Assembly: GCA_036504735.1 (NCBI GenBank) | Contig: DASXUQ010000019.1 | Location: 310,001 to 374,000 of the forward strand | DNA length: 64,000 bases | Direction of reading: 5' to 3' | Origin: a bacterium | GTDB taxonomy: Bacteria > Electryoneota > RPQS01 | In this document: positions 1 through 64,000 of the stretch, piece after piece | Position numbering within the stretch: the first letter of the stretch is position 1 | Layout: the number at the start of each line of letters is the position of its first letter | Translations under genes and position numbers: made by a program | The notes under the pieces: model-generated | What the model was told of the DNA's origin: nothing | Databases searched by the model: none | Seen by the model: the letters and a program-made list of their open reading frames with translations, nothing else

Positions 1-316
1 TGAAGTTCGCCAGTCCCGGAATGCCGCCTTCCGCCGCGCAGCTCCCGAACGCGCAAAGCACGACGGACTTCTGGCGCAGCAGTTTGGCCAAATGATAATT
101 CTCTTCGGTGCGGATGGCTCCGTTGAATAGCGTCAGCGTGATGGATTTGTCTTCCATCTTCTCCACGTCTTCATATTTGAAATCCATCGCGCACGGCCAG
201 AATACGAGGTCGAAAAAGTCCGCCACGGCCAGAATCTTGTCCTCGATGTCGAGGATGGCGACGTCACAACCGCCGCAGGACGCTGCCCAGTAAATGGCGA
301 GTTTGGGTTTTGCCAT
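1..316 (-). CDS. Hydrogenase small-subunit-like (MvhG/NuoB-type) protein, 3' end beyond window
   Basis: Translation from the ATG at 316 gives about 105 residues before the window ends. It opens with a hydrophobic strand and the motif ASCGGCD (Cys14-x2-Cys17), and later has FGSCAAEGGIPGL. These are the proximal [4Fe-4S] ligands of the 20-kDa/small-subunit family shared by MvhG of F420-non-reducing [NiFe] hydrogenase and NuoB-like proteins. It lies 9 nt after mvhD in the same direction, so it is the next gene of the Hdr operon. The expected partner is a large subunit (MvhA) off the left edge. In Mvh:Hdr complexes this subunit passes electrons from the Ni-Fe site through MvhD to HdrA. Which small-subunit subfamily it belongs to cannot be settled from this fragment. 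Confidence 0.8.
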   Translation of the reverse strand, partial: MAKPKLAIYWAASCGGCDVAILDIEDKILAVADFFDLVFWPCAMDFKYEDVEKMEDKSITLTLFNGAIRTEENYHLAKLLRQKSVVLCAFGSCAAEGGIPGLANF

Positions 317-325
317 GAGGTTCTC

Positions 326-814
326 CTAACGCGCGGCTGGTTGATGGACCGTGTCCGCCGACTTTCCGTTGGGAGCAGGTCCCGCCGGATGTTCCGGATC
401 GAAAACGGCTTCGTGCAGCTTCAGCGGCCCGAGGGCGCGAATTTGTTCGGTGAATTCCGTTACCACCTGCTGAAACCGGTTGCCTTCCGAGGCCGATACC
501 CATTCCAGACGCAGACGGTTCGGATCAATGCCCATGCCTTCCAGCAGGGTCTTGGTCAGCGGGATGCGGCGCAGGCACTTGTAATTGCCCTCCACATAAT
601 GGCAGTCGCCCGGATGGCAGCCGCACACCAGAACGCCGTCCGCCCCGTGGCGGTAGGCATCGAGAATGAAGCCCGGGTCCACGCGGCCACTGCACATCAC
701 GCGCACGCTGGTCACGTTGGGCGGATACTTCAGGCGGGCCGTTCCGGCCAGATCCGCGCCCGTATAGCTGCACCAGTTGCAAAGGATGCCGAGTATTTTG
801 GGTTCGAAACTCAT
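326..814 (-). CDS. mvhD: MvhD-type [2Fe-2S] electron-transfer subunit of Hdr complex
   Basis: A 162-residue protein matching the methyl-viologen-reducing hydrogenase delta subunit family in length and Cys pattern: CNWCSYTGAD near the N-terminus, MCSGRVD in the middle, and CGCHPGDCHY with a following YxxGN. MvhD binds a [2Fe-2S] cluster and bridges a hydrogenase or formate dehydrogenase to HdrA. Its start overlaps the stop of the upstream hdrA C-terminal gene by 4 nt (ATGA), so translation is coupled. The C-terminal 20 residues are Pro/Ala-rich and probably disordered. The assignment is strong. Whether the donor is H2 or formate depends on genes outside the window. Confidence 0.92.
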   Translation of the reverse strand: MSFEPKILGILCNWCSYTGADLAGTARLKYPPNVTSVRVMCSGRVDPGFILDAYRHGADGVLVCGCHPGDCHYVEGNYKCLRRIPLTKTLLEGMGIDPNRLRLEWVSASEGNRFQQVVTEFTEQIRALGPLKLHEAVFDPEHPAGPAPNGKSADTVHQPAAR

Positions 815-2565
815 GCCAGTATCCCTTCAATTTGGGCGTAAATCTGTTCATCGGTGAAGTGCAATCCCTTGATCGCACCGCTCGGACAGGCCGCCACACA
901 CGTTCCGCAGGCCTTGCACATGGCCGGATTGATGTTGCTGATCTTTTTGGCCTCGTCGTAGCTGATGGCATTGTACGGACACAGGCCGTTACAGATGCGG
1001 CAGCCGCTGCACAGTTCATCCTGGATTTCGGCGCACGCCGCATCGAGGAAAATCTCGCCCCGGTTCATCAGCTTCATCGCCTGGGCCGCCGCGGCTCCGC
1101 CCTGCGCCACCGTATCGGGAATGTCCTTGGCTCCTTGGCAGACACCGGCGAGGAAAATGCCGTCGGTGGTCGTGGAGACCGGTCCCAGCTTCGGATGGGC
1201 TTCGATGTACCAGCCGTCCGCGCCCGTCGAAATGTTGAATTTGCGGCCAACCTTCGAGGCGTCGGCGTTGGCTTCCAGCGCCGTGCACAGCACCACCATA
1301 TCCACCGGAATCTCGCGGTACTTGCCGATCAGCGTGTCTTCACAGCAGACCATCAGACCGCCTTCGCCCGGACGGCGGTAGTGCGCCGGAATCACTTCCG
1401 CCGCCTTGCCGCGAATCACCGTCACGCCTTCTTCCAGAATGCGGTGATAGAACTCTTCGTAGCCCTTGCCATACGCGCGCATGTCGATGTAAAGCTGGTA
1501 CACCTCGGCGGTGGTCTTTTCCTTGGCCAGATGCGCGAACTTCAGCGCGTACATGCAGCACACGCGGCTGCAATACTTGTGGTGATGGTCGTCACGGCTG
1601 CCGATGCAGTGCAGCAGGGCAATCGAGCGCGGCTCGCTGCCGTCCTGCATTACGATCTTGCCGCCCGTCGGACCCGCCGCGTTGTTCATCTGCTCGAACT
1701 CGATGGCGCTGACCACGTTCGGGTACTTGCCGTAGCCGAACTGCTTCATCGGGGACGGATCGAAATCCTGAAATCCCGTCGCCATGATCACCGTGCCGAC
1801 GTCGATCTCTTCGATCTTGTCCACGTCATCATACTTGATGGCGTTCTTGTCGCACACCTCCGAGCAGATTTCGCAGCCGCCCGTCGAGAAGTGAATACAG
1901 TCTTCCGTGTGAATACGCGGCACATTGGGCACCGCCTGGCGGAACGTCAACGTGATCGCGTTGTTCGGTCCCAGGCGCATATCCTGATGCACCACCGGAC
2001 GCTCTTCGATATCTTCCAGCTTGATGTGCTCCACCGGGCAGATCGTGGCGCACGCGCCGCACAGAATGCACTTGTCGGCATCCAGCGCGATGGGTGTCGT
2101 GTCGCCCTCCTTGACCTTCTTCAGGGACAGGGCCTTCACGCCCACGATTTCGTCGCACATCCGAATGCACAGCATGCAGCGGAAGCAGGTAATCTCCGGA
2201 TCGCCGAACTTGGCGTCCGTGACATTGAGCTGCTTCTGCAGGTCTTTGAGCAGGGGGCTGGGCGCGCAGCGGTTCATCAGGCTCACCAGATTCTTCCGGC
2301 GGGCTTCCAGCGCCTTCTCCGACGTCGCACCGACCACCAGGCCTTCCTTGACCTTGTAGGTGCAGGACATTTCTATTTTGGAATCGCTCTTTCCGTCGCT
2401 GACTTCCACAGCGCACAGACGGCAGGCCGCGCGGGGTTCGAGGTGCGGGTACCGGCATGGCGCGGGAATATCAATTCCCATATCACGGCATGCTTCGAGT
2501 ACGTAGCTTCCCTCCTCGACCTGGATCGGCTTTCCGTCAATGGTGATAGTAACTTTTGACATCAT
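811..2565 (-). CDS. hdrA: HdrA C-terminal part fused to an N-terminal NuoG-like Fe-S module
   Basis: 584 residues. Residues 1-75 form a plant-type [2Fe-2S] domain with Cys37, Cys48, Cys51 and Cys68. Residues 95-180 hold two [4Fe-4S] motifs (Cys127/130/133/137 and Cys166/169/172/176), together resembling the N-terminus of NuoG/HoxU. From about residue 197 the sequence joins canonical HdrA at the QAVPNV motif. It continues through MATGF, the CIGSRD and YCSRVCCMYA motifs and MRAYGKGYEEFY, and ends with two ferredoxin clusters (Cys519-529 and Cys550-560). The HdrA front half is a separate gene 17 nt upstream (2583-3512). HdrA is the flavin-based electron-bifurcating subunit of soluble heterodisulfide reductase. 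The extra NuoG-like module may add an electron entry point, for example from NAD(P)H dehydrogenase partners or ferredoxin; this is inference. AGGAG lies 5 nt before the first of two adjacent ATGs. Confidence 0.9.
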   Translation of the reverse strand: MMSKVTITIDGKPIQVEEGSYVLEACRDMGIDIPAPCRYPHLEPRAACRLCAVEVSDGKSDSKIEMSCTYKVKEGLVVGATSEKALEARRKNLVSLMNRCAPSPLLKDLQKQLNVTDAKFGDPEITCFRCMLCIRMCDEIVGVKALSLKKVKEGDTTPIALDADKCILCGACATICPVEHIKLEDIEERPVVHQDMRLGPNNAITLTFRQAVPNVPRIHTEDCIHFSTGGCEICSEVCDKNAIKYDDVDKIEEIDVGTVIMATGFQDFDPSPMKQFGYGKYPNVVSAIEFEQMNNAAGPTGGKIVMQDGSEPRSIALLHCIGSRDDHHHKYCSRVCCMYALKFAHLAKEKTTAEVYQLYIDMRAYGKGYEEFYHRILEEGVTVIRGKAAEVIPAHYRRPGEGGLMVCCEDTLIGKYREIPVDMVVLCTALEANADASKVGRKFNISTGADGWYIEAHPKLGPVSTTTDGIFLAGVCQGAKDIPDTVAQGGAAAAQAMKLMNRGEIFLDAACAEIQDELCSGCRICNGLCPYNAISYDEAKKISNINPAMCKACGTCVAACPSGAIKGLHFTDEQIYAQIEGILA

Positions 2566-2582
2566 GTTCTCCTGAGTCGAGC

Positions 2583-3512
2583 TTAAACCGCATCCGCTAC
2601 GGCGGGGGTCTTCGTTTCTTCCTTGGCCAGAGCAGGCATCTTGACCCCGCTCAGCATGTAGCCCTGATTGGCCACCTGCCGTCCAAGGATCAGTTTGCGC
2701 TTGGTCGGCACGGGCCGCGCCGGACAGGCTTCATAGCAGGCTCCGCAGCCGTTGCACAGGCTGGGGTCCACATAACGGGCCTTCTGGCGGACCTTCACCT
2801 TGAAGTTGCCGACATAGCCTTCCACATTCTCCACCTCCGTCCACGTCATCAACCGGATGCGGGGATGCTGGCCCACCGACACCATCTTCGGCGTCAAAAT
2901 ACAGGCCGCGCAATCCAGCGTGGGGAACGTCTTGTCGAACTTGGCCATGTGGCCGCCGATGGTGTCGTCCTTTTCCACCAGCACCACTTCGAAGCCCGCG
3001 TCCGCAAGCTGCAGCGAGGTTTCGATGCCGCCGATGCCGCCGCCCACCACCATCACGCGCGGCGTAATCTTCACGCGGCGCATTTCCAAAGCTTCGTGGA
3101 ACTTCACGCGGGCCAGCGCGCCGTTGATCAGCCGCCGGGCCTTGGCCGTCGCACTTTCATAGTCCGTGGACACCCAACTGACCTGCTCGCGCACGTTGAC
3201 CATTTCGAAGAAGTAGCGGTTGATGCCGCCGCGTTCCACCGCCTTGCGGAAGGTCGGTTCATGCATCAGCGGACTGCACGCCGCTACCACCACGCGATCC
3301 AGCTTGTGTTCCTTGATATCCTTAATGATCAGTTCCTGGCCGGGCTCCGAACACATGAAACGGTATTCGCGGGACACCGCGACGTCCGGATGCTTCGAAA
3401 ACTCCTCGGTCAGCTTGACCACATCCACCATCTTCGCAATATTGGTTCCGCAGTGGCAGATAAACAGCCCGATGCGGACCTTGCCGCTGCCGTTGGTTGT
3501 GTCTCCGCTCAT
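2583..3512 (-). CDS. hdrA: HdrA N-terminal part (flavin-binding half of split HdrA)
   Basis: 309 residues matching the front of heterodisulfide reductase subunit A. The opening IGLFICHCGTNIAKMVDV motif is at residues 14-31. A Rossmann FAD-binding GGGIGG lies at 157-162. It is followed by TIGGHMAKFDKTFPTLDCAAC, with Cys201/204 near the flavin, and a [4Fe-4S] motif at Cys253/256/259/263. The protein stops just after that cluster, about halfway along a normal HdrA. The rest is encoded by the next gene, so this is a split gene. There is no frameshift relic: both halves have their own start and the downstream half has new domains in front. It overlaps hdrB by 4 nt. The two polypeptides presumably assemble into one bifurcating flavoprotein. 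Confidence 0.9.
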   Translation of the reverse strand: MSGDTTNGSGKVRIGLFICHCGTNIAKMVDVVKLTEEFSKHPDVAVSREYRFMCSEPGQELIIKDIKEHKLDRVVVAACSPLMHEPTFRKAVERGGINRYFFEMVNVREQVSWVSTDYESATAKARRLINGALARVKFHEALEMRRVKITPRVMVVGGGIGGIETSLQLADAGFEVVLVEKDDTIGGHMAKFDKTFPTLDCAACILTPKMVSVGQHPRIRLMTWTEVENVEGYVGNFKVKVRQKARYVDPSLCNGCGACYEACPARPVPTKRKLILGRQVANQGYMLSGVKMPALAKEETKTPAVADAV

Positions 3513-4396
3513 GCGACCGCCTTCCGGGCGTCCTTGCCCTTCAGTTTCGGATTCGTCAGCTTGACCATCAGTGTGTCCAATCCCAATTCCGCCGCGTCGA
3601 TTCCCAGCGCCAAGCCTACAAGCTGGCTGAAATAGACGATGGGCATATTGTGGTTGGTATTGTAGCGCGCATTGATCGCCGGCTGATAGGCTTCAAGGTT
3701 CATCTGGCACAGCGGGCAGGCGGTGGAAATCACTTCCGCACCGTTGTCTTCCGCGCAGCGCAGCAGGTCATTGTTCAGATTGTGCGCCACCTGTTCGAAG
3801 GTCGTCATCAGCATGCCGCCGCAGCAGCGCACCTTGTCCGGATACGGCACCACGTCCGCGCCCAGTGCGCGCAGCAGTTGGTCCATGCTCTGCGGATCGT
3901 CCACGTCATCGAAAAAGCCCATCGGACGCACGATCTGGCAGCCGTAATAGGGCGCGACCTTCAATCCGTCGAAGCGGAATTTGGCCTTGGCCGCGATCTC
4001 ATGCACGCCGACGTCATTCACCAGAATATCCAGCGGGTGGCGCACTTCCACGTGCTTCGTGTACGACAGGTTCGCCGCCCCGAGCGCTTCGTTGATCTGA
4101 TCGCGGGACTTGGGATCCCATTCCATCTGGCGGTTGGTCTTGCGCAGAATCGTATAGCAGCTCGAACACGGCGCGCAGATGTCGCAGCCCATGTTTTGCG
4201 CCAGCGCGAGATTGCGCGCGGTCACCGAGTAACCCACCAGCTTGTCGACGGACATGTACATCGTCGCGCCGCAGCAGTTCCAGTCTTCGATTTCCCGCAG
4301 CCCGATATTCAGCGCCTTGAAAACCGCCCGCACCGATTGATCGTACGGCTTGCCGGTGGTCTCGAGGCTGCAACCGGGATAGTAGGCATATTCCAT
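3509..4396 (-). CDS. hdrB: Heterodisulfide reductase subunit B
   Basis: 295 residues with two complete CCG domains, the hallmark of HdrB. The first runs YYPGCSLE...NCCGATMY...CAPCSSCY, starting at Cys9. The second runs YYGCQIVRP...RCCGGMLMTT...CPLCQMN. In the structural template these cysteines hold two non-cubane [4Fe-4S] clusters that reduce the heterodisulfide CoM-S-S-CoB. Bacteria lack these cofactors, so the acceptor here is unknown and may be another thiol/disulfide. The gene sits between hdrC (1-nt overlap) and hdrA-N (4-nt overlap), giving equal-dose translation. Length is normal. Confidence 0.95.
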   Translation of the reverse strand: MEYAYYPGCSLETTGKPYDQSVRAVFKALNIGLREIEDWNCCGATMYMSVDKLVGYSVTARNLALAQNMGCDICAPCSSCYTILRKTNRQMEWDPKSRDQINEALGAANLSYTKHVEVRHPLDILVNDVGVHEIAAKAKFRFDGLKVAPYYGCQIVRPMGFFDDVDDPQSMDQLLRALGADVVPYPDKVRCCGGMLMTTFEQVAHNLNNDLLRCAEDNGAEVISTACPLCQMNLEAYQPAINARYNTNHNMPIVYFSQLVGLALGIDAAELGLDTLMVKLTNPKLKGKDARKAVA

Positions 4397-4989
4397 CAGT
4401 GTTCTCCCAGTTGTTTGGCGCGGTCAATGATCGCCCGCACTTCATCCACCTTCTTGATCGTCTTGGGCAGCACACCGAGCCGGCCGCGACTCATCATCGC
4501 AATTCCGAAACCCGCGCTTCCCGCCAGCTTCAGCGGCGAGACCTTCAGCAGGTAGCGGATTCCCAGGCCCATCTCATAGTTGCGCCCATACTTGTAGACA
4601 TTATCGATAAACGCCTTGGAGAGCGCGTACACCGGAAACTTCTCCGGGTAAATCTTCTTCTCCATCGCCAGCCGCTTCAAGGCATACATCATGTCGGTGA
4701 TCTTGATCTCCGCCGGGCAGCGCACCGTGCAGGAGTAACAAGACGCGCACAGCCAGATCGAGCGGCTCTGCAAAATGTCTTCTATGCGGCCCGCGCGCAG
4801 CAAAGCCACATTCTGCCGCGGCGTCGTGTCCATGATATAGGACACCGGACAGGATCCGGTGCATGTGCCGCACTGAATGCATTCTTTGAGTTTCTCGCCG
4901 TGCGGAATACTCTTCACCTGCTGCCAGAAAGAGGCTCGCAGTTCGGCCTCGGTCTTGACTGCCGGTTCCGTGAAGGTCTTTTCGGCCAT
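4396..4989 (-). CDS. hdrC: Heterodisulfide reductase subunit C
   Basis: 197 residues, first gene of the operon. It has two ferredoxin-type [4Fe-4S] motifs, CIQCGTCTGSCP and CASCYSCTVRCP, separated by about 40 residues as in HdrC. The rest is a helical tail without the multiple membrane spans of HdrE-type partners, so this is the soluble HdrABC type. HdrC carries electrons from HdrA to HdrB. A GGAGG ribosome site lies 5 nt before the ATG. About 70-90 nt upstream is a Rex-box-like palindrome (5059-5076), the likely control point for the whole operon. Confidence 0.94.
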   Translation of the reverse strand: MAEKTFTEPAVKTEAELRASFWQQVKSIPHGEKLKECIQCGTCTGSCPVSYIMDTTPRQNVALLRAGRIEDILQSRSIWLCASCYSCTVRCPAEIKITDMMYALKRLAMEKKIYPEKFPVYALSKAFIDNVYKYGRNYEMGLGIRYLLKVSPLKLAGSAGFGIAMMSRGRLGVLPKTIKKVDEVRAIIDRAKQLGEH

Positions 4990-5058
4990 TTATCCTCCGC
5001 TATCAGTAAGGTTCGAGTCTGTGAAGCCGAGAAGAAGATAAGCTTATCTGGTAGTGAA

Positions 5059-5076
5059 TTGGGAAATAATTCACAA
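5059..5076 (-). promoter_or_regulatory. Rex-box-like operator upstream of hdrC
   Basis: Read on the minus strand, the 18 bases are TTGTGAA-TTAT-TTCCCAA. The Rex consensus is TTGTGAA-N4-TTCACAA, so 13 of 14 defined positions match. Rex is an NADH/NAD+-sensing repressor that often controls hydrogenase, Hdr and fermentation genes. No rex gene is in the window, so the assignment rests on motif and context. Confidence 0.5.
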
Positions 5077-5100
5077 GCCATTCTATAAAAAAATGGCTTG
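5074..5100. promoter_or_regulatory. 9-bp inverted repeat in hdr leader/promoter region
   Basis: CAAGCCATT at 5074-5082 and AATGGCTTG at 5092-5100 form a perfect stem with a 9-nt AT-rich loop. It shares its edge with a second inverted repeat (GTGAATT 5054-5060, AATTCAC 5068-5074) that contains the Rex-like half site. It may be an operator or an mRNA leader hairpin. Confidence 0.4.
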
Positions 5101-5102
5101 CC

Positions 5103-5131
5103 ATTATCCCACTTTAACAGACTCGTTCCAA
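5103..5131 (-). promoter_or_regulatory. Possible sigma70 promoter for the hdr operon
   Basis: On the minus strand TTGGAA (5131-5126) is followed after 17 nt by GATAAT (5108-5103), two and one mismatches from consensus. The start point would fall near 5096, upstream of the Rex-like box. Moderate-to-weak evidence. Confidence 0.35.
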
Positions 5132-5401
5132 CTATGACGAACCTGTTACGTTCCAGACTAATTGACTATCTTATCGGCAAAGCAAATATACGGATTTTCC
5201 GCCGGATTTGCAAGCCACCTTGCGAAAACTATCACAACGGGTCTTGTTATCTAAAAACAGGTTTTTCATAACTATACATCAGCGCTCCCAAAACCCTTTT
5301 TTGACGGAGGCAAGTGCTGTGCGGCACTTGCCCCGGTTCCAGATGATCTCTCGCTTCCCTGTCCCTGATCTCACGGCTTGAGTATTGCTTATTTGCCCCA
5401 C

Positions 5402-6460
5402 TCACCTGCCGGGGTGCCCGTACTCGGGGCCGTTCAGATGGGTGACGTGGTAGCGGTAGGCGTCATCGCTCACGCTGGTCTGCCAGATGCCGAAGATCCG
5501 CGCGGAGATCACAAACAGCAGAAACGTGGCTGCGATGATGATGCCCACTTTGCGCATCGTGGGTTTCCAGTTGGGAGTGCCGAAATGCAGGGTGTCCTTG
5601 ACGGGGCAAACCTCCACGCATTCCATACAGCCGGTGCATTCGACGGAAATGATGTTGTTCTTGATCATGATCGGCAACCGCGCCGGGCAGACCTTGTCGC
5701 ATTTGGCGCAGTCGATACACGAGGTGGGGTTGCGACGGACTCGCATCGGCGAGAGCCAGGAGAAGAGTCCCAGCAGCGCGCCGTAGGGACACAGGTACCG
5801 GCACCAGAAGCCCTGCACAAAGATGCTGCCGAGAATCAGGACGGCAAAGACGCTGATGCCGACCGTCCCGAGCTGCACGAAGAACAGCGCCATCTTGACG
5901 TCGACGACCTGATTGTACGGGCTGGCAATGAAGGCATTGATGCCGGCCATGCCCATGATGAAAAAGGCGGAGACGAAGAAGCTCAGGAGCACATACTTCA
6001 GTGCCATCAGCGAGCGGTCCACCATGCGCGGCAACAGGAAGTTGCGGCCAAAGATCTTCCTCCCCACCTTGGCCAGCATCTCACTGATCAGTCCCACCGG
6101 GCAGAGCCAGGAGCAGAAAGCCTTGCGGAAGAGAAAGGAGATGGTGAGAAACGCCAGAAACAGAATGGTGGCGGCGGGATGGATGGTGTTGATGGCACCT
6201 TGATGGATCCAGTCCGCCAGTCCGAGCATGCCGCTAATGGGCAGCCAGCCTTCCACTCCCGGAGGACGGGTGGGCAGCGGGCCGGAGGTGGTGGTCTGCG
6301 CGGCATGGACAAAGCGGTAGAACTGAATGCCGACGGCCACATTGACCAAAGCGAACCCGATTTGCAGCCCGCGCCGCCAGGACATCGCGCTCTTTTTGCG
6401 TTTTGGCTTAAGTTCGGGCTTGGTTTTAGGCTTTTCAGCCGCTGAAACAGGGGTATCCAT
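5402..6460 (-). CDS. NapH/CcoG-type membrane polyferredoxin
   Basis: About 352 residues. A basic Lys/Pro-rich N-terminus precedes several membrane helices. Two CxxxCPxG motifs (CSWLCPVG and CRYLCPYG) typical of the NapH/MauN/CcoG family face the same side. Two classical [4Fe-4S] motifs follow (CIDCAKCDKVCP and CTGCMECVEVCP), then a final membrane helix. Such proteins pass electrons between the quinone pool or ferredoxin and periplasmic reductases, or assist metal-centre maturation. The start is uncertain: an in-frame TTG at 6514 would add 18 residues, and neither start has a clear ribosome site. It lies upstream of hdrC in the same direction but is separated by 412 bp, so it is probably transcribed on its own. 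Confidence 0.85.
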   Translation of the reverse strand: MDTPVSAAEKPKTKPELKPKRKKSAMSWRRGLQIGFALVNVAVGIQFYRFVHAAQTTTSGPLPTRPPGVEGWLPISGMLGLADWIHQGAINTIHPAATILFLAFLTISFLFRKAFCSWLCPVGLISEMLAKVGRKIFGRNFLLPRMVDRSLMALKYVLLSFFVSAFFIMGMAGINAFIASPYNQVVDVKMALFFVQLGTVGISVFAVLILGSIFVQGFWCRYLCPYGALLGLFSWLSPMRVRRNPTSCIDCAKCDKVCPARLPIMIKNNIISVECTGCMECVEVCPVKDTLHFGTPNWKPTMRKVGIIIAATFLLFVISARIFGIWQTSVSDDAYRYHVTHLNGPEYGHPGR

Positions 6461-6618
6461 AAGGGGATGGGATGGCTGTAAGATGTTTGCTTCCAATATA
6501 CAAAACCGGCGCAACCCCGTTCTTATCCCGGAGCAAAACCCGAATCTTTACACGGAAATTTTATTTGACCAAACGAACCCCGTTACCTGAAGAAAATACT
6601 GAAATTCTGACGGTGCGA

Positions 6619-6634
6619 GCACGGTATACCGTGC
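6619..6634. repeat. REP-like palindrome
   Basis: Perfect 16-bp palindrome GCACGGTA/TACCGTGC, followed by CCCCTGCGGCGG. Read on the other strand it matches the GGGGCACG-x-CGTGC core of the palindromes around the RAYT gene at 33.7-34.4 kb, so it belongs to the same dispersed family. Confidence 0.6.
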
Positions 6635-6867
6635 CCCTGCGGCGGATTTTGACATATTTAGGGCCACTGATTGGCTGATGAATTTGCCTAAACCTGAATT
6701 GTAAGGGCGGGTCAAGCGGAACCGCCAATTCTCCGATCTTAATATATGAACAAATGTGCCGGAATCCAAGGCGGCGGAACAACGGAAAATAGGAAATTAG
6801 AAATTGGAAGTGGGAAAACGGAGGGGTGGCCTCTGGGAGATGCGGCGGTGCAGCTTGTGCACTGGAC

Positions 6868-6896
6868 TTGACAATATGGGTAGAGTGTTGTATGTT
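6868..6896 (+). promoter_or_regulatory. Sigma70 promoter for the secreted-protein cluster
   Basis: TTGACA at 6868-6873 (perfect), a 17-nt spacer, then TATGTT at 6891-6896. The predicted start is near 6903, giving a leader of about 120 nt before the ATG at 7024. Confidence 0.6.
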
Positions 6897-6910
6897 GAAT
6901 TTAAAGCGGC

Positions 6911-7027
6911 ATGGGCGGCGGGCAAATGGCGCGGGGGATTCAGACCGTGACACACCGGATGAAGCGAACTTATTGTAAAGCAAACAAGTTCGCTTTTTTG
7001 TTGGCCTTTGGAGACATGAAGCTATGA
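6911..7027 (+). CDS. Possible 38-residue leader peptide overlapping the next start
   Basis: An ATG at 6911, just downstream of the predicted transcription start, opens a 38-codon frame. It reads straight through the terminator-like hairpin and ends in a TGA that overlaps the ATG of the 7024 gene. Codon content is not strongly coding and no clear ribosome site precedes it. It is listed because its geometry (promoter, short ORF through a terminator, overlap with the next start) is that of a translation-coupled attenuator. It may be chance. Confidence 0.25.
   Translation: MGGGQMARGIQTVTHRMKRTYCKANKFAFLLAFGDMKL
6962..6999 (+). terminator. Terminator-like hairpin in the leader (possible attenuator)
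   Basis: AAGCGAACTT (6962-6971) pairs with AAGTTCGCTT (6986-6995) and is followed by a T-run to 6999. It sits between the promoter at 6868 and the ATG at 7024. The neighbouring gene on the left is divergent, so it cannot be an upstream gene's terminator. Confidence 0.55.
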
Positions 7028-8235
7028 AAACTCTACTTTGGATTGCTTTGGTGGGTGTAAGCCTCTTCTTAGGAGAGGCCAGGGCTTGTCAGGACCCATG
7101 GCGATTCCTTGGGCAGCCGTCACCCTTGATGTACTGTGCCATTATCAACCCGGCGGACCGCTCGCAGGTGCTGGCTGGTGCGTATGCTCATGTGGGGGAT
7201 CCACAAGGTGGCGGGGTCTATACGTGCGGGGAAACCGACAGCGTCTGGCATTACGTGGGCTTACGCGGCCTCCGCATTTTCCGGCTGGTGTGCTACCCCT
7301 ACTGCCGGTCCAACCTCTTTGCCGCCACCGATCACGGGATCTACATGCAAATTGAGGACTCCACTTGGACGTCGCTGGGGGGCGGTGACCGCGATTTTAT
7401 GATCTGCCCGTCCGATACGTCTCTCTGGGTAGCCCTAAGCGCTCCGGAGGGTTACGGCAGCATCTATATTTCGCGCGACAGCGGACAGCATTGGTCGTGG
7501 TTCGGCGGGCCGACAGACTATCATCCGTTCTTCTGGGCACACAACGCGCCGCAAGTTTTCTACTATACGGCGGAGCACACATTGTGGCGAGCCAGCATTC
7601 CTGACACCATTTTTCGTCCCGTGCTTTACATGATTGACCCAATTCAGGGTACCGCGTACCATCCCACGCAACCGTGGGTGTATGCCCTTAGCTATAATCA
7701 CATCGGCCGCTATGATGAAGTCACGGGAGATACCCTGGTATTCCCGCTCCCAGACAATACGGCACTCGGTCATAGCATCGCATACACTGAGCGGGGATTA
7801 CAGGTGTGCGTTGATGGAGGCAATTTGCGCTTTTCCGACGACCTGACCGAGTGGCAGACGGATACAGCGAATACCGTTCCCGGCCAACTTCTATACGCCT
7901 CGCCTGACCATTGCCTGGCCATCAATGGGGCGGGAATCTATGTGTCCGGCGTCCCCGATGCCGCCGCGCCTGTCCGGCCACTCCCGGTTACGCCCGTTCT
8001 ATCCGTCTATCCCAACCCCAGCAACGGCGGCTTCGTGGTCACCTATGACCGGCCTGCTCTGCTCCAGATGTATGATGTGTTGGGGCAGGAGGTTTATTCC
8101 CAGCGCATCCAGCGTCCGGGATCGGTGTGGCTGGATCCGCCGGGGCTGTCTTCCGGCATTTACTTTCTGAAAGTGACGAACCTGACCGGCAGCCGGGAAA
8201 ACATTCCGCCTGCAAAAATAATTCTGCTTAAATGA
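7024..8235 (+). CDS. Secreted protein with C-terminal sorting domain (paralogue 1)
   Basis: 403 residues. A signal peptide (residues 1-21, ending AxA before Cys) is followed by about 290 residues with WxxxG and YPYCRSN motifs that look like an irregular beta-propeller of the YCF48/BNR kind (SRDSGQHWSWFGG is an Asp-box-like element). The last 80 residues are a type A sorting domain with VYPNPSNGG, YDVLGQEV, GIYFLKV and a terminal Lys. Its substrate or target is unknown. The next gene is a clear paralogue, so a local duplication occurred. GGAG lies 10 nt before the ATG. Expression is probably from the promoter at 6868 through the hairpin leader. Confidence 0.85.
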   Translation: MKTLLWIALVGVSLFLGEARACQDPWRFLGQPSPLMYCAIINPADRSQVLAGAYAHVGDPQGGGVYTCGETDSVWHYVGLRGLRIFRLVCYPYCRSNLFAATDHGIYMQIEDSTWTSLGGGDRDFMICPSDTSLWVALSAPEGYGSIYISRDSGQHWSWFGGPTDYHPFFWAHNAPQVFYYTAEHTLWRASIPDTIFRPVLYMIDPIQGTAYHPTQPWVYALSYNHIGRYDEVTGDTLVFPLPDNTALGHSIAYTERGLQVCVDGGNLRFSDDLTEWQTDTANTVPGQLLYASPDHCLAINGAGIYVSGVPDAAAPVRPLPVTPVLSVYPNPSNGGFVVTYDRPALLQMYDVLGQEVYSQRIQRPGSVWLDPPGLSSGIYFLKVTNLTGSRENIPPAKIILLK

Positions 8236-8385
8236 AACTGGAGGTCCGAGTGAAGCCTAATCATGATTTCACATCTTCGGCAAAGCATTGATCCTATCGT
8301 TAGGCAGTCGTATCTTGTTTATCAACCTGCAGAGGCGGCGGGAACGGATCGGAACATCGGGTGGCGTTTCAGGAGACAGAACACT

Positions 8386-9627
8386 ATGAACACTCTACTT
8401 TGGCTGGCATTGACAACCTTCACCCTCTTCCTCACAGAAGCCAAGGCCTGCGATGGCCCGTGGCGGTATCTGGGGTCGCCGCCGTGGGAGGTGATGTGCG
8501 CCATACCCGATCCGGGGCAGCCGTCGCGTGTGCTGGCGGGTACGTATATGGACTGGGAGATCCCGAGGAGTGGTGGCGTGTGGTCCTGTGCCGACAGCGA
8601 CACGGTTTGGGAATATGCGGGGCTGGCCGGACACCGCGTCTTCAGCCTCTCCTATTACCCCTATTGCCGCCCCAACGCCTTTGCCGCCACCGGGGACGGT
8701 TACTTCATGCGAACGGCGGACACCACGTGGATCCGCGTGGGAGGAATTGCATCTACATGGGTCTACGAAAGCGAGTTCCTGATTTCCCCGGAAGACACCT
8801 CTCTGTGGCTGGCCACCAGTTCTGACCCTGACTTCGGCGGCTTTCTCAAGGTCTCCCGCAACAGCGGTCAAAGTTGGAGTAATATTGGCGGCGGAGACCC
8901 GGTCAATAGTCTGTTGTGGTCCGGCACTCTCGATCACACCTTCTACTTGGCCTGGATTTGGGATTTTTACCAAGCGGTCGTGACGCCGGATTCCGTCATC
9001 CTGACCCGTTTGCCGTTTCCCCAGGAGGTCGAGAGCCTGACACGGCATCCGCAGCAGCCGTGGGTTTATATCGGTGGCGCGTACCACATGGGCAGGTATG
9101 ACGAGACCACAGGGGATACCATGACGGTGGGGCTCCCGCAGGGGGTCACGCATGTCTACAAGGTGGCGTATGGCAGTGATGGCCTTTTAGTGCGGGCTTA
9201 TCAAGGGCTCTACCGCGTGTCCGATGATCTCAGTCAATGGGAGCTTCTCGACAACACGGTGAACACAGGTCCGACGCGGTTTTTCTACACGTCGCCGAAT
9301 GGCTGCGTCATAAGCGACTCGAATCGCATCTACATTTCCGCCGCACCAGATGCGGCTGCGCCGGCGCGCGCTGCCCCTTCGTTGCCCACGGTGAGTGTGT
9401 TTCCCAACCCCACCAATGGCGGACTCGTGGTGTCCTGCGGCTCTCCGGCTCGCTTCGTCGTGTTCGATTTGCTCGGGCGGGCAGTCAAGGAGGCCACACT
9501 GGAACGCCCCGGTTCGGTGTGGCTGGACCTGTCGCGAGTCCCGTCGGGAATTTACTTTCTGCACACGACAGAACTTTTGCGCAATCGGACAAACGGTCCG
9601 GCTGTAAGGATAACTCTAGTCAAGTGA
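8386..9627 (+). CDS. Secreted protein with C-terminal sorting domain (paralogue 2)
   Basis: 413 residues from the ATG at 8386, chosen over an in-frame upstream ATG at 8263 for two reasons: AGGAG precedes it, and its signal peptide (MNTLLWLAL..., ending AKAC) aligns with that of the preceding gene. The two share the same plan throughout: PWRYLGSP after the signal, YYPYCRPNAFAAT, SRNSGQSW Asp-box, GRYDETTGDT, then an alanine-rich linker and a sorting domain (VFPNPTNGG, FDLLGRAV, GIYFLHT, terminal Lys). Function is unknown. They may be adhesive or structural surface proteins. It sits 13 nt before the subtilase gene. Confidence 0.85.
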   Translation: MNTLLWLALTTFTLFLTEAKACDGPWRYLGSPPWEVMCAIPDPGQPSRVLAGTYMDWEIPRSGGVWSCADSDTVWEYAGLAGHRVFSLSYYPYCRPNAFAATGDGYFMRTADTTWIRVGGIASTWVYESEFLISPEDTSLWLATSSDPDFGGFLKVSRNSGQSWSNIGGGDPVNSLLWSGTLDHTFYLAWIWDFYQAVVTPDSVILTRLPFPQEVESLTRHPQQPWVYIGGAYHMGRYDETTGDTMTVGLPQGVTHVYKVAYGSDGLLVRAYQGLYRVSDDLSQWELLDNTVNTGPTRFFYTSPNGCVISDSNRIYISAAPDAAAPARAAPSLPTVSVFPNPTNGGLVVSCGSPARFVVFDLLGRAVKEATLERPGSVWLDLSRVPSGIYFLHTTELLRNRTNGPAVRITLVK

Positions 9628-9640
9628 TCAAGGAGGTCAC

Positions 9641-12600
9641 GTGAACGGACATGGTTTCTTAAGATGTCTCAGGCTATGCACGTGTGCGGCTGATTTGCTC
9701 TTTGTAACTGTGGTCGCCGGACTCGGCCAACCGATTGGCACCGAGATGTGGAAGGGCGAAAATGCAGAAATGGTTAAGGGACACGCGGTTCTGACTGTCA
9801 AGAGCGACAGCGGCTTCGCAGGCTTGAGCAACTTGTGCGCCAAGTACTCGGTTACAGTGTCCGGCCAGCATCCGGGCCTGCGCATGTATTACCTGAGCTT
9901 TCCGGAGTCGCTCGCGGTAGTGCCAATTTGTGCGGACTTCGAAGCCAATCCAAACACCAATCACTGCGATCCTGACCTCATCTTCTACCCGCAAACAGCG
10001 GACTCATGCTGGCCGTGGCAGTGGAGCTTCAAGAACACGGGGCAATACGGCGTCCCCGGTGGCCCAGGTACGCCAGGCGCGGACATGATGATGGAAGAGG
10101 CCTTCACGATTACCAAGGGATCACGGGCAACGAGGATCGCGATACTTGACAGCGGTGTCCCTTACAACGACGCGACACACCGACTGACCCACCCGGACCT
10201 CGCCGACTCTACTCGCATTTTGCTTGGGCGAATCAGTATTGATAGCCTTGGAGGAGATCGATCATACGATGACCGCTACGGCCACGGAACCCATGTTGCC
10301 GGGATTGCGCTGGCTGAGGAAAACAACTACGGCGTCGTGGGGGTCTGTCCACAGTGTACTGGCGTCATAGAGAAGATTACCTATTGGGGCAACGGGCTCG
10401 CGTCTTTCCAGAACTACATTGACGGTATGTGGCATGCCGATACTGCCTTTCATAGTCCGATTATCAGTATGAGCTACGGGCGAGTATCCACTGACATACC
10501 AAATTGCACGCTGGTTATTGACAGCATAAGCAACCATGGTGCTATATTCGTCTTTCCTTCTGGAAACGATAACACGCTTCACATGACGGAATGCAAGTAT
10601 CCTGCAAGGCTCTCGAATACATTGCCTCACGTCATGGCCATTGCGGGGACGAACCTAAATGACCGGCGGTGGAGGTCATTAAAGGTGTCAGTGGACGGTG
10701 ATACCTCGCGGTGGACTTCAGTTTGCGGCTCGAGTGTCACAGTCGCCGCACCAGCGGGCGGCTTGGGCGATGCCTTTAGCCCTGATGATTGCATGGATAT
10801 CGTATCCGACAGGCCAATCCCGCCCGTGTTTGGAGATTCAGACACCCTAATGTGCGGGGTCTTCCCGGACGAGGCGGTGTGGTACAAAGACGGGACCTCG
10901 ATGGCAACACCTGCCGTTGCCGGTATTGCAGGCCTGTTGAAATCTTACGACTCCACCCTCACCGCAGTGGAGATAAAGGAGATAATCCAACAGTCTGCGG
11001 ACCGTGTTTACGGAGACACGCTGCAAGCCGTTCGGAATGATACCGTGGGCTATGGCCGCGTCAACGCCTTCAAGGCTCTGTTGCGCGCACCGGGGGTAAA
11101 GACTCTTCAGACGAGTTTGACGGTGCGCAAACACATCTATGACGTCAACAGCCCCTATTACATTGAAGGCGGCTTGGTCGTCCCGGCGGGCATTACCTTG
11201 ACGTTGCAACCTGGTGCCCGGCTGACATTTGGACCAAACGCCTCTATCGAGGTGCAGGGCAAATTGAGCGTCCTGGGCACCACCACGGATACGGTGCGCT
11301 TTGAAGCGGCAAATCCGGCGCAGCCCTGGCAGGGGATTCATGTGAACGGCGGGGAGGCCCATGTGGCTTACGCGGTGATCAAGGGAGCCACAGTTCCGTT
11401 CTTTTCCGAGAACGCGGCGGGGCTGGCGACGCCACTGGAACTGCGGGACAGCCGGATTATCGGCGGCATAACCGGTCTGCGCATCTGGGGCAGTTCCACC
11501 CGCAACCATGTGGTGGAGCGGGTGATCGTGCAGGACGTGCCGAACCTCGCCAGTCACGCCGGGCTGTATTTCCTGAACACGAATGTGACGGCCACCGATC
11601 TGACGGTCAGAAATTCGGGCTATCGCACCGGCTACATCGTCAACACGACCGGAACGTGCACGCGCGGTTTCTTCAACGGAACAGCGGCCAACTATGGGCT
11701 GGCGTTCAGCGGCCCGACCACGGGAATGCTCTTCCGCTGCAGCACCATTGACCATATCGGTCCGTCCGGTTATCCCAGCGCTTCCGTGTGGTGCATCAGT
11801 TCGGCGGCTCCGGTGTTCGGCGATCTTCCGCTTCCGACGGCGGTAAACAACTCGATCGTGGACAAGACGGCTTTCCTGATTCGCTTCACAGGCATTGGCG
11901 GGCGTCCGGTGATCGACGGGCGGTTGAACCGGCTGGAGCAGCTTGAGACCGCGAACGGCACAAAGTTCATCGCTTGGGATAGCTATGTCAGCGGCACACA
12001 GTATAGCGCCAAGGTCACCTATTGGGGTGGTATCGTTCCGCAGACGAGCAATTTCGAACCCAACGATCCCCGCTTCTGGAACTTCAATAGTTATCGCTTA
12101 ACCGATCCCGGTCTCTGCCCGCAGGGAAGCCCGCTTGATGAGGAGGTGGCGCTGGATTCGGCATTGTATTTGGAGCAGACGGAAGCGTGGACCGAAGCGC
12201 AAAGCGCGTATCTGTCGATTGCCGCAGATGAGTCCGCCGAGTTTTCCGCCCGTGCCCGAGCCGCAGCGCGTGCGTTGATGATGGACCGGAAGACGCAGAG
12301 CATGACCGAAACGCAGACGGCGAATTTGACCGATGCGATTCTCGCGGGGGCAACCTCGCTAAGAGACTCCGTGATGCTGGAACGGACCCGGCTCTGCTTC
12401 CTGACAGACCGGACCGAATACGCGCAAGCGATTCAGGGCCACGCGGCGCTGCTGAACCGGGGGCTCGACCCCGAGGACTCGCTGTTAACGGTGATGGACA
12501 TTGCCCACGTGCAGTTGCTGGCCGGAGAAGGCACCGGCAGCGGATTGGATGCCGTTCAAGGCTCGCTCCCACCCCGCCTGACCGTGACGTCCCGCGAGCA

Positions 12601-12940
12601 GGGTTTGAGCATGGTCAATCGCGCGATGGAATCGTTGCTGGGCCTGCACAGTAGCCCGCACGTCTCCGACATCCCAACCGATTATACTCTCTACCAGAAC
12701 TACCCGAATCCCTTCAACCCCGTGACGGAAATCCGGTTTGATCTTCCCGAGGCGGCGCGGGTTGAGTTGAAGGTGTTCAATACGCTCGGTCAGCTGGTGA
12801 CCACGCTGGTCAGCGAGACGCGTCCGGCAGGATCGTACACCGCGATGTGGGACGGCAAGGACGTGGCGGCGGGCATGTACATCTATCAACTGAAGGCCGG
12901 AAACTTTACCGACGCCAAGAAGATGGTGCTCATCAAGTAA
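9641..12940 (+). CDS. Secreted S8 subtilisin-like protease with beta-helix region and sorting domain
   Basis: 1,099 residues from a GTG start preceded by AGGAGG. A hydrophobic N-terminus (about 10-30) acts as signal and a short propeptide-like region follows. The S8 domain spans about 150-470 with the full triad: Asp170 (AILDSGV), His215 (YGHGTHVAG), oxyanion Asn309 (PSGND) and Ser420 (DGTSMATPAVAG). Residues about 490-800 resemble a right-handed beta-helix, starting at a VPAGITLTLQPGARLTF-type strand. An Ala/Glu-rich helical stretch (about 840-1000) precedes the C-terminal sorting domain (YPNPFNPVTEI, NTLGQLV, GMYIYQL, terminal Lys). It is likely an extracellular protease, perhaps maturing or degrading surface proteins. 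It ends the three-gene cluster. Confidence 0.93.
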   Translation: MNGHGFLRCLRLCTCAADLLFVTVVAGLGQPIGTEMWKGENAEMVKGHAVLTVKSDSGFAGLSNLCAKYSVTVSGQHPGLRMYYLSFPESLAVVPICADFEANPNTNHCDPDLIFYPQTADSCWPWQWSFKNTGQYGVPGGPGTPGADMMMEEAFTITKGSRATRIAILDSGVPYNDATHRLTHPDLADSTRILLGRISIDSLGGDRSYDDRYGHGTHVAGIALAEENNYGVVGVCPQCTGVIEKITYWGNGLASFQNYIDGMWHADTAFHSPIISMSYGRVSTDIPNCTLVIDSISNHGAIFVFPSGNDNTLHMTECKYPARLSNTLPHVMAIAGTNLNDRRWRSLKVSVDGDTSRWTSVCGSSVTVAAPAGGLGDAFSPDDCMDIVSDRPIPPVFGDSDTLMCGVFPDEAVWYKDGTSMATPAVAGIAGLLKSYDSTLTAVEIKEIIQQSADRVYGDTLQAVRNDTVGYGRVNAFKALLRAPGVKTLQTSLTVRKHIYDVNSPYYIEGGLVVPAGITLTLQPGARLTFGPNASIEVQGKLSVLGTTTDTVRFEAANPAQPWQGIHVNGGEAHVAYAVIKGATVPFFSENAAGLATPLELRDSRIIGGITGLRIWGSSTRNHVVERVIVQDVPNLASHAGLYFLNTNVTATDLTVRNSGYRTGYIVNTTGTCTRGFFNGTAANYGLAFSGPTTGMLFRCSTIDHIGPSGYPSASVWCISSAAPVFGDLPLPTAVNNSIVDKTAFLIRFTGIGGRPVIDGRLNRLEQLETANGTKFIAWDSYVSGTQYSAKVTYWGGIVPQTSNFEPNDPRFWNFNSYRLTDPGLCPQGSPLDEEVALDSALYLEQTEAWTEAQSAYLSIAADESAEFSARARAAARALMMDRKTQSMTETQTANLTDAILAGATSLRDSVMLERTRLCFLTDRTEYAQAIQGHAALLNRGLDPEDSLLTVMDIAHVQLLAGEGTGSGLDAVQGSLPPRLTVTSREQGLSMVNRAMESLLGLHSSPHVSDIPTDYTLYQNYPNPFNPVTEIRFDLPEAARVELKVFNTLGQLVTTLVSETRPAGSYTAMWDGKDVAAGMYIYQLKAGNFTDAKKMVLIK

Positions 12941-12965
12941 AGCTGAAAGCAAAGAGTAGAAAGCA

Positions 12966-12997
12966 AAAACGGCGGGCCTTGCGGGGCTCGCCGTTTT
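12966..12997. terminator. Intrinsic terminator after the subtilase gene
   Basis: AAAACGGCGGGCC (12966-12978) pairs with GGCTCGCCGTTTT (12985-12997) around a 6-nt loop, with A- and T-runs on both sides. It can serve both the subtilase gene and the convergent gene ending at 13020. Confidence 0.75.
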
Positions 12998-13019
12998 CAT
13001 ACGTAGAATAGGGCAGCAG

Positions 13020-14456
13020 CTATCGCGCCGGAGACAGCGGGGGTGATGCGGCGTGGACGGCGCGGACTTGGTAGAAGGTCTTGGGGTGCGCGGCGGCGTA
13101 GCCGGGGTCGGTGAAGGTGGTGGCAGCGGTGGTGCCGGCAAGATCAGTAAACACGGTCTGCGAAGGATTGGCGGAACGGAAGACCTCATAGCTGTCCGCT
13201 CCGGCGACGGGCTGCCAGGCCAGCAGCAGATCATCTCCCTGCGAGATCACCGTCAATCCCTGCGGCGAATCCAGATCACGCATCGTAAAATCGGCATCGG
13301 ACTCATCACGGACCGACGTCTGATAGGACCAGATGCCCACGCGGCAATGAGTGCTCGCGGTGCCGGCGGCGGTCCAGGCAAAGGAACCTGTATCCGGCAC
13401 AAGCCCGCTGATCTGCACCCAGGGCCCCGCCGGATAGTTGTTGTTCAGTTCAATAACAACCTGCGTTCCGGCCAGATGCTCCGAGGTCCAGGTGATGGTC
13501 TGAGGCGATCCTAACAGCCAGTTCTCTCCCCCATTGGGCGTGGTGACCGTAATGGTGGGCGTGCTGACCGTGAAGTCGGCAGGAGAAATGCCGTTGACCT
13601 CGGGCACAAACCAACTGGAGACCCGGAAGCGGCAATGGGTACTGGCCGGACCGGTCGCAACCCAGCCGATCTGTTCCAGATTGGGAAAGAAGGTGTAGAT
13701 CCTCTCCCACGGGCCATTGGGGTAATCGCGGTTGATATCGAGATTGAGTTCATGCTGAATATTGGCCGACTGCCACGTGATGTACTGCTGTCCGCCAATC
13801 GGCCAGTCTTCTCCCCCAACCGGCGCGGTAATGGTAATGGTTCCCAGGACAATCCGGAAATCGGCGTCGGAAATATCACTGACAAAGGGCGGCGAGTCGC
13901 TGGACACGCGCATACGGCAGTGGTTGCCTCCGGGTCCGGTGACCGTCCACCCGTAATAGGGCGGATTCGGAAGATGGGTGAACAGCGTGTCCCACGTGCC
14001 GGACGGATAGTCGCGGTTCAGAGCAATGGTGACGGTCGAAGCCAGATTAGTGGAGTTCCAAATGATGTCATTGCTGCTCCCCACATCCCAGTGCTCGTTT
14101 CCGTTGGGGCTGGCAATGGTGATGGTGGGCAGCGCCGTTACCGTGATCGTGCCCTGCATGACCGTCGGATGCACCTGACAAAGGTAATGGAAGGTGGAGT
14201 CCCCGATGCTGCTGAAGACAAAACTGTAGTCCCACGGGGCCGTTGCCGCGGTGTTTCCGAACAGCGCGGGAGTGGCATTGTGGTGGACACTGTGAAACCC
14301 GCTGGAGCAGTGCCAGTGTACCGTATCCCCGTGGACAATGGTCAGCGTAGCCGGGGTAAAGACAAAATTGCTGACATCCACATTCCAGACGGTAGCCTGC
14401 GCGACGCTGCTCAGAACGATCAGCAGTCCGATAGTCAAACCAGTAAGTTTTCTCAC
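13020..14456 (-). CDS. Secreted cupredoxin-like protein with three Ig-like repeats and Fn3 domain
   Basis: 478 residues from a GTG start with GGGAG upstream. A signal peptide (1-21) leads into a plastocyanin/azurin-like domain (about 22-107). Its copper-ligand pattern is visible: His in FHSVHHN, then CQVHP and a downstream Met in VMQG. Three tandem repeats of about 90 residues follow, each starting ITIxxPNGGExWxxG and containing ITWxS and HCRxxxSS. These resemble the Ser-Thr-rich/Kre9-type Ig-like repeat. A Fn3-like module ends the protein, with no type IX signal. It may be a surface copper/redox or adhesion protein. A second cupredoxin gene lies 321 bp upstream in the same direction. Confidence 0.85.
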   Translation of the reverse strand: MRKLTGLTIGLLIVLSSVAQATVWNVDVSNFVFTPATLTIVHGDTVHWHCSSGFHSVHHNATPALFGNTAATAPWDYSFVFSSIGDSTFHYLCQVHPTVMQGTITVTALPTITIASPNGNEHWDVGSSNDIIWNSTNLASTVTIALNRDYPSGTWDTLFTHLPNPPYYGWTVTGPGGNHCRMRVSSDSPPFVSDISDADFRIVLGTITITAPVGGEDWPIGGQQYITWQSANIQHELNLDINRDYPNGPWERIYTFFPNLEQIGWVATGPASTHCRFRVSSWFVPEVNGISPADFTVSTPTITVTTPNGGENWLLGSPQTITWTSEHLAGTQVVIELNNNYPAGPWVQISGLVPDTGSFAWTAAGTASTHCRVGIWSYQTSVRDESDADFTMRDLDSPQGLTVISQGDDLLLAWQPVAGADSYEVFRSANPSQTVFTDLAGTTAATTFTDPGYAAAHPKTFYQVRAVHAASPPLSPAR

Positions 14457-14777
14457 GAATGGACTCCCTATACTCTTGTACCCTATCGAGATATATATTC
14501 TTGACTTCTTTGTCCTGAATACACGGCGATCTGTCTTGCGGAGGGTCAGCCTGCCCGTCCCTATTTAGAACAGTGTCGTAAAGAGAAAAGTTTCCATTGA
14601 TGATCTAATTTTCCAATCAATTCCCTCGGCGCGGCCCAAATACAAAAGGCACAGCCAGTGGGCCATGCCTTTTGATGCTCGCGCGGGAACGAATCCGGCG
14701 GGCAAACGTGAGAATCAACTTGAACGGGAAACGCGGCGGTGGTATTTTGTCCCCAGCACCCGGCGAGCCGACTTAGC
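14457..14777. other. Intergenic region between the two cupredoxin genes
   Basis: No gene seen. AAAAGGCA (14644-14651) and TGCCTTTT (14666-14673) form a hairpin with a T-run on the minus strand, a probable terminator for the lipoprotein cupredoxin gene. The 14490-14500 stretch is AT-rich and could hold a promoter for the 13020 gene, but no convincing -35 was found. Confidence 0.5.
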
Positions 14778-15203
14778 TTACTGCACGGTAATGCTTCCGG
14801 TCATGGCCACTCCGTGAATGCGGCAGTAGTAAGGGAATGTCCCCGCCTGACTGAAGGTGTGGGTGAATGTGGCTCCGCCGGCCATGTTGCCACTGTCGAA
14901 GGTGCCGTTGGGACTGCCCGGCGCACCGCTGGTCACCGTATGCGGAATCCCGTCCTTATTGGTCCAGGTAATCATCGTGCCCACGCTGACCGTTTTGCTC
15001 GACGGATTGAACTGCGTGTTCTGCATCCAGACCTCATTGGCGCCTGGACCGCCCGGATTCCCTATCGGATTGTTATTGTTCCCGCTATTGCTGCTACAGC
15101 CCGCAGCAAGGCCAAAAATCAGCACGAGGACGGCCAGCGCAACCACCACCACGGCGGTAATGCGGAAGACCTTGCTCTCCATGACTCCCTTGAACGTTGC
15201 CAT
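14778..15203 (-). CDS. Plastocyanin-like cupredoxin lipoprotein
   Basis: 141 residues from the ATG at 15203, chosen because GAGGA precedes it; a longer in-frame start at 15236 adds 11 residues with no site. A hydrophobic segment ends in a lipobox-like LAAGC, followed by an Asn/Gly/Pro-rich linker. The remaining 90 residues are a type I copper domain: PHTVTSG supplies the first His, and YYCRIHGVAM supplies the Cys, His and Met ligands. Such proteins are periplasmic electron carriers. Here it may be anchored to the outer face of the inner membrane or to the outer membrane. No oxidase or reductase partner is adjacent, so its partner is unknown. Confidence 0.88.
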   Translation of the reverse strand: MATFKGVMESKVFRITAVVVVALAVLVLIFGLAAGCSSNSGNNNNPIGNPGGPGANEVWMQNTQFNPSSKTVSVGTMITWTNKDGIPHTVTSGAPGSPNGTFDSGNMAGGATFTHTFSQAGTFPYYCRIHGVAMTGSITVQ

Positions 15204-15332
15204 ACTTGTCCTCACAACATCTAAACGCCATAACACAAAGAAACCAAAACAGTTACTGATTGGTTGATTGATGCTATGCTCTCACTCGGGAGGCAAGCGC
15301 GGAGTTCCGAAGACGGAAAGAGCCGTTAAGAA

Positions 15333-16979
15333 TTATAGGGCGGGCTTGCGGTGACGGGGGAAGATGACGGTAAAGGTGGAGCCTTCGCCGGGAGCGGAGG
15401 TGACGCCGATTTCGGCGCCGTAACGCGCCAGAATGCTGCGGCTGGAAGATAAACCAAGCCCCGTGCCGGTAGGCTCGCCGGGTTTGGCATCCTGACTCTT
15501 GGGCTTGGTGGTGAAGAACGGCTGAAAGAGCTTCTGCCGGACGTCTTCACTCATGCCGCAGCCGGTGTCGGAGATCGTGACGATGACATGAGTCTCCGTC
15601 GACTGCGTCCGCACCGCGAGCACCCGCTGTTCACTCTTGAACATGGCGTCGATGGCGTTGCGCAGCAGATTGCCGATTACCTGCGAGAAGTCGATGTACA
15701 CGCCGTAAAGGGTGGGCGAGTCGGGATCGAGTTCGATGATCTTCTTGACATCATGCTTGAAGAATAGGTTGGCGTCGAGGAACCGCAACTCGGTGCGAAT
15801 GATGTCTTCGATCAGCAGATCCTGCGGCTGGCTTTCCCGTTCACTGCGCGACTTGTGCAGCAGGTTGGCCACAATGTCGCGCATGGCAATGGCCTGGCTC
15901 CGAATCTGCGCGATCTCCTGCTGGCCGGGCTTGGTCAATTCAATCAGATCACAGAAGCCGAGAATGCCGGTGAGCGGGCCATTCAGGTTGTGCGCGATGC
16001 CCGCGGAGAGCGTGCCGAATTCGGCCAGTTTGCTCTCGCGAATCAGTTCGATTTCGAGCTGGTGATTCTGTTTCTCGACGACCCGCTGATCGGTGATGTC
16101 CTTGGCCATGAGCATGACCATCGCCTTCTGGCCGGACTCAAACAGGAAGCTTCGGGTGACCAGAAACACACTGCCGTCGGAGCCATCCAGTTCGAGGGTG
16201 CGGCCTTCATAGGCAGACGCCAATCCTTGCAGATCGGAGTTGTCGAATCTGGCGAATTGGTTCAGCCAGCGGTGACAGATGACCGGGAGTTCATAGGGCT
16301 CGAAGACCTGCTCCGCAGCCGCATTGGCATAGAGGATGTCTCCCGCAGGCGAGAGCAGAATCAGCATATCCCGCATGGCGCGGATGAAGAGTCCAAGACG
16401 GTCGCGTTCGGCGCGCAGATAGCGCTCGGTGGCCGCGCGTTCTCCCACGTCCCGTCCGACAACCACGGCAAATGCGCCGTGCCCCGCCTTGGAAACGGCA
16501 GCGGTGAACTCCACAAGCCGCGGACGGACATCTTTGATGGCAGAGGGGACTTCAATCACGTGTACGCCACCGGCGCCGGCATCTTCAAACAGTGTGCGCG
16601 CCGCCTTGCGTTCAGGTTCGGGGAAAAGGTTGAGGAAGTGCCGCCCGGCCAGGGTATTCCTTTCAAGGCCTACCCATTCGGCGAAGCGATGGTTTGCCTC
16701 AATGATCTCGCCTTGCTCCCGATGCAGAATGATCACCGCATCGGGGCCTTCCAGCAGCAGTTCAAGCAGTTCGGGCGGCTCTTCCTGTTCGGCAGTGGCA
16801 GCCTTGGTAGGCAGACCACCACGGCGCAGACGCGAGCCACCGAGGAAAGATTCGACGAAGTCCGCAAGACCACGAGCCGCACCGGGGCCTCTCCGGTCGG
16901 CAGAGAGCTTTCCCGACTCGGGCTGGAGGGCGTCCGGTCCATTGTCAGCAAAGTGGTTTTGCGGAGCGTCAGCGCTCAT
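15333..16979 (-). CDS. PAS-PAS sensor histidine kinase, apparently soluble
   Basis: 548 residues with no membrane helix. A charged N-terminus (1-65) is followed by two PAS domains (about 70-190 and 195-300, the second ending with an AKDITDQR PAC-type motif), a HisKA dimerisation helix with phospho-acceptor His330 (GIAHNLNGPLTG) and a HATPase domain (NLLRNAIDAM N-box, DTGCGM G1, FFTTK F-box, GTGLGLS G2). The H-box reads HNLNGP rather than HEInNP, as in NtrB-like kinases. No response regulator is adjacent, so it is an orphan. Several sigma54-type promoters in the window make an NtrC-family partner an attractive idea, but none is seen here. Confidence 0.93.
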   Translation of the reverse strand: MSADAPQNHFADNGPDALQPESGKLSADRRGPGAARGLADFVESFLGGSRLRRGGLPTKAATAEQEEPPELLELLLEGPDAVIILHREQGEIIEANHRFAEWVGLERNTLAGRHFLNLFPEPERKAARTLFEDAGAGGVHVIEVPSAIKDVRPRLVEFTAAVSKAGHGAFAVVVGRDVGERAATERYLRAERDRLGLFIRAMRDMLILLSPAGDILYANAAAEQVFEPYELPVICHRWLNQFARFDNSDLQGLASAYEGRTLELDGSDGSVFLVTRSFLFESGQKAMVMLMAKDITDQRVVEKQNHQLEIELIRESKLAEFGTLSAGIAHNLNGPLTGILGFCDLIELTKPGQQEIAQIRSQAIAMRDIVANLLHKSRSERESQPQDLLIEDIIRTELRFLDANLFFKHDVKKIIELDPDSPTLYGVYIDFSQVIGNLLRNAIDAMFKSEQRVLAVRTQSTETHVIVTISDTGCGMSEDVRQKLFQPFFTTKPKSQDAKPGEPTGTGLGLSSSRSILARYGAEIGVTSAPGEGSTFTVIFPRHRKPAL

Positions 16980-17132
16980 TAAGATCCATTCAGAAAAGGT
17001 AAAGCTTGCCGCACCGACGTGCCGGAGCGACCGGACTTTGCCTATATGCCCGTTGTAATTCCAGCCAAAAACTGTGCTTGGTTCTGAGGTTGTGAGATTA
17101 GAGAGTATCCGGATAAGGTTTGAGCAAACCAG

Positions 17133-18311
17133 ATGCCATTACATTTGTATTTTCATTTGCCCTATTGTAGACGCAAGTGTCCATATTGCGACTTCTATAA
17201 ACAAGTGCCCCGCAGCGGGGAGCGCCAACGCTTTATCCAGGCACTACTTACAGAAGCAGTATTGGCGAGAACGCAGTATGACATTCTGACCGGCCCTGCC
17301 CTAACAGTTTATTTCGGCGGAGGCACACCTTCCTTGCATCCTCCGGAAGAAATTGGAGCGCTGATTATGCAAGCGCGCGAGTTGTGGGGAATTCAAGACA
17401 GCGCGGAAATTACTTTGGAAGCAAATCCCGGGACGCTGACCGCAGAGATGCTGGCAGGATGGCGCCAGGCGGGCGTAAACCGGTTGTCTCTGGGCGCGCA
17501 ATCCTTCTCGCCGCGGAAATTGGCCCTGCTCTATCGTGACCACACGGCAGATGAAACCGAAAAAGCAGTGAAATTGGCCCGTGCAGCAGGCTTCAATAAC
17601 TTGTCTTTGGACCTGATCTTCGGTCTGCCGGGCGAAACACTGGATGAATGGCGGACGGATCTGGAGCAGGCTTTCGCACTGGCGCCGGAGCATGTGTCGC
17701 TGTACAATCTGGAGTTTCATGAAGGCACGCCCTTTGACCGCTGGCGGGCAAGCGGCAAGCTGGTGCCTCTTTCCGAAGATGTTGAAGCGGACTTGTATCT
17801 GGCCACGCATGTGTTCTTCACACAGCGGGGCTATGAGCACTATGAAGTATCCAATTTTGCCAGGCCCGGATACCGTGCGGCGCATAACTCGGCCTATTGG
17901 GAGCAGAAACCCTATCTGGGATTGGGGCCATCGGCGCATTCCTTCGACGGAAAGCGCCTGCGGTTTTTCAACAGGCCCGACCTGCATGCCTATTTCGCGG
18001 AGATTGAGGCAAATCGTCTGCCCGTAGGCGGACAGCAGATGCTGACGGTCCAGGAGCATCTTGAAGAGTGGATCTCTCTGGCTCTGCGGCGCAGTGACGG
18101 GATTCTATGGGCGGCGGCCATCGAACATTTGGGTGAACCGCTGGCGCGTCGGTTATGGGCACGCGCGGAAGAATTGCCGGAAGCGCTGCGCGTGTGGAGT
18201 GCAGAACATTTTGCGCTGTCGGCGGAGGGTTGGTTCCGGGAGAACAGTGTGCTCCTCTTCCTGTATCAAGCCTTGGAGACGAATACTGCGCCATCGGCGA
18301 GCTATTCTTAG
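17133..18311 (+). CDS. hemW: HemW-like radical SAM protein (coproporphyrinogen oxidase-like)
   Basis: 392 residues. The radical-SAM cysteine motif CxxxCxxC (YCRRKCPYC, Cys12/16/19) is in the usual HemW place, followed by YFGGGTPS, EANPG, RLSLGAQSF and LDLIFGLPGET. The HemW-specific C-terminal domain is present, including SYNL-like SLYNLEFHEGTPF and the YEVSNFARPG region. HemW proteins are haem chaperones rather than true HemN oxidases; the Cys spacing without the extra HemN residue supports this. It stands alone between a divergent kinase and a terminator. The start is by ORF and family alignment, with only a weak ribosome site. Confidence 0.9.
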   Translation: MPLHLYFHLPYCRRKCPYCDFYKQVPRSGERQRFIQALLTEAVLARTQYDILTGPALTVYFGGGTPSLHPPEEIGALIMQARELWGIQDSAEITLEANPGTLTAEMLAGWRQAGVNRLSLGAQSFSPRKLALLYRDHTADETEKAVKLARAAGFNNLSLDLIFGLPGETLDEWRTDLEQAFALAPEHVSLYNLEFHEGTPFDRWRASGKLVPLSEDVEADLYLATHVFFTQRGYEHYEVSNFARPGYRAAHNSAYWEQKPYLGLGPSAHSFDGKRLRFFNRPDLHAYFAEIEANRLPVGGQQMLTVQEHLEEWISLALRRSDGILWAAAIEHLGEPLARRLWARAEELPEALRVWSAEHFALSAEGWFRENSVLLFLYQALETNTAPSASYS

Positions 18312-18361
18312 TGCATCCGAATATGAATCATGTTGAGCGATAGATGTCGTGTGGTGTGCAT

Positions 18362-18389
18362 AACCCGGTGAGAAACCGGGTTTTCTTTT
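18362..18389 (+). terminator. Intrinsic terminator after hemW
   Basis: AACCCGGT (18362-18369) and ACCGGGTT (18375-18382) form a hairpin with a 5-nt loop and a T-rich tail to 18389. Confidence 0.75.
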
Positions 18390-18412
18390 GCTCAATAGAT
18401 ACCCTGTGGAAC

Positions 18413-18441
18413 TTGACATTGTTATGACGCAATCGTACACT
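18413..18441 (+). promoter_or_regulatory. Sigma70 promoter for the glycine-rich surface protein
   Basis: TTGACA (18413-18418), a 17-nt spacer and TACACT (18436-18441). It sits just after the hemW terminator and 50 nt before the next ATG. Confidence 0.6.
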
Positions 18442-18490
18442 ATCTTTGGATAAGAGACGATGGAGTATGTAAATCTTCCCGGCGGTAATT

Positions 18491-21112
18491 ATGAAAGTTC
18501 TGTCTGTAATTTTCTGCGCTATCCTGTGGTTGTCTCCGGTGTTTGCCGACTCGATCACCTTTACAGCGAGCACAACCATTGGATGCGGCAACACGACCTA
18601 TGAAGGATACGATGTGACCGTGAACGGGTGTGCCGTGACCGTGGGCTGCCTGCATTCTTTTCGAAGTCTGCGGATTATCAACGGCGGTCTGGTTACTCAT
18701 GCCGCCGGAGATTCTGCCGGCGTGTATCTATCCATCACCCACAACATGCTGGTGGATGCGACCGGACAGATTAATGCGGTGGGGCGGGGCTACGGGCCGA
18801 GGACGGGTCCGGGCGCGGGACATGCATCCGGCGCTTATGGAAGTGGGGGCGGCCATGCGGGAACCGGCGGCACCAGCACCATGGTCGATACAGGCGGCGT
18901 GGCATACGGCTCGGTGGGAACACCGTTGCAAATGGGAAGCGGCGGCGGCGCGAACGGCGGCTTCGGCGGTGGCGTTATTCGCCTAATCGTCGGTGACACC
19001 CTGACCGTCGCAGGCGCGTTGTGGGCCAACGGCGGCAACTGCTCGAATACTGCCGGCGCGGGCGGTGGCGGCAGTATTTATGCGACGGCCGGATGCTTGG
19101 CGGGCGCGGGACAGATTTCCGCCACGGGAGGCGTCGCCCAAAGCAGCGGCGGGGGCGGGGGCGGCGGAAGAATCGCCCTGTATTACAGTGCCCGGACCTT
19201 CACGGGTACGATTTCCGCCTGTGGCGGTTCGGGGTATCAATACGGCGGTGGCGGAACCATTTTCACCCGGAATTTCACTCAACCGCTGGGTGATCTTCTA
19301 CTCTTCAACTGCACACTTCTGAATACCGGAGTGACGCCCCTCGGGGACCTTCCACCCTGCAATGTGCTGATCAACAGTCACGGCTCGGTCGTGCTGCGCG
19401 ATTCGGCGATGACCGTAGATGGATACTTCCGTGTTGCCGCAACCGGACAGGTGTGGGCACAGGCTGGGCAACGGGCTCAGTTAACCGTACACGGCACGAT
19501 GACCATTGACAGCAACGCGACGTTTTCCGCCGCGGGTTGCGGCTATGGAACCGGCAGCGGACCGGGTGCGGGATCGACCGTGAGTGGATACGGCGGAGGC
19601 GGAGGCTACGGCGGGGCGGGCGGGGCAGGAGGTTCAGCAGGCACCGCGACAGGCGGAGTAACATATCCGACCATCACCGCACCGCAGGAGTTCGGCAGCG
19701 GTGGTGGCGGAACGTATGGCGGAGCGGGCGGCGGTGCACTGCACATTGTGGTGGACGATACCCTGCGCGTCAACGGTGTGCTTTCGGCCAATGGCGCTAT
19801 AGGAACCAACCTCTCCGGAGCTGGAGCCGGAGGAAGCTTGTATCTGGAAGTCGGCACGCTGACAGGCCTTGGGAGTGTCACGGCACAAGGCGGCCAGGGA
19901 GGGGCGAACGGCGGTGGCGGCGGCGGGGGCTGTCTGGCTTTCTACTACACGTCGAATCTGTTCACCGGAACCCTCTCCGCCTGCGGCGGATGGGGACTGC
20001 GCTATGGCGGCGCGGGAATGTTGTACACCAAAGCAGCCTCGCAGAGTGTCGGTGAACTGGCCATTTCCAACTGCACCCATAACGGTGCGGTCTCCGGTCT
20101 GATTAACCCTCCGCACTGCAACATCACCGTCACATCCGGCGGCATTGCCGACTGTGCGGACACGGCATGGTCGATCACCGGCAATGTCCGCGTAACCGGA
20201 ACAGGGCAATTGTGGATTGCAGCCGGACACCCGGTGCAGTTTACGGTGAATGGACAACTCAGAATCGATAGCCTCGGGATCTTTTCCGCGTTGGGACGCG
20301 GCTACGCTGCGGGGACCGGACCCGGCGCCGGTGCGACCCTCGGCGCGTTCGGCGGTGGAGGCGGTCACGGGGGAATTGGCGGAACCGGAACCGGCGGCGC
20401 AGTGGGTGGCGGCACTAATGATTCGCAGCCACTGCCGGTATTGATGGGCAGCGGCGGCGGCGGCACGAACGGGGCACGGGGTGGGGGAGCTTTGCTGCTC
20501 ACGGTCACAGATACACTCTTCTTGAATGATTCCCTGACCGTACTCGGCGGCGAGAGCGGCGCTAACGGCGGAGGCGGGGCCGGCGGCAGCCTCTGGGTGC
20601 GCGCCCCGGCGATTGTCGGCAACGGCTACATCACCGCAAGCGGCGGCAACGGCAATGTGGGCGGCGGTGGCGGGGGCGGCGGGCGAATCGCCCTCTATAC
20701 CTGTTCGCGCACACTGCCGGTCACGCATATTACGGCCAACGGAGGCAACTCCCAGCATGTGGGGTCGCCCGGCACGGTGTTCTTGGGCACCAACGACTGC
20801 AACAACAACGGCCATCCCGACGGCTGCGATATTCTGAACGGCACCAGCACCGACTGCAACAGCAACGGAATTCCCGACGAGTGCGAGAATATCACGTCGC
20901 CGGTAGTGGTAGTCTATTTCACCGAAAGCCAGTTGCTGCTGCGCTGGAACTGCGTGCCGGGATTTCCCACCTATAAGGTCTTCGGCAGACAAGGCAACAA
21001 TGCCGAAGTTGAGTTGGCAACGGTCGAAGGTCTGACCTATGATGCCAGCAGCCTGCTCAGCGCTCCCGCCCCCCACCGCTGGACCTTCCGGGTGGTGGGA
21101 TGGACACCGTAG
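18491..21112 (+). CDS. Glycine-rich secreted protein with three long internal repeats
   Basis: 873 residues with a signal peptide (1-19). The body holds three repeats of about 250 residues, whose GRGY/GCGY-GPGAG signature occurs near residues 96, 345 and 597. Each carries runs of Gly (GGGGGGGG-type), a GGGRIALYY/GGGCLAFYY core and a short strand-rich part (VDATGQ, VRVTGTGQLW). After the third repeat comes a calcium-binding-like segment (DCNNNGHPDGCDI, DCNSNGIPDECEN, about 767-800) like thrombospondin type 3/dockerin loops, then a small Fn3-like domain. There is no sorting domain at the end, unlike the neighbours. It is probably a cell-surface or matrix protein with beta-helix or polyglycine packing. 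Function unknown. Confidence 0.85.
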   Translation: MKVLSVIFCAILWLSPVFADSITFTASTTIGCGNTTYEGYDVTVNGCAVTVGCLHSFRSLRIINGGLVTHAAGDSAGVYLSITHNMLVDATGQINAVGRGYGPRTGPGAGHASGAYGSGGGHAGTGGTSTMVDTGGVAYGSVGTPLQMGSGGGANGGFGGGVIRLIVGDTLTVAGALWANGGNCSNTAGAGGGGSIYATAGCLAGAGQISATGGVAQSSGGGGGGGRIALYYSARTFTGTISACGGSGYQYGGGGTIFTRNFTQPLGDLLLFNCTLLNTGVTPLGDLPPCNVLINSHGSVVLRDSAMTVDGYFRVAATGQVWAQAGQRAQLTVHGTMTIDSNATFSAAGCGYGTGSGPGAGSTVSGYGGGGGYGGAGGAGGSAGTATGGVTYPTITAPQEFGSGGGGTYGGAGGGALHIVVDDTLRVNGVLSANGAIGTNLSGAGAGGSLYLEVGTLTGLGSVTAQGGQGGANGGGGGGGCLAFYYTSNLFTGTLSACGGWGLRYGGAGMLYTKAASQSVGELAISNCTHNGAVSGLINPPHCNITVTSGGIADCADTAWSITGNVRVTGTGQLWIAAGHPVQFTVNGQLRIDSLGIFSALGRGYAAGTGPGAGATLGAFGGGGGHGGIGGTGTGGAVGGGTNDSQPLPVLMGSGGGGTNGARGGGALLLTVTDTLFLNDSLTVLGGESGANGGGGAGGSLWVRAPAIVGNGYITASGGNGNVGGGGGGGGRIALYTCSRTLPVTHITANGGNSQHVGSPGTVFLGTNDCNNNGHPDGCDILNGTSTDCNSNGIPDECENITSPVVVVYFTESQLLLRWNCVPGFPTYKVFGRQGNNAEVELATVEGLTYDASSLLSAPAPHRWTFRVVGWTP

Positions 21113-21147
21113 GAAAACGCTGAAAACCTGAAATGCTGAAACGTGTG

Positions 21148-21177
21148 AGACGGGCGGCTCGTGAGGGTTGCCCGTCT
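21148..21177. terminator. Hairpin after the glycine-rich protein gene
   Basis: AGACGGGC (21148-21155) pairs with GCCCGTCT (21170-21177), about 35 nt after the stop. No strong U-tract follows, so this is a weak terminator or an RNA-stabilising hairpin. Confidence 0.45.
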
Positions 21178-21316
21178 GTCTTTGGAAAGGGTCGGTTTTG
21201 CCGGGCAGAAGAGCGGTTGCAGAATTGCTGAAATCGCTTTATCTTAGTGGGCTTTCCGCAGGACGGGAAGCAGACCCGGATTCATCATAACTTATTTCTT
21301 TTCAAGGAGTTCGATA

Positions 21317-21940
21317 ATGTACCGGATGAAACTTGCGATGGTGATTCTGCTGGCGGCCCTGCTGGCAGTCAGCGGCTGCTCCAGCAAAAAGACGGTGTCG
21401 CGCATAGATAGCAGTGAGACAGTGGACCTGTCGGGCAACTGGAATGATACCGATAGCCGGCTGGTCTCCAACGAAATGATCAGTGACGCCTTGAGCGAGA
21501 ACGGCCAAAACCGCCCGTGGTTGTCCAACTTTCTGAAGGGCAAAAGCAAGAATCCCACGGTGATTGTAGGCGCCATCCAGAATCTTACCGATGAGCATAT
21601 TGCCACCGGGACCTTTGTGGGCGATATTGAGCGCGCCTTTGTCAATTCAAGCACGGTAAATGTGGTCTCGGCCAAGACCGAGCGCGAAGGCGTGCGCGAA
21701 GAGCGGCAGGATCAGCAGGCCAACGCGTCTCCTGAGACGATGAAGCAATTCGGCCAGGAACTGGGCGCGGACTACATGCTGATGGGCAAGATCAACAAGA
21801 TCACCGACGAGGAAGGCAAGGAGAAGGTCGCATTCTATCAGATCGATCTGAATCTGACCGACATCCAGACCAATCAAAAGGTGTGGATGGGACAGAAGAA
21901 GATTAAGAAGTTCATCGCGCGCAAGCCGTACAAACCGTAA
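21317..21940 (+). CDS. LpoB-family lipoprotein (penicillin-binding protein activator-like)
   Basis: 207 residues. A lipoprotein signal (LLAVSGCSS, Cys22) is followed by VDLSGNWNDTDSRLVSNEMI, the opening motif of the LpoB/YcfM family. IVGAIQN, ADYMLMGKIN and the final IDLNLTDIQTNQKVWMGQKKIKKF segment follow. In enterobacteria LpoB spans the periplasm to activate PBP1b. Here the same fold may tune a peptidoglycan synthase or serve another envelope role. The next gene encodes a COG3014-type lipoprotein, a pairing often seen with LpoB homologues. AAGGAG lies upstream of the ATG. A weak promoter-like pair (TTGCAG 21217, TATCTT 21240) precedes it. Confidence 0.85.
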   Translation: MYRMKLAMVILLAALLAVSGCSSKKTVSRIDSSETVDLSGNWNDTDSRLVSNEMISDALSENGQNRPWLSNFLKGKSKNPTVIVGAIQNLTDEHIATGTFVGDIERAFVNSSTVNVVSAKTEREGVREERQDQQANASPETMKQFGQELGADYMLMGKINKITDEEGKEKVAFYQIDLNLTDIQTNQKVWMGQKKIKKFIARKPYKP

Positions 21941-22027
21941 TCCAAGGATGAAGGCGGAAGGATGAAGGATGAAATAGGAAACGGGAAGGCTCGCGTCCCT
22001 TCCTCCACGCTGTGGGGGAAGGTCAGG

Positions 22028-23422
22028 ATGGGAGAGCTTTCGGTTTTCTGCTTTCTGCTTTTCTGGCTCTTGCTTGCGGGGTGTGCGGGGCCGCGGACGA
22101 TGCTGATGGAGCGCGTGCGCACGGATTTGTCGGCATCCGACTACCAGAAGGCCTACACGGCCTATCAGAAGTCGGTCGGACAAACAACAGACGTGGAACA
22201 ACTTCTGAACCTCGGGCTGCTGGCCTTTGAGGCGGGAGACTATGCCACAGCGCAGAAGACCTTCGAAGATGCCGACCGTCTGGCCGAAGAGCGGCAGACC
22301 AAAAGTCTGTCACGCGAAGCGGCGGGCATTGCGGTCTCGGACCGGGTGCGTGCCTATCAGGGGACGGACTTCGACAAGGCCATGCTGCACTACTACCGCG
22401 CGCTGGGTTACATCGCCGCGGGGAATTTCGCCGACGCAGCGGTGGAAGGGCGGCGGATTGCGGCCTACCTCGAAGTGCTCTCCCGCGACGGCAAGCACAC
22501 CTACCGCGATGACGCCTATTTGCAGTGGTTCAACGGATCCTTGTATCAAGGGTTCGGGCAGATCAACGACGCGTGGATCTCGTACAAGCGGTCGCGCGAA
22601 CTGTACAAGAATTACTATGGAGTGCCGTCGCCGTCTTTTCTCTGCCCTTTGGGCATGCAGGCGGCGCAGCAGAGCGGACTTTCCGAGACCGTTGAAGAGT
22701 TGCGGAAGGAGTGCCCCGATACGGCGGCGATTCGGCACCGCGATTATGGTCGAGTGGTCATGATCTGCGAGACGGGGCTGGCACCGCCGATTCAGGAAAC
22801 CAACCTTGTGTTTCCGATCTTCACCAATGATCAGACCTCATGGGCGGATGATGCGGCACGGGAGCGATATGCCTATGACGTCTACCGGCGCGGCAACGAC
22901 TATGAGTACGACCGCACGAAGCTGAAGTATCTGCTGCGGGTAGCCATGCCGGTGTATCCGCAATACTATCAAGGCTCGCGGGTAAATGGCATTGTCGTGC
23001 GCGATGCTCAGGACCGCGAGTATCACGCCGAACTGATGGAAAATGTCGGTGCGGTGCTGGAGCAGGATCTGAAGGACCGCTACGGCGCGATTGCCGTGCG
23101 GGCGATTATCCGCGCCCTGATCAAGTACGCGGCCAAGGAAGGCGCGGAAAAGATTGGCGGCAAGAACAATGAAACTCTGGGCTCGATTTTAGGCGCGGTG
23201 GTCAACGCGGCGGGAGTGATTTCCGAAGCCGCCGACACCCGTTCTTGGGAGACGCTGCCCGACCGGATCTATGTGGCGGATTTCGAACTCCCGCCGGGCC
23301 TGCATACGCTGCGGGCGCTGTTTGAGGACGGCACCGGTGGCACGCTGAAGCGCCACGATTTCCCGCCGGTGGACGTCAAGCAAGGCCAGACGGTGTTTTT
23401 GCGTGTGCGGTGCACACAATAA
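22028..23422 (+). CDS. TPR-containing lipoprotein, COG3014 type
   Basis: 464 residues from the ATG at 22028, which gives a proper lipoprotein signal (FLLFWLLLAGCAG). The upstream in-frame ATG at 21962 lies in low-complexity GGATGAAGG-type sequence and would bury the signal. Helical TPR-like repeats (about 45-230, with LLNLGLLAFEAGDYATAQKTF and ALGYIAAGNFADAAVEG) are followed by a mixed domain containing RVAMPVYP and RAIIRALIKYAAKEGAEK, then a beta-rich C-terminus. The pairing with LpoB 87 nt upstream suggests a joint envelope or peptidoglycan-linked function. The exact role is unknown. Confidence 0.82.
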   Translation: MGELSVFCFLLFWLLLAGCAGPRTMLMERVRTDLSASDYQKAYTAYQKSVGQTTDVEQLLNLGLLAFEAGDYATAQKTFEDADRLAEERQTKSLSREAAGIAVSDRVRAYQGTDFDKAMLHYYRALGYIAAGNFADAAVEGRRIAAYLEVLSRDGKHTYRDDAYLQWFNGSLYQGFGQINDAWISYKRSRELYKNYYGVPSPSFLCPLGMQAAQQSGLSETVEELRKECPDTAAIRHRDYGRVVMICETGLAPPIQETNLVFPIFTNDQTSWADDAARERYAYDVYRRGNDYEYDRTKLKYLLRVAMPVYPQYYQGSRVNGIVVRDAQDREYHAELMENVGAVLEQDLKDRYGAIAVRAIIRALIKYAAKEGAEKIGGKNNETLGSILGAVVNAAGVISEAADTRSWETLPDRIYVADFELPPGLHTLRALFEDGTGGTLKRHDFPPVDVKQGQTVFLRVRCTQ

Positions 23423-23537
23423 GCGGCACCAAGTCTCGGAGCCCTTGGCTTCCCCGCCGTGACGAACTTGAACTGGAGATGCCGGTGTCATGCTCCGCCG
23501 GCGCGATTGAACCTACCTTAGCAAACTGGAATTCTCT

Positions 23538-24122
23538 ATGAAACTGGACATCGGGTGTGGCCCTTACAAGCAACCGGGATTTGTCGGCGTGGATCTGGAC
23601 TTGCAGCCCGGCGTAGACATTGCAGCCGATGCGACGGCCATGCCGTTTGGCGACAGCACGGTGTCCTATATCCATACCCGAAATACTCTGGAGCATATCC
23701 CCAAAATGTTCGACGCGTTGCGGGAATTCTACCGGGTGTGTGAGGATGGCGCGACCATCGAAATTACCGTGCCGCACTTTTCGAGCTACGAATATTGGCG
23801 TGACCCTACGCACATTCGCCCATTCAGCGTGCTGACCTTCGATCATTTCGATCGCATCCGGATTATTACCTATCCGTTACCGGATTATGTCCCGGGTATT
23901 GATCTGGAGGTTGTGCGGACGCGGCTGGATTGGTGGGATCCGTGGCAGGTGACGGCCAAACGCGGCTGGAAAAAAGCGGTGCTCAAAATGGTGAACGCCA
24001 CCATCAATGCTGTGGCCAACGCCAAACCGTTTTTGTGCGAGCGCTTCTGGTGCTGGGGAGTAGGGGGCTTTGTACTTGTGACCTTCTATTTGAAAGTTCA
24101 TAAACCTATGCGGCATGTCTAA
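23538..24122 (+). CDS. Class I SAM-dependent methyltransferase
   Basis: 194 residues. Motif I (LDIGCGPYKQPGFVGVDLD) and an acidic second strand, then an AMPFGDSTVSYIHTRNTLEHI stretch, place it in the methyltransferase type 11 family. The fold is short. A distinctive C-terminus with WWDPWQVTAKRGW and a hydrophobic tail (CWGVGGFVLVTFYLKV) may touch the membrane or a lipid substrate. The stop overlaps the start of the trans-sulfuration gene by 1 nt (TAATG), so the pair is co-translated. The substrate is unknown. Confidence 0.85.
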   Translation: MKLDIGCGPYKQPGFVGVDLDLQPGVDIAADATAMPFGDSTVSYIHTRNTLEHIPKMFDALREFYRVCEDGATIEITVPHFSSYEYWRDPTHIRPFSVLTFDHFDRIRIITYPLPDYVPGIDLEVVRTRLDWWDPWQVTAKRGWKKAVLKMVNATINAVANAKPFLCERFWCWGVGGFVLVTFYLKVHKPMRHV

Positions 24123-25279
24123 TGAAAAAGAGTATGCATTTCAATACCGCCTGCTTGCATGCGGGAATCGAACCGGAACCGGTAACCGGGGCGATCATGA
24201 CTCCCATATTTCAGACGTCCACTTATGTGCAGCCGGAACTCGGAGTCAACAAAGGGTTCGAGTACTCACGAACCGATAACCCCACGCGGCAGGTGCTGCA
24301 GCACGCGTTCGCGGCGCTGGAGGGCGGACGGTTCGGACTGGCCTTTTCCAGCGGCATGGCGGCGATTGACGCGCTGATTGCCACGCTGAATGCGGGGGAG
24401 CATGTGCTGTCCTGCGATGACGTTTACGGTGGCACTTACCGGCTTTTGAAGCGCGTGCGGGAAAAGCAGGGTGTGCAGTCGGACTTTGTGGATTTCTCCG
24501 ATCTGGCGGTTGTGGAGCGGCATATCCGGCCCCAAACGCGCTGGCTGTGGATCGAGTCGCCCACCAATCCGCTGCTGAAGATTCTGGATATCCGCGCACT
24601 GACAGACTTGGCGCACAAGCATAACGTGCGCGTGGCGGTGGACAACACCTTTATGACGCCCTATTTTCAGCGGCCGCTGGAACTGGGCGCGGATCTGGTC
24701 ATGCACAGCGCGACGAAGTTTTTGAACGGCCACAGCGACGTGGTGATGGGCGCGCTGATTACCAGTGACGAGCCGCTCTATGGCGAGTTGAAGTTCAACC
24801 AGAATGCCATCGGCGGCGTGCCGTCGCCCTTCGACAGTTTCCTCTGCCTGCGCGGCTTGAAGACTCTGGCGGTGCGCATGCAGCGGCATCAGGAGAATGC
24901 CTTTGACGTGGCGAATTTTCTGGCCGGACGCAAGGACGTGAACTGGGTCCGCTATCCGGGGCTGCGTACGCATCCGCAGTTCGAACTGGCCAAGCGGCAG
25001 ATGAGCGGCTTCGGCGGTATGGTAAGCTTTGAGCTTTCCGGCGGCCTCGAAGCGGCGCGGGCCTTTGCCAAAAGTCTGAAGCTGTTTTCGCTGGCGGAGT
25101 CTCTGGGCGGTGTGGAATCGCTGTGCGATCATCCGGCCATCATGACCCACGCATCGGTTCCCAAAGAGTCGCGCCAGAAGCTGGGCATCAGTGACGGACT
25201 GATCCGCCTGTCCGTCGGCATCGAGAGCGCGGACGATCTGGTCGCCGATCTGGAGCAGGCCTTTGCCGCGGTGAAGTAA
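24122..25279 (+). CDS. Trans-sulfuration enzyme (cystathionine gamma-synthase/lyase family, PLP)
   Basis: 385 residues of the Cys/Met-metabolism PLP family: TPIFQTSTYV and YSRTDNPTR at the front, SSGMAAIDALIATL for phosphate binding, WIESPTNPLLKILD, and the PLP lysine in HSATKFLNGHSD. The C-terminus has PAIMTHASVPKE and DGLIRLSVGIES. Family members include MetB, MetC, MegL and mammalian-type CTH. Sequence by eye cannot separate synthase from beta- or gamma-lyase. It is translated in step with a methyltransferase, with no other Met genes nearby. Its role is synthesis or breakdown of cystathionine, with homocysteine or cysteine as products. Confidence 0.92.
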   Translation: MKKSMHFNTACLHAGIEPEPVTGAIMTPIFQTSTYVQPELGVNKGFEYSRTDNPTRQVLQHAFAALEGGRFGLAFSSGMAAIDALIATLNAGEHVLSCDDVYGGTYRLLKRVREKQGVQSDFVDFSDLAVVERHIRPQTRWLWIESPTNPLLKILDIRALTDLAHKHNVRVAVDNTFMTPYFQRPLELGADLVMHSATKFLNGHSDVVMGALITSDEPLYGELKFNQNAIGGVPSPFDSFLCLRGLKTLAVRMQRHQENAFDVANFLAGRKDVNWVRYPGLRTHPQFELAKRQMSGFGGMVSFELSGGLEAARAFAKSLKLFSLAESLGGVESLCDHPAIMTHASVPKESRQKLGISDGLIRLSVGIESADDLVADLEQAFAAVK

Positions 25280-25463
25280 CGCACCTTATTGCTGGCGGAC
25301 AAACCGACACGGGAGGCGGTTATGGTTCAGCACGCACATTTCAAGAAATGTTTCTGGAAAGCCTTGCTGCACGGGTTGTGGCAGGGCTTTGCTGTGATGG
25401 GCGGCAGGTGAGGTTGCTTGAAGCACTGCTGTTGAAATAACAACTAAGCTGGGGAGGGAACCC

Positions 25464-28385
25464 ATGCATCGCACTTTTTGGCTTGTACCGCTGTTGCTGA
25501 CGGCGTTGATCTCTTCAGCATCCGCCGACACCACGTGGGTTTCGGGCGCGGTTTCGGGCAGTTGGGCTGTAGGTGGAAGCCCGTATGTGATCACAGACTC
25601 GGCGTGGGTGAACAGTAACACGACGCTGACGGTGGACGCCGGAGTGGAAATTCTGCTGCCGGACTTTTCCTCCCGCTTCAATCTGGGCGGTGTGTTACGG
25701 TTGGAAGGCACGGCTGCAGATTCGGTGATCCTGAATCTTGCGTCTCCCGGCGCGCGAATTACGGGTTCAAGGCAGCATCCCGGACGGCTGGCGCAGTGCA
25801 CGTACGTGACGTTCGCCGGCGCGGGCGAATGCTATACGTTCGTGGACACCGTGTCGTTTTCGCATTGCCGTTTCCAGACAGGGAACCGACCCTGGGACTG
25901 GGAAGCCCGTTTGGTAACCGCCCGCCATTCCTTCCTGCGAAACCTCACCGCCAATTTCGCCAACATCGTTTTGGATAGCACCACCCTCAACGGCGAAATT
26001 TTCACATGGCGATCTGTGACCGCCCGTTCCCTCTGCCGCGCCATGGCTGAGGAAGGCGACAGTATCATGCAATCCACCCTCGATGCCTTCGGCAGCGTAG
26101 ACATATCGAATTCCGACATCGAGAGTGTGAACTCCGATGGCTTTGATAGCTCGCGAGCCGTTACGGTAGTGAACTGCCGCCTTGGCAGTCTCTCGGTAGG
26201 GAGTTCCTCGCATGTGGAAGTCCGCAACTGCGTTCTGAATAGCTTCCGGATGACAAACTGTCAGGGCATCGTACACGGGAATTCGATCTCATGGAGAAAT
26301 CCAAGCGATCTGGACAACCCATTGCCTCTGCAAGTCGTAAACAACACCTTTACCTACACCGGTGACTGCTTTGCTTGCGCTCCTCAATACTTTCTGCAGG
26401 GCAGCTCTACCAATAGCGGTCTGGTCCTCGCGAACAATATCTTCTACTCGACACAGCCGAATCTGCAGGTCTTTAGCCCAGTGTCCGGATCGTTCGTGAC
26501 TCCGCCGCATCATAATCTGGTGTGGGGGATGGATGATCCGTGGGGCGAACAGCACCCGTCCGGGCCGGGCAACATTACGGCTGATCCGCTGTTTGATCCG
26601 GATGGAAATTACACAGCAGTGCAATTTGGCTCTCCGGCGATCAATGGAGGAGATCCGGCGATGCTTGATCCGGATGGCTCCGTCTCGGACATCGGTGCAT
26701 GGTGGTGGGATCATCACCAGAATCACCCGCCGGTTATTTCCACACCTCGCCATCTGTCCGTTCGGTGGGGAGAGATCCTCGATCTGACCATCACTGCCCG
26801 GGATGAGAACCGTGTTCAGTTTACCTTTCCCGATGCCCTTCCGGTTTGGATGCAGGAGGCCAGCCATGTGGATCAAGTGACAAGCAGTCGGTTGTTTATC
26901 GGACGGGTGCCGTTCGGCGCCGCCTCGTTTGCGGTGCGCGTTATTGCCACAGACAATTTTGGCCTGACAGATACGAACACGATTCAGGTCGACATTTATC
27001 CCCGTTCCTCCCTGACGGACACCATATCAGGGGTGCTGACTGCGGACTATTCCCCTTATGTTGCGCACCATGATGTGTATGTCCCGGCGGGAGACACGCT
27101 GAGGGTCGAACCGGGGGTGCGGATCCAGTTGGATTCGGTAACCTGCGGAAATGCGCTGGTCGTTCAGGGGCTGCTCATCGCGGCAGGGACGACACAGGAC
27201 AGTATTTACTTTGAGACATGGTCGAACTCGGCGTGGAGTGGCATCCGGCTGCAAGGTCCGGCCGCCAGCGCACAACTGGAGTATTGCCGTGTGGCCGGAG
27301 CACAACCCTGTATGGAGGGGGACAACTTCCGGCGGTGGGAAGTGAACCACTCCACGATTGCAGACACCCGAAATACGACTTACCACGGGATCAATTTCTG
27401 GAGTTGGTCGGACTCTTTGATTATCAGGAACTGTGACGTTACCATCGGGGGAGATTCGCGGTTGGCGGTGGGCCGGTTCAGGTTTGAGAACAACCGGATG
27501 GATGTGCCTTACTTGTCTTTTTCCGGCGTGAACACCGATGGAGATATTCGCTCCTGTCTGTTTGCGAACGATTGGGGTTACCTCAGCTTCGCAGGTTCAC
27601 ACCGTGTGACCATCGAGAACAACCTGTTCCCCTACAGCCCAGGCCTCTCTTTAGGGGACGGTGCGGGCACCCGCATTATTCGTGTCCTGGGCAACACGTT
27701 CTGTCATGGCGGGAACTATTTGGGAGGGTCCATGCATGCCGGTGACAGCCTTGTCGTCGTGAACAATATTTTCAGCGGGTGCTTGAGAGCCGCGCTCGAG
27801 ATAACGATCTCTGGTGACACCAGTGCCCTTTCGATCCGCAACAACTGCTTCTGGCAGAATCAGCAGAATTTTGATTTCGATGATTTCGCTTGGCCCTCGC
27901 TGGGCACTCTGGCCACCACCAATCTCAATGGCGACAGCACCGACATCTACGGCAACCTCTTCATGGATCCCGTGTTTGCGGATACCGTGGAATACCATCT
28001 GAGCGCGGAGTCGCCATGCATTGATGCGGGACTGGATGTGGGGTTGCCGTTTGTGGGGCGCGCGCCGGATATGGGTACATGGGAATATGGGATGAGTGCG
28101 GTCCCGGAACATCAGGCGGCAATCGCGGAAGTCCCATCGCTTGTTGTCTATCCCAATCCCTCCAATGGCTGGCCTTCACTGCAGCTTGCGCCGGAATGGT
28201 TTGCCCAAGGTCCGGTCACGGTGAGGGTGTACAATGTTCTGGGACAAAACGTGTGGGAGCAGGCGCTGCCCTCAGCAACAGGCGGTCTGCCGGCTGCCCC
28301 TGCGGCGTACGTGTCGGGTTTGTACGTGCTCAAGGTTTCCAATTCGCAGCGGACGATGCTGCAGAAGTTTGTAGTGCTGAAATAG
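25464..28385 (+). CDS. Secreted beta-helix protein with cadherin-like domain and sorting domain
   Basis: 973 residues with a signal peptide (1-21, ending SSASA). Two right-handed beta-helix regions (about 25-415 and 520-860) each begin with a VDAGVEILLPD/VEPGVRIQLDS strand and run through repeated NCxxxxxG and NNxF turns. A cadherin/PKD-like module sits between them (about 425-515, RWGEILDLTITARDEN to VIATDNFGLTDTNTIQVDIYP). The last 75 residues are a sorting domain (VYPNPSNGW, YNVLGQNV, GLYVLKV, terminal Lys). Beta-helix proteins of this kind bind or cleave polysaccharides or form adhesins. No catalytic triad was recognised. GGGAGG precedes the ATG. Confidence 0.87.
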   Translation: MHRTFWLVPLLLTALISSASADTTWVSGAVSGSWAVGGSPYVITDSAWVNSNTTLTVDAGVEILLPDFSSRFNLGGVLRLEGTAADSVILNLASPGARITGSRQHPGRLAQCTYVTFAGAGECYTFVDTVSFSHCRFQTGNRPWDWEARLVTARHSFLRNLTANFANIVLDSTTLNGEIFTWRSVTARSLCRAMAEEGDSIMQSTLDAFGSVDISNSDIESVNSDGFDSSRAVTVVNCRLGSLSVGSSSHVEVRNCVLNSFRMTNCQGIVHGNSISWRNPSDLDNPLPLQVVNNTFTYTGDCFACAPQYFLQGSSTNSGLVLANNIFYSTQPNLQVFSPVSGSFVTPPHHNLVWGMDDPWGEQHPSGPGNITADPLFDPDGNYTAVQFGSPAINGGDPAMLDPDGSVSDIGAWWWDHHQNHPPVISTPRHLSVRWGEILDLTITARDENRVQFTFPDALPVWMQEASHVDQVTSSRLFIGRVPFGAASFAVRVIATDNFGLTDTNTIQVDIYPRSSLTDTISGVLTADYSPYVAHHDVYVPAGDTLRVEPGVRIQLDSVTCGNALVVQGLLIAAGTTQDSIYFETWSNSAWSGIRLQGPAASAQLEYCRVAGAQPCMEGDNFRRWEVNHSTIADTRNTTYHGINFWSWSDSLIIRNCDVTIGGDSRLAVGRFRFENNRMDVPYLSFSGVNTDGDIRSCLFANDWGYLSFAGSHRVTIENNLFPYSPGLSLGDGAGTRIIRVLGNTFCHGGNYLGGSMHAGDSLVVVNNIFSGCLRAALEITISGDTSALSIRNNCFWQNQQNFDFDDFAWPSLGTLATTNLNGDSTDIYGNLFMDPVFADTVEYHLSAESPCIDAGLDVGLPFVGRAPDMGTWEYGMSAVPEHQAAIAEVPSLVVYPNPSNGWPSLQLAPEWFAQGPVTVRVYNVLGQNVWEQALPSATGGLPAAPAAYVSGLYVLKVSNSQRTMLQKFVVLK

Positions 28386-28405
28386 GATCTCCGATGAGTC
28401 CATTA

Positions 28406-28443
28406 AGACAGGCCCGGCTCACCGCCGGGCCTGTCTCTTTTTT
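28406..28443 (+). terminator. Intrinsic terminator after the beta-helix protein gene
   Basis: A perfect 13-bp stem, AGACAGGCCCGGC (28406-28418) with GCCGGGCCTGTCT (28424-28436), followed by CTTTTTT. Confidence 0.9.
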
Positions 28444-28490
28444 GAAGAAAACCTGTTGCCGTCTATCAACCGCCGAAGGCGATTCGGCGG

Positions 28491-28506
28491 TGGTCTAAGG
28501 TTTGCA
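28491..28506 (+). promoter_or_regulatory. Possible sigma54 promoter for the CheY/CheX pair
   Basis: TGG (28491-28493) and TTGCA (28502-28506) give the invariant GG-N10-GC spacing. The -24 box (TGGTCT) matches TGGCAC only in part. It lies 56 nt before cheY, after a terminator. Confidence 0.4.
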
Positions 28507-28561
28507 AGCTGTTTAGCTCGTTCGGTTTCACCCTCGCGACGCAGCGAACTTAGAGGCAATT

Positions 28562-28942
28562 ATGGCGATACTGATTGTAGATGATTCCACGACGATGCGA
28601 CGGATTGTCAAACGCAGCGTGGACGAAATGAAGCAAGAGGCGCTGGAAGCACCCGACGGCATGCAGGCGCTGAAGATTATCGAAGAAAAGCCGGAAGCTA
28701 TTCAACTGGTGATTCTCGACTGGAATATGCCGGGAATGACCGGGCTGGAAGTGCTGAAGACGATCAAGGGGAATCCCCGGTACAAGGACATCACGGTGAT
28801 GATGCTGACCTCCGAGGCCGATCAGAACTGCGTGGTGGACGCGCTGAAAGCCGGCGCGCAGAACTATTTGACCAAGCCGTTCGATGCAAAGATGTTGATG
28901 CTGAAGATTCAAGAGAGCCTGACGCTGGCCGCCAAGGCGTAA
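28562..28942 (+). CDS. CheY-like single-domain response regulator
   Basis: 126 residues, a complete receiver with all key residues: Asp7/Asp8 (VDDS), phospho-acceptor Asp53 (ILDWNMPGM), Thr83 (MLTSEA) and Lys105 (LTKPF). No output domain. The sequence opening DDSTTMRRIVKRSVDE is CheY-typical. The next gene, 36 nt on, encodes a pseudoreceiver-CheX protein, so phosphorylation and dephosphorylation of this CheY are likely encoded together. Motility relevance is supported by motAB elsewhere in the window. AGAGG precedes the ATG. Confidence 0.92.
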   Translation: MAILIVDDSTTMRRIVKRSVDEMKQEALEAPDGMQALKIIEEKPEAIQLVILDWNMPGMTGLEVLKTIKGNPRYKDITVMMLTSEADQNCVVDALKAGAQNYLTKPFDAKMLMLKIQESLTLAAKA

Positions 28943-28978
28943 GTGACAACGCTTGCCAACCCCGGAGATTGTTATCCC

Positions 28979-29842
28979 ATGAGCCTCGAAGTTGCATTGA
29001 TTGATTTTCCCCGGCTGCAGGAGCAGATTGCCACCCGGCTCCTCGCCCAGCATAACGCCAATGTGCGCCGCGTTGACCACAACGAGGCTGCCGCGCGTCT
29101 GGATGTGTTTGATCTTGCCCTGTTCTTCTGGCCGGACACCGGCGCGGATGCGCCCTCCCGCCTGATGCAGATCCGGGCCAATGAGAGCGGCAAAGATGTC
29201 CCTATCGTCCTCGTCACCAGCGAATCCGGACGGCGCAACGCGGAAGCGTCGCTGGGCCGCAACACCCAGCTCGAATTCCTGGTCACGCCGCTTCAGCCAC
29301 AGCTTGTGGCACGGAAGCTGGCCGCCATGCTGGGCAGCCAGAAAGAGGTGATACAGCCCGCGCATCTCGATGCCGAATATGTGAACCCGTTCATCACGGC
29401 CACCCTCGACACTCTGAAACAGATGGCGGATATGGACTGCGAGCGGACGGGGTTGTCCGTACGCACCGAAGCGGCCACCAAAGGCCATATCTCGGGCACA
29501 ATGGGTCTGTCCGGTGCCGCCGAAGGTTTTGTCGCCATTACCTTCAATGACAGTCTCGCCCGCAAGGTGGTCTGCCGGATGTTGCAGATGAACCCGGGTG
29601 AGGAAAAGGACGAAGATATTCGTGACACGGTGGGCGAACTCATGAATATCATCGCCGGCGCCGCCAAGGCCGACCTGATTCACACCGACCACAGTTTCAT
29701 GTTGTCACTGCCCACGGTGATCGTCGGCGGTCCGCACTCGGTGGGACAGATCCGCGGCATCCCCGTCATCGTCATCGAATTTACCACTCAGGGGGAGACC
29801 TTCGAAGTCATGGTCTGCCTCATGCCGAAGAAGAAGGCATAA
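28979..29842 (+). CDS. Pseudoreceiver-CheX fusion (CheY-phosphate phosphatase-like)
   Basis: 287 residues from the ATG at 28979, chosen for GGAG upstream; an in-frame GTG at 28943 would add 12 residues. The N-terminal 115 residues have a receiver-like alternation but lack the acidic pair, the phospho-Asp (strand 3 ends LALFFWP) and the conserved Lys (VTPLQP), so it is a pseudoreceiver. Residues about 130-280 are a CheX domain with the catalytic Glu-x2-Asn (DTVGELMNII), needed to pull the phosphate from CheY-P. It probably resets the CheY encoded just upstream. The pseudoreceiver may localise it or sense a ligand. Confidence 0.85.
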   Translation: MSLEVALIDFPRLQEQIATRLLAQHNANVRRVDHNEAAARLDVFDLALFFWPDTGADAPSRLMQIRANESGKDVPIVLVTSESGRRNAEASLGRNTQLEFLVTPLQPQLVARKLAAMLGSQKEVIQPAHLDAEYVNPFITATLDTLKQMADMDCERTGLSVRTEAATKGHISGTMGLSGAAEGFVAITFNDSLARKVVCRMLQMNPGEEKDEDIRDTVGELMNIIAGAAKADLIHTDHSFMLSLPTVIVGGPHSVGQIRGIPVIVIEFTTQGETFEVMVCLMPKKKA

Positions 29843-29855
29843 ACTTTCAGCTTGC

Positions 29856-29892
29856 AAAAAGGGCTGTCCGAACGTTTCGGACAGCCCTTTTT
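29856..29892 (+). terminator. Intrinsic terminator after cheX
   Basis: A perfect 17-bp stem 29856-29872 with 29876-29892 (core GGGCTGTCCGAA/TTCGGACAGCCC) flanked by A5 and T5, loop of 3 nt. Confidence 0.92.
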
Positions 29893-29965
29893 GTTTTGGC
29901 AATCTGCGTGAATTGTCCCGTAGTCAAGTGGGACGTTTCAGTTGCACCTAAATATAGGCGGCCAT

Positions 29966-29994
29966 TTGAGAAAAACAAACGAAAGCTTTATATT
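29966..29994 (+). promoter_or_regulatory. Sigma70 promoter for the envelope polysaccharide operon
   Basis: TTGAGA (29966-29971), a 17-nt spacer, TATATT (29989-29994), each one mismatch from consensus. The start would be near 30001, giving about 110 nt of leader before the GT2 gene. Confidence 0.6.
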
Positions 29995-30112
29995 ATGAGC
30001 ACCTGTTCACACATCTTTCACGGACGCGCATCAAATATCGCCTTTGCGCGCATGAATGTGGATAACTTCGCCCGAATACTATTTTAAGTCTCCAGTTTTG
30101 GTCCTATCCCCT

Positions 30113-30904
30113 ATGCCGCCAGCCGTCACCGTTTCCATTCCCATTTATAATGCCGAACGCTACCTTGCCGAATGCCTGCAGTCCATCAAGGCGCAGACCT
30201 TCGATAATTTCGAGGTTGTAGCCGTGCTGGATGGCTGCAAGGACAAATCCGAAGAGATCCTGATGGATCTGAAGGATGAGCGCTTCCGCGTGGTCAAGAA
30301 CGAGCGCAACATGGGAGTGATCTCGGGCCTGAATCAGGGCATCCAGCATGCTACGGCGCCGCTGCTGGCACGCATGGACTCGGATGATATCATGCTGCCG
30401 GACCGTTTGCGCAAGCAGGTAGACTACATGAACGCCCATCAGGACGTCGCGCTGCTCGGAACCTGGTTTGACTACATGGATGAGACCGGGCGGATCTTCA
30501 AAAAGCCCTTTCCCTTCTCGGCGGAGCATGACGCCATCAAGCGCGAATTCCGCGTACGCAATTGCATCGGCGGACCGACCATGATGTTCCGCACCGAGCA
30601 ACTGCGAAAAATGGGCGGATACATTCCGGATTTCCCGATGGCCGAGGACCTGACCATCAGTCTGCGTTATCTGGTGGAAGGTTTGCGTCTGGCCAATCTG
30701 CCCGAAGTGCTGGTGCATTACCGCTTTTATGCCGCGTCAAATTCGCAGGCACGGATGAAATACTCCAACGACCTCTCCAAGCTCTCCTATGACCGTTACG
30801 GGCCGCTGATCTGGGGCAAGGACGCGCCGGATATCGATTTCAACGCGACGCTGGGCCAACGCATCGTGCGCAAGTTCAAACGGGTTCTGCACGGCAAATG
30901 GTAG
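30113..30904 (+). CDS. Family 2 glycosyltransferase
   Basis: 263 residues from the ATG at 30113 (an upstream in-frame ATG at 30056 would add 19 residues of non-family sequence). GT-A fold: VSIPIYNAERYLAECLQSI at the start, VLDGCKDKSEEIL, and the metal-binding RMDSDDIMLPDR. C-terminal features include GGPTMMFR and MAEDLTISLRYLVEG. It transfers a sugar from a nucleotide donor to a glycan or lipid carrier. It overlaps the flippase gene by 7 nt and opens an operon leading to lpxB, so it likely builds O-antigen, core or an exopolysaccharide. Confidence 0.92.
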   Translation: MPPAVTVSIPIYNAERYLAECLQSIKAQTFDNFEVVAVLDGCKDKSEEILMDLKDERFRVVKNERNMGVISGLNQGIQHATAPLLARMDSDDIMLPDRLRKQVDYMNAHQDVALLGTWFDYMDETGRIFKKPFPFSAEHDAIKREFRVRNCIGGPTMMFRTEQLRKMGGYIPDFPMAEDLTISLRYLVEGLRLANLPEVLVHYRFYAASNSQARMKYSNDLSKLSYDRYGPLIWGKDAPDIDFNATLGQRIVRKFKRVLHGKW

Positions 30905-32382
30905 CACAACCGACGCCTGCTCCGTCCCGCTCCGCGCTGGGCAATGCCACCGTTCTAACGGTGGGCGCAGCGGCGGAGACCGTATTGCAATTTTCCTTTC
31001 TGGTGATTGCCGGACGGCAGCTTGGACCTGAAGAGTTCGGCTTCTACGGCTATCTGCTGTCGATTGTAACCATGGCCGTCGCCCTCGCGCACTTCGGGCT
31101 TCCCGTCGTCGGCGTGCGGGAACTGGCGCAGCGCCCGGACAATGAGCATTCCACGCTGGCGGCGATCTTCCGCATTCGCGCGCTGCTTTCTGTGACAATC
31201 TTCGCGGCGGCGTTCTTCACCGCGCTGGTCTCGCCGGTCACTCCCACGCACCGCGTCGCGGTCTGGCTGACGTTCGCCTATCTGCTCTTTGTGCCCTTCG
31301 ACTTATCGCTGCTGTTTGATGCCCGCAAACTCTCGCGCTGGGACGTTCCCGGCAAACTGGCGGGGCGGCTGGTGTCGGTTGGATTGCTGATGTTGCTCTG
31401 GCAAGTAAAGGGCACTGTCACGGTCGTGGATGTGGCGCTGTGTTCTTCGGTGCTGATGCTGGTCAGCGTGTCCGTAGGCTGGCAGGTTGGCCGCAAACTA
31501 TCCTTGCCGCTGCGCTGGCTTGTGCCCACCACCGAGACGTGGAGGCTGATACGCGCGTCCGCGCCGGTGCTCTGGTCCAATGGGATGACCATCGCCTTTA
31601 CTCAGAGTCAGGTGATTCTGCTCAAGTGGCTCTCGACCGCGCTGGAGACCGGCTACTACTCTCTGGCCAGCCGTTTGATGATGCCGGTGCTGGTGTTTCG
31701 CGGTGTGCTTTATCGCGTGATGCTGCCGCTGGTGTCGGAAGTGGCGCTGGACCGTGCCGCGTTGACTGCGCGGCTCGAACGGCTGCTGATGGTGCTGGCG
31801 TTGATCTTCATGCCCGCGGTAGCGCTGGCAATTCCCGTGGCGGAAGTGATTCTTGTGCCGGTCTTCGGACCGGAATACGCCGGCGCGGTGCTGCCGTTTC
31901 AGATCAGCGTGAGTGTGCTCTGGCTGACCGGCATGGGCGCGATGTTCGGAACATCGCTCTTGGCATCGGGCGACGCCAAGACTCCCACCATCGGCCTGAC
32001 GTGGGGCTGCACCCTGAGCCTGATCTTCGCGGCGCTGACCGTTCCGCGCTACGGGGCTACGGGCGCGGCGTGGTCATCGTGTCTGGGCGAACTGGTCTCC
32101 GTAGCGTACACGCTGCCCCGATTTCTCAAACAGTGCCGTCCGCAGATTATGGGCCGGCTGCTGCGCGTGGCCTTCACCTCGCTGTGCGGCACCGCGCTCT
32201 ATTATGGTCTGCATCTGACCGTTTCCGTTCCTAAGGCAGCCGCGCTGGGAATTGCGTGTGTCGCCTTGCTGATGGGGCTGAGGCTCATCGGAGAGATTTC
32301 TCCCGCCGGATTGCGCTCGCTGTTTTCCCTCTTCCGCAAGCCTTCCGCCAACACGGCGGAAAAGCAGCCGGTGGATCTCTAA
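30898..32382 (+). CDS. Polysaccharide flippase (Wzx/MOP superfamily)
   Basis: 494 residues with about 12-14 membrane helices and the MOP-superfamily N-terminus (GNATVLTVGAAAETVLQFSFLVIAGRQLGPEEFGFYGYLLSI). EPEFG-like residues and a basic loop (LFDARKLSRWDVPGKL) follow. The protein probably exports undecaprenyl-linked oligosaccharide across the inner membrane. Its start lies inside the end of the GT2 gene (7-nt overlap). The C-terminal tail after the last helix is short and charged. The substrate cannot be inferred. Confidence 0.9.
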   Translation: MVAQPTPAPSRSALGNATVLTVGAAAETVLQFSFLVIAGRQLGPEEFGFYGYLLSIVTMAVALAHFGLPVVGVRELAQRPDNEHSTLAAIFRIRALLSVTIFAAAFFTALVSPVTPTHRVAVWLTFAYLLFVPFDLSLLFDARKLSRWDVPGKLAGRLVSVGLLMLLWQVKGTVTVVDVALCSSVLMLVSVSVGWQVGRKLSLPLRWLVPTTETWRLIRASAPVLWSNGMTIAFTQSQVILLKWLSTALETGYYSLASRLMMPVLVFRGVLYRVMLPLVSEVALDRAALTARLERLLMVLALIFMPAVALAIPVAEVILVPVFGPEYAGAVLPFQISVSVLWLTGMGAMFGTSLLASGDAKTPTIGLTWGCTLSLIFAALTVPRYGATGAAWSSCLGELVSVAYTLPRFLKQCRPQIMGRLLRVAFTSLCGTALYYGLHLTVSVPKAAALGIACVALLMGLRLIGEISPAGLRSLFSLFRKPSANTAEKQPVDL

Positions 32383-32459
32383 GCCTGCACCCTGTTCTCC
32401 GTTTTTTGATCGTGTGGGGCATCGTCATTATCGTGCTCGTTCAACCTTGAGGCATAGCC

Positions 32460-32693
32460 TTGCATTCTCCAAATTTTGACCGGTTGGCCGGCGTGCGCCG
32501 CAACCGGCGATTCCGCAACCTTTGGATGGGTCTTGCCATCACCAGTTTCTTCTTTATTGCGATTTTCGGGATCGACCCGATGGTCAGCTCGACGCCACCT
32601 AAAGTGGCGCTGCTCGCCGTTCTCGGCGGGTTACTTGTGGTCTCTGCGTCTTTTGCCATTTACTTTCACATGAGATTTCTCACCCGTGAATAA
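32460..32693 (+). CDS. Small two-helix membrane protein
   Basis: 77 residues from a TTG start with GAGG 8 nt upstream. A basic N-terminus (RRNRRFRNLW) and two membrane helices (about 22-38 and 48-70) are followed by a short HMRFLTRE tail. It has no recognised family. Its end overlaps the Gfo/Idh gene by 8 nt, which gives the latter its coupled GTG start and argues that this small ORF is translated. It may be a membrane anchor or modulator for the neighbouring flippase or lipid A enzymes; this is inference. Confidence 0.65.
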   Translation: MHSPNFDRLAGVRRNRRFRNLWMGLAITSFFFIAIFGIDPMVSSTPPKVALLAVLGGLLVVSASFAIYFHMRFLTRE

Positions 32694-33684
32694 ACTACAT
32701 GTTGGCCTTGTGGGTGCCGGCTATTTAGGCACCATCCATGCCCGCCTGCTGGCGGCGCAGCCGATCCAGTGGACCGGCGTTTATGATGTGGATCCCGCGC
32801 GCAGTCAAAAAGTCGCGGCAGATTTCGGATCCAAAGCCGTGAATTCGCTGGAAGAACTGATTGCCGCCAGTGATGCGCTGGTGGTGGCTTCGGCTACCGC
32901 TTCCCACTACGCCGTGGGCAAGCAGATTCTTCAGGCCGGCAAGCATCTCTTCCTGGAAAAACCCATCACCACCACGCCCGCCGAAGGCGAAGAGTTGGTG
33001 GCGCTGGCCAAGAAGAAAAACCTCGTGCTGCAGGTCGGACACGTGGAGCGTTTCAGCCGCGCGTTTCGCTCGTTGGGTACGGATCATCCGCGCCCGCAGT
33101 TTGTGGAAGCCCACCGGCTCTCGCAGTTCCGCCCGCGCGGCACCGATGTCGCCGTGGTGCTGGATCTGATGATTCATGATCTGGACCTGATTCTGGGATT
33201 GATGGGAGAATTGCCTTCCGTAGTGGAAGCCTCGGGTGTGGCGGTGATCTCCGAAGGCGTGGACATTGCCAATGCGCGCCTCACCTTTCCCTCGGGCGCG
33301 GTCGCAAACGTCACCGCCAGCCGCATCAGCGCCAACCCCATGCGCAAGCTGCGCATGTTCGCCTCCGATAGTTACATCTCGCTGGATTTCGCCACCGGCA
33401 GCACGCAAGTCTTCCACCTCGCCCGCCCCGGTGAAGAAAATATTCCCGGCACCACCAGCCTTGGCGAGATCGAAAAGGCCGCGGTAAAGCGCCACATTCT
33501 GTTTTCATCTCCCTCCGCCCCGGAAGGCAACGCGATTCAGATGGAGCAGCAAGCCTTCTTCAAAGCCATTGAAACCGGCACCCCTCCCCCCTGCTCCGGC
33601 GAAGACGGCCTCCGCGCCCTCAAAGTTGCGACTCTCATTTTAGAGAAGATGGGAACTACAGAGATTGCCACGGGTAGGGAATAG
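32686..33684 (+). CDS. Gfo/Idh/MocA-family sugar oxidoreductase
   Basis: 332 residues from a GTG start. A Rossmann NAD(P) motif (VGLVGAGYLGTIHARLL), the FLEKPITTTP motif with the catalytic-site Lys, a VGHVERFSRAFR stretch and HDLDLIL are typical of the family. The operon context (GT2, flippase, then lpxB) fits a UDP-GlcNAc 3-dehydrogenase of the GnnA type, which supplies 3-amino sugars for amide-linked lipid A. No aminotransferase (GnnB) is beside it, so this is inference. Other sugar-nucleotide dehydrogenase roles remain possible. Confidence 0.88.
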   Translation: MNKLHVGLVGAGYLGTIHARLLAAQPIQWTGVYDVDPARSQKVAADFGSKAVNSLEELIAASDALVVASATASHYAVGKQILQAGKHLFLEKPITTTPAEGEELVALAKKKNLVLQVGHVERFSRAFRSLGTDHPRPQFVEAHRLSQFRPRGTDVAVVLDLMIHDLDLILGLMGELPSVVEASGVAVISEGVDIANARLTFPSGAVANVTASRISANPMRKLRMFASDSYISLDFATGSTQVFHLARPGEENIPGTTSLGEIEKAAVKRHILFSSPSAPEGNAIQMEQQAFFKAIETGTPPPCSGEDGLRALKVATLILEKMGTTEIATGRE

Positions 33685-33721
33685 GAATCCCACGGCGTGT
33701 ACGCTCTCCATTGACTCTGCC

Positions 33722-33778
33722 GTAGGGGCACGATCCGCAGAGCGAGATCTCGGCTTCGCCGGACATGTCGTGCCCGTC
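33722..33778. repeat. REP-like palindrome with a 30-bp insert in its centre
   Basis: GTAGGGGCACGA (33722-33733) and CATGTCGTGCCCG (33764-33776) are the two halves of the palindrome seen intact at 34388-34412. Here they are separated by exactly 30 bp (33734-33763), which itself begins TCCG, ends CGGA and carries a CGAGATCTCG palindrome. It lies just before the RAYT gene. Confidence 0.75.
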
Positions 33779-33794
33779 TTCAAGAACATCACAC

Positions 33795-34346
33795 ATGGAT
33801 CCTGAAGAGAAGAAGTATCCACGCAGAAGATCTGTCCGCCTTCGCGACTTCGATTACGCGAGCAACGGCGCATATTCTGTGACCGTCTGCACGCGCCAAC
33901 GCGAGTGTCTGTTCGGAGAGATCAAGGATGGCGAGCTGATCTTGAATGATCTGGGCCGAATGGTAGAGAAGGCCTGGCGGGAGATTCCGAATCATTTTCC
34001 TTCCGTGTTTCTCGATACCTTTGTGCTGATGCCCAATCATCTGCATGGCATTTTGTTGATTGATAATGGAAGGACGGGCACGGCATGCCGTGCCCCTACG
34101 ACAGAGTCCTATCAACATCCCGTGCCGGGTTCTGTGAGCACCGTGGTTCGCTCCTTCAAGGCCGCCGTGACCAAACGAGTTCGCGAGCAATCGGGCGATC
34201 CGTTTGTGGTGATTTTTCAACGCGGTTTCCACGAGAATGTGATTACCTCGCGCGGGGAACACCTTGCCCTTCGGGCCTACATCACTCGCAATCCGTTGGC
34301 TTGGGACGAGGACGAAAACAACCCGGGACATTCTGACATCCAATGA
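33795..34346 (+). CDS. REP-associated tyrosine transposase (RAYT), Y1 HUH family
   Basis: 183 residues. The start at 33795 is preferred over an in-frame ATG at 33765, which lies inside the REP palindrome. Family motifs: FDYASNGAYSVTVCTRQRECLFG, the HUH motif in MPNHLHGIL (His-x-His), FQRGFHENVI and the catalytic Tyr in YITRNPLAW. RAYTs are single-strand transposases that move or maintain REP/BIME palindromes. REP-like palindromes flank this gene on both sides (33722-33778, 34388-34412). A perfect 20-bp copy lies inside the reading frame (34076-34095), encoding an in-frame insert around RTGTACRAPT. The block separates the Gfo/Idh gene from lpxB. The catalytic residues are intact. Confidence 0.88.
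   Translation: MDPEEKKYPRRRSVRLRDFDYASNGAYSVTVCTRQRECLFGEIKDGELILNDLGRMVEKAWREIPNHFPSVFLDTFVLMPNHLHGILLIDNGRTGTACRAPTTESYQHPVPGSVSTVVRSFKAAVTKRVREQSGDPFVVIFQRGFHENVITSRGEHLALRAYITRNPLAWDEDENNPGHSDIQ
34076..34095. repeat. 20-bp perfect REP-like palindrome inside the RAYT coding sequence
   Basis: GGGCACGGCA/TGCCGTGCCC, followed by CTACGAC, the same GGGCACG core and CCTAC/GTAGG edge as the flanking elements. It keeps the frame open, adding about ten residues in a loop after the HUH motif. Confidence 0.8.
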
Positions 34347-34387
34347 ATCGTATGCGCCCATCGCAACCCGCGGCCCATGATTCCGCC

Positions 34388-34412
34388 GTAGGGGCACGAC
34401 ATGTCGTGCCCG
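34388..34412. repeat. REP-like palindrome downstream of RAYT
   Basis: A perfect 20-bp palindrome at 34392-34411 (GGGCACGACA/TGTCGTGCCC) with GTAGG on the left edge. With 33722-33778 it brackets the transposase gene. Confidence 0.8.
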
Positions 34413-34445
34413 ATGGAGCGCGAGTATTCAGAAAGGGTGCTTACA

Positions 34446-35234
34446 ATGGGTATTTGTGCATACTGTGGGCAAGACAGGAAGTTAACGCGCGAGCATATTA
34501 CCCCAAACTGGATGCATCGGGCCAATCCGGAATGGAATAACTACCTCGGCAAAATAGACAAAGTTGTAGCTGCCGATCCCGTGACCAAGGATGTTTGCGA
34601 GGAGTGCAATGGCGGGGTACTATCGGGTCTCGATTGCTATGCAAAAGACTTGTGGCAGAGGTACTTCTCTTGCTTTGCAAGTGCCGGTGAAGATCTCATC
34701 TTCGAATACGACTACGACCTTCTCGCCCGATGGCTCCTAAAGATATCCTACAATAGTGCCAGAGCCGGCAGCGAGGCCGAATGGAGTGGTCTTGTAGAGA
34801 CAGTTCCTTACATACTCGGCACTGGTGGTCGCCCGTTCGGCCTCACCGTATTTATGCACCTCATCATCCCTCATCCTGTTTCACGGGATGAAGCTCTGGT
34901 CTTGAATATCGACCCAGCTTTTCTCATCGCCGGGGGAATCGCACCCAATATGGTCCGAATGGAGGGGTACGGCGTCTTCTCGCACGACGCTCCGATGAGC
35001 GTAAGCCAACGAGTGATCATTAGGTCGTACGAATTTGGATTACTCGTTCCAGCTACGTTTGAAGGGAAGATCGAGATGGCTTTACAGAACCAAGCGGCTA
35101 AACAACTCGCCTTACCCGACGGATGGGCTGTTCTCTATCCGCGAAACCGTAAAGTGCGTGTTCGCGCGTCGGACACAACGTCGTTCGATGTCATGGAAAA
35201 CTTTGTTCATGATCATCCAGGTCTCAAGTTTTGA
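34446..35234 (+). CDS. HNH-endonuclease-like protein of unknown role
   Basis: 262 residues from the ATG at 34446 (GAAAGGG upstream); a longer frame would start inside the REP palindrome. The N-terminus has CAYCGQDRKLTREHITPNWM and, after about 25 residues, VCEECNGG. This CxxC...H...CxxC layout is that of HNH/5-methylcytosine-type endonucleases, with REHITP supplying a possible catalytic His. The remaining 200 residues match no family I recognise. Its base composition looks lower in G+C than its neighbours and its codons are less biased. With the adjacent transposase this suggests acquired DNA. It could be a small defence or mobile-element gene. Confidence 0.7.
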   Translation: MGICAYCGQDRKLTREHITPNWMHRANPEWNNYLGKIDKVVAADPVTKDVCEECNGGVLSGLDCYAKDLWQRYFSCFASAGEDLIFEYDYDLLARWLLKISYNSARAGSEAEWSGLVETVPYILGTGGRPFGLTVFMHLIIPHPVSRDEALVLNIDPAFLIAGGIAPNMVRMEGYGVFSHDAPMSVSQRVIIRSYEFGLLVPATFEGKIEMALQNQAAKQLALPDGWAVLYPRNRKVRVRASDTTSFDVMENFVHDHPGLKF

Positions 35235-35254
35235 TGCAGCAGGCATGAGAGTAG

Positions 35255-36424
35255 ATGTCTAAACCCATAATCTTCATTTCCGCCGGCGAATCGTCCGGCG
35301 ACATGCACGGCGCGGGGGTGGTGGCCGAACTCCGCAAGCGGTATCCGGACGCCGAGATTTTCGGCATCGGCGGCGACCGGATGGAAGCGGCCGGGGTCGA
35401 ACTCATCGAGAATGCCCGCCGCATGTCTTTCATGGGTTTTGCCGAAGTGGTGAGGCATCTGCCGTTTATTCTCGCTGTGCGCGCCAGAGTTTTGGCCGAA
35501 ATCGTCCGCCGCAAGCCAAATCTATTAATTTTGATTGATTATCCGGGATTTCATTTCTCTCTTTTGCGGAAACTGACTCGCCTGCGCGTGGTTGAACAAA
35601 TGAAGGTCCTTTATTACATTCCTCCGCAGGTCTGGGCGTGGAAGGCCGGACGGGCCAAAGAACTGGCCAAATGGGCCGATCACATTGCCGTCATCTTCCC
35701 CTTCGAGGTCGAAATCTTCGAAAAGCTGGGAGCCAAGGTCAGCTTTGTCGGGCATCCGCTGCTCGATGAAATTGGCCCTATTCCGCCGCGCGGTCAGTTT
35801 CTAAAGGGCCTCGATCTGCAACCGGATGACCGGGTCGTCGGCCTGTTTCCCGGATCACGCAAGCAGGAGATCCGCCGCCATCTGCCGGTGCTGCTTGAAG
35901 CCAGCAAGATTCTGCGCCGCTTCGAACCCGAACTGAAGTTCATCCTCGCCGAATCGCCGCACGTGCCCAACACCCTCTACGAGCGTTACCTGCGGCTGCA
36001 TCCCGGAATCACGCGCGCCTTCGGAGTCTCCCATGCGGTAATGGCCCATGCCAACGCCTCTCTGGTAAAGTCCGGCAGCAGCACGGTGGAAGCGGCCTAC
36101 TATGGCAACCCCTTTGTGGTCTTTTACAAAACGGCGGCCTTAAGCTATGCCATCGGCAAGCGGATTGTCAAGGTGCCGTTTATTGCCATGGCGAATCTGC
36201 TGGCAGGCGAAGAAGTCGTCAAGGAACTGATTCAGGATGAAGCCAGCCCCGACAATTTAGTCGGCGCCATCCTGCCGCTGCTTACTCTGCCGCAGGAGAT
36301 CGAAGCCAGCCGCACCCGCATCAAAAAGGTCCGCGCCGCCTTAGGTGAACCGGGCGCAGCCAAAAAAGTGGCGGAGATTGCCGGCGGACTGCTCAAGGAA
36401 GAGGCTGAAAGCGGAACCCCCTAA
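35255..36424 (+). CDS. lpxB: Lipid-A-disaccharide synthase LpxB
   Basis: 389 residues, normal length. The start ISAGESSGDMHGAGV is the signature LpxB N-terminus. FGIGGDRMEAAG, SFMGFAEV, DYPGFHF, YYIPPQVWAWK, FVGHPLLDE, GLFPGSRKQEI and a SGSSTVEAAYYGNPFVVFYK motif follow. It joins UDP-2,3-diacyl-glucosamine to lipid X (GT19), making the lipid A backbone, and so proves an LPS-type outer membrane. It lies 20 nt after the HNH-like gene. The preceding GT2-flippase-Gfo/Idh genes are probably its older operon partners, now separated by the RAYT block. Confidence 0.96.
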   Translation: MSKPIIFISAGESSGDMHGAGVVAELRKRYPDAEIFGIGGDRMEAAGVELIENARRMSFMGFAEVVRHLPFILAVRARVLAEIVRRKPNLLILIDYPGFHFSLLRKLTRLRVVEQMKVLYYIPPQVWAWKAGRAKELAKWADHIAVIFPFEVEIFEKLGAKVSFVGHPLLDEIGPIPPRGQFLKGLDLQPDDRVVGLFPGSRKQEIRRHLPVLLEASKILRRFEPELKFILAESPHVPNTLYERYLRLHPGITRAFGVSHAVMAHANASLVKSGSSTVEAAYYGNPFVVFYKTAALSYAIGKRIVKVPFIAMANLLAGEEVVKELIQDEASPDNLVGAILPLLTLPQEIEASRTRIKKVRAALGEPGAAKKVAEIAGGLLKEEAESGTP

Positions 36425-36431
36425 TCAAGTC

Positions 36432-36482
36432 CCCCTAGCGGCGGCCTCCGGCCGTCAGTCCGAAGGACAGAAGGCTCCGCTA
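36432..36482. repeat. Palindrome-rich intergenic element after lpxB
   Basis: Contains nested GGCC/CCGG pairs (GGCGGCCTCCGGCCGTC) and TCCGAAGGA. The 15-mer CGGCGGCCTCCGGCC (36439-36453) recurs at 42321-42335 inside a coding sequence. It may be another repeat family or a weak terminator. Confidence 0.4.
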
Positions 36483-36510
36483 TTAATGATTCTACCCGGG
36501 AGAGCATCCC

Positions 36511-37485
36511 ATGGCAGTCATTGACAGTTTAAGAGAACAGCTTCTCGAACGGCGCACGAGGCTCGAAGCGGCCATGCCGCTGCTGAAAGATCCCGCGCCG
36601 GTGGTGCATCTGCTGCAGGAAGTGGATGCGGCTCTCGAGCGGATGGAAAACGGCACCTACGGCGTATGCATGGTCTGCCAGGGGCACATCGAAAAAGAGC
36701 TGCTGCTGGCCAACCCTCTGGTGCGGGTCTGCCTTGAAGATCTGAATGCCGCACAGCAGCGTGCGCTGGAAGAAGATCTCGACTTAGCCTCACGCCTTCA
36801 GGCCGCGCTGCTTCCCCAGAACAATCTGGCTCTGCACGGCTGGGAGATGCACTACCACTATGCTCCCGCCGGACCCGTGGGCGGAGACTATTGGGACATG
36901 TTCCCCGCACAACAGGGAGACGGCGAACTGCTGTTTGTGCTGGGCGACGTCTCCGGCAAAGGTGTGGCCGCCTCCTTGCTGGCGACGCAGCTCCATGCGA
37001 TCTTTCATAGCCTGCTCCCTTTCGGCCTTGGCCCGAGTGATCTGGTCACTCGCGCCAATCGCCTGCTCTGCGAGAGTTCTTTCAACTCCCATTATGCCAC
37101 GCTGATTTGCGGCAAGGCTGACGGCACAGGCAACGTCGAGATCTGCAATGCGGGACATCCACCCGCGCTGCTGCTCAGCCCCCAGAGCGTGCAGCACCTT
37201 GATGCCACGGGGGTGCCTGCGGGACTTTTCTGCGACACTCCCTTCGACGTCACCACGGTCACCCTGCAGCCGGGAGACACGCTGCTGATGTTCACCGATG
37301 GCCTCACCGAAGCCATGGATGGCCAGGCTGAATACGGCCTTGAGCGGCTCTCGAATCTGATCGCCGCCCTCCACGAGCTGACACCGAAAGATCTGGTCAC
37401 TTCCTGCCTGAGCGACCTGACCGGATTCCTTGCCGGAAGAGAACCGGTAGATGATTTGACGCTGGTGGCCATAAGAAAAATTTGA
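36511..37485 (+). CDS. DksA-like zinc-finger domain fused to RsbU/SpoIIE-type PP2C phosphatase
   Basis: 324 residues. Residues 1-80 look like a DksA/TraR module: a helical hairpin (DSLREQLLERRTRLEAAM), then ERMENGTYGVCMVCQGHIEKELL...VCLED. The zinc motif has Cys53, Cys56 and Cys74, but the fourth position is Asp77 instead of Cys. Residues about 85-324 are a complete SpoIIE phosphatase: GGDYWDMFP, GDVSGKGVAASLL, NAGHPPALLL, FTDGLTEAMD and PVDDLTLVAI, with the metal-binding acidic residues kept. RsbU-type enzymes dephosphorylate anti-sigma antagonists. A DksA-like front could tie that switch to RNA polymerase or (p)ppGpp. GGGAG precedes the ATG. The fusion is unusual. Confidence 0.88.
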   Translation: MAVIDSLREQLLERRTRLEAAMPLLKDPAPVVHLLQEVDAALERMENGTYGVCMVCQGHIEKELLLANPLVRVCLEDLNAAQQRALEEDLDLASRLQAALLPQNNLALHGWEMHYHYAPAGPVGGDYWDMFPAQQGDGELLFVLGDVSGKGVAASLLATQLHAIFHSLLPFGLGPSDLVTRANRLLCESSFNSHYATLICGKADGTGNVEICNAGHPPALLLSPQSVQHLDATGVPAGLFCDTPFDVTTVTLQPGDTLLMFTDGLTEAMDGQAEYGLERLSNLIAALHELTPKDLVTSCLSDLTGFLAGREPVDDLTLVAIRKI

Positions 37486-37654
37486 AAGACTGAAATTCGG
37501 AACGCACAGCCTGCGTAAACTGTGAAAAATATACATACTAACCAGTCAGTATGCGGTCAGTTTCAGAACTTTATTATTTGTAATTTATAATTTTGGATTT
37601 TCTCGAGTGTCCGGTCTCGTTTTTGCCTTAGTAGGATTGGGGTAGTCACCGCTT

Positions 37655-38536
37655 ATGCTGTCCAACACCTTCTGCCATATTCCCCGCGTGTCGCCCAAAG
37701 TCGAAGAACGGCTCTGGGCGGACGGGCTGCTGTCGTGGGATGTGATGCAGAAGGCCAGCAAGCTTCCGGTCACGCGCATCACCCTCGACACGGTGCAGCG
37801 GCATGTGGATGAATCACAGCGGCATCTGGAGCAGGAAAACCCCCGTTACTTTGCCGACCTCCTCCCCGCCAACATGCAGTGGAGACTGTTTCCCGAATTC
37901 CGCCACAGCGTCGCTTATCTGGATATCGAAACCACCGGGCTGCAGTCGGGCGCGAACCATGTCACCACCATCGCGCTTTACGACGGCTTAACCATCAAGC
38001 ACTATATTCAGGGGCAGAATCTGGGCGACTTCGCGCGGGACATCGAGCAGTACAAGCTGCTGGTCACCTACAACGGCAAGTGCTTCGATATTCCCTTTCT
38101 GCGGCAAAGCCTCGGACTGGCGCTTCCCCAGGCGCACATCGATCTGCGGTATGTGCTGTTCAAACTCGGCTATCGGGGCGGACTGAAGGGCTGTGAAAAG
38201 GCCATGGGCATCGAACGCTATGAACTGGACGGTGTCGACGGTTTCATGGCGGTGTGCCTGTGGGGAGACTACAAGAAGCGGCACAATCCCCGCGCCCTCG
38301 AAACCCTGCTGGCCTACAACATCGCCGATGTGCTCGGCCTCGAAACCCTGCTGGTGAAAGCCTACAACCTGATGCTGAAGCAGACGCCGTTTGAAGCGGC
38401 GCGCCTGCTGGACTTGCCCCAAACGCCGCCGAACCCGTTTCAGGCGGATGTGGCAACCTTGAAGCGGCTGATGAGCGAACTGCCCTGGCACTACGCTCCC
38501 GCGCCGTCCACCTCATTGCAGTACCGTCACGACTAA
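37655..38536 (+). CDS. RNase H-like exonuclease (YprB/COG3359 type)
   Basis: 293 residues. A DEDD-type exonuclease core is visible: AYLDIETTGL (first Asp and Glu), LVTYNGKCFDIPFL (second Asp region), and YNIADVLGLETLL (final Asp). The HIDLRYVLFKLGYRGGLKGCE segment is typical of COG3359 proteins, often annotated ribonuclease H-like. The N-terminal 75 residues (CHIPRVSPKVEERLWADGLLSWDVMQ) also fit that family. It probably acts on DNA or RNA ends; the substrate is unproven. A 169-bp AT-rich gap separates it from the phosphatase gene. Confidence 0.86.
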   Translation: MLSNTFCHIPRVSPKVEERLWADGLLSWDVMQKASKLPVTRITLDTVQRHVDESQRHLEQENPRYFADLLPANMQWRLFPEFRHSVAYLDIETTGLQSGANHVTTIALYDGLTIKHYIQGQNLGDFARDIEQYKLLVTYNGKCFDIPFLRQSLGLALPQAHIDLRYVLFKLGYRGGLKGCEKAMGIERYELDGVDGFMAVCLWGDYKKRHNPRALETLLAYNIADVLGLETLLVKAYNLMLKQTPFEAARLLDLPQTPPNPFQADVATLKRLMSELPWHYAPAPSTSLQYRHD

Positions 38537-38570
38537 TCATAGACCTATCCATTTTGGAGTCGGAGGAACC

Positions 38571-38993
38571 ATGAGACGCACATGGCTGGTGCTTTCCGCA
38601 CATCTGATTCTGCTGGGCCTTCTGGCCGCGGGTGCTTATGCATCCGGATCCAATGGCGGCTACTGCGGCGGCGGCCCGCAAACGCCGGCCCAAGCCGTGA
38701 GTCAACAGGTGATAGTGATTCACATCGACGTAAAGGATCTCCCGCATCAGGCGGCGAGCCTCACGGCACGGTCGATCATCCACGGCATCAAGTTCGCGGC
38801 CCACGCGCCGGGCCACATCAAGTCCGAACTGCGGACCGGATCGGGCAAGGCACAGGTCGCCTTTCAAGCTGCGACGGGACAGACGCAGAGCACGTTTCAA
38901 CGAATATCCGCTGGAGTGACATCGCTATCGCTACAACTTTTGCGGGGCGCGTTCTCTTATTTCTGGGCGCTCGTCTCGGGCCTTTTGCGCTAA
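38571..38993 (+). CDS. Small secreted protein of unknown function
   Basis: 140 residues with a good ribosome site (GGAGG, 5 nt). A signal peptide (1-25) ends ...GAYASG and is followed by a Gly/Cys stretch (NGGYCGGGP) and a region with IHIDVKDLPHQAASLTARSIIHGI. Third-position G/C bias is clear up to about 38900, supporting real translation. The last 30 residues overlap, in another frame, the start of the acyltransferase that follows. The true end may therefore differ if the sequence holds an indel. No family recognised. Confidence 0.65.
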   Translation: MRRTWLVLSAHLILLGLLAAGAYASGSNGGYCGGGPQTPAQAVSQQVIVIHIDVKDLPHQAASLTARSIIHGIKFAAHAPGHIKSELRTGSGKAQVAFQAATGQTQSTFQRISAGVTSLSLQLLRGAFSYFWALVSGLLR

Positions 38994-39586
38994 GACTGCT
39001 GGGCTGCACGTGGCGCGTCGAGACCTCAGGCCGCGAGCAGGTTGAGCAGGCCATGGCCTCCGGCGCACCTCTGCTGCTCATCGTCTGGCACGGACGGATG
39101 ATCGTTCCCGTGTGGCAGATGCGGCGGCGCGGAATTGTCGCTATGGTCAGCCGCCATCAGGACGGGGAGATGGTTTCGCGGCTGGTGGAACGGCTGGGCT
39201 ACCGCACCGTGCGCGGCAGTTCCACGCGCGGCGGTACGGCGGCGGCGCTGGAATTGCTCGATGATATGCGCGTCGGAAAAACAGGCGCGATGATTTGCGA
39301 CGGGCCGCGCGGGCCAATCTACAAGATGAAGCCCGGCACGGCCTTTTTGGCGAAGGAAGCTCGCGCCACCGTAATTCCCGTGGCCTTCAGTGCCGAGCGC
39401 AAGTGGCAGTTCCGCTCGTGGGACCGCTTTCAGGTTCCCAAACCCTTCTCGCGTGTCCATCTGGTCTGGGGCGAGCCCATTCCGCCCTCAGCCGCAAATG
39501 CCGCTGTCGAGGAACTGACCTCGAAATTGGAAAGTGTATTGACTGAGCTGACCGTGCGCGTGGACAGCATGGTCCCAATGGCGTGA
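38907..39586 (+). CDS. DUF374-family lysophospholipid/lipid A acyltransferase-like protein, start unresolved
   Basis: The family match begins near 38915 (hydrophobic LLFLGARLGPFALRLLGCTWRVE) and runs to the stop: LLLIVWHGRMIVPVWQMR, VAMVSRHQDGEMVSRLVERLGY, GSSTRGGTAAALELL, ICDGPRGPIYKMKPG and WDRFQVPKPFSRVHLVWGEPI. DUF374 proteins resemble LpxL-type acyltransferases. The frame is open back to an ATG at 38582, but residues before about 105 are Arg-rich shadow sequence of the secreted protein in the other frame. No ATG, GTG or TTG occurs in frame between 38582 and 39053, and starting at 39053 would remove the first helix. Either a sequence indel, a rare start codon or readthrough from the previous gene is needed. 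Confidence 0.8.
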
Positions 39587-39671
39587 TCTGCCCATCCGAT
39601 GACTACGGAACGATTTATTTGCACCACAAATGACAGGCGCGACATACATCGCGCCTCTGCTCTGAGACCCT

Positions 39672-42158
39672 ATGCCCAAAGTTGATTTGCGCGTGCATTC
39701 GCGCTATAGCGACCGGCCCACGAACTTCTTTCTGAAACGGCTTCAGGCTCCCGAAAGCATGACGGAGCCCGAGGCGGCATATGCCCTCGCCAAACGGCGG
39801 GGCATGGACTTTTTTACGCTCACCGACTCCGACACCATCGCTGGCTGCCTGCAACTTGCGCACTATGAAGACGTCTTCTCGTCCTGCGAGACCACCGTCG
39901 AATTTCCCGAGGATGAGTGCAAGGTGCGACTGCTGGTGTTCGGCCTGTCCGAGGCCCAGTTGCAGAAGATGCTCTCGTTCCGGGGACAGATCCTTCCGGT
40001 GCGGGACTATCTGCTCTCCGAGCATCTGCTGCATGCCGTAGCCACTCCGCTGGATATTCTCAACTCGCGGCTGAGTCCGGATCATATCGAAAAACTGCTG
40101 CTGCTCTTCGATCATTTCGAATCCCGCTCGGGCGGCAAACAGGCGCGCACCAATGACTTCGTGGCGGCGCTGCTCGATCATCTCACACCCGAGTTCATGG
40201 CGGGGATTCGCCGGAAGTGGGGCATCGAACCCGCCGGTGACAAGCCGTGGCAGAAAGGCATGATCGGCGGCTCCAACGATTACTGCGGGCAGTATATCGG
40301 ACTGACCTACACCGAGGTGCCGCAGGCGTCCACTCCCGGCGAGTTGCTGGAGGCCATGCAGCGGCGGGCCGAAACTCCGGGCGGAATTCACGGCAGCACG
40401 CTGGCGGCAGCGCACTCGATCTATCGCGTGGCGTTTCAGTATTATGAGAAAAATCTGCGCCGCCGCAAAGTGCAGGGACCGGATATCGTCAGCATGATGC
40501 TTGCACAGGTGCTGGTGCCGGGCAATCCTGCCCATCGCCTCTCCACACGGCACAAACTGGCCGCGGCGTGGCAATACGCGCGGCGGATGTTCAGCTTTCG
40601 GCGGCGGCCGTCCATCGTGGAACGGCGGCTGGTGCGGGAATTCAATCTGGCGTACCGCTCGATCCCCGCCGGAGAACGGCTCAGCGACATCCCCAATGAT
40701 GACCTTCCGGCTTTCGATGAGCGGCTGTGCAGGCTGGCGGATCGCGTGATCAGTGAGGTCAGCTTCGGGCTGATGAAGCAGGCTGCCCGCGAATTCGAAC
40801 GGGGCCGCGTGGCCAATGCCCTGACGCTGGGCTCGGCAGTGATGCCGCTGAATGCGATTCTCGGGCCGTATCTCTATGCCTTCAACAAACTGAACCTCGA
40901 CCGGCCTCTGATCGCGCGCATCGAGCGTCAGTTTGCTCCGGTGCTGGATCTGCCCTCCGCCCGCACCGCGCCGCATAAAAAGATCGCCTGGTTCTCCGAC
41001 ACGGTGAACGATGTCAACGGCGTGTCACTGACCCTGAACCGCATGGCGGAAGTCGCCGAAGCGCAAAACGCGGACCTGACCATTATCACCTCGGTCATGG
41101 ATGGCAAGGCCTCACGCGGACCCAAGTTCGTCAACTTCGAACCCGTCGGCGAACTCTCCGTGCCCGATTATGAGACTTTCAAGCTCAGCATGCCGCCCGG
41201 CTTACGTATGATTCGCTATCTGGAAACGGCGGGCTTTACCGGCTATGTCATCTCCACACCGGGTCCCGTCGGATTGCTGGGCCTGCTGGCCTCGCGGATG
41301 TTCCATGTGCCCTGCCGTGCGATCTACCACAACGATTTCCCGCAGCATGTCCGGCACATTACGGGCGATGAGGATATGGAAGCCGTGACGTGGATGTTCA
41401 TGCGCTGGTTCTACGGAAAGGCGGATCTGGTCTATTCCCCGTCCCGCTTCTATGCCGAGCAGCTTGTCGAACACGGCTTCGATCCGAAACGGATTCTGCC
41501 GTTCAATCGCGGCACCGATCTGGAAACCTTCAACCCCCGTCACCGTGACGAGCGTTTCTTCGAACCGTGGGGCATCAAAGACCGCGTGGTCTTCTCCTAT
41601 GTGGGTCGCGTCTCCCGCGAGAAAAATCTGGACATGCTGCTGACCGCGTTTCTGTCCGATGCCGATCTGACGGCCAAGGCGGCGCTGGCCATAGTGGGCG
41701 ATGGACCTTACTTCACCGAGCTGAAAGAGCGCTACAAGCATCCGGCGATTGCCTTTTGCGGATTTATCAAAGGCCGGCAATTGGCGCGTGCCTATGCCTC
41801 GAGTGACGTGTTTGTCTTTCCCTCGATGACCGACACCTATGGAAACTCAGTGCTCGAAGCGCAGGCTTCCGGACTTCCGGCCATCGTTTCCAATGAGGGC
41901 GGACCGCGGGAGATTATTCTGCCAGGCGAATCCGGCATGGTGCTTCAGGGACACGATGGCAACGCCTGGCGGCTCGCCATGCGGGAACTGGCCTTTGATC
42001 GCGGTCTCCGTGAGCGCATGGCCTCCGCCGCGCGCGCCCGCGCCGCCACCCGCGATTGGACCACCGCCTTCCTCGAATTCTGGGAAGGGCAAAGCGACGG
42101 CAGCGGCGCGGACCCCCGCCATCCACGCTTCGAAGAAAAGTTGAAAACCGAAAGTTGA
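39672..42158 (+). CDS. PHP-like domain fused to GT4 glycosyltransferase
   Basis: 828 residues. The N-terminal 230 residues follow the PHP phosphoesterase pattern but with altered ligands: VDLRVHSRYSD (first His is Arg), FFTLTDSDTI (TDHD has become TDSD), and a terminal GSND...IGLTYTEVP in place of GSDAH. The middle (about 240-430) is helical. From about residue 435 it is a GT-B family 4 glycosyltransferase: IAWFSDTVNDVNGVSLTL, YHNDFPQHVRHI, SYVGRVSREKNLDMLL and EAQASGLPAIVSNEGGPREI with the donor-binding Glu. It likely makes a glycolipid or polysaccharide. The PHP-like part may be regulatory or bind the acceptor. Neighbouring acyltransferase and hydrolase genes suggest a lipid-linked product. 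Confidence 0.87.
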   Translation: MPKVDLRVHSRYSDRPTNFFLKRLQAPESMTEPEAAYALAKRRGMDFFTLTDSDTIAGCLQLAHYEDVFSSCETTVEFPEDECKVRLLVFGLSEAQLQKMLSFRGQILPVRDYLLSEHLLHAVATPLDILNSRLSPDHIEKLLLLFDHFESRSGGKQARTNDFVAALLDHLTPEFMAGIRRKWGIEPAGDKPWQKGMIGGSNDYCGQYIGLTYTEVPQASTPGELLEAMQRRAETPGGIHGSTLAAAHSIYRVAFQYYEKNLRRRKVQGPDIVSMMLAQVLVPGNPAHRLSTRHKLAAAWQYARRMFSFRRRPSIVERRLVREFNLAYRSIPAGERLSDIPNDDLPAFDERLCRLADRVISEVSFGLMKQAAREFERGRVANALTLGSAVMPLNAILGPYLYAFNKLNLDRPLIARIERQFAPVLDLPSARTAPHKKIAWFSDTVNDVNGVSLTLNRMAEVAEAQNADLTIITSVMDGKASRGPKFVNFEPVGELSVPDYETFKLSMPPGLRMIRYLETAGFTGYVISTPGPVGLLGLLASRMFHVPCRAIYHNDFPQHVRHITGDEDMEAVTWMFMRWFYGKADLVYSPSRFYAEQLVEHGFDPKRILPFNRGTDLETFNPRHRDERFFEPWGIKDRVVFSYVGRVSREKNLDMLLTAFLSDADLTAKAALAIVGDGPYFTELKERYKHPAIAFCGFIKGRQLARAYASSDVFVFPSMTDTYGNSVLEAQASGLPAIVSNEGGPREIILPGESGMVLQGHDGNAWRLAMRELAFDRGLRERMASAARARAATRDWTTAFLEFWEGQSDGSGADPRHPRFEEKLKTES

Positions 42159-42165
42159 TCTCCGC

Positions 42166-43029
42166 TTGACACCCTCTGTTGGCAGCCGCACTCTGCTCGT
42201 TCACGACTCGGCCAAAGATCTTTCCTTTCCGGTGTGGATAATGTATCCCACACAGGTTCCCTCGCACCGCGAGCCCTTCGGTCCCTATTCGATGGACGTC
42301 TCCCCCGACGCTCCGCCCGACGGCGGCCTCCGGCCTTTGGTAGTTATCTCTCATGGTGGCGGCAGTACTCCTCTGGTTCTGCGCACCATCGGCTCCTATC
42401 TGGCGAAGAATGGCTTTGTAGTCGCGCTGCCGGAGCATCCCGGAAACAACCGCCGCGACAACAGCCTCGAGAACACCATCGAGAACCTCGAGCATCGCCC
42501 CCGCCACATCTCACTGGCCATCGATACCGTGATTTCCGATCCGGACTTGGCAGGTCACATGCTGCCGGACGAGGTCGCCGTCATCGGCCACTCCCTTGGC
42601 GGTTACACCGCGCTTGCTGTAGCCGGCGGACAGCCGTGGTCGGGGATGGACCAGCCCATCAGGGTCACACCCGACACGCGGATCAAAGCTCTGGTCCTGC
42701 TGGCTCCGGCAACAGGCTGGTTTGTTCCCAATCACTCACTGAGAAATGTCCGTCTGCCGATTCTCCTGCTGATCGGTGAGCATGATCATATCACTCCCCG
42801 ATGGCAGGCGCAGCTTGTGCTCGATCTGGTTCCCGACCGCGATCAGGTCACATTCAGAGTCATCGAAAACGCCGGTCATTTCTCCTTCCTTAGCCCCTTT
42901 CCCCCGGCGATGCAGAGCGCAGGTCTCCCTCCCGCCATGGATCCCGAAGGCTTCGACCGCAAGCAGTTCCATGAGCAACTTCACGAGCAGTTACGCGCCT
43001 TCCTGAATCAGACCCTGCGGCATCTGTGA
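42166..43029 (+). CDS. Alpha/beta hydrolase (dienelactone hydrolase/PAF-acetylhydrolase-like)
   Basis: 287 residues from a TTG start only 7 nt after the glycosyltransferase stop. VVISHGGGSTP forms the oxyanion region, GHSLGGYTA is the nucleophile elbow with its Ser, and LLIGEHDHITP and ENAGHFSF supply Asp and His. WIMYPTQVP at the start resembles predicted dienelactone hydrolases (COG4188). There is no signal peptide. The substrate is likely a small ester or lipid; which one is not shown. It is co-transcribed with the GT4 gene by spacing. Confidence 0.87.
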   Translation: MTPSVGSRTLLVHDSAKDLSFPVWIMYPTQVPSHREPFGPYSMDVSPDAPPDGGLRPLVVISHGGGSTPLVLRTIGSYLAKNGFVVALPEHPGNNRRDNSLENTIENLEHRPRHISLAIDTVISDPDLAGHMLPDEVAVIGHSLGGYTALAVAGGQPWSGMDQPIRVTPDTRIKALVLLAPATGWFVPNHSLRNVRLPILLLIGEHDHITPRWQAQLVLDLVPDRDQVTFRVIENAGHFSFLSPFPPAMQSAGLPPAMDPEGFDRKQFHEQLHEQLRAFLNQTLRHL

Positions 43030-43089
43030 CGGTCACAGTGTCTTCCATTCCTCGTTCATCGTTTCTCGTTCATCGTTAAGGAGTCATGC

Positions 43090-43752
43090 TTGCCGGTCCG
43101 TGATCAGGCCCGCGCGGGAAAGCCGAAAGGGTACCGTTCGGCAAATCAGAGCAAGTGGGAGTTTTCGAACGGGCTGTATCAGCGACACCTCGAACTCTAC
43201 CTCGACCGCATGTATCACTTCCTGAGCCGGAGCGGCGCCCAGAATGTGCTCGATGCCGGCTGCGGCGAAGGCATTGTCTATCGCGCCATGCGGGAGCGTG
43301 GCTATCGCGGCGCATGGACCGGATTCGATTTCAGCCGCCAGGCCGTGGAGTTTGCCCGCAAATCTTCTCCCGAGGCCCGGTGGCAGCATGCCAGCGCCTA
43401 CTCTATCCCCTTTGCCGCTGCAAGCTTCGATCTGGTCTTCAGCTCCCAGGTGCTCGAGCATCTCACCAATCCACAGATCCCGCTGCGTGAATATGCGCGC
43501 GTCAGCGCGCGCTGGATTCTGTTGTCGGTTCCTTTAGAGCCCTATTTCCGCACCCTGACGTGGCTGTCGGTGCATCTGCACATCGGCGGCGATCCGGGTC
43601 ATGTGAATTTCTGGACGCCGCACGCCTTCAGGAATTTCGTCCGCCCAGCCGCACACCTGCGACATTGGGAACGAACCACCGTCTATCAGATCGCCCTGCT
43701 CGAAAAGCCACAGCCCAACACCACAGTTGGTGCGCTACAACGGCTTGGTTGA
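43090..43752 (+). CDS. Class I SAM-dependent methyltransferase
   Basis: 220 residues from a TTG start with AAGGAG 6 nt upstream; the nearby ATG at 43086 is in another frame that stops after five codons. Motif I is LDAGCGEGIVYRAM. FDLVFSSQVLEHL follows, as in type 11 methyltransferases, and the C-terminal part has HVNFWTPHAFRNF. It lies beside glycosyltransferase and hydrolase genes, so a glycan or lipid substrate is possible. Confidence in the family is high, in the substrate none. Confidence 0.87.
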   Translation: MPVRDQARAGKPKGYRSANQSKWEFSNGLYQRHLELYLDRMYHFLSRSGAQNVLDAGCGEGIVYRAMRERGYRGAWTGFDFSRQAVEFARKSSPEARWQHASAYSIPFAAASFDLVFSSQVLEHLTNPQIPLREYARVSARWILLSVPLEPYFRTLTWLSVHLHIGGDPGHVNFWTPHAFRNFVRPAAHLRHWERTTVYQIALLEKPQPNTTVGALQRLG

Positions 43753-43968
43753 TTTGCCGCAACCAACTTTCGCGTAACACCTTCAGGCTCAAAGCAGGCA
43801 CGGGTCAGCTCCTTTCTTCAAACTCTTTTGTCGATTACCACTTCGCCGGCGCGGATTTTCGCGGCGGCGATTCTCTTTTTTCCGGCGCGGCCTTTGCCAA
43901 AGGAGTAAGTGTGCTTGTATGAAACGATGATCCGAAAAAGCGATTGGATGTGTGATTTGAGTGTGACG

Positions 43969-44430
43969 ATGTTGACGCCCCATATCCCCATGGATATCCT
44001 CTTGATTGAGGACCGGAACGAAGACATTGACATGGTCGAGAACGCGGTGACGGCCACTCAGCTTGCCAACCGCGTCATCGTCGCCAAGAATGCCGTGGAA
44101 GCGATCATGTACCTGCGGCAGTGCGCAGCTACCGGCCCTCTGGATGAGCACCATGACGTGGCAAGTCCCGGCCTGATCCTGCTTGATGTCAACATGTCGG
44201 AACGGCGGGGATTGGATATCCTGCACGATCTGCGTACGGACGAAAAGTTGATGACGATCCCGATTGTGATACTGACGGACTCGCTTGAAGAGACAGACCT
44301 GGCGTGCACAATGGCTCACGGGGTGACCGGCTACTTCCTCAAGCCAATGGATGCGGCTCAATTGCGAAAAGTTGTCAAGGATGTCGAGGAACACTGGTCT
44401 CTGCTGACGACGGCCCCGTGTGCCAACTGA
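43969..44430 (+). CDS. Rcp1-like single-domain response regulator
   Basis: About 153 residues from the ATG at 43969; starts at 43909 or 43990 are also possible and no clear ribosome site decides. The receiver has an ILLIEDRNEDI acidic pair, phospho-Asp in LILLDVNMSERRG, Thr in VILTDSLEE and Lys in YFLKPMDA. The length and the LIEDxxxD start resemble phytochrome-type Rcp1/CheY-like regulators that carry no output domain. No kinase is adjacent; the orphan PAS kinase at 15.3-17.0 kb is one candidate partner. Confidence 0.85.
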   Translation: MLTPHIPMDILLIEDRNEDIDMVENAVTATQLANRVIVAKNAVEAIMYLRQCAATGPLDEHHDVASPGLILLDVNMSERRGLDILHDLRTDEKLMTIPIVILTDSLEETDLACTMAHGVTGYFLKPMDAAQLRKVVKDVEEHWSLLTTAPCAN

Positions 44431-44480
44431 TGTGATGCGAGAAGAGAAGATGACTTAGTGCCGCGCGACGATGTATTGTA

Positions 44481-44508
44481 ACGCCCGGCCGGGCAACCGG
44501 CCGGGCGT
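44481..44508 (+). terminator. GC-rich hairpin with GCAA tetraloop after the response regulator
   Basis: ACGCCCGGCCGG (44481-44492) pairs perfectly with CCGGCCGGGCGT (44497-44508) around GCAA. There is no U-tract, so it may act as an RNA end-protecting hairpin or a weak terminator. Confidence 0.55.
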
Positions 44509-44536
44509 TGATGTAAGGGCTAAGCCCTTGACCTAG

Positions 44537-44583
44537 GGCCGCCTGCGGCGGGGGGACAGCGCGGAGAATACCGCGCGGTCCCC
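44537..44583. repeat. Dispersed 45-nt repeat, copy 1
   Basis: The segment begins GGCCGCCTGCGGCGG, holds GGACAGCGCGG and ends ACCGCGCGGTCCC. It is repeated in inverse orientation at 57420-57464 with a single-base length difference. Confidence 0.8.
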
Positions 44584-44740
44584 ATCTTGCCCTACCCAAT
44601 ACTAGCCAGCACGCTCCCGCGTGCTGATCCATGACCAAATTCCCTTTGGATTAGGTGGCCGGTTCTATCCGGCCACACTATCACGCAACGGGGCAGACCC
44701 GAGTCACAAGAGGTCTGCCCCCGCAAAGCTTACATCCGTC

Positions 44741-44762
44741 GTAGGGCACAACATGTCCTGCC
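44741..44762. repeat. Degenerate REP-like element
   Basis: GTAGGGCACA followed by ACATGTCCTGCC: the same layout as the RAYT-flanking palindromes with several substitutions that weaken pairing. Confidence 0.5.
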
Positions 44763-44993
44763 TGCCTTCCCTACGCCCCTTCACCAGCAAAAGTCGCCAG
44801 TCTCAAGTCTTTGGTCTCGAGTCTCCTCCCTCCCCCCTTGCACTCCGTCCCTGATTTGACTATTTTAAGCACGATGGGTCGCGGCCCGGTGTTTTGGTGC
44901 CAAGGGTTCAGAGATGACATTCTCTCTCCGCCTGCAAACCCCACGGCCACCCGCACTCAAAAACTCTTGCTGCTGAAGTAACCGATACCTCCT

Positions 44994-47057
44994 GTGAAAA
45001 GAACATTTTCAGTCGTCCTCGGCATCATGGCCCTGTCTGCTCTGGCACTGGGCGCGGCGCCTGTCGTAACGTGGCATGCCACTCCCGCCGGGCATGCCAA
45101 CATCGAATCCTATGCCGTCGATTCTTCCGGACACTGCATGGTCGTCTCTCTGCTGAACGCCGGAATGTGGCGTACGGAAAATGGCGGCGAGACCTGGCAG
45201 CCGCTACAGAAGCGTACCGTCTACAACCTGCAAATGGCCGGCGCGGGCGGCGATACGCTTTTGGGATACACCCTGAGCGACTCGGCAGTCTACGGTACCA
45301 ACGTCTTCAGCTATGACGGCGGACGGACGTGGCAGCCCTTCGCCGATGATTCCGTGCGCCAGTCTCTCGGCGCGTACAGCATGGCGGGGCGGTTTGCACT
45401 CCCGGCACATTTCCCCCACTGCTGGCTGTTTCTGCGCGACACCGGATTCTACCGTTCCACGGACTACGGCCGGACGTGGTCCGATACCACGTTCGATGCA
45501 ACGCTGCAAGGAATCTTTCAGGATCCCCTCCGCGACAGCACCCTGTATCTTACGTTCAGCCGGCAACAGACCTATGAACTCCCCGGCGAGCGCCGGGACT
45601 CGATCCATCAATTCATCTATCGCAGTTCGGACCTCGGAGAAACCTGGGACATCTTTCAAGACAAGCCCTCCGCGTACGTCTATCGTTACAACGGAGAGAA
45701 TGACCAGCACCTCTACATGCCAGGTTTGGACACGCTGATCTATTCGGACAGCGTGCGGATGATCTCCTACAGCGGGGACGATCCCAACATGTGCTCCATG
45801 TCGGGCCTTGTCCTTTCCACCGATCAAGGCAGAAGCTGGCGCTGGACCGAAAACCTCACGCCGCCCCAATGGCCCAACCATTTTGCCGCAGACCGCTTCC
45901 GGCCCGGGCGACTGCTCCTCGCGGCCTCCTGTCGTGGCGGTGTCAAACGTCTGGACAGCGGCGACAGCCTCTGGCATGACGGCCTGAACGGTCTGCCCGC
46001 CGAAGAACGTCTCTGTCTGACATTGCGCCAAAATCCCTATAGCGGCCTGCTTTCGGCGAAGCTGGTCAAGGGAGAGATCTACCTCTCGCGTGACCGCGGC
46101 GACACATGGCAGGCGATGCCCCTTCCGCGAACAGGACACAGCAGTGGCGAATTTTCCGTCACACCCCAGGCCGTCTTCTACTATGACGACCCGCTGATGG
46201 GCGATGCGGAGTTCCCCTTCCGCCTCTGGGAATATTACCCGTCTTCCGATGCATGGCACGAACTGGCCGCACCCGACCGGTTTGTCCGCGAGGCAAGTGG
46301 CAAAGTCATCTTCACCTCAGGTGACACACTGCTGGCCGGATCATGGTCCTGCTGTCTGACCCGCAGTTTCGACCATGGAATCACGTGGCAGCATGCTCCC
46401 AGCCTCGACGGCTACTTTGACGCGGACTGTGCCCGCAATGACTCCATGTTCCATGTGCTCTGTTCCGCGGACACGTCCGAGCCTCTAATCGCCCCGACAA
46501 ATCTCCTCTCCCATTGGAGCACGTCTCCGAACAAAGCCGGACAGGACTTCCAATTCGCGCGCTCCGGCGATAGCCTCTGTGTGTTTCCCATTTCCTGGAC
46601 CGACACCCCCGCGGATGTCTATCTGTCGACGGACCTCGGGGAGAACTGGACGCTGCTCGATGCCCCTCATGATGAGTACTGCGCGAAATTGCTTCTGGCC
46701 GGAACCACCATCTTCTTCGTCGGCAAACAGGAGCACCACCTCTTCCGCTATTCCCAAGGCCAATGGCGCAAACTGCCCGACCTTCCCTTTGCTCCCCTCA
46801 AAGAGTCCGATTGGCTGGATGTCGCCCTCATCCCCGGCGAGAACCCCGTGCTGGTAGGCACAGGAAAGACATCGCCCGGCCTCTGGGTCTCGCGCAACCT
46901 CGGCGAAACCTGGCAGCGGATGAACTTCCGCAATTCACCCTTCTCGACATCCTGCACCCCGCGACGCCTGACCTACGATCCCTATCGCCACCGCCTGTGG
47001 GGCGTGGCCTGCACGGGGCCGGGATGGATCGATGAGCGGGACCTTTTGCACCATTAG
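44994..47057 (+). CDS. Secreted BNR/Asp-box repeat protein (sialidase-fold beta-propeller)
   Basis: 687 residues from a GTG start without a clear ribosome site. A signal peptide (1-21, ending LGAAP) is followed by at least nine Asp-box-type motifs, S/T-x-D-x-G-x-T-W: TENGGETWQ, SYDGGRTWQ, STDYGRTWS, SSDLGETWD, STDQGRSWR, SRDRGDTWQ, SFDHGITWQ, STDLGENWT, SRNLGETWQ. They are spread evenly, as in the VPS10/YCF48 type of ten-bladed propeller. The catalytic Arg triad of sialidases was not recognised. Unlike the other large secreted proteins here it has no sorting domain at the C-terminus, so it may be periplasmic or leave by another route. Confidence 0.82.
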   Translation: MKRTFSVVLGIMALSALALGAAPVVTWHATPAGHANIESYAVDSSGHCMVVSLLNAGMWRTENGGETWQPLQKRTVYNLQMAGAGGDTLLGYTLSDSAVYGTNVFSYDGGRTWQPFADDSVRQSLGAYSMAGRFALPAHFPHCWLFLRDTGFYRSTDYGRTWSDTTFDATLQGIFQDPLRDSTLYLTFSRQQTYELPGERRDSIHQFIYRSSDLGETWDIFQDKPSAYVYRYNGENDQHLYMPGLDTLIYSDSVRMISYSGDDPNMCSMSGLVLSTDQGRSWRWTENLTPPQWPNHFAADRFRPGRLLLAASCRGGVKRLDSGDSLWHDGLNGLPAEERLCLTLRQNPYSGLLSAKLVKGEIYLSRDRGDTWQAMPLPRTGHSSGEFSVTPQAVFYYDDPLMGDAEFPFRLWEYYPSSDAWHELAAPDRFVREASGKVIFTSGDTLLAGSWSCCLTRSFDHGITWQHAPSLDGYFDADCARNDSMFHVLCSADTSEPLIAPTNLLSHWSTSPNKAGQDFQFARSGDSLCVFPISWTDTPADVYLSTDLGENWTLLDAPHDEYCAKLLLAGTTIFFVGKQEHHLFRYSQGQWRKLPDLPFAPLKESDWLDVALIPGENPVLVGTGKTSPGLWVSRNLGETWQRMNFRNSPFSTSCTPRRLTYDPYRHRLWGVACTGPGWIDERDLLHH

Positions 47058-47156
47058 CCCTCGCGCGCCGTGGCAGAATGCCCACCGGCTCGCAGAGTGC
47101 ACGATGTTGCGGGTCGGCAGCATCCCCTAACTTCCGAAAGTGCGCAGAAATCGCGC

Positions 47157-47172
47157 TGGCATTTTGATTGCA
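47157..47172 (+). promoter_or_regulatory. Sigma54 promoter for the pseudopilin gene
   Basis: TGGCAT (47157-47162) and TTGCA (47168-47172) with the invariant GG-N10-GC spacing, close to the TGGCAC-N5-TTGCW consensus. The start would be near 47183, 22 nt before the ATG. Pilin genes are classical RpoN targets. Confidence 0.65.
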
Positions 47173-47204
47173 CTATCCCCGCCTGAGTTTAAGGAGGTCC
47201 AGTC

Positions 47205-47630
47205 ATGAGTGAGCGCGGATATACGATTCTCGAGCTAATGATGGTAGTGTGCATCATCGGTGTGCTGTCGATGGTAGCCATGGCCGAGTATAACAAGGTT
47301 CATAACAGGGCCTATGTGGGCGCGGCTATGAATGACTTGCAGCTCTTACGTAAAGCGATTTCCCTGTACGACGCCGAATGGGGCACGTATCCGCTGGGCC
47401 GCGCCGCGTCTCCTGCCGCTCTGGCCGCGCAGCTCATCGATCCCACCGGCCAGCCCTATGTGGACCCGCCTTCCGGCAATAATTTCGAGTCTTTCCAATA
47501 TGTTCCGCCTGCTCAGGGCGACGAGTACGGCGATTACGCCATGGTTGCAATTTGCAAAGACCATTGGCGAACGCAATTAACCATCCACCAGGGGCAGGGT
47601 ATCGAAACCTTACGGCTCGGCGGCAGTTGA
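47205..47630 (+). CDS. Type IV pilin/GspG-like pseudopilin
   Basis: 141 residues with AGGAGGT 9 nt before the ATG. A very short leader (MSERG) precedes the prepilin peptidase site G/Y, and the mature protein begins YTILELMMVVCIIGVLSMVA with the conserved Glu5. A GspG-like globular domain follows (AMNDLQLLRKAISLYDAEWGTYP, DPTGQPYVDPP). It may be a type II secretion major pseudopilin or a minor pilin. No assembly genes are adjacent. A sigma54 promoter lies just upstream and a bidirectional terminator just downstream, so it is a single-gene unit. Confidence 0.9.
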   Translation: MSERGYTILELMMVVCIIGVLSMVAMAEYNKVHNRAYVGAAMNDLQLLRKAISLYDAEWGTYPLGRAASPAALAAQLIDPTGQPYVDPPSGNNFESFQYVPPAQGDEYGDYAMVAICKDHWRTQLTIHQGQGIETLRLGGS

Positions 47631-47655
47631 CGCGGCGTATGATCCCTGAACACAA

Positions 47656-47686
47656 AAAAGCGCGGAACAGCAAGTCCCGCGCTTTT
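47656..47686. terminator. Bidirectional terminator between pseudopilin and addA
   Basis: AAAAGCGCGG (47656-47665) pairs with CCGCGCTTTT (47677-47686). It serves the plus-strand pilin and the convergent helicase gene ending at 47707. Confidence 0.85.
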
Positions 47687-47706
47687 GTTATGGGCCATTT
47701 TCAAGC

Positions 47707-50700
47707 TCAAAGCAGAAAATCGAGCAGCGTCTCCCGCGGTAGCGAGATCACAGTGTCGGGGCGCACAAAGTAAAACAGCACTTCGGGGACCTGCTCAGCG
47801 ATAATCTCCTCGAGCGCACGCACGTAGGCCGCTGCCTGATGCCGGTAAGTCTGCGCCCGCAGAACAGCCGTCTCGGCGGTGACGCGGTCTGTTTTGAAAT
47901 CCACGATCACCGGACGCCCTTCTTCCATGAACACCAAGTCCATCGAGCCTTCCACCAGTCGGCCATCCAGCCGAATCACAAACTCCAATTCCCGCCATGG
48001 CTGCTCGCAGCGGCCCATGCGTCCGGCAAACAGCTCCGAGGACAAAACGCGCTCCAATAACATCCGCGCCTCGATGCATTCCTCGTCATTCATCCCGAAC
48101 TGACGGGCGGCGGAGGCAATAACCTCCTCCGCATTGTCCCCGCGCGGCAGGTGAACGCATTGCAGAATGCGGTGCACGAACGTGCCGAAACGTTTGGCCC
48201 GTTCTGTCTGCTGCGACAACGGAACACTGGCTGCCGCGAAGTCCTGCTCATGGTCGCTGGGCTTGACAAACATCTCCCGGTGATCCAGCTTCGCAAGCTG
48301 CCGCGTCTTCTCCCGCTGCCACTGATCGCTTGCCCTGCGGGACGCGTCGACCGCTTGTGGGTCCACATCCTTTTGCAGATCCAGCACCAATTTCTCTTCG
48401 AGGGGAATCTCCAGCGAATAGCCATCGGCAGGATGCAGCGTAAATTCACCGTCCTGCACAAGCGAAATACCGGACGCCGTTTGCGTGAATCGTGTGCGCA
48501 GCAGCTTGAAAAACCACTGATGATCCTGCGTTTCGGTGCTGCGCTCCTTGCTCCAGAAGGCGGGAACCACCAGCACATCCCGCGCGCGAGTCATGGCCAC
48601 ATAAAGCAGCCGGATGGTCTCGTGCCATTGCCGGTCCCTCTCCTCCTCGAGCGCCGCCCCGTAGCCTGCCGTCCGAATGGACGCCATGCTGAAGTCGACG
48701 GCCTTGCGCGTACGGTCCACGATGCAATGGGCGCGGCGCAACTCATGGTCCTGCGACATGCGGTAGAGAAACACCACGGGGAACTCCAGCCCCTTCGACT
48801 TGTGGAACGTCATCAACTGCACCACATCGTCGCCGCTTTCGGCAATCGGGGAGTCCTCCTCGCCGACGCGCAATTCCTCGAGGCGATCCAGCCAGCGCAC
48901 AAGCTGATGCAGCGAGGAATGCCCGCCGCTTTCCAGCGCCCGCGCGATTTCCAGCACCTTGAGCAGATTGGCCGCGCGCGATTCTCCCTGCGGTTTCAAG
49001 GCAAAGATCTGCAGGCCCGTGGTCTCTTCGAGCAGGGCCGCCACCGTCTCGGAGGGCGCGGCGCGGCGGCTCTGTTCGTGCAGACGCTTCAACAGATCGA
49101 AACTGCGCTGTACATGCGCCACCGGAGACTCCCCCGATGTATAATCGAAGGTTCCACCGCTGAGCCGGTGCTCCAGCAGCTCCTCATCGGAGCAGGCAAA
49201 GAACGGGCTGCGCAGCGCGCCCACCACGTGCATGCCGTCAAACGGATTATCGATTGCCGCCAGCACCGTTCGTAGCGCCTGAATCTCCATACGGCGCGGC
49301 AGGTCCTTGCCGCCCGAGACCTGATAGGGTATGCTCCGCGACCGCAGCGCATTCTCCAGTACCGTCAGGTGCGTCGTCGCGCTGTACAAAATCCCGATGT
49401 CCCGGTACGACACGGCGCGGCTTTCGCCGTCGGGACCGGAAACCGTACGCGCTCCGTCCGCCATCTCGCGAATCGCTTCCGCGATGCACGCCGCTTCGCA
49501 CGCCGCCAATTGATCGGCATTCTGTGTCAAGTCCAGCGAAGGCGGTGGCGGCAGCACAATGGCCGTCGGCGGCGCGCCGGGTGCGCGGGCAGGTTCCATC
49601 GCAGCATAGTCCGGTTCGTAGCGGCCTCCCGACGGTCCGGTCATCCACTCACCGAACAGGGCGTTGACTTCGCGGATAATTACCGGATCGCTGCGAAAGT
49701 TCATACGAATCGAGAGGCACTGGCCGCACTCGGCAATCTTCTCCTTGACACGCCCATACAAATCGAGATCTGCGCGGCGGAACCGGTAGATGGATTGCTT
49801 GGGATCGCCGACGATGAACAGCTTCACACTGTCCAGTTCCACCTCGTCCCAGCTCTCGGCAAACCTGTCCGCGCGCTCGGCAAGGAAGAAGATGATCTCC
49901 GCCTGCAACGGATCCGTGTCCTGAAACTCATCCACCAGCACATAGTCATAGCGCGCCTTGAAGAACTCCCGCGCGGCGCGGCTCTCTTTCAGCATATCGC
50001 GCGCGGTGATCAGCAGGTCGTGAAAGTCCAGCGTGTTTCGCTCCGCCTTCAGCGCGGCGCAAGCCTCTACCGCCCCTTTCAGCCAGCCAATCAGCGGAGC
50101 CGCATAAAAGCTCGTGATATCCGCCAGCAAGGCATCCGCCCGCGTGCTGTAGGTCGCAAACAGGAAACCGCGCAGCGTCTCCAGCGTGCCGTCCGGCCAA
50201 TTGTCCTTGCGTCCTTTCTTGCCGCCGTGTGGCACATACCGTTCTTCCAGAGCAACCGTGGCGGCATTCAGATCGTCCCAGCGCGCATGCTCGAACCATT
50301 CGGCAAGACTCGCCAGTTCCCCCGCCAGCGTGTCCTTGGAATCGCGGCACTGGCCCGCCAGGCTCAGCGCCTGTCGAATCTCCGCGCAGAATGCAGCAAC
50401 GTCCTCCCGCAGCGCCGCTTCATCACGGCACGGCACATGCAGCAGATCCAAATCCTCGCGGTAATCATTCAGCACTTCGAACAGATCCCGCAGCGACGCG
50501 CCGTTACCCTCCGTTTCCAGGCCGCGTTCGAGGAAGGGCCGAACCGCCGGGCACTCCCCGGAGAACTGCGCCGTGATCCACCCCTGCCATGCTTCATCCG
50601 TCAGCGTCCGAGCGGTGGCCTGATCGGTGACGGAAAATCCGGGATCCACTCCCGCTTCCACGGGCCGCTGTGCAATCAGTTCGCGGCAAAAAGAGTGAAT

Positions 50701-51018
50701 CGTGCTGACGGGCATCGCATCCAGATTCTGCAACGCGCGGCGATACTGCTCCACATACTCGTCTTCCTCCCGCGCCGCCGCTTCGAGCCTTTCCCGCAGC
50801 TTGATCTTCAGTTCTCCCGCCGCCTTTTCGGTAAAGGTAATCGCCACGATGTTGGAGAGCGGGGTCAGCGTTTCGCGCACAATCGTCAGGATGCGCGAGA
50901 CCAGCAGCGTGGTTTTGCCTGTGCCCGCGGCCGCTTCCACCAGGAACACATTGGACAAATCGTTAGCGGCAAGGTCGCGGTCGGCGGCATCCACCAGCGG
51001 CAGTGTGAGGTCGATCAT
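47707..51018 (-). CDS. addA: AddA/RecB-like UvrD-family helicase-nuclease
   Basis: 1,103 residues. The UvrD-type helicase has Walker A EAAAGTGKTTLL (Lys35), motif II VDEFQDTDPLQ, IVGDPKQSIYRFRRAD, LMTFHKSKGLEFPVVFL and LLYVAMTRARDVL. A RecB-family nuclease ends the protein with its residues intact: GSMDLVF, VIVDFKTD and a YRHQAAAYVRAL (Gln-x3-Tyr) motif. The start overlaps the stop of the upstream gene by 4 nt. Together they form the AddAB double-strand-break processing enzyme that loads RecA. In this pair AddA seems to hold the only working nuclease. Confidence 0.92.
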   Translation of the reverse strand: MIDLTLPLVDAADRDLAANDLSNVFLVEAAAGTGKTTLLVSRILTIVRETLTPLSNIVAITFTEKAAGELKIKLRERLEAAAREEDEYVEQYRRALQNLDAMPVSTIHSFCRELIAQRPVEAGVDPGFSVTDQATARTLTDEAWQGWITAQFSGECPAVRPFLERGLETEGNGASLRDLFEVLNDYREDLDLLHVPCRDEAALREDVAAFCAEIRQALSLAGQCRDSKDTLAGELASLAEWFEHARWDDLNAATVALEERYVPHGGKKGRKDNWPDGTLETLRGFLFATYSTRADALLADITSFYAAPLIGWLKGAVEACAALKAERNTLDFHDLLITARDMLKESRAAREFFKARYDYVLVDEFQDTDPLQAEIIFFLAERADRFAESWDEVELDSVKLFIVGDPKQSIYRFRRADLDLYGRVKEKIAECGQCLSIRMNFRSDPVIIREVNALFGEWMTGPSGGRYEPDYAAMEPARAPGAPPTAIVLPPPPSLDLTQNADQLAACEAACIAEAIREMADGARTVSGPDGESRAVSYRDIGILYSATTHLTVLENALRSRSIPYQVSGGKDLPRRMEIQALRTVLAAIDNPFDGMHVVGALRSPFFACSDEELLEHRLSGGTFDYTSGESPVAHVQRSFDLLKRLHEQSRRAAPSETVAALLEETTGLQIFALKPQGESRAANLLKVLEIARALESGGHSSLHQLVRWLDRLEELRVGEEDSPIAESGDDVVQLMTFHKSKGLEFPVVFLYRMSQDHELRRAHCIVDRTRKAVDFSMASIRTAGYGAALEEERDRQWHETIRLLYVAMTRARDVLVVPAFWSKERSTETQDHQWFFKLLRTRFTQTASGISLVQDGEFTLHPADGYSLEIPLEEKLVLDLQKDVDPQAVDASRRASDQWQREKTRQLAKLDHREMFVKPSDHEQDFAAASVPLSQQTERAKRFGTFVHRILQCVHLPRGDNAEEVIASAARQFGMNDEECIEARMLLERVLSSELFAGRMGRCEQPWRELEFVIRLDGRLVEGSMDLVFMEEGRPVIVDFKTDRVTAETAVLRAQTYRHQAAAYVRALEEIIAEQVPEVLFYFVRPDTVISLPRETLLDFLL

Positions 51019-54000
51019 TTCACCTCCGCCAGTGATCGAAAACCGCGCGTCTGCTCAAGATCATAGCCCCACTTGGCTGTCGACCTCCCTGATCCGCAGG
51101 CTCCCCGTGCGCGGCACAGAGCACATTTGCTCTTCTCGGGAAACGGAAAGAACGCACCCTGCACAATCAGGATCCGAATGGTTGCCGCAGCGCGCAAAAA
51201 GTCCTCCCGCCCGCTCTGCCAGTCGGAGCCCGTGTATTCCGTCCGCACAACTTTTCTGCCTGCGGCCACATAGCAGTCCGCCGCGCTCTCCACCTTTCCG
51301 CCAAGCAGCATCTCCGCGGCAAGACGGATCACCGGCAAGTGCATCATCCGTCCCGCAAACAGCGAACTCCCTTTGCTGCGCTGCGGCTTGCCGGTCTTGT
51401 ATTGCACCACGCGGGCCGTGCCGTCCGGGGCCACGTCGATCCGGTCCAGGATTCCGGAAAAGGACATGGGAGTACTGCCGTCCATATGCACGGTAAAGGC
51501 CCGCGCAAACTGGTCGGGAACAAAGGCGGTGGGCTCGGCGATTTCTCCCGATACAAAATCTGTGAGTGCACGATGCATGCGGTCGCGGTCGATCTGCCAG
51601 AGCAGGTGCACGCCGGTGCTGCTGTCGCGTTCGTAGCGCGCAAAGCGGTTATCCGCAACCCGTCGCAATCGCGTCAGGCACTCCCCATTCAATGGGAGCC
51701 GTCCCGCCTCCTTTTCGGCGCGGTAGAAGTCTTCGAGAATTTCCCGCAACAGAATCGTGCGCTCCAGCGCCGTGATGCGCTGCACTTCCGGCGGCTCTTC
51801 CACAGGCCACACATCCAGCGCGCGGTTCACAAAATAGTTGAACGGGCAGCGGGCATACTCTTCAAGATGTCTGGCACGCAGCGCCGGCCACTCGGCGCTG
51901 AACCAGTTCCCAAACCGCTTCTGCAAGGCGGGGTCGCCCATCATCCCGTCGAAGCGGGTGAAATCCCGTATCACGTGCCGCTGCACATCCGCCTCCACAC
52001 CGCGTGCAAAGAACGGATGATCCGCCATCAGATACGTCAGCGCATCGCTCGTGCGCGCCTGCAACGCCTCGCCGAGCCGCGCTTCATGATACTGAAACAC
52101 GGTCGCCGCGCGCTGCGGGTCGCTGCCGCGCAAACGGCTGACGGCAATCCGCCGGCCATAGGGCGTGGTCGCAATGAAAGACTCCAGCGCCGCGTAGTCA
52201 GCAGCATGGGCGGTGGCGGCTTCGATCACTTTCAGCAGATAGGTGGACGGCAGCCGGTCGCGGGAGGTCGCCTCGTCGCGGCGCGGATAGAACAGCACCG
52301 CCCGCCGGCGCGCGGACATCAACGCCGTGTGAAACAGGAACCGCTCGCGCTCATGCTCGTGCGCATGGGTCGGAATCGTCACGCCCCACTTCGACGCGAA
52401 CAACTCCTGCAGCGTCTTGCGCTCATCGTCCAACAGCAACGGATCGGCGGACACCGGTTTCGGGATTTCTTTCTCCACCATACCGGGAATCAGCACTTCA
52501 TCGAACAGAATTCCCGTCGCGGCATCCATCGGCGCCACCGTCGGCTCATGCACCTGAAAGCGGTCGCTGCGCCGCGCGCTCTGCGAGAGCACCGACATCG
52601 CCCTTAAACGCAGCGCTTCGGGAGTGAACGGGGCTTGCAAATCGTCCAACTCCGCCAGTTCCATCAGGCATTCCAGCAGCGCGCCGGAGTCATCGCCCAT
52701 GTCGCAGACGTCGCGGAGTGCGGCCCACAGCGCCGCAACGGCTTGCCGCCATGTGCGACACTGCTCTACCGCAGCAAGGGATTGCCACAGCCGCTTCACG
52801 AAGCGGATCATGGCCTCCAATGAGCCAAGACGCTGCGCGCGGAAACGCTGCGTATCCTCATCATCCTCGCCGCCATGGTCCAGTTCCAGCACAAACCGGT
52901 TGCGCAGCTTCCCCAGCCGCTCCGGCCATGCGTTGCGGCCACTCACAATCCCCGCCAGCAAACTGAACTGATTCCATTCCGCCGTGGGGATCACGTCCAA
53001 CGCGTTTTCCAAATCCTGCGGCCATTTCACCGGCGAAGACAGCAGAAACTCCATCACCACCGCCCGGCGGAATCGACCGTCCAGCAGCGCGGCCAGCCGG
53101 TTCAGCGCCCGGCCTGTGGGAGTATCCCCCAGCGTCCGGCAGCGGTGAAAATACCCCTGAATCCCCGCCTGTGCAAAGCTGCTGCGGAGCAGCGTCGTAT
53201 AAGGATCGCTCTCCCGCAGCAGCACCGCCGTGCGCCGTGCAGGCATGGAATCCGCCAGCGGCGAGTACAATACGCTGCGCACCGCTTCTTCGGCCTCACG
53301 CTCGCGGCTCGGTGCGGATACCACCAGCAGACTCCCATCTTCGTCGGCAGGAACATCCGACCCCGGCGTGATCTCCTCAAAGAGTCCGCGCTGTACTCGC
53401 ACAAGCAGCGTCTTCGTCGCGGGCAGCGGATCCAGCGCCAGTTCTTCAAATCCCCAGGCGCCAAAGGCCTCCCGCAGCGGCTTCACCCACGTGCAGGAGT
53501 GCCCTTCCGCATAGGGCAGATACGCCGTGGCCGCCCGCCCCTTCAGCAGCGCGGCGGCAAAACGCTTTTCCAGTTCGCTCAGTTCCGTCAGTCCGTAAAA
53601 GATCAGTGGCGCGGCATCGGGCTCCTCCTTCGCGGTCTCCGTGGCCAGTTCCAGCAGCGCCGCGGAATCGATGAAGCCGTGCGCAGCCATGCACTGCTCC
53701 AGGCTTTGCCAAATTGCCGTCAGATCGGAAACCTTCCGGCGCAGTGTGGCCAGCAGCGGATGCGTGAGCCGGTCCCGCATCTCGCGCAGCATCGCGTGTG
53801 TCATCCCCGCGCTGCGCAGGCCGTCCAGCGTCTTCCACGCGGCGCGGCGGAAGCCTTCGCGTGCGCAGATCCTGTCGAAGTAATCCAGCGGCGCGCAAAG
53901 CTCAAGTGCCCGCGCCATCACGGCATCACGCGTCACATCGTTCAGTGACCGCAACCCCCGCGCCGCGACCGCCTGCCCCGCCAATTCTCCGGCCACGTCC

Positions 54001-54206
54001 GCCATGGTGCGGAATTGCACGTTGGCATAGTTGCATCCCCGCCACGCCAGCTCCCGCTTCAGCGCCAGCCCCGCCAGATGGCCGCGCACAATCACCCGCA
54101 GCGGCGCGAGGGGATTGGCCCGGCGCTGCGCGCTGACCTCCGCGATGAATCTGCTCTGGAGTTCAGGAAAATTGCCGCAATAGCAAAGACGGGGAACAAG
54201 GGTCAT
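51015..54206 (-). CDS. addB: AddB-like helicase/nuclease subunit with degenerate nuclease site
   Basis: 1,063 residues from the ATG at 54206; the frame is open 67 codons further but that part is intergenic in character. The N-terminal half is an inactive-helicase-like AddB domain with no obvious Walker A. The C-terminal RecB-type domain keeps the iron-sulfur cysteines (YARCPFNYF and KCALCRARGAC). Its catalytic motif is changed: GILDRID is followed by VVQYKTGK, with Gln where the essential Asp of DYK belongs. The Gln-x3-Tyr motif is replaced by HLPVIR. It probably keeps a structural Fe-S fold and DNA-scanning role without cutting its strand. The gene is coupled to addA by ATGA. Confidence 0.87.
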   Translation of the reverse strand: MTLVPRLCYCGNFPELQSRFIAEVSAQRRANPLAPLRVIVRGHLAGLALKRELAWRGCNYANVQFRTMADVAGELAGQAVAARGLRSLNDVTRDAVMARALELCAPLDYFDRICAREGFRRAAWKTLDGLRSAGMTHAMLREMRDRLTHPLLATLRRKVSDLTAIWQSLEQCMAAHGFIDSAALLELATETAKEEPDAAPLIFYGLTELSELEKRFAAALLKGRAATAYLPYAEGHSCTWVKPLREAFGAWGFEELALDPLPATKTLLVRVQRGLFEEITPGSDVPADEDGSLLVVSAPSREREAEEAVRSVLYSPLADSMPARRTAVLLRESDPYTTLLRSSFAQAGIQGYFHRCRTLGDTPTGRALNRLAALLDGRFRRAVVMEFLLSSPVKWPQDLENALDVIPTAEWNQFSLLAGIVSGRNAWPERLGKLRNRFVLELDHGGEDDEDTQRFRAQRLGSLEAMIRFVKRLWQSLAAVEQCRTWRQAVAALWAALRDVCDMGDDSGALLECLMELAELDDLQAPFTPEALRLRAMSVLSQSARRSDRFQVHEPTVAPMDAATGILFDEVLIPGMVEKEIPKPVSADPLLLDDERKTLQELFASKWGVTIPTHAHEHERERFLFHTALMSARRRAVLFYPRRDEATSRDRLPSTYLLKVIEAATAHAADYAALESFIATTPYGRRIAVSRLRGSDPQRAATVFQYHEARLGEALQARTSDALTYLMADHPFFARGVEADVQRHVIRDFTRFDGMMGDPALQKRFGNWFSAEWPALRARHLEEYARCPFNYFVNRALDVWPVEEPPEVQRITALERTILLREILEDFYRAEKEAGRLPLNGECLTRLRRVADNRFARYERDSSTGVHLLWQIDRDRMHRALTDFVSGEIAEPTAFVPDQFARAFTVHMDGSTPMSFSGILDRIDVAPDGTARVVQYKTGKPQRSKGSSLFAGRMMHLPVIRLAAEMLLGGKVESAADCYVAAGRKVVRTEYTGSDWQSGREDFLRAAATIRILIVQGAFFPFPEKSKCALCRARGACGSGRSTAKWGYDLEQTRGFRSLAEVK

Positions 54207-54316
54207 GGGATTTGCAGGGTGAATGGACGAGACGGCCTGCCCGGATGGACAGAATAATCTAACTGACCGGTGGGTGAAAGTCAACGGTCGGAGAGAAAAA
54301 ACCTGCGCTTTGGGCT

Positions 54317-54332
54317 CGGCACGCGACTTGCA
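54317..54332 (+). promoter_or_regulatory. Sigma54 promoter for motAB
   Basis: CGGCACG (54317-54323) and TTGCA (54328-54332): GG-N10-GC spacing and only one mismatch to TGGCACG-N4-TTGCW. The start would be near 54343, 55 nt before motA. Confidence 0.65.
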
Positions 54333-54397
54333 AAGGGAAACTCGAGTCGAGGTTTTTTTAAGCGGCGGCAGCACACTTGCAGAAGTGACGTAAATCC

Positions 54398-55261
54398 ATG
54401 TTAGCAATCATCGGAATCTTGATAGTCTTGGCGGGCGTGGCGGGTGGCTTCACGATGGGCGGCGGAAAGCTCCTCGTGTTGGTTCAACCGTCCGAGTTTG
54501 TCACCATCGGCTGCGCGTCGATTGGCGGCCTCCTCATTTCCGTACCGATCAAAACCCTGAAAACGGTGCTGGCCGATACCTTGGGCATCCTCAAGGGTGC
54601 GGGCTCGGACAAGTCGATTTACGTCGAAGTGTTGCAGCTTCTCAACGACCTGTTTCAGATTGCCCGCAAAGACGGTATCATTGCTCTGGAACCCCACGTC
54701 AATGACCCGAAAGAAAGTGCCGTGTTCAAGCGTTTTCCGCACATCCTTGAGAACCACTCGGCCCTGCCCTTCATCTGCGACACCATCAAGCTGTTCCTCG
54801 CCGGTTCGGTGCCTGCTCACGAAATCGAAATGCTGATGGACGCCGAAATCGACACGCATCACGAGGAAGCCGCGGTTTCCCCGGCGACCCTGTCCCGCCT
54901 CGGCGATTCACTGCCGGGCCTCGGAATCGTCGCCGCCGTGCTGGGTATCATTATCACGATGGGTCATATGGACGGCGGCGCAGCGGTGGTAGGCCATCAC
55001 GTCGCTTCCGCCCTTGTAGGAACCTTCCTTGGCGTGCTGCTGGCGTACGGATTTGTCAATCCCCTCGCCGCCAACCTCGAAACCAAGAACCGCGCCGATT
55101 CGCGGCTGCTGTTTGTGATCAAAGCGGGAATTACCGCCTTCGCCAAAGGCATGGCGCCGTCGGTGTCGGTGGAATTTGCCCGCCGGGCCATTTTCCACAG
55201 CGAGCGGCCCACCTTCGAAGAAGTGGAAGAGATGATGCGCGCAGCCAAGAAGACGGCCTGA
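54398..55261 (+). CDS. motA: Flagellar motor stator protein MotA
   Basis: 287 residues, normal length. Four membrane helices are visible: ML AIIGILIVLAGVAGG at the start, a second near residue 30-50, and a pair at about 170-220 separated by GHHVASALVGTFLGVLLAYG. The cytoplasmic loop holds the KDGIIALEPHV region and HEEAAVSPATLSRLGDSLPGLG, which includes the charged and Pro residues that contact FliG. It forms the proton or sodium channel with MotB, encoded 3 nt downstream. It is likely transcribed from the sigma54 promoter. Confidence 0.95.
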   Translation: MLAIIGILIVLAGVAGGFTMGGGKLLVLVQPSEFVTIGCASIGGLLISVPIKTLKTVLADTLGILKGAGSDKSIYVEVLQLLNDLFQIARKDGIIALEPHVNDPKESAVFKRFPHILENHSALPFICDTIKLFLAGSVPAHEIEMLMDAEIDTHHEEAAVSPATLSRLGDSLPGLGIVAAVLGIIITMGHMDGGAAVVGHHVASALVGTFLGVLLAYGFVNPLAANLETKNRADSRLLFVIKAGITAFAKGMAPSVSVEFARRAIFHSERPTFEEVEEMMRAAKKTA

Positions 55262-55264
55262 CCT

Positions 55265-56110
55265 ATGGCAGGTGAACACCACGACGAAGCTCCGGTCATC
55301 CGGATTGTCAAAAAGATTTCCCACGGCGGACATCACGGCGGCGCGTGGAAAGTGGCTTATGCCGACTTTGTGACCGCCATGATGGCGCTATTCATCGTGC
55401 TTTGGATTCTCGGGCAATCCGAAGAGACCAAGCAGGGTATCGCGGGCTACTTCCGCGACCCCAGCGGCGTCGGCGGATTCGGCGCCGGTGCGCTCGGCAA
55501 GCAATCGCGCATGACCATGTCCAGCCAGACCACGAACCACGGCGCCGACGCCACCGTACTCGATATGAAAGGCGATCCGCTGCAGCAACTCGAAAAGGAA
55601 GCGGACAAGCTGAAAGAGATGATCGAGCAGCAACCCGATCTGAAGGCGCTCTCGGGACAAATCAGCGTCGAGGTCACTCCCGAAGGCGTGCGCGTAGAAA
55701 TCAATGAGAGCGAGAAGGCGGCGCTCTTCGAGAGCGGCAGCGCCAAACTCTCGTCGAAGCTGACTCAGGCCCTCAGCGTGCTTGGCGCCGAATACCGCAA
55801 GGTGTCCAGCATGGTGGTCATCGAAGGCCACACCGATTCCGCGCCGTATGCGCCAGGCAGCACCATGACCAACTGGGAGCTTTCCACGCAACGGGCCATG
55901 GAAGCACGGCGCGCACTGATGGACGGCGGCTTGCCTGAGCAGCAGGTGTACATGATCCGCGGCTTTGCCGACCGCCGCCCGCGTTTCGACAACGCCAGTG
56001 ATCCGCGCAATCGCCGGATCAGCATGTTGCTGCTCAGTCCCGAAGGCTTGCGCATCGCCTCGGGCCAGACCCACGTGGTGGCCCCGGTCGCCGGCGGAGG
56101 TGCAAAGTGA
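55265..56110 (+). CDS. motB: Flagellar motor stator protein MotB
   Basis: 281 residues. One membrane helix near the N-terminus carries the ion-binding Asp in AYADFVTAMMALFIVLWIL. A plug-like and helical linker follows (about 75-140). The C-terminal OmpA/MotB peptidoglycan-binding domain has VIEGHTDSAPYAPGS, NWELSTQRAMEARRAL and NRRISMLL. It anchors the stator to the cell wall. Its stop overlaps the GTG of the next gene by 4 nt, tying a degenerate HD-GYP protein to the stator operon. Confidence 0.95.
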   Translation: MAGEHHDEAPVIRIVKKISHGGHHGGAWKVAYADFVTAMMALFIVLWILGQSEETKQGIAGYFRDPSGVGGFGAGALGKQSRMTMSSQTTNHGADATVLDMKGDPLQQLEKEADKLKEMIEQQPDLKALSGQISVEVTPEGVRVEINESEKAALFESGSAKLSSKLTQALSVLGAEYRKVSSMVVIEGHTDSAPYAPGSTMTNWELSTQRAMEARRALMDGGLPEQQVYMIRGFADRRPRFDNASDPRNRRISMLLLSPEGLRIASGQTHVVAPVAGGGAK

Positions 56111-57243
56111 AGCCGGGTGTGCGCGTTCTCTATCTGCTACGGGCGGAAGAAACCCATGCGCCAACGCATCTGCTGCGCGCGGCGGAAAGTCTGCACATGC
56201 TGCGGGCGGGGCGGCCGGCGGATGCTCCCGCGCGCGAGCACAAACCGCAAGTGATCTGCATTCATGCGCCCTTCGATCATGAAGCGCAGCACGCGCTGGA
56301 AGCGGTCTCCGATCTGCGGCTGCCTGTCTTAGGTATCGGTAGCGGCAGCATGGACGGCCTCACCTCTCAGGTTTCCGAAGTAATCCCCACTGAGGATTTG
56401 CGCTCGGTGCTGGGGCTGATGGCCTCCATCACCGAGGCCAGAGAGTCCGGCGGTGGATGCCAGGCCGAGAATGCCGGACACTGCCAGGGCAGTATGGTAG
56501 AAGATCTGGTGCGGCTGCTCGAACACATGCTCTGCCTGCGCTTCGCCGACCACAAGGAAAGCTCCGAGCGCGTGTGCGACGCCGCACTCTGGATCGGCAA
56601 TCATCTCACGCTGCCCCCCGCTGAACTTAAGGACTTGCTCCGCGCGTCACGGCTGAGGGACATCGGCAAGCTGGGTCTGACCCACGCCATCGTCTTCGCC
56701 CGCCGCAGCGAACGCACGCCCGAGGAACAGGCCGCCTATGACCGCTATCCGGAGATGGGCGCGCGGGTGCTCTCCGAACTGCCTTCCTTCCGGTCAGTGG
56801 CCGAAATTGTCAAGTATCAATTGGAGAATTTCGACGGCAGCGGTCCGGCGGGATTGATGGCCCATCAGATTCCGCTGGGATCCCGCGTGCTGCGTGTGGC
56901 CGCGGCTTTTGCGGGCATCACCCTCAGCGGCGATAATCCGCAGCGCGCCGCCCGCGACGCCATCACCACTCTCGAGCAGGGCCGCGGTTCGCTGTTCGAT
57001 CCGCTGCTGGTCAAGCTCGTCGCCAATTTCCATCAGGCGCGCAAGGATGTCAAACCGGAGACGGCCACCCGTTGGGTCCGTGTAACCGACCTCTCCGAAG
57101 GCATGGTCATCGCCGAAGATGTGTGGAGCCGCACAGGAATGAAGATTCTCCCCTCCGGTACGCACATCACCCCGCACATCCTAAGACTCATCCGCCAGTT
57201 CCCCTTAGACCCCTCGCTGGAATCGGTGCAGATCCTGAAGTAG
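56107..57243 (+). CDS. Degenerate HD-GYP domain protein with pseudoreceiver, in the mot operon
   Basis: 378 residues from a GTG start overlapping motB. The first 110 residues look like a receiver without phospho-Asp. Residues about 135-310 align with the HD-GYP c-di-GMP phosphodiesterase fold. However, the metal ligands are gone: HDIGK is RDIGKLGL, the HPxxG His is Tyr (RYPEMGARVL), HHExxDGSGYP is YQLENFDGSGPAG, and the later AD is AAF. The G-S-G and IPLGSRVLRV scaffold remains. It is therefore probably a c-di-GMP or protein-binding scaffold, not an enzyme. Placement after motB suggests control of the stator, as YcgR does elsewhere. A small C-terminal domain (VRVTDLSEGMVIAEDV) resembles those found in HD-GYP regulators. 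Confidence 0.82.
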   Translation: MKPGVRVLYLLRAEETHAPTHLLRAAESLHMLRAGRPADAPAREHKPQVICIHAPFDHEAQHALEAVSDLRLPVLGIGSGSMDGLTSQVSEVIPTEDLRSVLGLMASITEARESGGGCQAENAGHCQGSMVEDLVRLLEHMLCLRFADHKESSERVCDAALWIGNHLTLPPAELKDLLRASRLRDIGKLGLTHAIVFARRSERTPEEQAAYDRYPEMGARVLSELPSFRSVAEIVKYQLENFDGSGPAGLMAHQIPLGSRVLRVAAAFAGITLSGDNPQRAARDAITTLEQGRGSLFDPLLVKLVANFHQARKDVKPETATRWVRVTDLSEGMVIAEDVWSRTGMKILPSGTHITPHILRLIRQFPLDPSLESVQILK

Positions 57244-57270
57244 AAACCGCCTGTGCATGCGTAAAAATCG

Positions 57271-57298
57271 GTAGGGGCGCACAGCCGTGCGCCCGTCT
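57271..57298. repeat. REP-like hairpin
   Basis: GTAGGGGCGCAC...GTGCGCCCGTC: an 8-bp stem (57275-57282 with 57287-57294) with the same GTAGGGGC edge as the RAYT-flanking elements. Confidence 0.6.
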
Positions 57299-57340
57299 GA
57301 CAGGTCACCTGACCGCCCACGCACGCTCCATCCGAATATC

Positions 57341-57368
57341 AGAAACCCCCGCTTACGCGGGGGTTTCT
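57341..57368. terminator. Bidirectional terminator between the mot operon and the secreted cassette
   Basis: AGAAACCCCCGC (57341-57352) pairs perfectly with GCGGGGGTTTCT (57357-57368) around TTAC. It ends transcripts from both sides. Confidence 0.85.
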
Positions 57369-57419
57369 GGCATGAGGAACTATAAAAGGTGCGTCTTACA
57401 AATCGAATTCGTTCCCTTT

Positions 57420-57464
57420 GGGACCGCGCGGTATTCCCGCGCTGTCCCCCCGCCGCAGGCGGCC
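57420..57464. repeat. Dispersed 45-nt repeat, copy 2 (inverted)
   Basis: Reverse complement of 44537-44583 apart from one missing base. It begins GGGACCGCGCGGT and ends CCGCAGGCGGCC. Confidence 0.8.
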
Positions 57465-57486
57465 TTGGGGGCAGGCGTCACGCCTG

Positions 57487-58494
57487 CTACTTCACCAGCA
57501 GCATCTTGCGGGTCGCGCTGAAGCGGTCACCGATGGTGATGCTGTAGAAGTACAGACCGGATGTCAGATTCTGGCCGTTGAAGGACACCGAGTGGCGTCC
57601 GGCAGCGGTGTTCGCGTTGACCAGCGTGGCCACGCACTGGCCCATCGGGTTGAAGACCTTCAGAGTCACGTGGTTCGCTTCGAGGACATCGAAGGTGATG
57701 CTGGTAGTCGGGTTGAAGGGATTCGGATAGTTCTGCAGCAAGGCATATTCCGTCACCTGCGCCGGGGAGGATGCGGTCGGCGTGGCCGCCACGCGGCCTT
57801 CAATCCGGCTGTTGCCGTTGGCATCCACCGAGACGAGCTGGTACTGATACATTACGCCGTTCACAGCGCTGTTATCTGTCCAGGTGTACTCGCGGCCCGT
57901 GGTGCTGTTGCCAAGCCCCTCGATACGCGCGGACAACTGGCCGTCACGCATGACATCGAAATGATCGTTGCTGGTTTCCGAAGCCGTCGCCCAGTCGAGC
58001 GTCACGGCATTGTCGCCGGCCGTCGCGGTCAGATCGGTGCTGAGATTGACGGCGAGCTGGCCATCGAAACTCAGGCAGAAGCAGCCGGAGCACAGGGTGT
58101 AAATCTCCAGTGCCCAGACATTGTCATGCACCCAGTAAAGGTACATGTCAAAGCAGTCGGAATGACCGTAGTAGTTCTCGGGGTAAAAATGGTCGCCGCC
58201 GAGTACGAACGGATAGGCAGGCGGCGTGATCGCCGTGCATTGCACGTCGCAGTCCGTGTTCGCCGCATTGCAGCCGGCATGAAGCGTCAGCACCGGAACG
58301 GCGCCGATCCCATCGCGGTTGCCGTAAAGCAGAATCGCCGGGTAGGCAAACGCGTCTTCGCAAACGCGGATGCAGTAGCTGTGGCCCACATCGATCTGCG
58401 ACGGTACGTTGGACACGCACTGGGCGAACGCCGCCGGGACAAGCAAGGCCGCAAGGGCCAGAAAGGCCAGAGTCTTGAGTACAGTTTTCTTCAT
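57487..58494 (-). CDS. Secreted cysteine-rich protein with Fn3 and sorting domain (family A, copy 1)
   Basis: 335 residues from the ATG at 58494 (GGGAGAA upstream). The signal peptide ends AAFAQC. A novel cysteine-rich domain (about 25-165) holds SYCIRVCED, LTLHAGC, DCDVQCT, PPAYPF, DCFDMYLYWVHDNVW and the terminal CSGCFCLSFD. A Fn3-like domain (VTLDWATASETSNDHFDVMRDG) and a sorting domain (YPNPFNPTTSI, NPMGQCV, GLYFYSI, terminal Lys) complete it. The gene at 60351-61373 is the same family, with the cysteines conserved. It follows a family B gene by 65 nt in one transcription unit. Function unknown. Confidence 0.85.
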   Translation of the reverse strand: MKKTVLKTLAFLALAALLVPAAFAQCVSNVPSQIDVGHSYCIRVCEDAFAYPAILLYGNRDGIGAVPVLTLHAGCNAANTDCDVQCTAITPPAYPFVLGGDHFYPENYYGHSDCFDMYLYWVHDNVWALEIYTLCSGCFCLSFDGQLAVNLSTDLTATAGDNAVTLDWATASETSNDHFDVMRDGQLSARIEGLGNSTTGREYTWTDNSAVNGVMYQYQLVSVDANGNSRIEGRVAATPTASSPAQVTEYALLQNYPNPFNPTTSITFDVLEANHVTLKVFNPMGQCVATLVNANTAAGRHSVSFNGQNLTSGLYFYSITIGDRFSATRKMLLVK

Positions 58495-58559
58495 CAGTGA
58501 TTCTCCCAAATAGGTTTGTTCGTGCAACATCTTTCGTGTGTGAAGGGTGTTGGGGAGAC

Positions 58560-59882
58560 TCACTTAATGTAGAGCAACTTGTTGGTGTAGCTGAACTGAC
58601 CGCTCTTCAACGTGTACATGTACACGCCGGTGGCAAGTCCGTCCGCCGACCAGTTCATCGTGTAATTTGCGGCGGGCATGACGCGGTCCACGACCGTCGC
58701 CACTTCGCGGCCCAGCAGGTCGTACACCTTCAGCGTGACGCGGTCCGCATTGGGGATCGAGAACGCAAAGGTCGTGCGGCTGTTGAACGGATTCGGGTAG
58801 TTCTTCACGCTGTATTCGGTCGGCACCGCGCCGTTCAGGCCGGTGTTGGGCGTCGCGGACGCGACCACCGTCTGGCCGTCTACGTTATAGACGTGATTGC
58901 CCTGCGCGTCGGTGACGTGCAGCTTGTAGAAATACGTGCGGCCGTTCTCCACGTCGGTGTCGGTCCACGTGTAGCTCTGACGGGTCGTGCTGTTGCCGGC
59001 GGCGCCCACACTGTACATCGTGCGATAGACGCCTTCGCGGCTGTCCGCGCGCGTCACGATGAAACGGTTGGTGCCGGTCTCCGACGCCGTGCCCCAGTTC
59101 AGAGTTACGCTGCCGTCACCCGCAACGGCTCCGAAGCCGGTCATGTTGACGGGCAGGAAAAAGTCCGAACGCCAGATGCACACACAACCCGGGTTGGCGT
59201 TGCAATAGGTCAGCGTCAGGAACAGATGGCAGTTGGCGAACACGCGCTTGAACCAGCGGAACTGGCTCCAATCCACGCGCGGACAATTGGGATCGTTGCA
59301 ATGCGATTCGGCAGGATCGCAACCGTTGGTCACGGTGACTTCCAGCAGATCGGGATTGTAAGTGGGATCTTCGCAGAAAATGGGAATCGTGTACGAGCCG
59401 TGGCAAATCCACGCGCAGAACGCGGTGTTGCGGCGGATCGTGTCGGGAAGCACCGGGGTGCAGCCCGCATCCTGATACGTGTAATAACCGTTCCCGCCTT
59501 CGACGTTCGCCAGCAGCGTGTCGCTGACGGACATGCGGTACATGAACTGATCGCTGTTGTTGTAAATGTCGATGTACGCGGTAATGACGTTTACCGTGTT
59601 ATCCGGCAAATCGGTAAAACGGCTGGGATCGGTGGGGCTCAACTCAGCCTCACTCCACAGTTCTACCGGCTCAGGAACGTAGGTGTTGGTGTTTCCCACA
59701 TACCCATTCGGATCCGACTGGGTATAGGATACACGGGCGTGGAACGGCGAATCGCCGATCACCACGGCATACATTTTCTGGGTTCCGACGTCGAAGCCCA
59801 TGAACGCATTTTCTGTCGCGAAGCTACAGACGGAAAGCAGCAATAGTGCCGCAACTACAACAACTGTCTTAGCTCTTTTCAT
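58560..59882 (-). CDS. Secreted protein with Fn3 and sorting domain (family B, copy 1)
   Basis: 440 residues with a signal peptide (1-22). A unique N-terminal domain (about 23-250) begins ENAFMGFDVGTQKMYAVV. It has SQSDPNGY-like, AFCAWICHGSYTIPIFCE and TNGC motifs and ends CVCIWRSDFFLPV. A Fn3-like domain (VTLNWGTASETGTNRFIVTR) and a sorting domain (YPNPFNSRTTF, YDLLGREV, GVYMYTL, terminal Lys) follow. The paralogue at 61438-62760 has exactly the same length and plan. The GCxCxW...LPV junction is shared with family A, so A and B may be distant relatives or partners. It is first in its two-gene unit, behind the promoter at 59973-60001. Confidence 0.85.
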   Translation of the reverse strand: MKRAKTVVVVAALLLLSVCSFATENAFMGFDVGTQKMYAVVIGDSPFHARVSYTQSDPNGYVGNTNTYVPEPVELWSEAELSPTDPSRFTDLPDNTVNVITAYIDIYNNSDQFMYRMSVSDTLLANVEGGNGYYTYQDAGCTPVLPDTIRRNTAFCAWICHGSYTIPIFCEDPTYNPDLLEVTVTNGCDPAESHCNDPNCPRVDWSQFRWFKRVFANCHLFLTLTYCNANPGCVCIWRSDFFLPVNMTGFGAVAGDGSVTLNWGTASETGTNRFIVTRADSREGVYRTMYSVGAAGNSTTRQSYTWTDTDVENGRTYFYKLHVTDAQGNHVYNVDGQTVVASATPNTGLNGAVPTEYSVKNYPNPFNSRTTFAFSIPNADRVTLKVYDLLGREVATVVDRVMPAANYTMNWSADGLATGVYMYTLKSGQFSYTNKLLYIK

Positions 59883-59972
59883 CCTCTTCTCCTCATGCTA
59901 TAAGACCACATCGGAAGTCTGCCCCATTTAGGTCAGACTTCGCCTATTACGCTCGCACGCTTTACTGTGGTA

Positions 59973-60001
59973 AATATAGTTTGCATTGTTAAGGATGTCA
60001 A
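59973..60001 (-). promoter_or_regulatory. Sigma70 promoter of secreted cassette copy 1
   Basis: On the minus strand TTGACA (60001-59996, perfect), a 17-nt spacer and TATATT (59978-59973). The leader to the family B start is about 84 nt. The same elements precede copy 2. Confidence 0.7.
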
Positions 60002-60257
60002 GTATTCTGCTAACATATTCATGTTTTTCCCACATCATCAAGGACCATTACAGACCCACTTGTGCCCACAAAAGTCTTATAAAAAACAGCTATTTGGTCG
60101 GCCAGCCCCGACCAAAACTCCGTCCCATTAAACCACAATTGACCCTTATGCCACTTGAGGTTGCTTTAGCATTCCTCTCCTCCCGCTTGTCTCCTTAGGG
60201 AGATCTTGTTTTGGCCTCCTTCGCCCCAACTGTGTCTAACTGTACCATAAACAAGGA

Positions 60258-60280
60258 GCCCCTGCAACCATTGCAGGGGC
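60258..60280 (-). terminator. Terminator-like hairpin after cassette copy 2
   Basis: GCCCCTGCAA (60258-60267) pairs with TTGCAGGGGC (60271-60280), about 70 nt after the family A copy 2 stop. Confidence 0.65.
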
Positions 60281-60350
60281 TTTCATGCGCCTTGTGATCA
60301 CTTAGCCACGGATCGCTCCAGACTACACCACCGTGGTCTGATCGGGTAAC

Positions 60351-61373
60351 TTACTTCACCAGCAGCATCTTGCGGGTCGCGGTAAACCTGTCTCCCATTT
60401 TGATGGTAAAGAAATACAGACCCGACTGCAAATTCGCCCCATCGAAACTCGCCGTATACCGCCCAACGGACATCACACCGTCCACCAGCGACTCGATGTG
60501 CTGACCCAGAGGATTGTAGATGTCCAGTTTGACCAGACTCGACGCCGGAACATCAAACTGAATGTGCGTGGTCGGATTGAAAGGATTGGGATAGTTCTGG
60601 TGGAGCGCGAAGTCCGTAACCGCCATCTGCGTGAAGCTCGGCGTCGCGTCGATGGTTCGCAGATTGTCCACCTGCCCGTTGTAATCCACCGCGCGCAGAC
60701 GGTACGTGTACCGCCGGCCGTTGACCACGTCGCTGTCCGTCCACGTGTAGGAATGCCCGGAAGGCCCGTTGCCTGCCGAACGCACCGCCGTGACCACGCC
60801 GCGATCTTCACGTACGATCTCAAAGCGGTCATTGGCGCTCTCGGACGCGGTCCGCCAACTGAGCGTCACTTTGCTGTCTCCCACCACGGCATCGAAGGAC
60901 GACAACTCTACGGGAAGCTGCCAGTCGAACCACATGCAGAAACAGCCGCTGCATTCCTTGCCGTAAATTTCCACCACCCAGTAGCCGTTGTGGCTCCAGT
61001 ACACATACATGTCCAGGCAATCGTTCGTCAGGTAGATGGCATCGGGCTGGCTCGGATCCTGTCCGAACTCCGGCGCCTGTCCCTGCGTCCACGGCCACGC
61101 CGGCGGCATCACGGGAGTGCAGTCGGAATTGCAGTCTCCGCCGTTCCCCTGGCAGCCGGGGCTGAGCGTCAAATGCGGGAACATCTCCGGCCCCATAAAG
61201 GGACAGGACAGAAAGAACATCGATACGGAATCGGGACAGACGTGAACACAGTAGCTCTGATAGAGATTAAGCTGCGCGGGCGCGCTCGTGCGGCACTGCG
61301 CCAGGCCCTGCTGCGTTCCCATCACCAGTCCAACCACCAGGACCAACAACATCCAATAGCGTTTATGTTTCAT
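60351..61373 (-). CDS. Secreted cysteine-rich protein with Fn3 and sorting domain (family A, copy 2)
   Basis: 340 residues. A signal peptide ending GLAQC, then the same cysteine-rich domain as copy 1: SYCVHVCPD, LTLSPGC, DCNSDCTP, PPAWPW, DCLDMYVYWSHNGYW and CSGCFCMWFDWQLPVELSSF. Fn3-like (VTLSWRTASESANDRFEIVRED) and sorting (YPNPFNPTTHI, NPLGQHI, GLYFFTI, terminal Lys) domains follow. The cysteines and the DMYxYWxH motif are invariant between copies while much of the rest differs, so the duplication is old and under selection. It follows family B copy 2 by 64 nt. Confidence 0.85.
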   Translation of the reverse strand: MKHKRYWMLLVLVVGLVMGTQQGLAQCRTSAPAQLNLYQSYCVHVCPDSVSMFFLSCPFMGPEMFPHLTLSPGCQGNGGDCNSDCTPVMPPAWPWTQGQAPEFGQDPSQPDAIYLTNDCLDMYVYWSHNGYWVVEIYGKECSGCFCMWFDWQLPVELSSFDAVVGDSKVTLSWRTASESANDRFEIVREDRGVVTAVRSAGNGPSGHSYTWTDSDVVNGRRYTYRLRAVDYNGQVDNLRTIDATPSFTQMAVTDFALHQNYPNPFNPTTHIQFDVPASSLVKLDIYNPLGQHIESLVDGVMSVGRYTASFDGANLQSGLYFFTIKMGDRFTATRKMLLVK

Positions 61374-61437
61374 ACGGGGTTCCCGGTTTATACATCAACA
61401 CAAAGGTCTCACGTTGCCCGCCCTTGCCCACGGCGCG

Positions 61438-62760
61438 TTACTTGATGTACAGCATCTTCCGTGTCTGCACATAGCTGCCGGCGGTCATGCGGTACATGTA
61501 CAGCCCCGCGGCCAGTCCGTCCGCCGACCAGTTCACCGTATAGAAATTCGGCGGCATGGTGCGGTCCACCACCGTAGCCACGTCGCGCCCCAGCATGTCA
61601 TAGATCTTCAGCGTCACATGCTCCTGTGCGGGAATCGAGAAACTGAAACTCGTCTGGCTGTTGAAGGGATTCGGATAGTTCTGCTCGAGGCGGAAGGCCA
61701 CCGGAAGCTCCGCGCCGCTGCGCGGTGTGGCTTCGGCGATCACATCGTGCCCTTCGACGTTATACACCGCCACGTGACCGGAAATTTCCGCCACGTGCAG
61801 CTTGTAATAATACGTCACGCCGTCGGACGCCGTGTTGTCTGTGAACGTGTAATTCGATCCCGTCGCCGCATTGCGCGCAGTAACGCGGGCAATAGTGCTG
61901 TAGCCTTCATCGGGCTGCGTGCTGCGGGTGATGCGGAACTCCTGCAGGCCGCTTTCCGAACCTGTGCCCCAGGAGAGCATCACGCGGTTGTCGCCGGCCA
62001 GCGCGGAAAAACCGGTCATCTGCACCGGCAGATCGCGATCCGAACGCCAGATGCACACGCACCCCGTATCCGCGCCGCAATAGGCCATCGTCAGATAGAT
62101 GCGGCAGTTGGTGCGCGAGCGAATGTGCGAGGAAAACAGCGGCCAGTCAATCGGGTTGCAGGCCACGGTGCAGTGATTGGGATCGGCGCAGCCGTTCATC
62201 ACATACACTTCCACCGAATTGGGATCGACAATCCCCGGCACGCGGTTCTCGCAGACCACCGGAATCACATAAGTGCCGTGCGCGATGTGCGCGCAGAAGC
62301 TGCTGTTCATGCGGATTGAATCCGGCAGCAGAATATCGCGCTCCGAGCCGTAGGTATAGCCGCCCGCCCCGTCGCGCTCCACACTCGCAAACAGGGTATC
62401 GGTGGCGCTGAGGGTATTCAGCAATTCGTGATGGGCATTGTAAAGCTGCGCCACGGCGGTAATCACGTTCATCTCGCCGTTGCCGATGCCCGGCGTGCGG
62501 CCCGGATCGGCGGGACTCAGCGACGCTTCGGCCCACAGCTCATTCGCTTCCACCGGATCGACCAGAATATCCCCGATGTAGCCGCTGGGATTGGATTGCG
62601 AGTACGTCACCACCGCCTGAATCGCGGTGTTGCTGCGAACCACCGCCTGCATCTTCTGCGAAGCCACATCGAAAGCCATGAACATGTTGTCGCTCGCAAA
62701 TCCTCGAGCCGCGAGCAGAATCAGAATCGCCAGCACACATAGTTTTCGAACCTTGGTCAT
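61438..62760 (-). CDS. Secreted protein with Fn3 and sorting domain (family B, copy 2)
   Basis: 440 residues, the same length as copy 1. After the signal peptide: NMFMAFDVASQKMQAVV, YSQSNPSGYIGD, SFCAHIAHGTYVIPVVCE, MNGCADPNHC and TGCVCIWRSDRDLPVQMTGF. A Fn3-like domain (VMLSWGTGSESGLQEFRITR) and sorting domain (YPNPFNSQTSF, YDMLGRDV, GLYMYRM, terminal Lys) end it. It leads the second two-gene unit, with a promoter at 62811-62840 and a 44-nt leader. Surface location is likely. The ligand or partner is unknown, but family A is the obvious candidate. Confidence 0.85.
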   Translation of the reverse strand: MTKVRKLCVLAILILLAARGFASDNMFMAFDVASQKMQAVVRSNTAIQAVVTYSQSNPSGYIGDILVDPVEANELWAEASLSPADPGRTPGIGNGEMNVITAVAQLYNAHHELLNTLSATDTLFASVERDGAGGYTYGSERDILLPDSIRMNSSFCAHIAHGTYVIPVVCENRVPGIVDPNSVEVYVMNGCADPNHCTVACNPIDWPLFSSHIRSRTNCRIYLTMAYCGADTGCVCIWRSDRDLPVQMTGFSALAGDNRVMLSWGTGSESGLQEFRITRSTQPDEGYSTIARVTARNAATGSNYTFTDNTASDGVTYYYKLHVAEISGHVAVYNVEGHDVIAEATPRSGAELPVAFRLEQNYPNPFNSQTSFSFSIPAQEHVTLKIYDMLGRDVATVVDRTMPPNFYTVNWSADGLAAGLYMYRMTAGSYVQTRKMLYIK

Positions 62761-62810
62761 CGGGTCTCCTGCGTAATATCTGCGGCCACCATCCTTTTTT
62801 GCATAGGGCC

Positions 62811-62840
62811 AATATACATCGGCGCACTATGGCAAGTCAA
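62811..62840 (-). promoter_or_regulatory. Sigma70 promoter of secreted cassette copy 2
   Basis: On the minus strand TTGACT (62840-62835), an 18-nt spacer and TATATT (62816-62811). The -10 is identical to that of copy 1. Confidence 0.65.
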
Positions 62841-63060
62841 GCTTCCGGACTTGAAATGGACTTTGATGCCCCACAGCACACTCGCTGCTTCCCGCTATAG
62901 GCACGCGGCCCTTTTGCGGGTACGTGCCGCACGGGTCCGTTCATACGGCGGAACGGTGGACGGATGTCATAGCGACTTCAAGTGGATTTGCTGGGAAGAA
63001 GGGCCGGTGGCGAAATGTAGAGACCCGCAGGTCAGGAGCATTGTGCCTCCTCGCAAGGGC

Positions 63061-63093
63061 AAAAAAAGTGGACGTCCCCGGTGGGCGTCCACT
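63061..63093 (-). terminator. Intrinsic terminator after tatD
   Basis: On the minus strand AGTGGACG (63093-63086) pairs with CGTCCACT (63074-63067), followed by T7 (63067-63061). Confidence 0.85.
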
Positions 63094-63119
63094 ATGAAAA
63101 TAGCGATAGAAGGTCGGGC

Positions 63120-63884
63120 TCAGGCGTCGTGCGGGAAGAAGAGCTGCAGGGCGGCGGCGGTAGTTTGACGGTCGATCTCTTCGAGGGGAAGATTGAAAAG
63201 CTGCGCGTGTTTGGCGGCCACCTCGCGCACGTGCATCGGCTCGCAGCGTTTGCCGCGATACGGCATGGGAGCCATGAACGGCGCGTCGGTCTCCAGCATG
63301 ATGCGACTCAGCGGCAACTGCTGCACGAGCTGCGGCAGGGGAGAATTCTTATAGGTGATATTGCCGGTGAAGGAGAGACTGAGCCCTTGCTCGAGCACCT
63401 GTCGCGCATAGGGTTCATCTTCGGAGAAGCAATGGAATACGCCGCGTTTCAGGCCGCTGCGTTTGACAATCTCGATGGTCCTCTGCCCTGCCGAGCGGTG
63501 ATGGATGATGGCGGGAAGTCCGGCATGAATGGCAAGCTGCAGCATGCGCTCGAAGAGCGCTTCCTGCTTTGCAAGATTGGTTTCCCCGCGATAGATGTCG
63601 AGTCCGATTTCGCCGATGGCCACCACGGACGGATCACCCGCCACAGCTTCGATCCAGAGCAAATCCTCTTCGCTGACCTTGTCCACTTCGGAAGGATGCA
63701 CTCCCACCGCGGCAAACACCACACCCGGAAACCGCGCCGCAATGGTCAAGCACGCCTCCGCCGTCTCCTTGTCCACCGCAATCGTGATAATCCGCGTCAC
63801 CCCCGCCCCCTGTGCCCGCGCAATCACCTCATTGAGGTCACTCTCGAACTCGGGATAGTAAAGATGTGAATGGGTATCGATCAT
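63120..63884 (-). CDS. tatD: TatD-family metal-dependent deoxyribonuclease
   Basis: 254 residues, full family length. The metal ligands are all present: MIDTHSHLYY (His-x-His), AIGEIGLDIYR (Glu), IIHHRSAG (His), FHCFSEDEPYA (His) and LETDAPFMAP (Asp). TatD proteins are 3'-5' DNases of the TIM-barrel amidohydrolase type, linked to DNA repair or RNA quality control. The gene stands alone, with its own terminator and a short gap to the window edge. Confidence 0.95.
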   Translation of the reverse strand: MIDTHSHLYYPEFESDLNEVIARAQGAGVTRIITIAVDKETAEACLTIAARFPGVVFAAVGVHPSEVDKVSEEDLLWIEAVAGDPSVVAIGEIGLDIYRGETNLAKQEALFERMLQLAIHAGLPAIIHHRSAGQRTIEIVKRSGLKRGVFHCFSEDEPYARQVLEQGLSLSFTGNITYKNSPLPQLVQQLPLSRIMLETDAPFMAPMPYRGKRCEPMHVREVAAKHAQLFNLPLEEIDRQTTAAALQLFFPHDA

Positions 63885-64000
63885 AAAAATACTTTGAACT
63901 ATTATTGTTTCGAAAATCGCATCGCCCGCGCCACTCCCTGACCCTTGTCATCTCGTTAGAGTCCGTGGACTCCACCGGAGTCTTCGACCTGACGGTACAC

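Follow-up and report, generated by a model that had tools for sequence, protein, structure and literature searches.

The window analysed here is a stretch of 64,000 nucleotides (positions 310,001 to 374,000 of contig DASXUQ010000019.1) that carries a gene for a REP-associated tyrosine transposase (RAYT, or TnpAREP) of 183 aa at 33795..34346 on the plus strand. Two REPs lie in the sense orientation on either side of it: an upstream copy of the long-hairpin subtype (33716..33776, +), with its GTAG foot at 33722, an extra hairpin of about 30 bp within its loop and its end about 20 nt 5' of the RAYT start, and a downstream copy of the short subtype (34382..34412, +), with its foot at 34388. A third unit (34075..34105, minus strand) is antisense to the RAYT gene and lies within it, reading TCTGTC-GTAG-GGGCACGGCATGCCGTGCCC-G and encoding residues 93-102, RTGTACRAPT (34071..34100, +). 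The earlier note had placed one palindrome family before, inside and after the gene, and exact copies of GTAGGGGCACG, which spans foot and arm, are indeed found in the window only at 33722-33732 (+), 34089-34099 (-) and 34388-34398 (+); with up to one mismatch there are five matches, a number that none of 100 shuffles attained. The description of the inner copy was likewise accurate: GGGCACGGCATGCCGTGCCC at 34076-34095 is a perfect 20-bp palindrome, has its GTAG foot on the minus strand and preserves the reading frame of the 183-aa ORF. The REPs run + - + across the gene (33722, 34099, 34388), the outer two direct and the middle one inverted, and the gene sits in a BIME-like alternating array in which it takes the place of the inter-REP DNA. 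The next gene (34401-35234, 277 aa as listed) encodes an HNH-like CAYCGQ..CEECN pattern and has no Pfam match; since its listed ATG falls within the downstream REP, a start at 34449 is likelier.

The RAYT protein carries the HuH and single-Y motifs of a Y1 fold. Alignment places the HuH motif, NHLH, at residues 81-84 (34035..34046, +), with a leucine that is common at this position among homologues, and Y162 of YITRNP at 34278..34280 (+), its role as the catalytic tyrosine being known from the family (PMC6006769). The NCBIfam model for REP-associated tyrosine transposases matched with an E value of 1.5e-11 but fell short of its cut-off, and a Pfam search gave no match, so the protein is a divergent member. 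A sequence search of solved structures returned nothing usable. The AlphaFold model (mean pLDDT 78) matched 4er8, a RAYT bound to a REP hairpin (E 4.6e-6), as well as IS200/IS605 transposases. Taken with the REPs that flank the gene, these family and fold matches support the designation of the locus as a REPtron. The insert was also said to lie near the active site, which holds in the sequence, where it begins about 9 residues past the HuH motif, and goes no further in the model, where RTGTACRAPT forms a low-confidence loop (pLDDT 56-59) between strand 82-89 and helix 114-133. In E. coli, the GTAG guide is reported to be contacted by W94, Q95, E100, H101 and R104 (PMC6006769). The window RAYT has F, Q, E, N and T at these positions (W94F, H101N and R104T; 34212-34248), and W, H and R are conserved there in 87/90, 71/90 and 85/90 homologues, respectively. 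Judging from these residues, guide reading may be altered or lost, and the enzyme may be retargeted, decaying or inactive on GTAG.

A count of palindrome copies across the genome, as the earlier note had proposed, revealed 35 exact occurrences of GTAGGGGCACG in 4.16 Mb, compared to 7 for a reversed control pattern. Nearly all of these copies of foot and arm are true hairpins, and GTAGGGGCACG is followed in almost all extracted copies by RCATGY-CGTGCCC or by the long form, the latter accounting for 4 of 33. The family is defined by a 31-bp unit, from -6 (TCYGYC) to +24, that is invariant or nearly so among the genome copies. The inner REP agrees with every invariant position, including the non-palindromic TCTGTC, and its homology to the upstream REP extends past the palindrome ends (20-nt arms, 95%). 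Its GCATGC subtype is seen in 8 of 28 other short copies, while both flanking REPs have the ACATGT-type arm seen in 16 of 28; the inner REP differs from both flanks in subtype and is therefore no simple copy of its neighbours. A crude codon-usage scan, which overlooked two known inner REPs that belong to other families, placed almost every other member of the family outside genes and left the copy in the RAYT as the sole clear intragenic case. A second hairpin-like element, GGTGGCCGAAGGGCCATGTCGTGCCCGTC, occurs about 20-30 nt 3' of the REP at six loci (L009, L016, L021, L025, L027 and L028), with the arm CGTGCCCGTC in common.

The window RAYT gene is present in a single copy, and the genome also encodes related RAYTs. 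Five of the six contain an inner REP, and each of the five belongs to a different REP family: GTAGGGGCACG in the window, and GTAGGGACACG, GTAGGGGCCGG, GTAGGGGCGCAC and GTAGCGCCGCAC in the others. In all five the inner REP is antisense and the upstream REP is sense, 20-27 nt before the apparent start, and all three REP sites were found in three of them (the window gene, C19:157021 and C9:246656). Elsewhere in the genome, at C9:277682-281472 (G000; L042, L039 and L177), two adjoining divergent RAYTs with different REP families lie between apparent mnmE and mnmG genes, as read by eye, and a further REP at C9:277682 scores as intragenic.

To place the insert in a wider context, we surveyed about 95 RAYT genes with their flanks, drawn from 193 genomes across Bacteria and from GTDB contigs. 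A GT[AG]G-footed hairpin was present in the linker between the HuH motif and helix alphaC at 59 of 93 loci, which shows that the RTGTACRAPT insert is not unique, as the homologue check had been meant to establish; no homologue had RAPT-like residues at this site without palindromic DNA, the case that would have spoken against the note's proposal. When a 14-bp linker match to the gene's own flanks was also counted as an inner REP, the number rose to 70 of 94, leaving about a quarter of the genes with no detectable inner REP. Footed hairpins occurred at 6.1 per kb in the linker, compared to 1.9 in the 300 bp upstream, 1.5 in the 300 bp downstream and 0.07-0.17 in conserved cores. Linker and own flanks had a 14-mer in common in 40 of 95 genes, compared to 4 genes for each of two core segments and a mean of 1.7 (maximum 6) when flanks were permuted among genes 300 times. 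The inserts themselves range from none through single, double-footed and dimer forms to a triple tandem, mostly in two reading phases; antisense phase 2 is rare (2/42 single antisense inserts). A constraint on reading phase was not upheld, as the bias lost significance once collapsed by family (p = 0.09). Linkers with a REP were not longer either (29 vs 28 aa with the strict detector), since degenerate REPs that this detector misses fill the other group, and the absence of REPs from C-terminal tails is weak evidence of specificity that we did not uphold, because third-phase sense REPs would end the ORF.

Several further features were seen among the surveyed genes. In 11 genes from 6 families (L062, L071, L076, L081, L089, L095, L099, L104, L112, L116 and L119), the RAYT ends on a TAG stop codon that the downstream sense REP provides with its GTAG foot. 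Some linkers are tandem REP-derived expansions: L104 has three GTIYRAPT units, L136 has three REP dimers and L134 has many GQAQI units. REPIN-like dimers with feet outward (+ then -) are found in many linkers (L050, L075, L086, L088, L094, L097, L103, L107, L111, L114, L136, L141, L144, L205, L206, L214, L253 and L267), and the opposite order, - then +, in L249 only. Relatives of the window RAYT are also encoded on two IMG/VR viral contigs (L185 and L186), a possible route of transfer.

Closely related genes revealed that inserts turn over. The RAYTs of Marinifilum breve (L052) and Marinifilum sp. D714 (L054) are 82% identical in their cores and contain unrelated inner REPs, which shows turnover within the genus. 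In the D714 genome, the D714 insert type occurs at 14 sites, including the two inserts themselves, and the control had no match; sites of the M. breve type, counted in this genome only, were absent from it. Within a genus, then, inner REPs replace one another and correspond to the REP family that the host carries at present.

We found that the orientation of the inner REP is coupled to that of the outer ones, an element that is new to this analysis and lies outside what the earlier note had proposed. A single inner REP was inverted to the nearest flanking REP of the same family in 29 of 31 comparisons and, counted by family, in 10 of 10. Where a gene had an insert and both flanks were found, the flanks were direct in 12/12 cases by script, or 14/14 with the window and C9:246656 added by eye. 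Among genes with no detected insert, flanks were inverted in 7 of 9 in the first sample, two of the nine being doubtful (L041 with weak feet and L099 with a degenerate insert). In a fresh sample, for which the prediction was recorded beforehand, insert-free genes had inverted flanks in 5/6 cases and direct flanks in 1/6. This sample held six genes without an inner REP and none with both an inner REP and two detected flanks, so the part of the rule that concerns direct flanks depends on the first sample. Pooled, the insert-free genes had inverted flanks in 12 of 15 cases, six of these 12 coming from one family (f23), and a hand tally collapsed by family gave direct-to-inverted ratios of about 5:0 with an insert and 1:5 without (Fisher p = 0.015). 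Inner dimers alternated with the upstream REP in 6/6 cases and with the downstream REP in 0/3. A limited search of the literature returned no earlier description of a relation between inner and outer REP orientation.

Altogether, we think it likely that the RAYT gene of this REPtron harbours a resident, inverted copy of the genome's own REP, placed by RAYTs in a tolerant loop and kept matched by repeated insertion or replacement. This reading builds on the family identity of the insert, its frame, its usual site, its inversion to the outer copies, its match to the host and its turnover. RAYTs, being enzymes that recognise GTAG-footed hairpins on single-stranded DNA, would place REPs in their own gene, in the loop that connects the HuH strand to helix C and that would tolerate them owing to its flexibility. 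Repeated insertion or replacement would then keep the insert matched to the REPs of the genome, the alternating + - + layout would reflect the mode of action of the RAYT, and the outcome would be an array that resembles the basic BIME module, the gene taking the place of the inter-REP DNA. The earlier note had suggested that the copy may be the trace of a transposition into the RAYT gene itself. That the insert belongs to the genome's own REP family supports this, but such insertions recur across the enzyme family and this one is not a private event. Three observations weigh against resident insertion in its simple form: the linker is denser in REPs than the flanks, an excess not expected from tolerance alone; the enzyme of the window has three changed guide-contact residues and may no longer act on GTAG; and inner dimers do not follow the orientation rule on their downstream side. 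The analysis found neither a transposition event nor an empty site of the same RAYT gene.

The orientation data also bear on a different possibility, in which the inverted inner REP and its direct flanks form a BIME module that the RAYT processes on both strands and the inner REP is retained as an aid to persistence or movement of the gene. The flanks behave as such a module would have them, being direct in all 12 (or, with two by eye, 14) genes with an inner REP and inverted in 12/15 without one, and the model of BIME formation of Nunvar et al. 2010 requires two direct REPs with one inverted between them. However, we saw no gene-bearing module that had been duplicated or excised, half of the inverted cases (6/12) are one family (f23) and inner dimers violate the rule downstream, and so we regard this as possible but not probable. 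The same modest standing applies to its broader form, in which the inner REP would be a working part rather than a scar, the gene would persist or move as an inter-REP segment, and two-REP units (inverted flanks, no inner copy) and three-REP units (direct flanks, inverted inner copy) would be alternative functional designs of the REPtron.

Selection could instead act through expression: the RAYT might bind its own DNA or mRNA at the inner and upstream hairpins, or the mRNA hairpin might slow ribosomes, which would limit expression and favour retention of the inner copy. REPs can influence translation (Liang et al. 2015, as cited in PMC6006769), the RNA hairpin of the inner copy is stable (-23.8 kcal/mol, z -3.4), in the five insert-bearing RAYTs of this genome the upstream REP regularly precedes the start by 20-27 nt, and REPs are denser in the linker than in the flanks. 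A regulatory hairpin, on the other hand, need not match or follow the mobile REP family of the genome, yet the inserts do, and about a quarter of the surveyed genes lack a detectable inner REP. Self-regulation is not needed to explain the data, and we consider it unlikely.

The turnover of inserts argues against a single ancient insertion that was inherited with the gene and held similar to other REPs through gene conversion. Inserts occupy the same site in distant phyla, mostly in two reading phases, and clades of the tree tend toward common REP types, as such descent would predict. However, they vary from none to a triple tandem, those of the Marinifilum orthologues are unrelated and differ in number and orientation, and the bias in reading phase falls short of significance at the level of families (p 0.09); we find this origin rather improbable. 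The tree of 93 cores resolved too poorly to date the insert or to place the window RAYT. It is very doubtful that the peptide encoded by the REP helps to recognise the REP, so that a change of REP alters the specificity of the protein: REP DNA and linker peptide necessarily change together, but the loop has low confidence in the window model, Quentin et al. judge it peripheral, away from DNA and the catalytic site (PMC6006769), and the peptide phase differs between genes. A chance palindrome in the coding region, for which we found no support, is ruled out by the 31-bp identity to the genome family and by recurrence across genomes.

We return to the resident inverted REP and to what it adds. 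REPs in coding regions touch on how REPs spread and why RAYTs are kept. The locus contributes a further example to a family trait already described. To that trait we add that the inner copy is almost always inverted with respect to the outer ones and is a member of the REP family of its host genome. An inner REP that tracks the current family of its host, with its orientation tied to the flanks, records REP insertion under the constraint of a reading frame, and the alternating orientation is a concrete prediction for models of how RAYTs use REPs.

Quentin et al. 2018 (PMC6006769) have already reported REPs inserted in frame inside tnpAREP genes of TnpAREP subclass 2.4, which they map to RAYT group 4 of Bertels et al. 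2017. Like the window gene, members of this subclass have an in-frame REP between HuH and Y, a variable beta3-alphaC insertion, flanking REPs and no extra C-terminal domain, and they are scattered across phyla, as are the inserts in our survey. Their consensus NH[IFV]H, WQ and YIxNNP, which are not strict requirements, compare with NHLH, FQ and YITRNP in the window, and we place the window RAYT close to subclass 2.4. The orientation of the inner REP relative to the flanks is not stated for the subclass in PMC6006769. According to Nunvar et al. 2010 (PMC2817692), the REPs on the two sides of a RAYT gene are always inverted to each other, and a basic BIME module consists of two direct REPs that enclose an inverted one. 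As in the classical REPtron of that study, GTAG-footed REPs bound the window gene close to its start and stop, but the classical flanks are mutually inverted, whereas those of the window are direct (both +) with a third, inverted REP inside the gene. The locus matches the basic BIME module in having two direct REPs and an inverted one between, and differs from it in that the inter-REP DNA is RAYT coding sequence and no repeated module copies were seen in the genome; as the gene is single-copy, we describe the locus as a BIME module in layout only and do not file it as a BIME. Di Nocera et al. 2013 (PMC3733652) described REPs inside other genes and noted that a REP foot is often the source of a TAG stop codon. 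These intragenic GTAG/CGTC REPs resemble the inner REP of the window in being inserted in frame into coding DNA, plausibly in flexible loops, but they lie in unrelated host genes and at mostly varied sites, whereas here the host is the RAYT itself and the site is a single recurring one.
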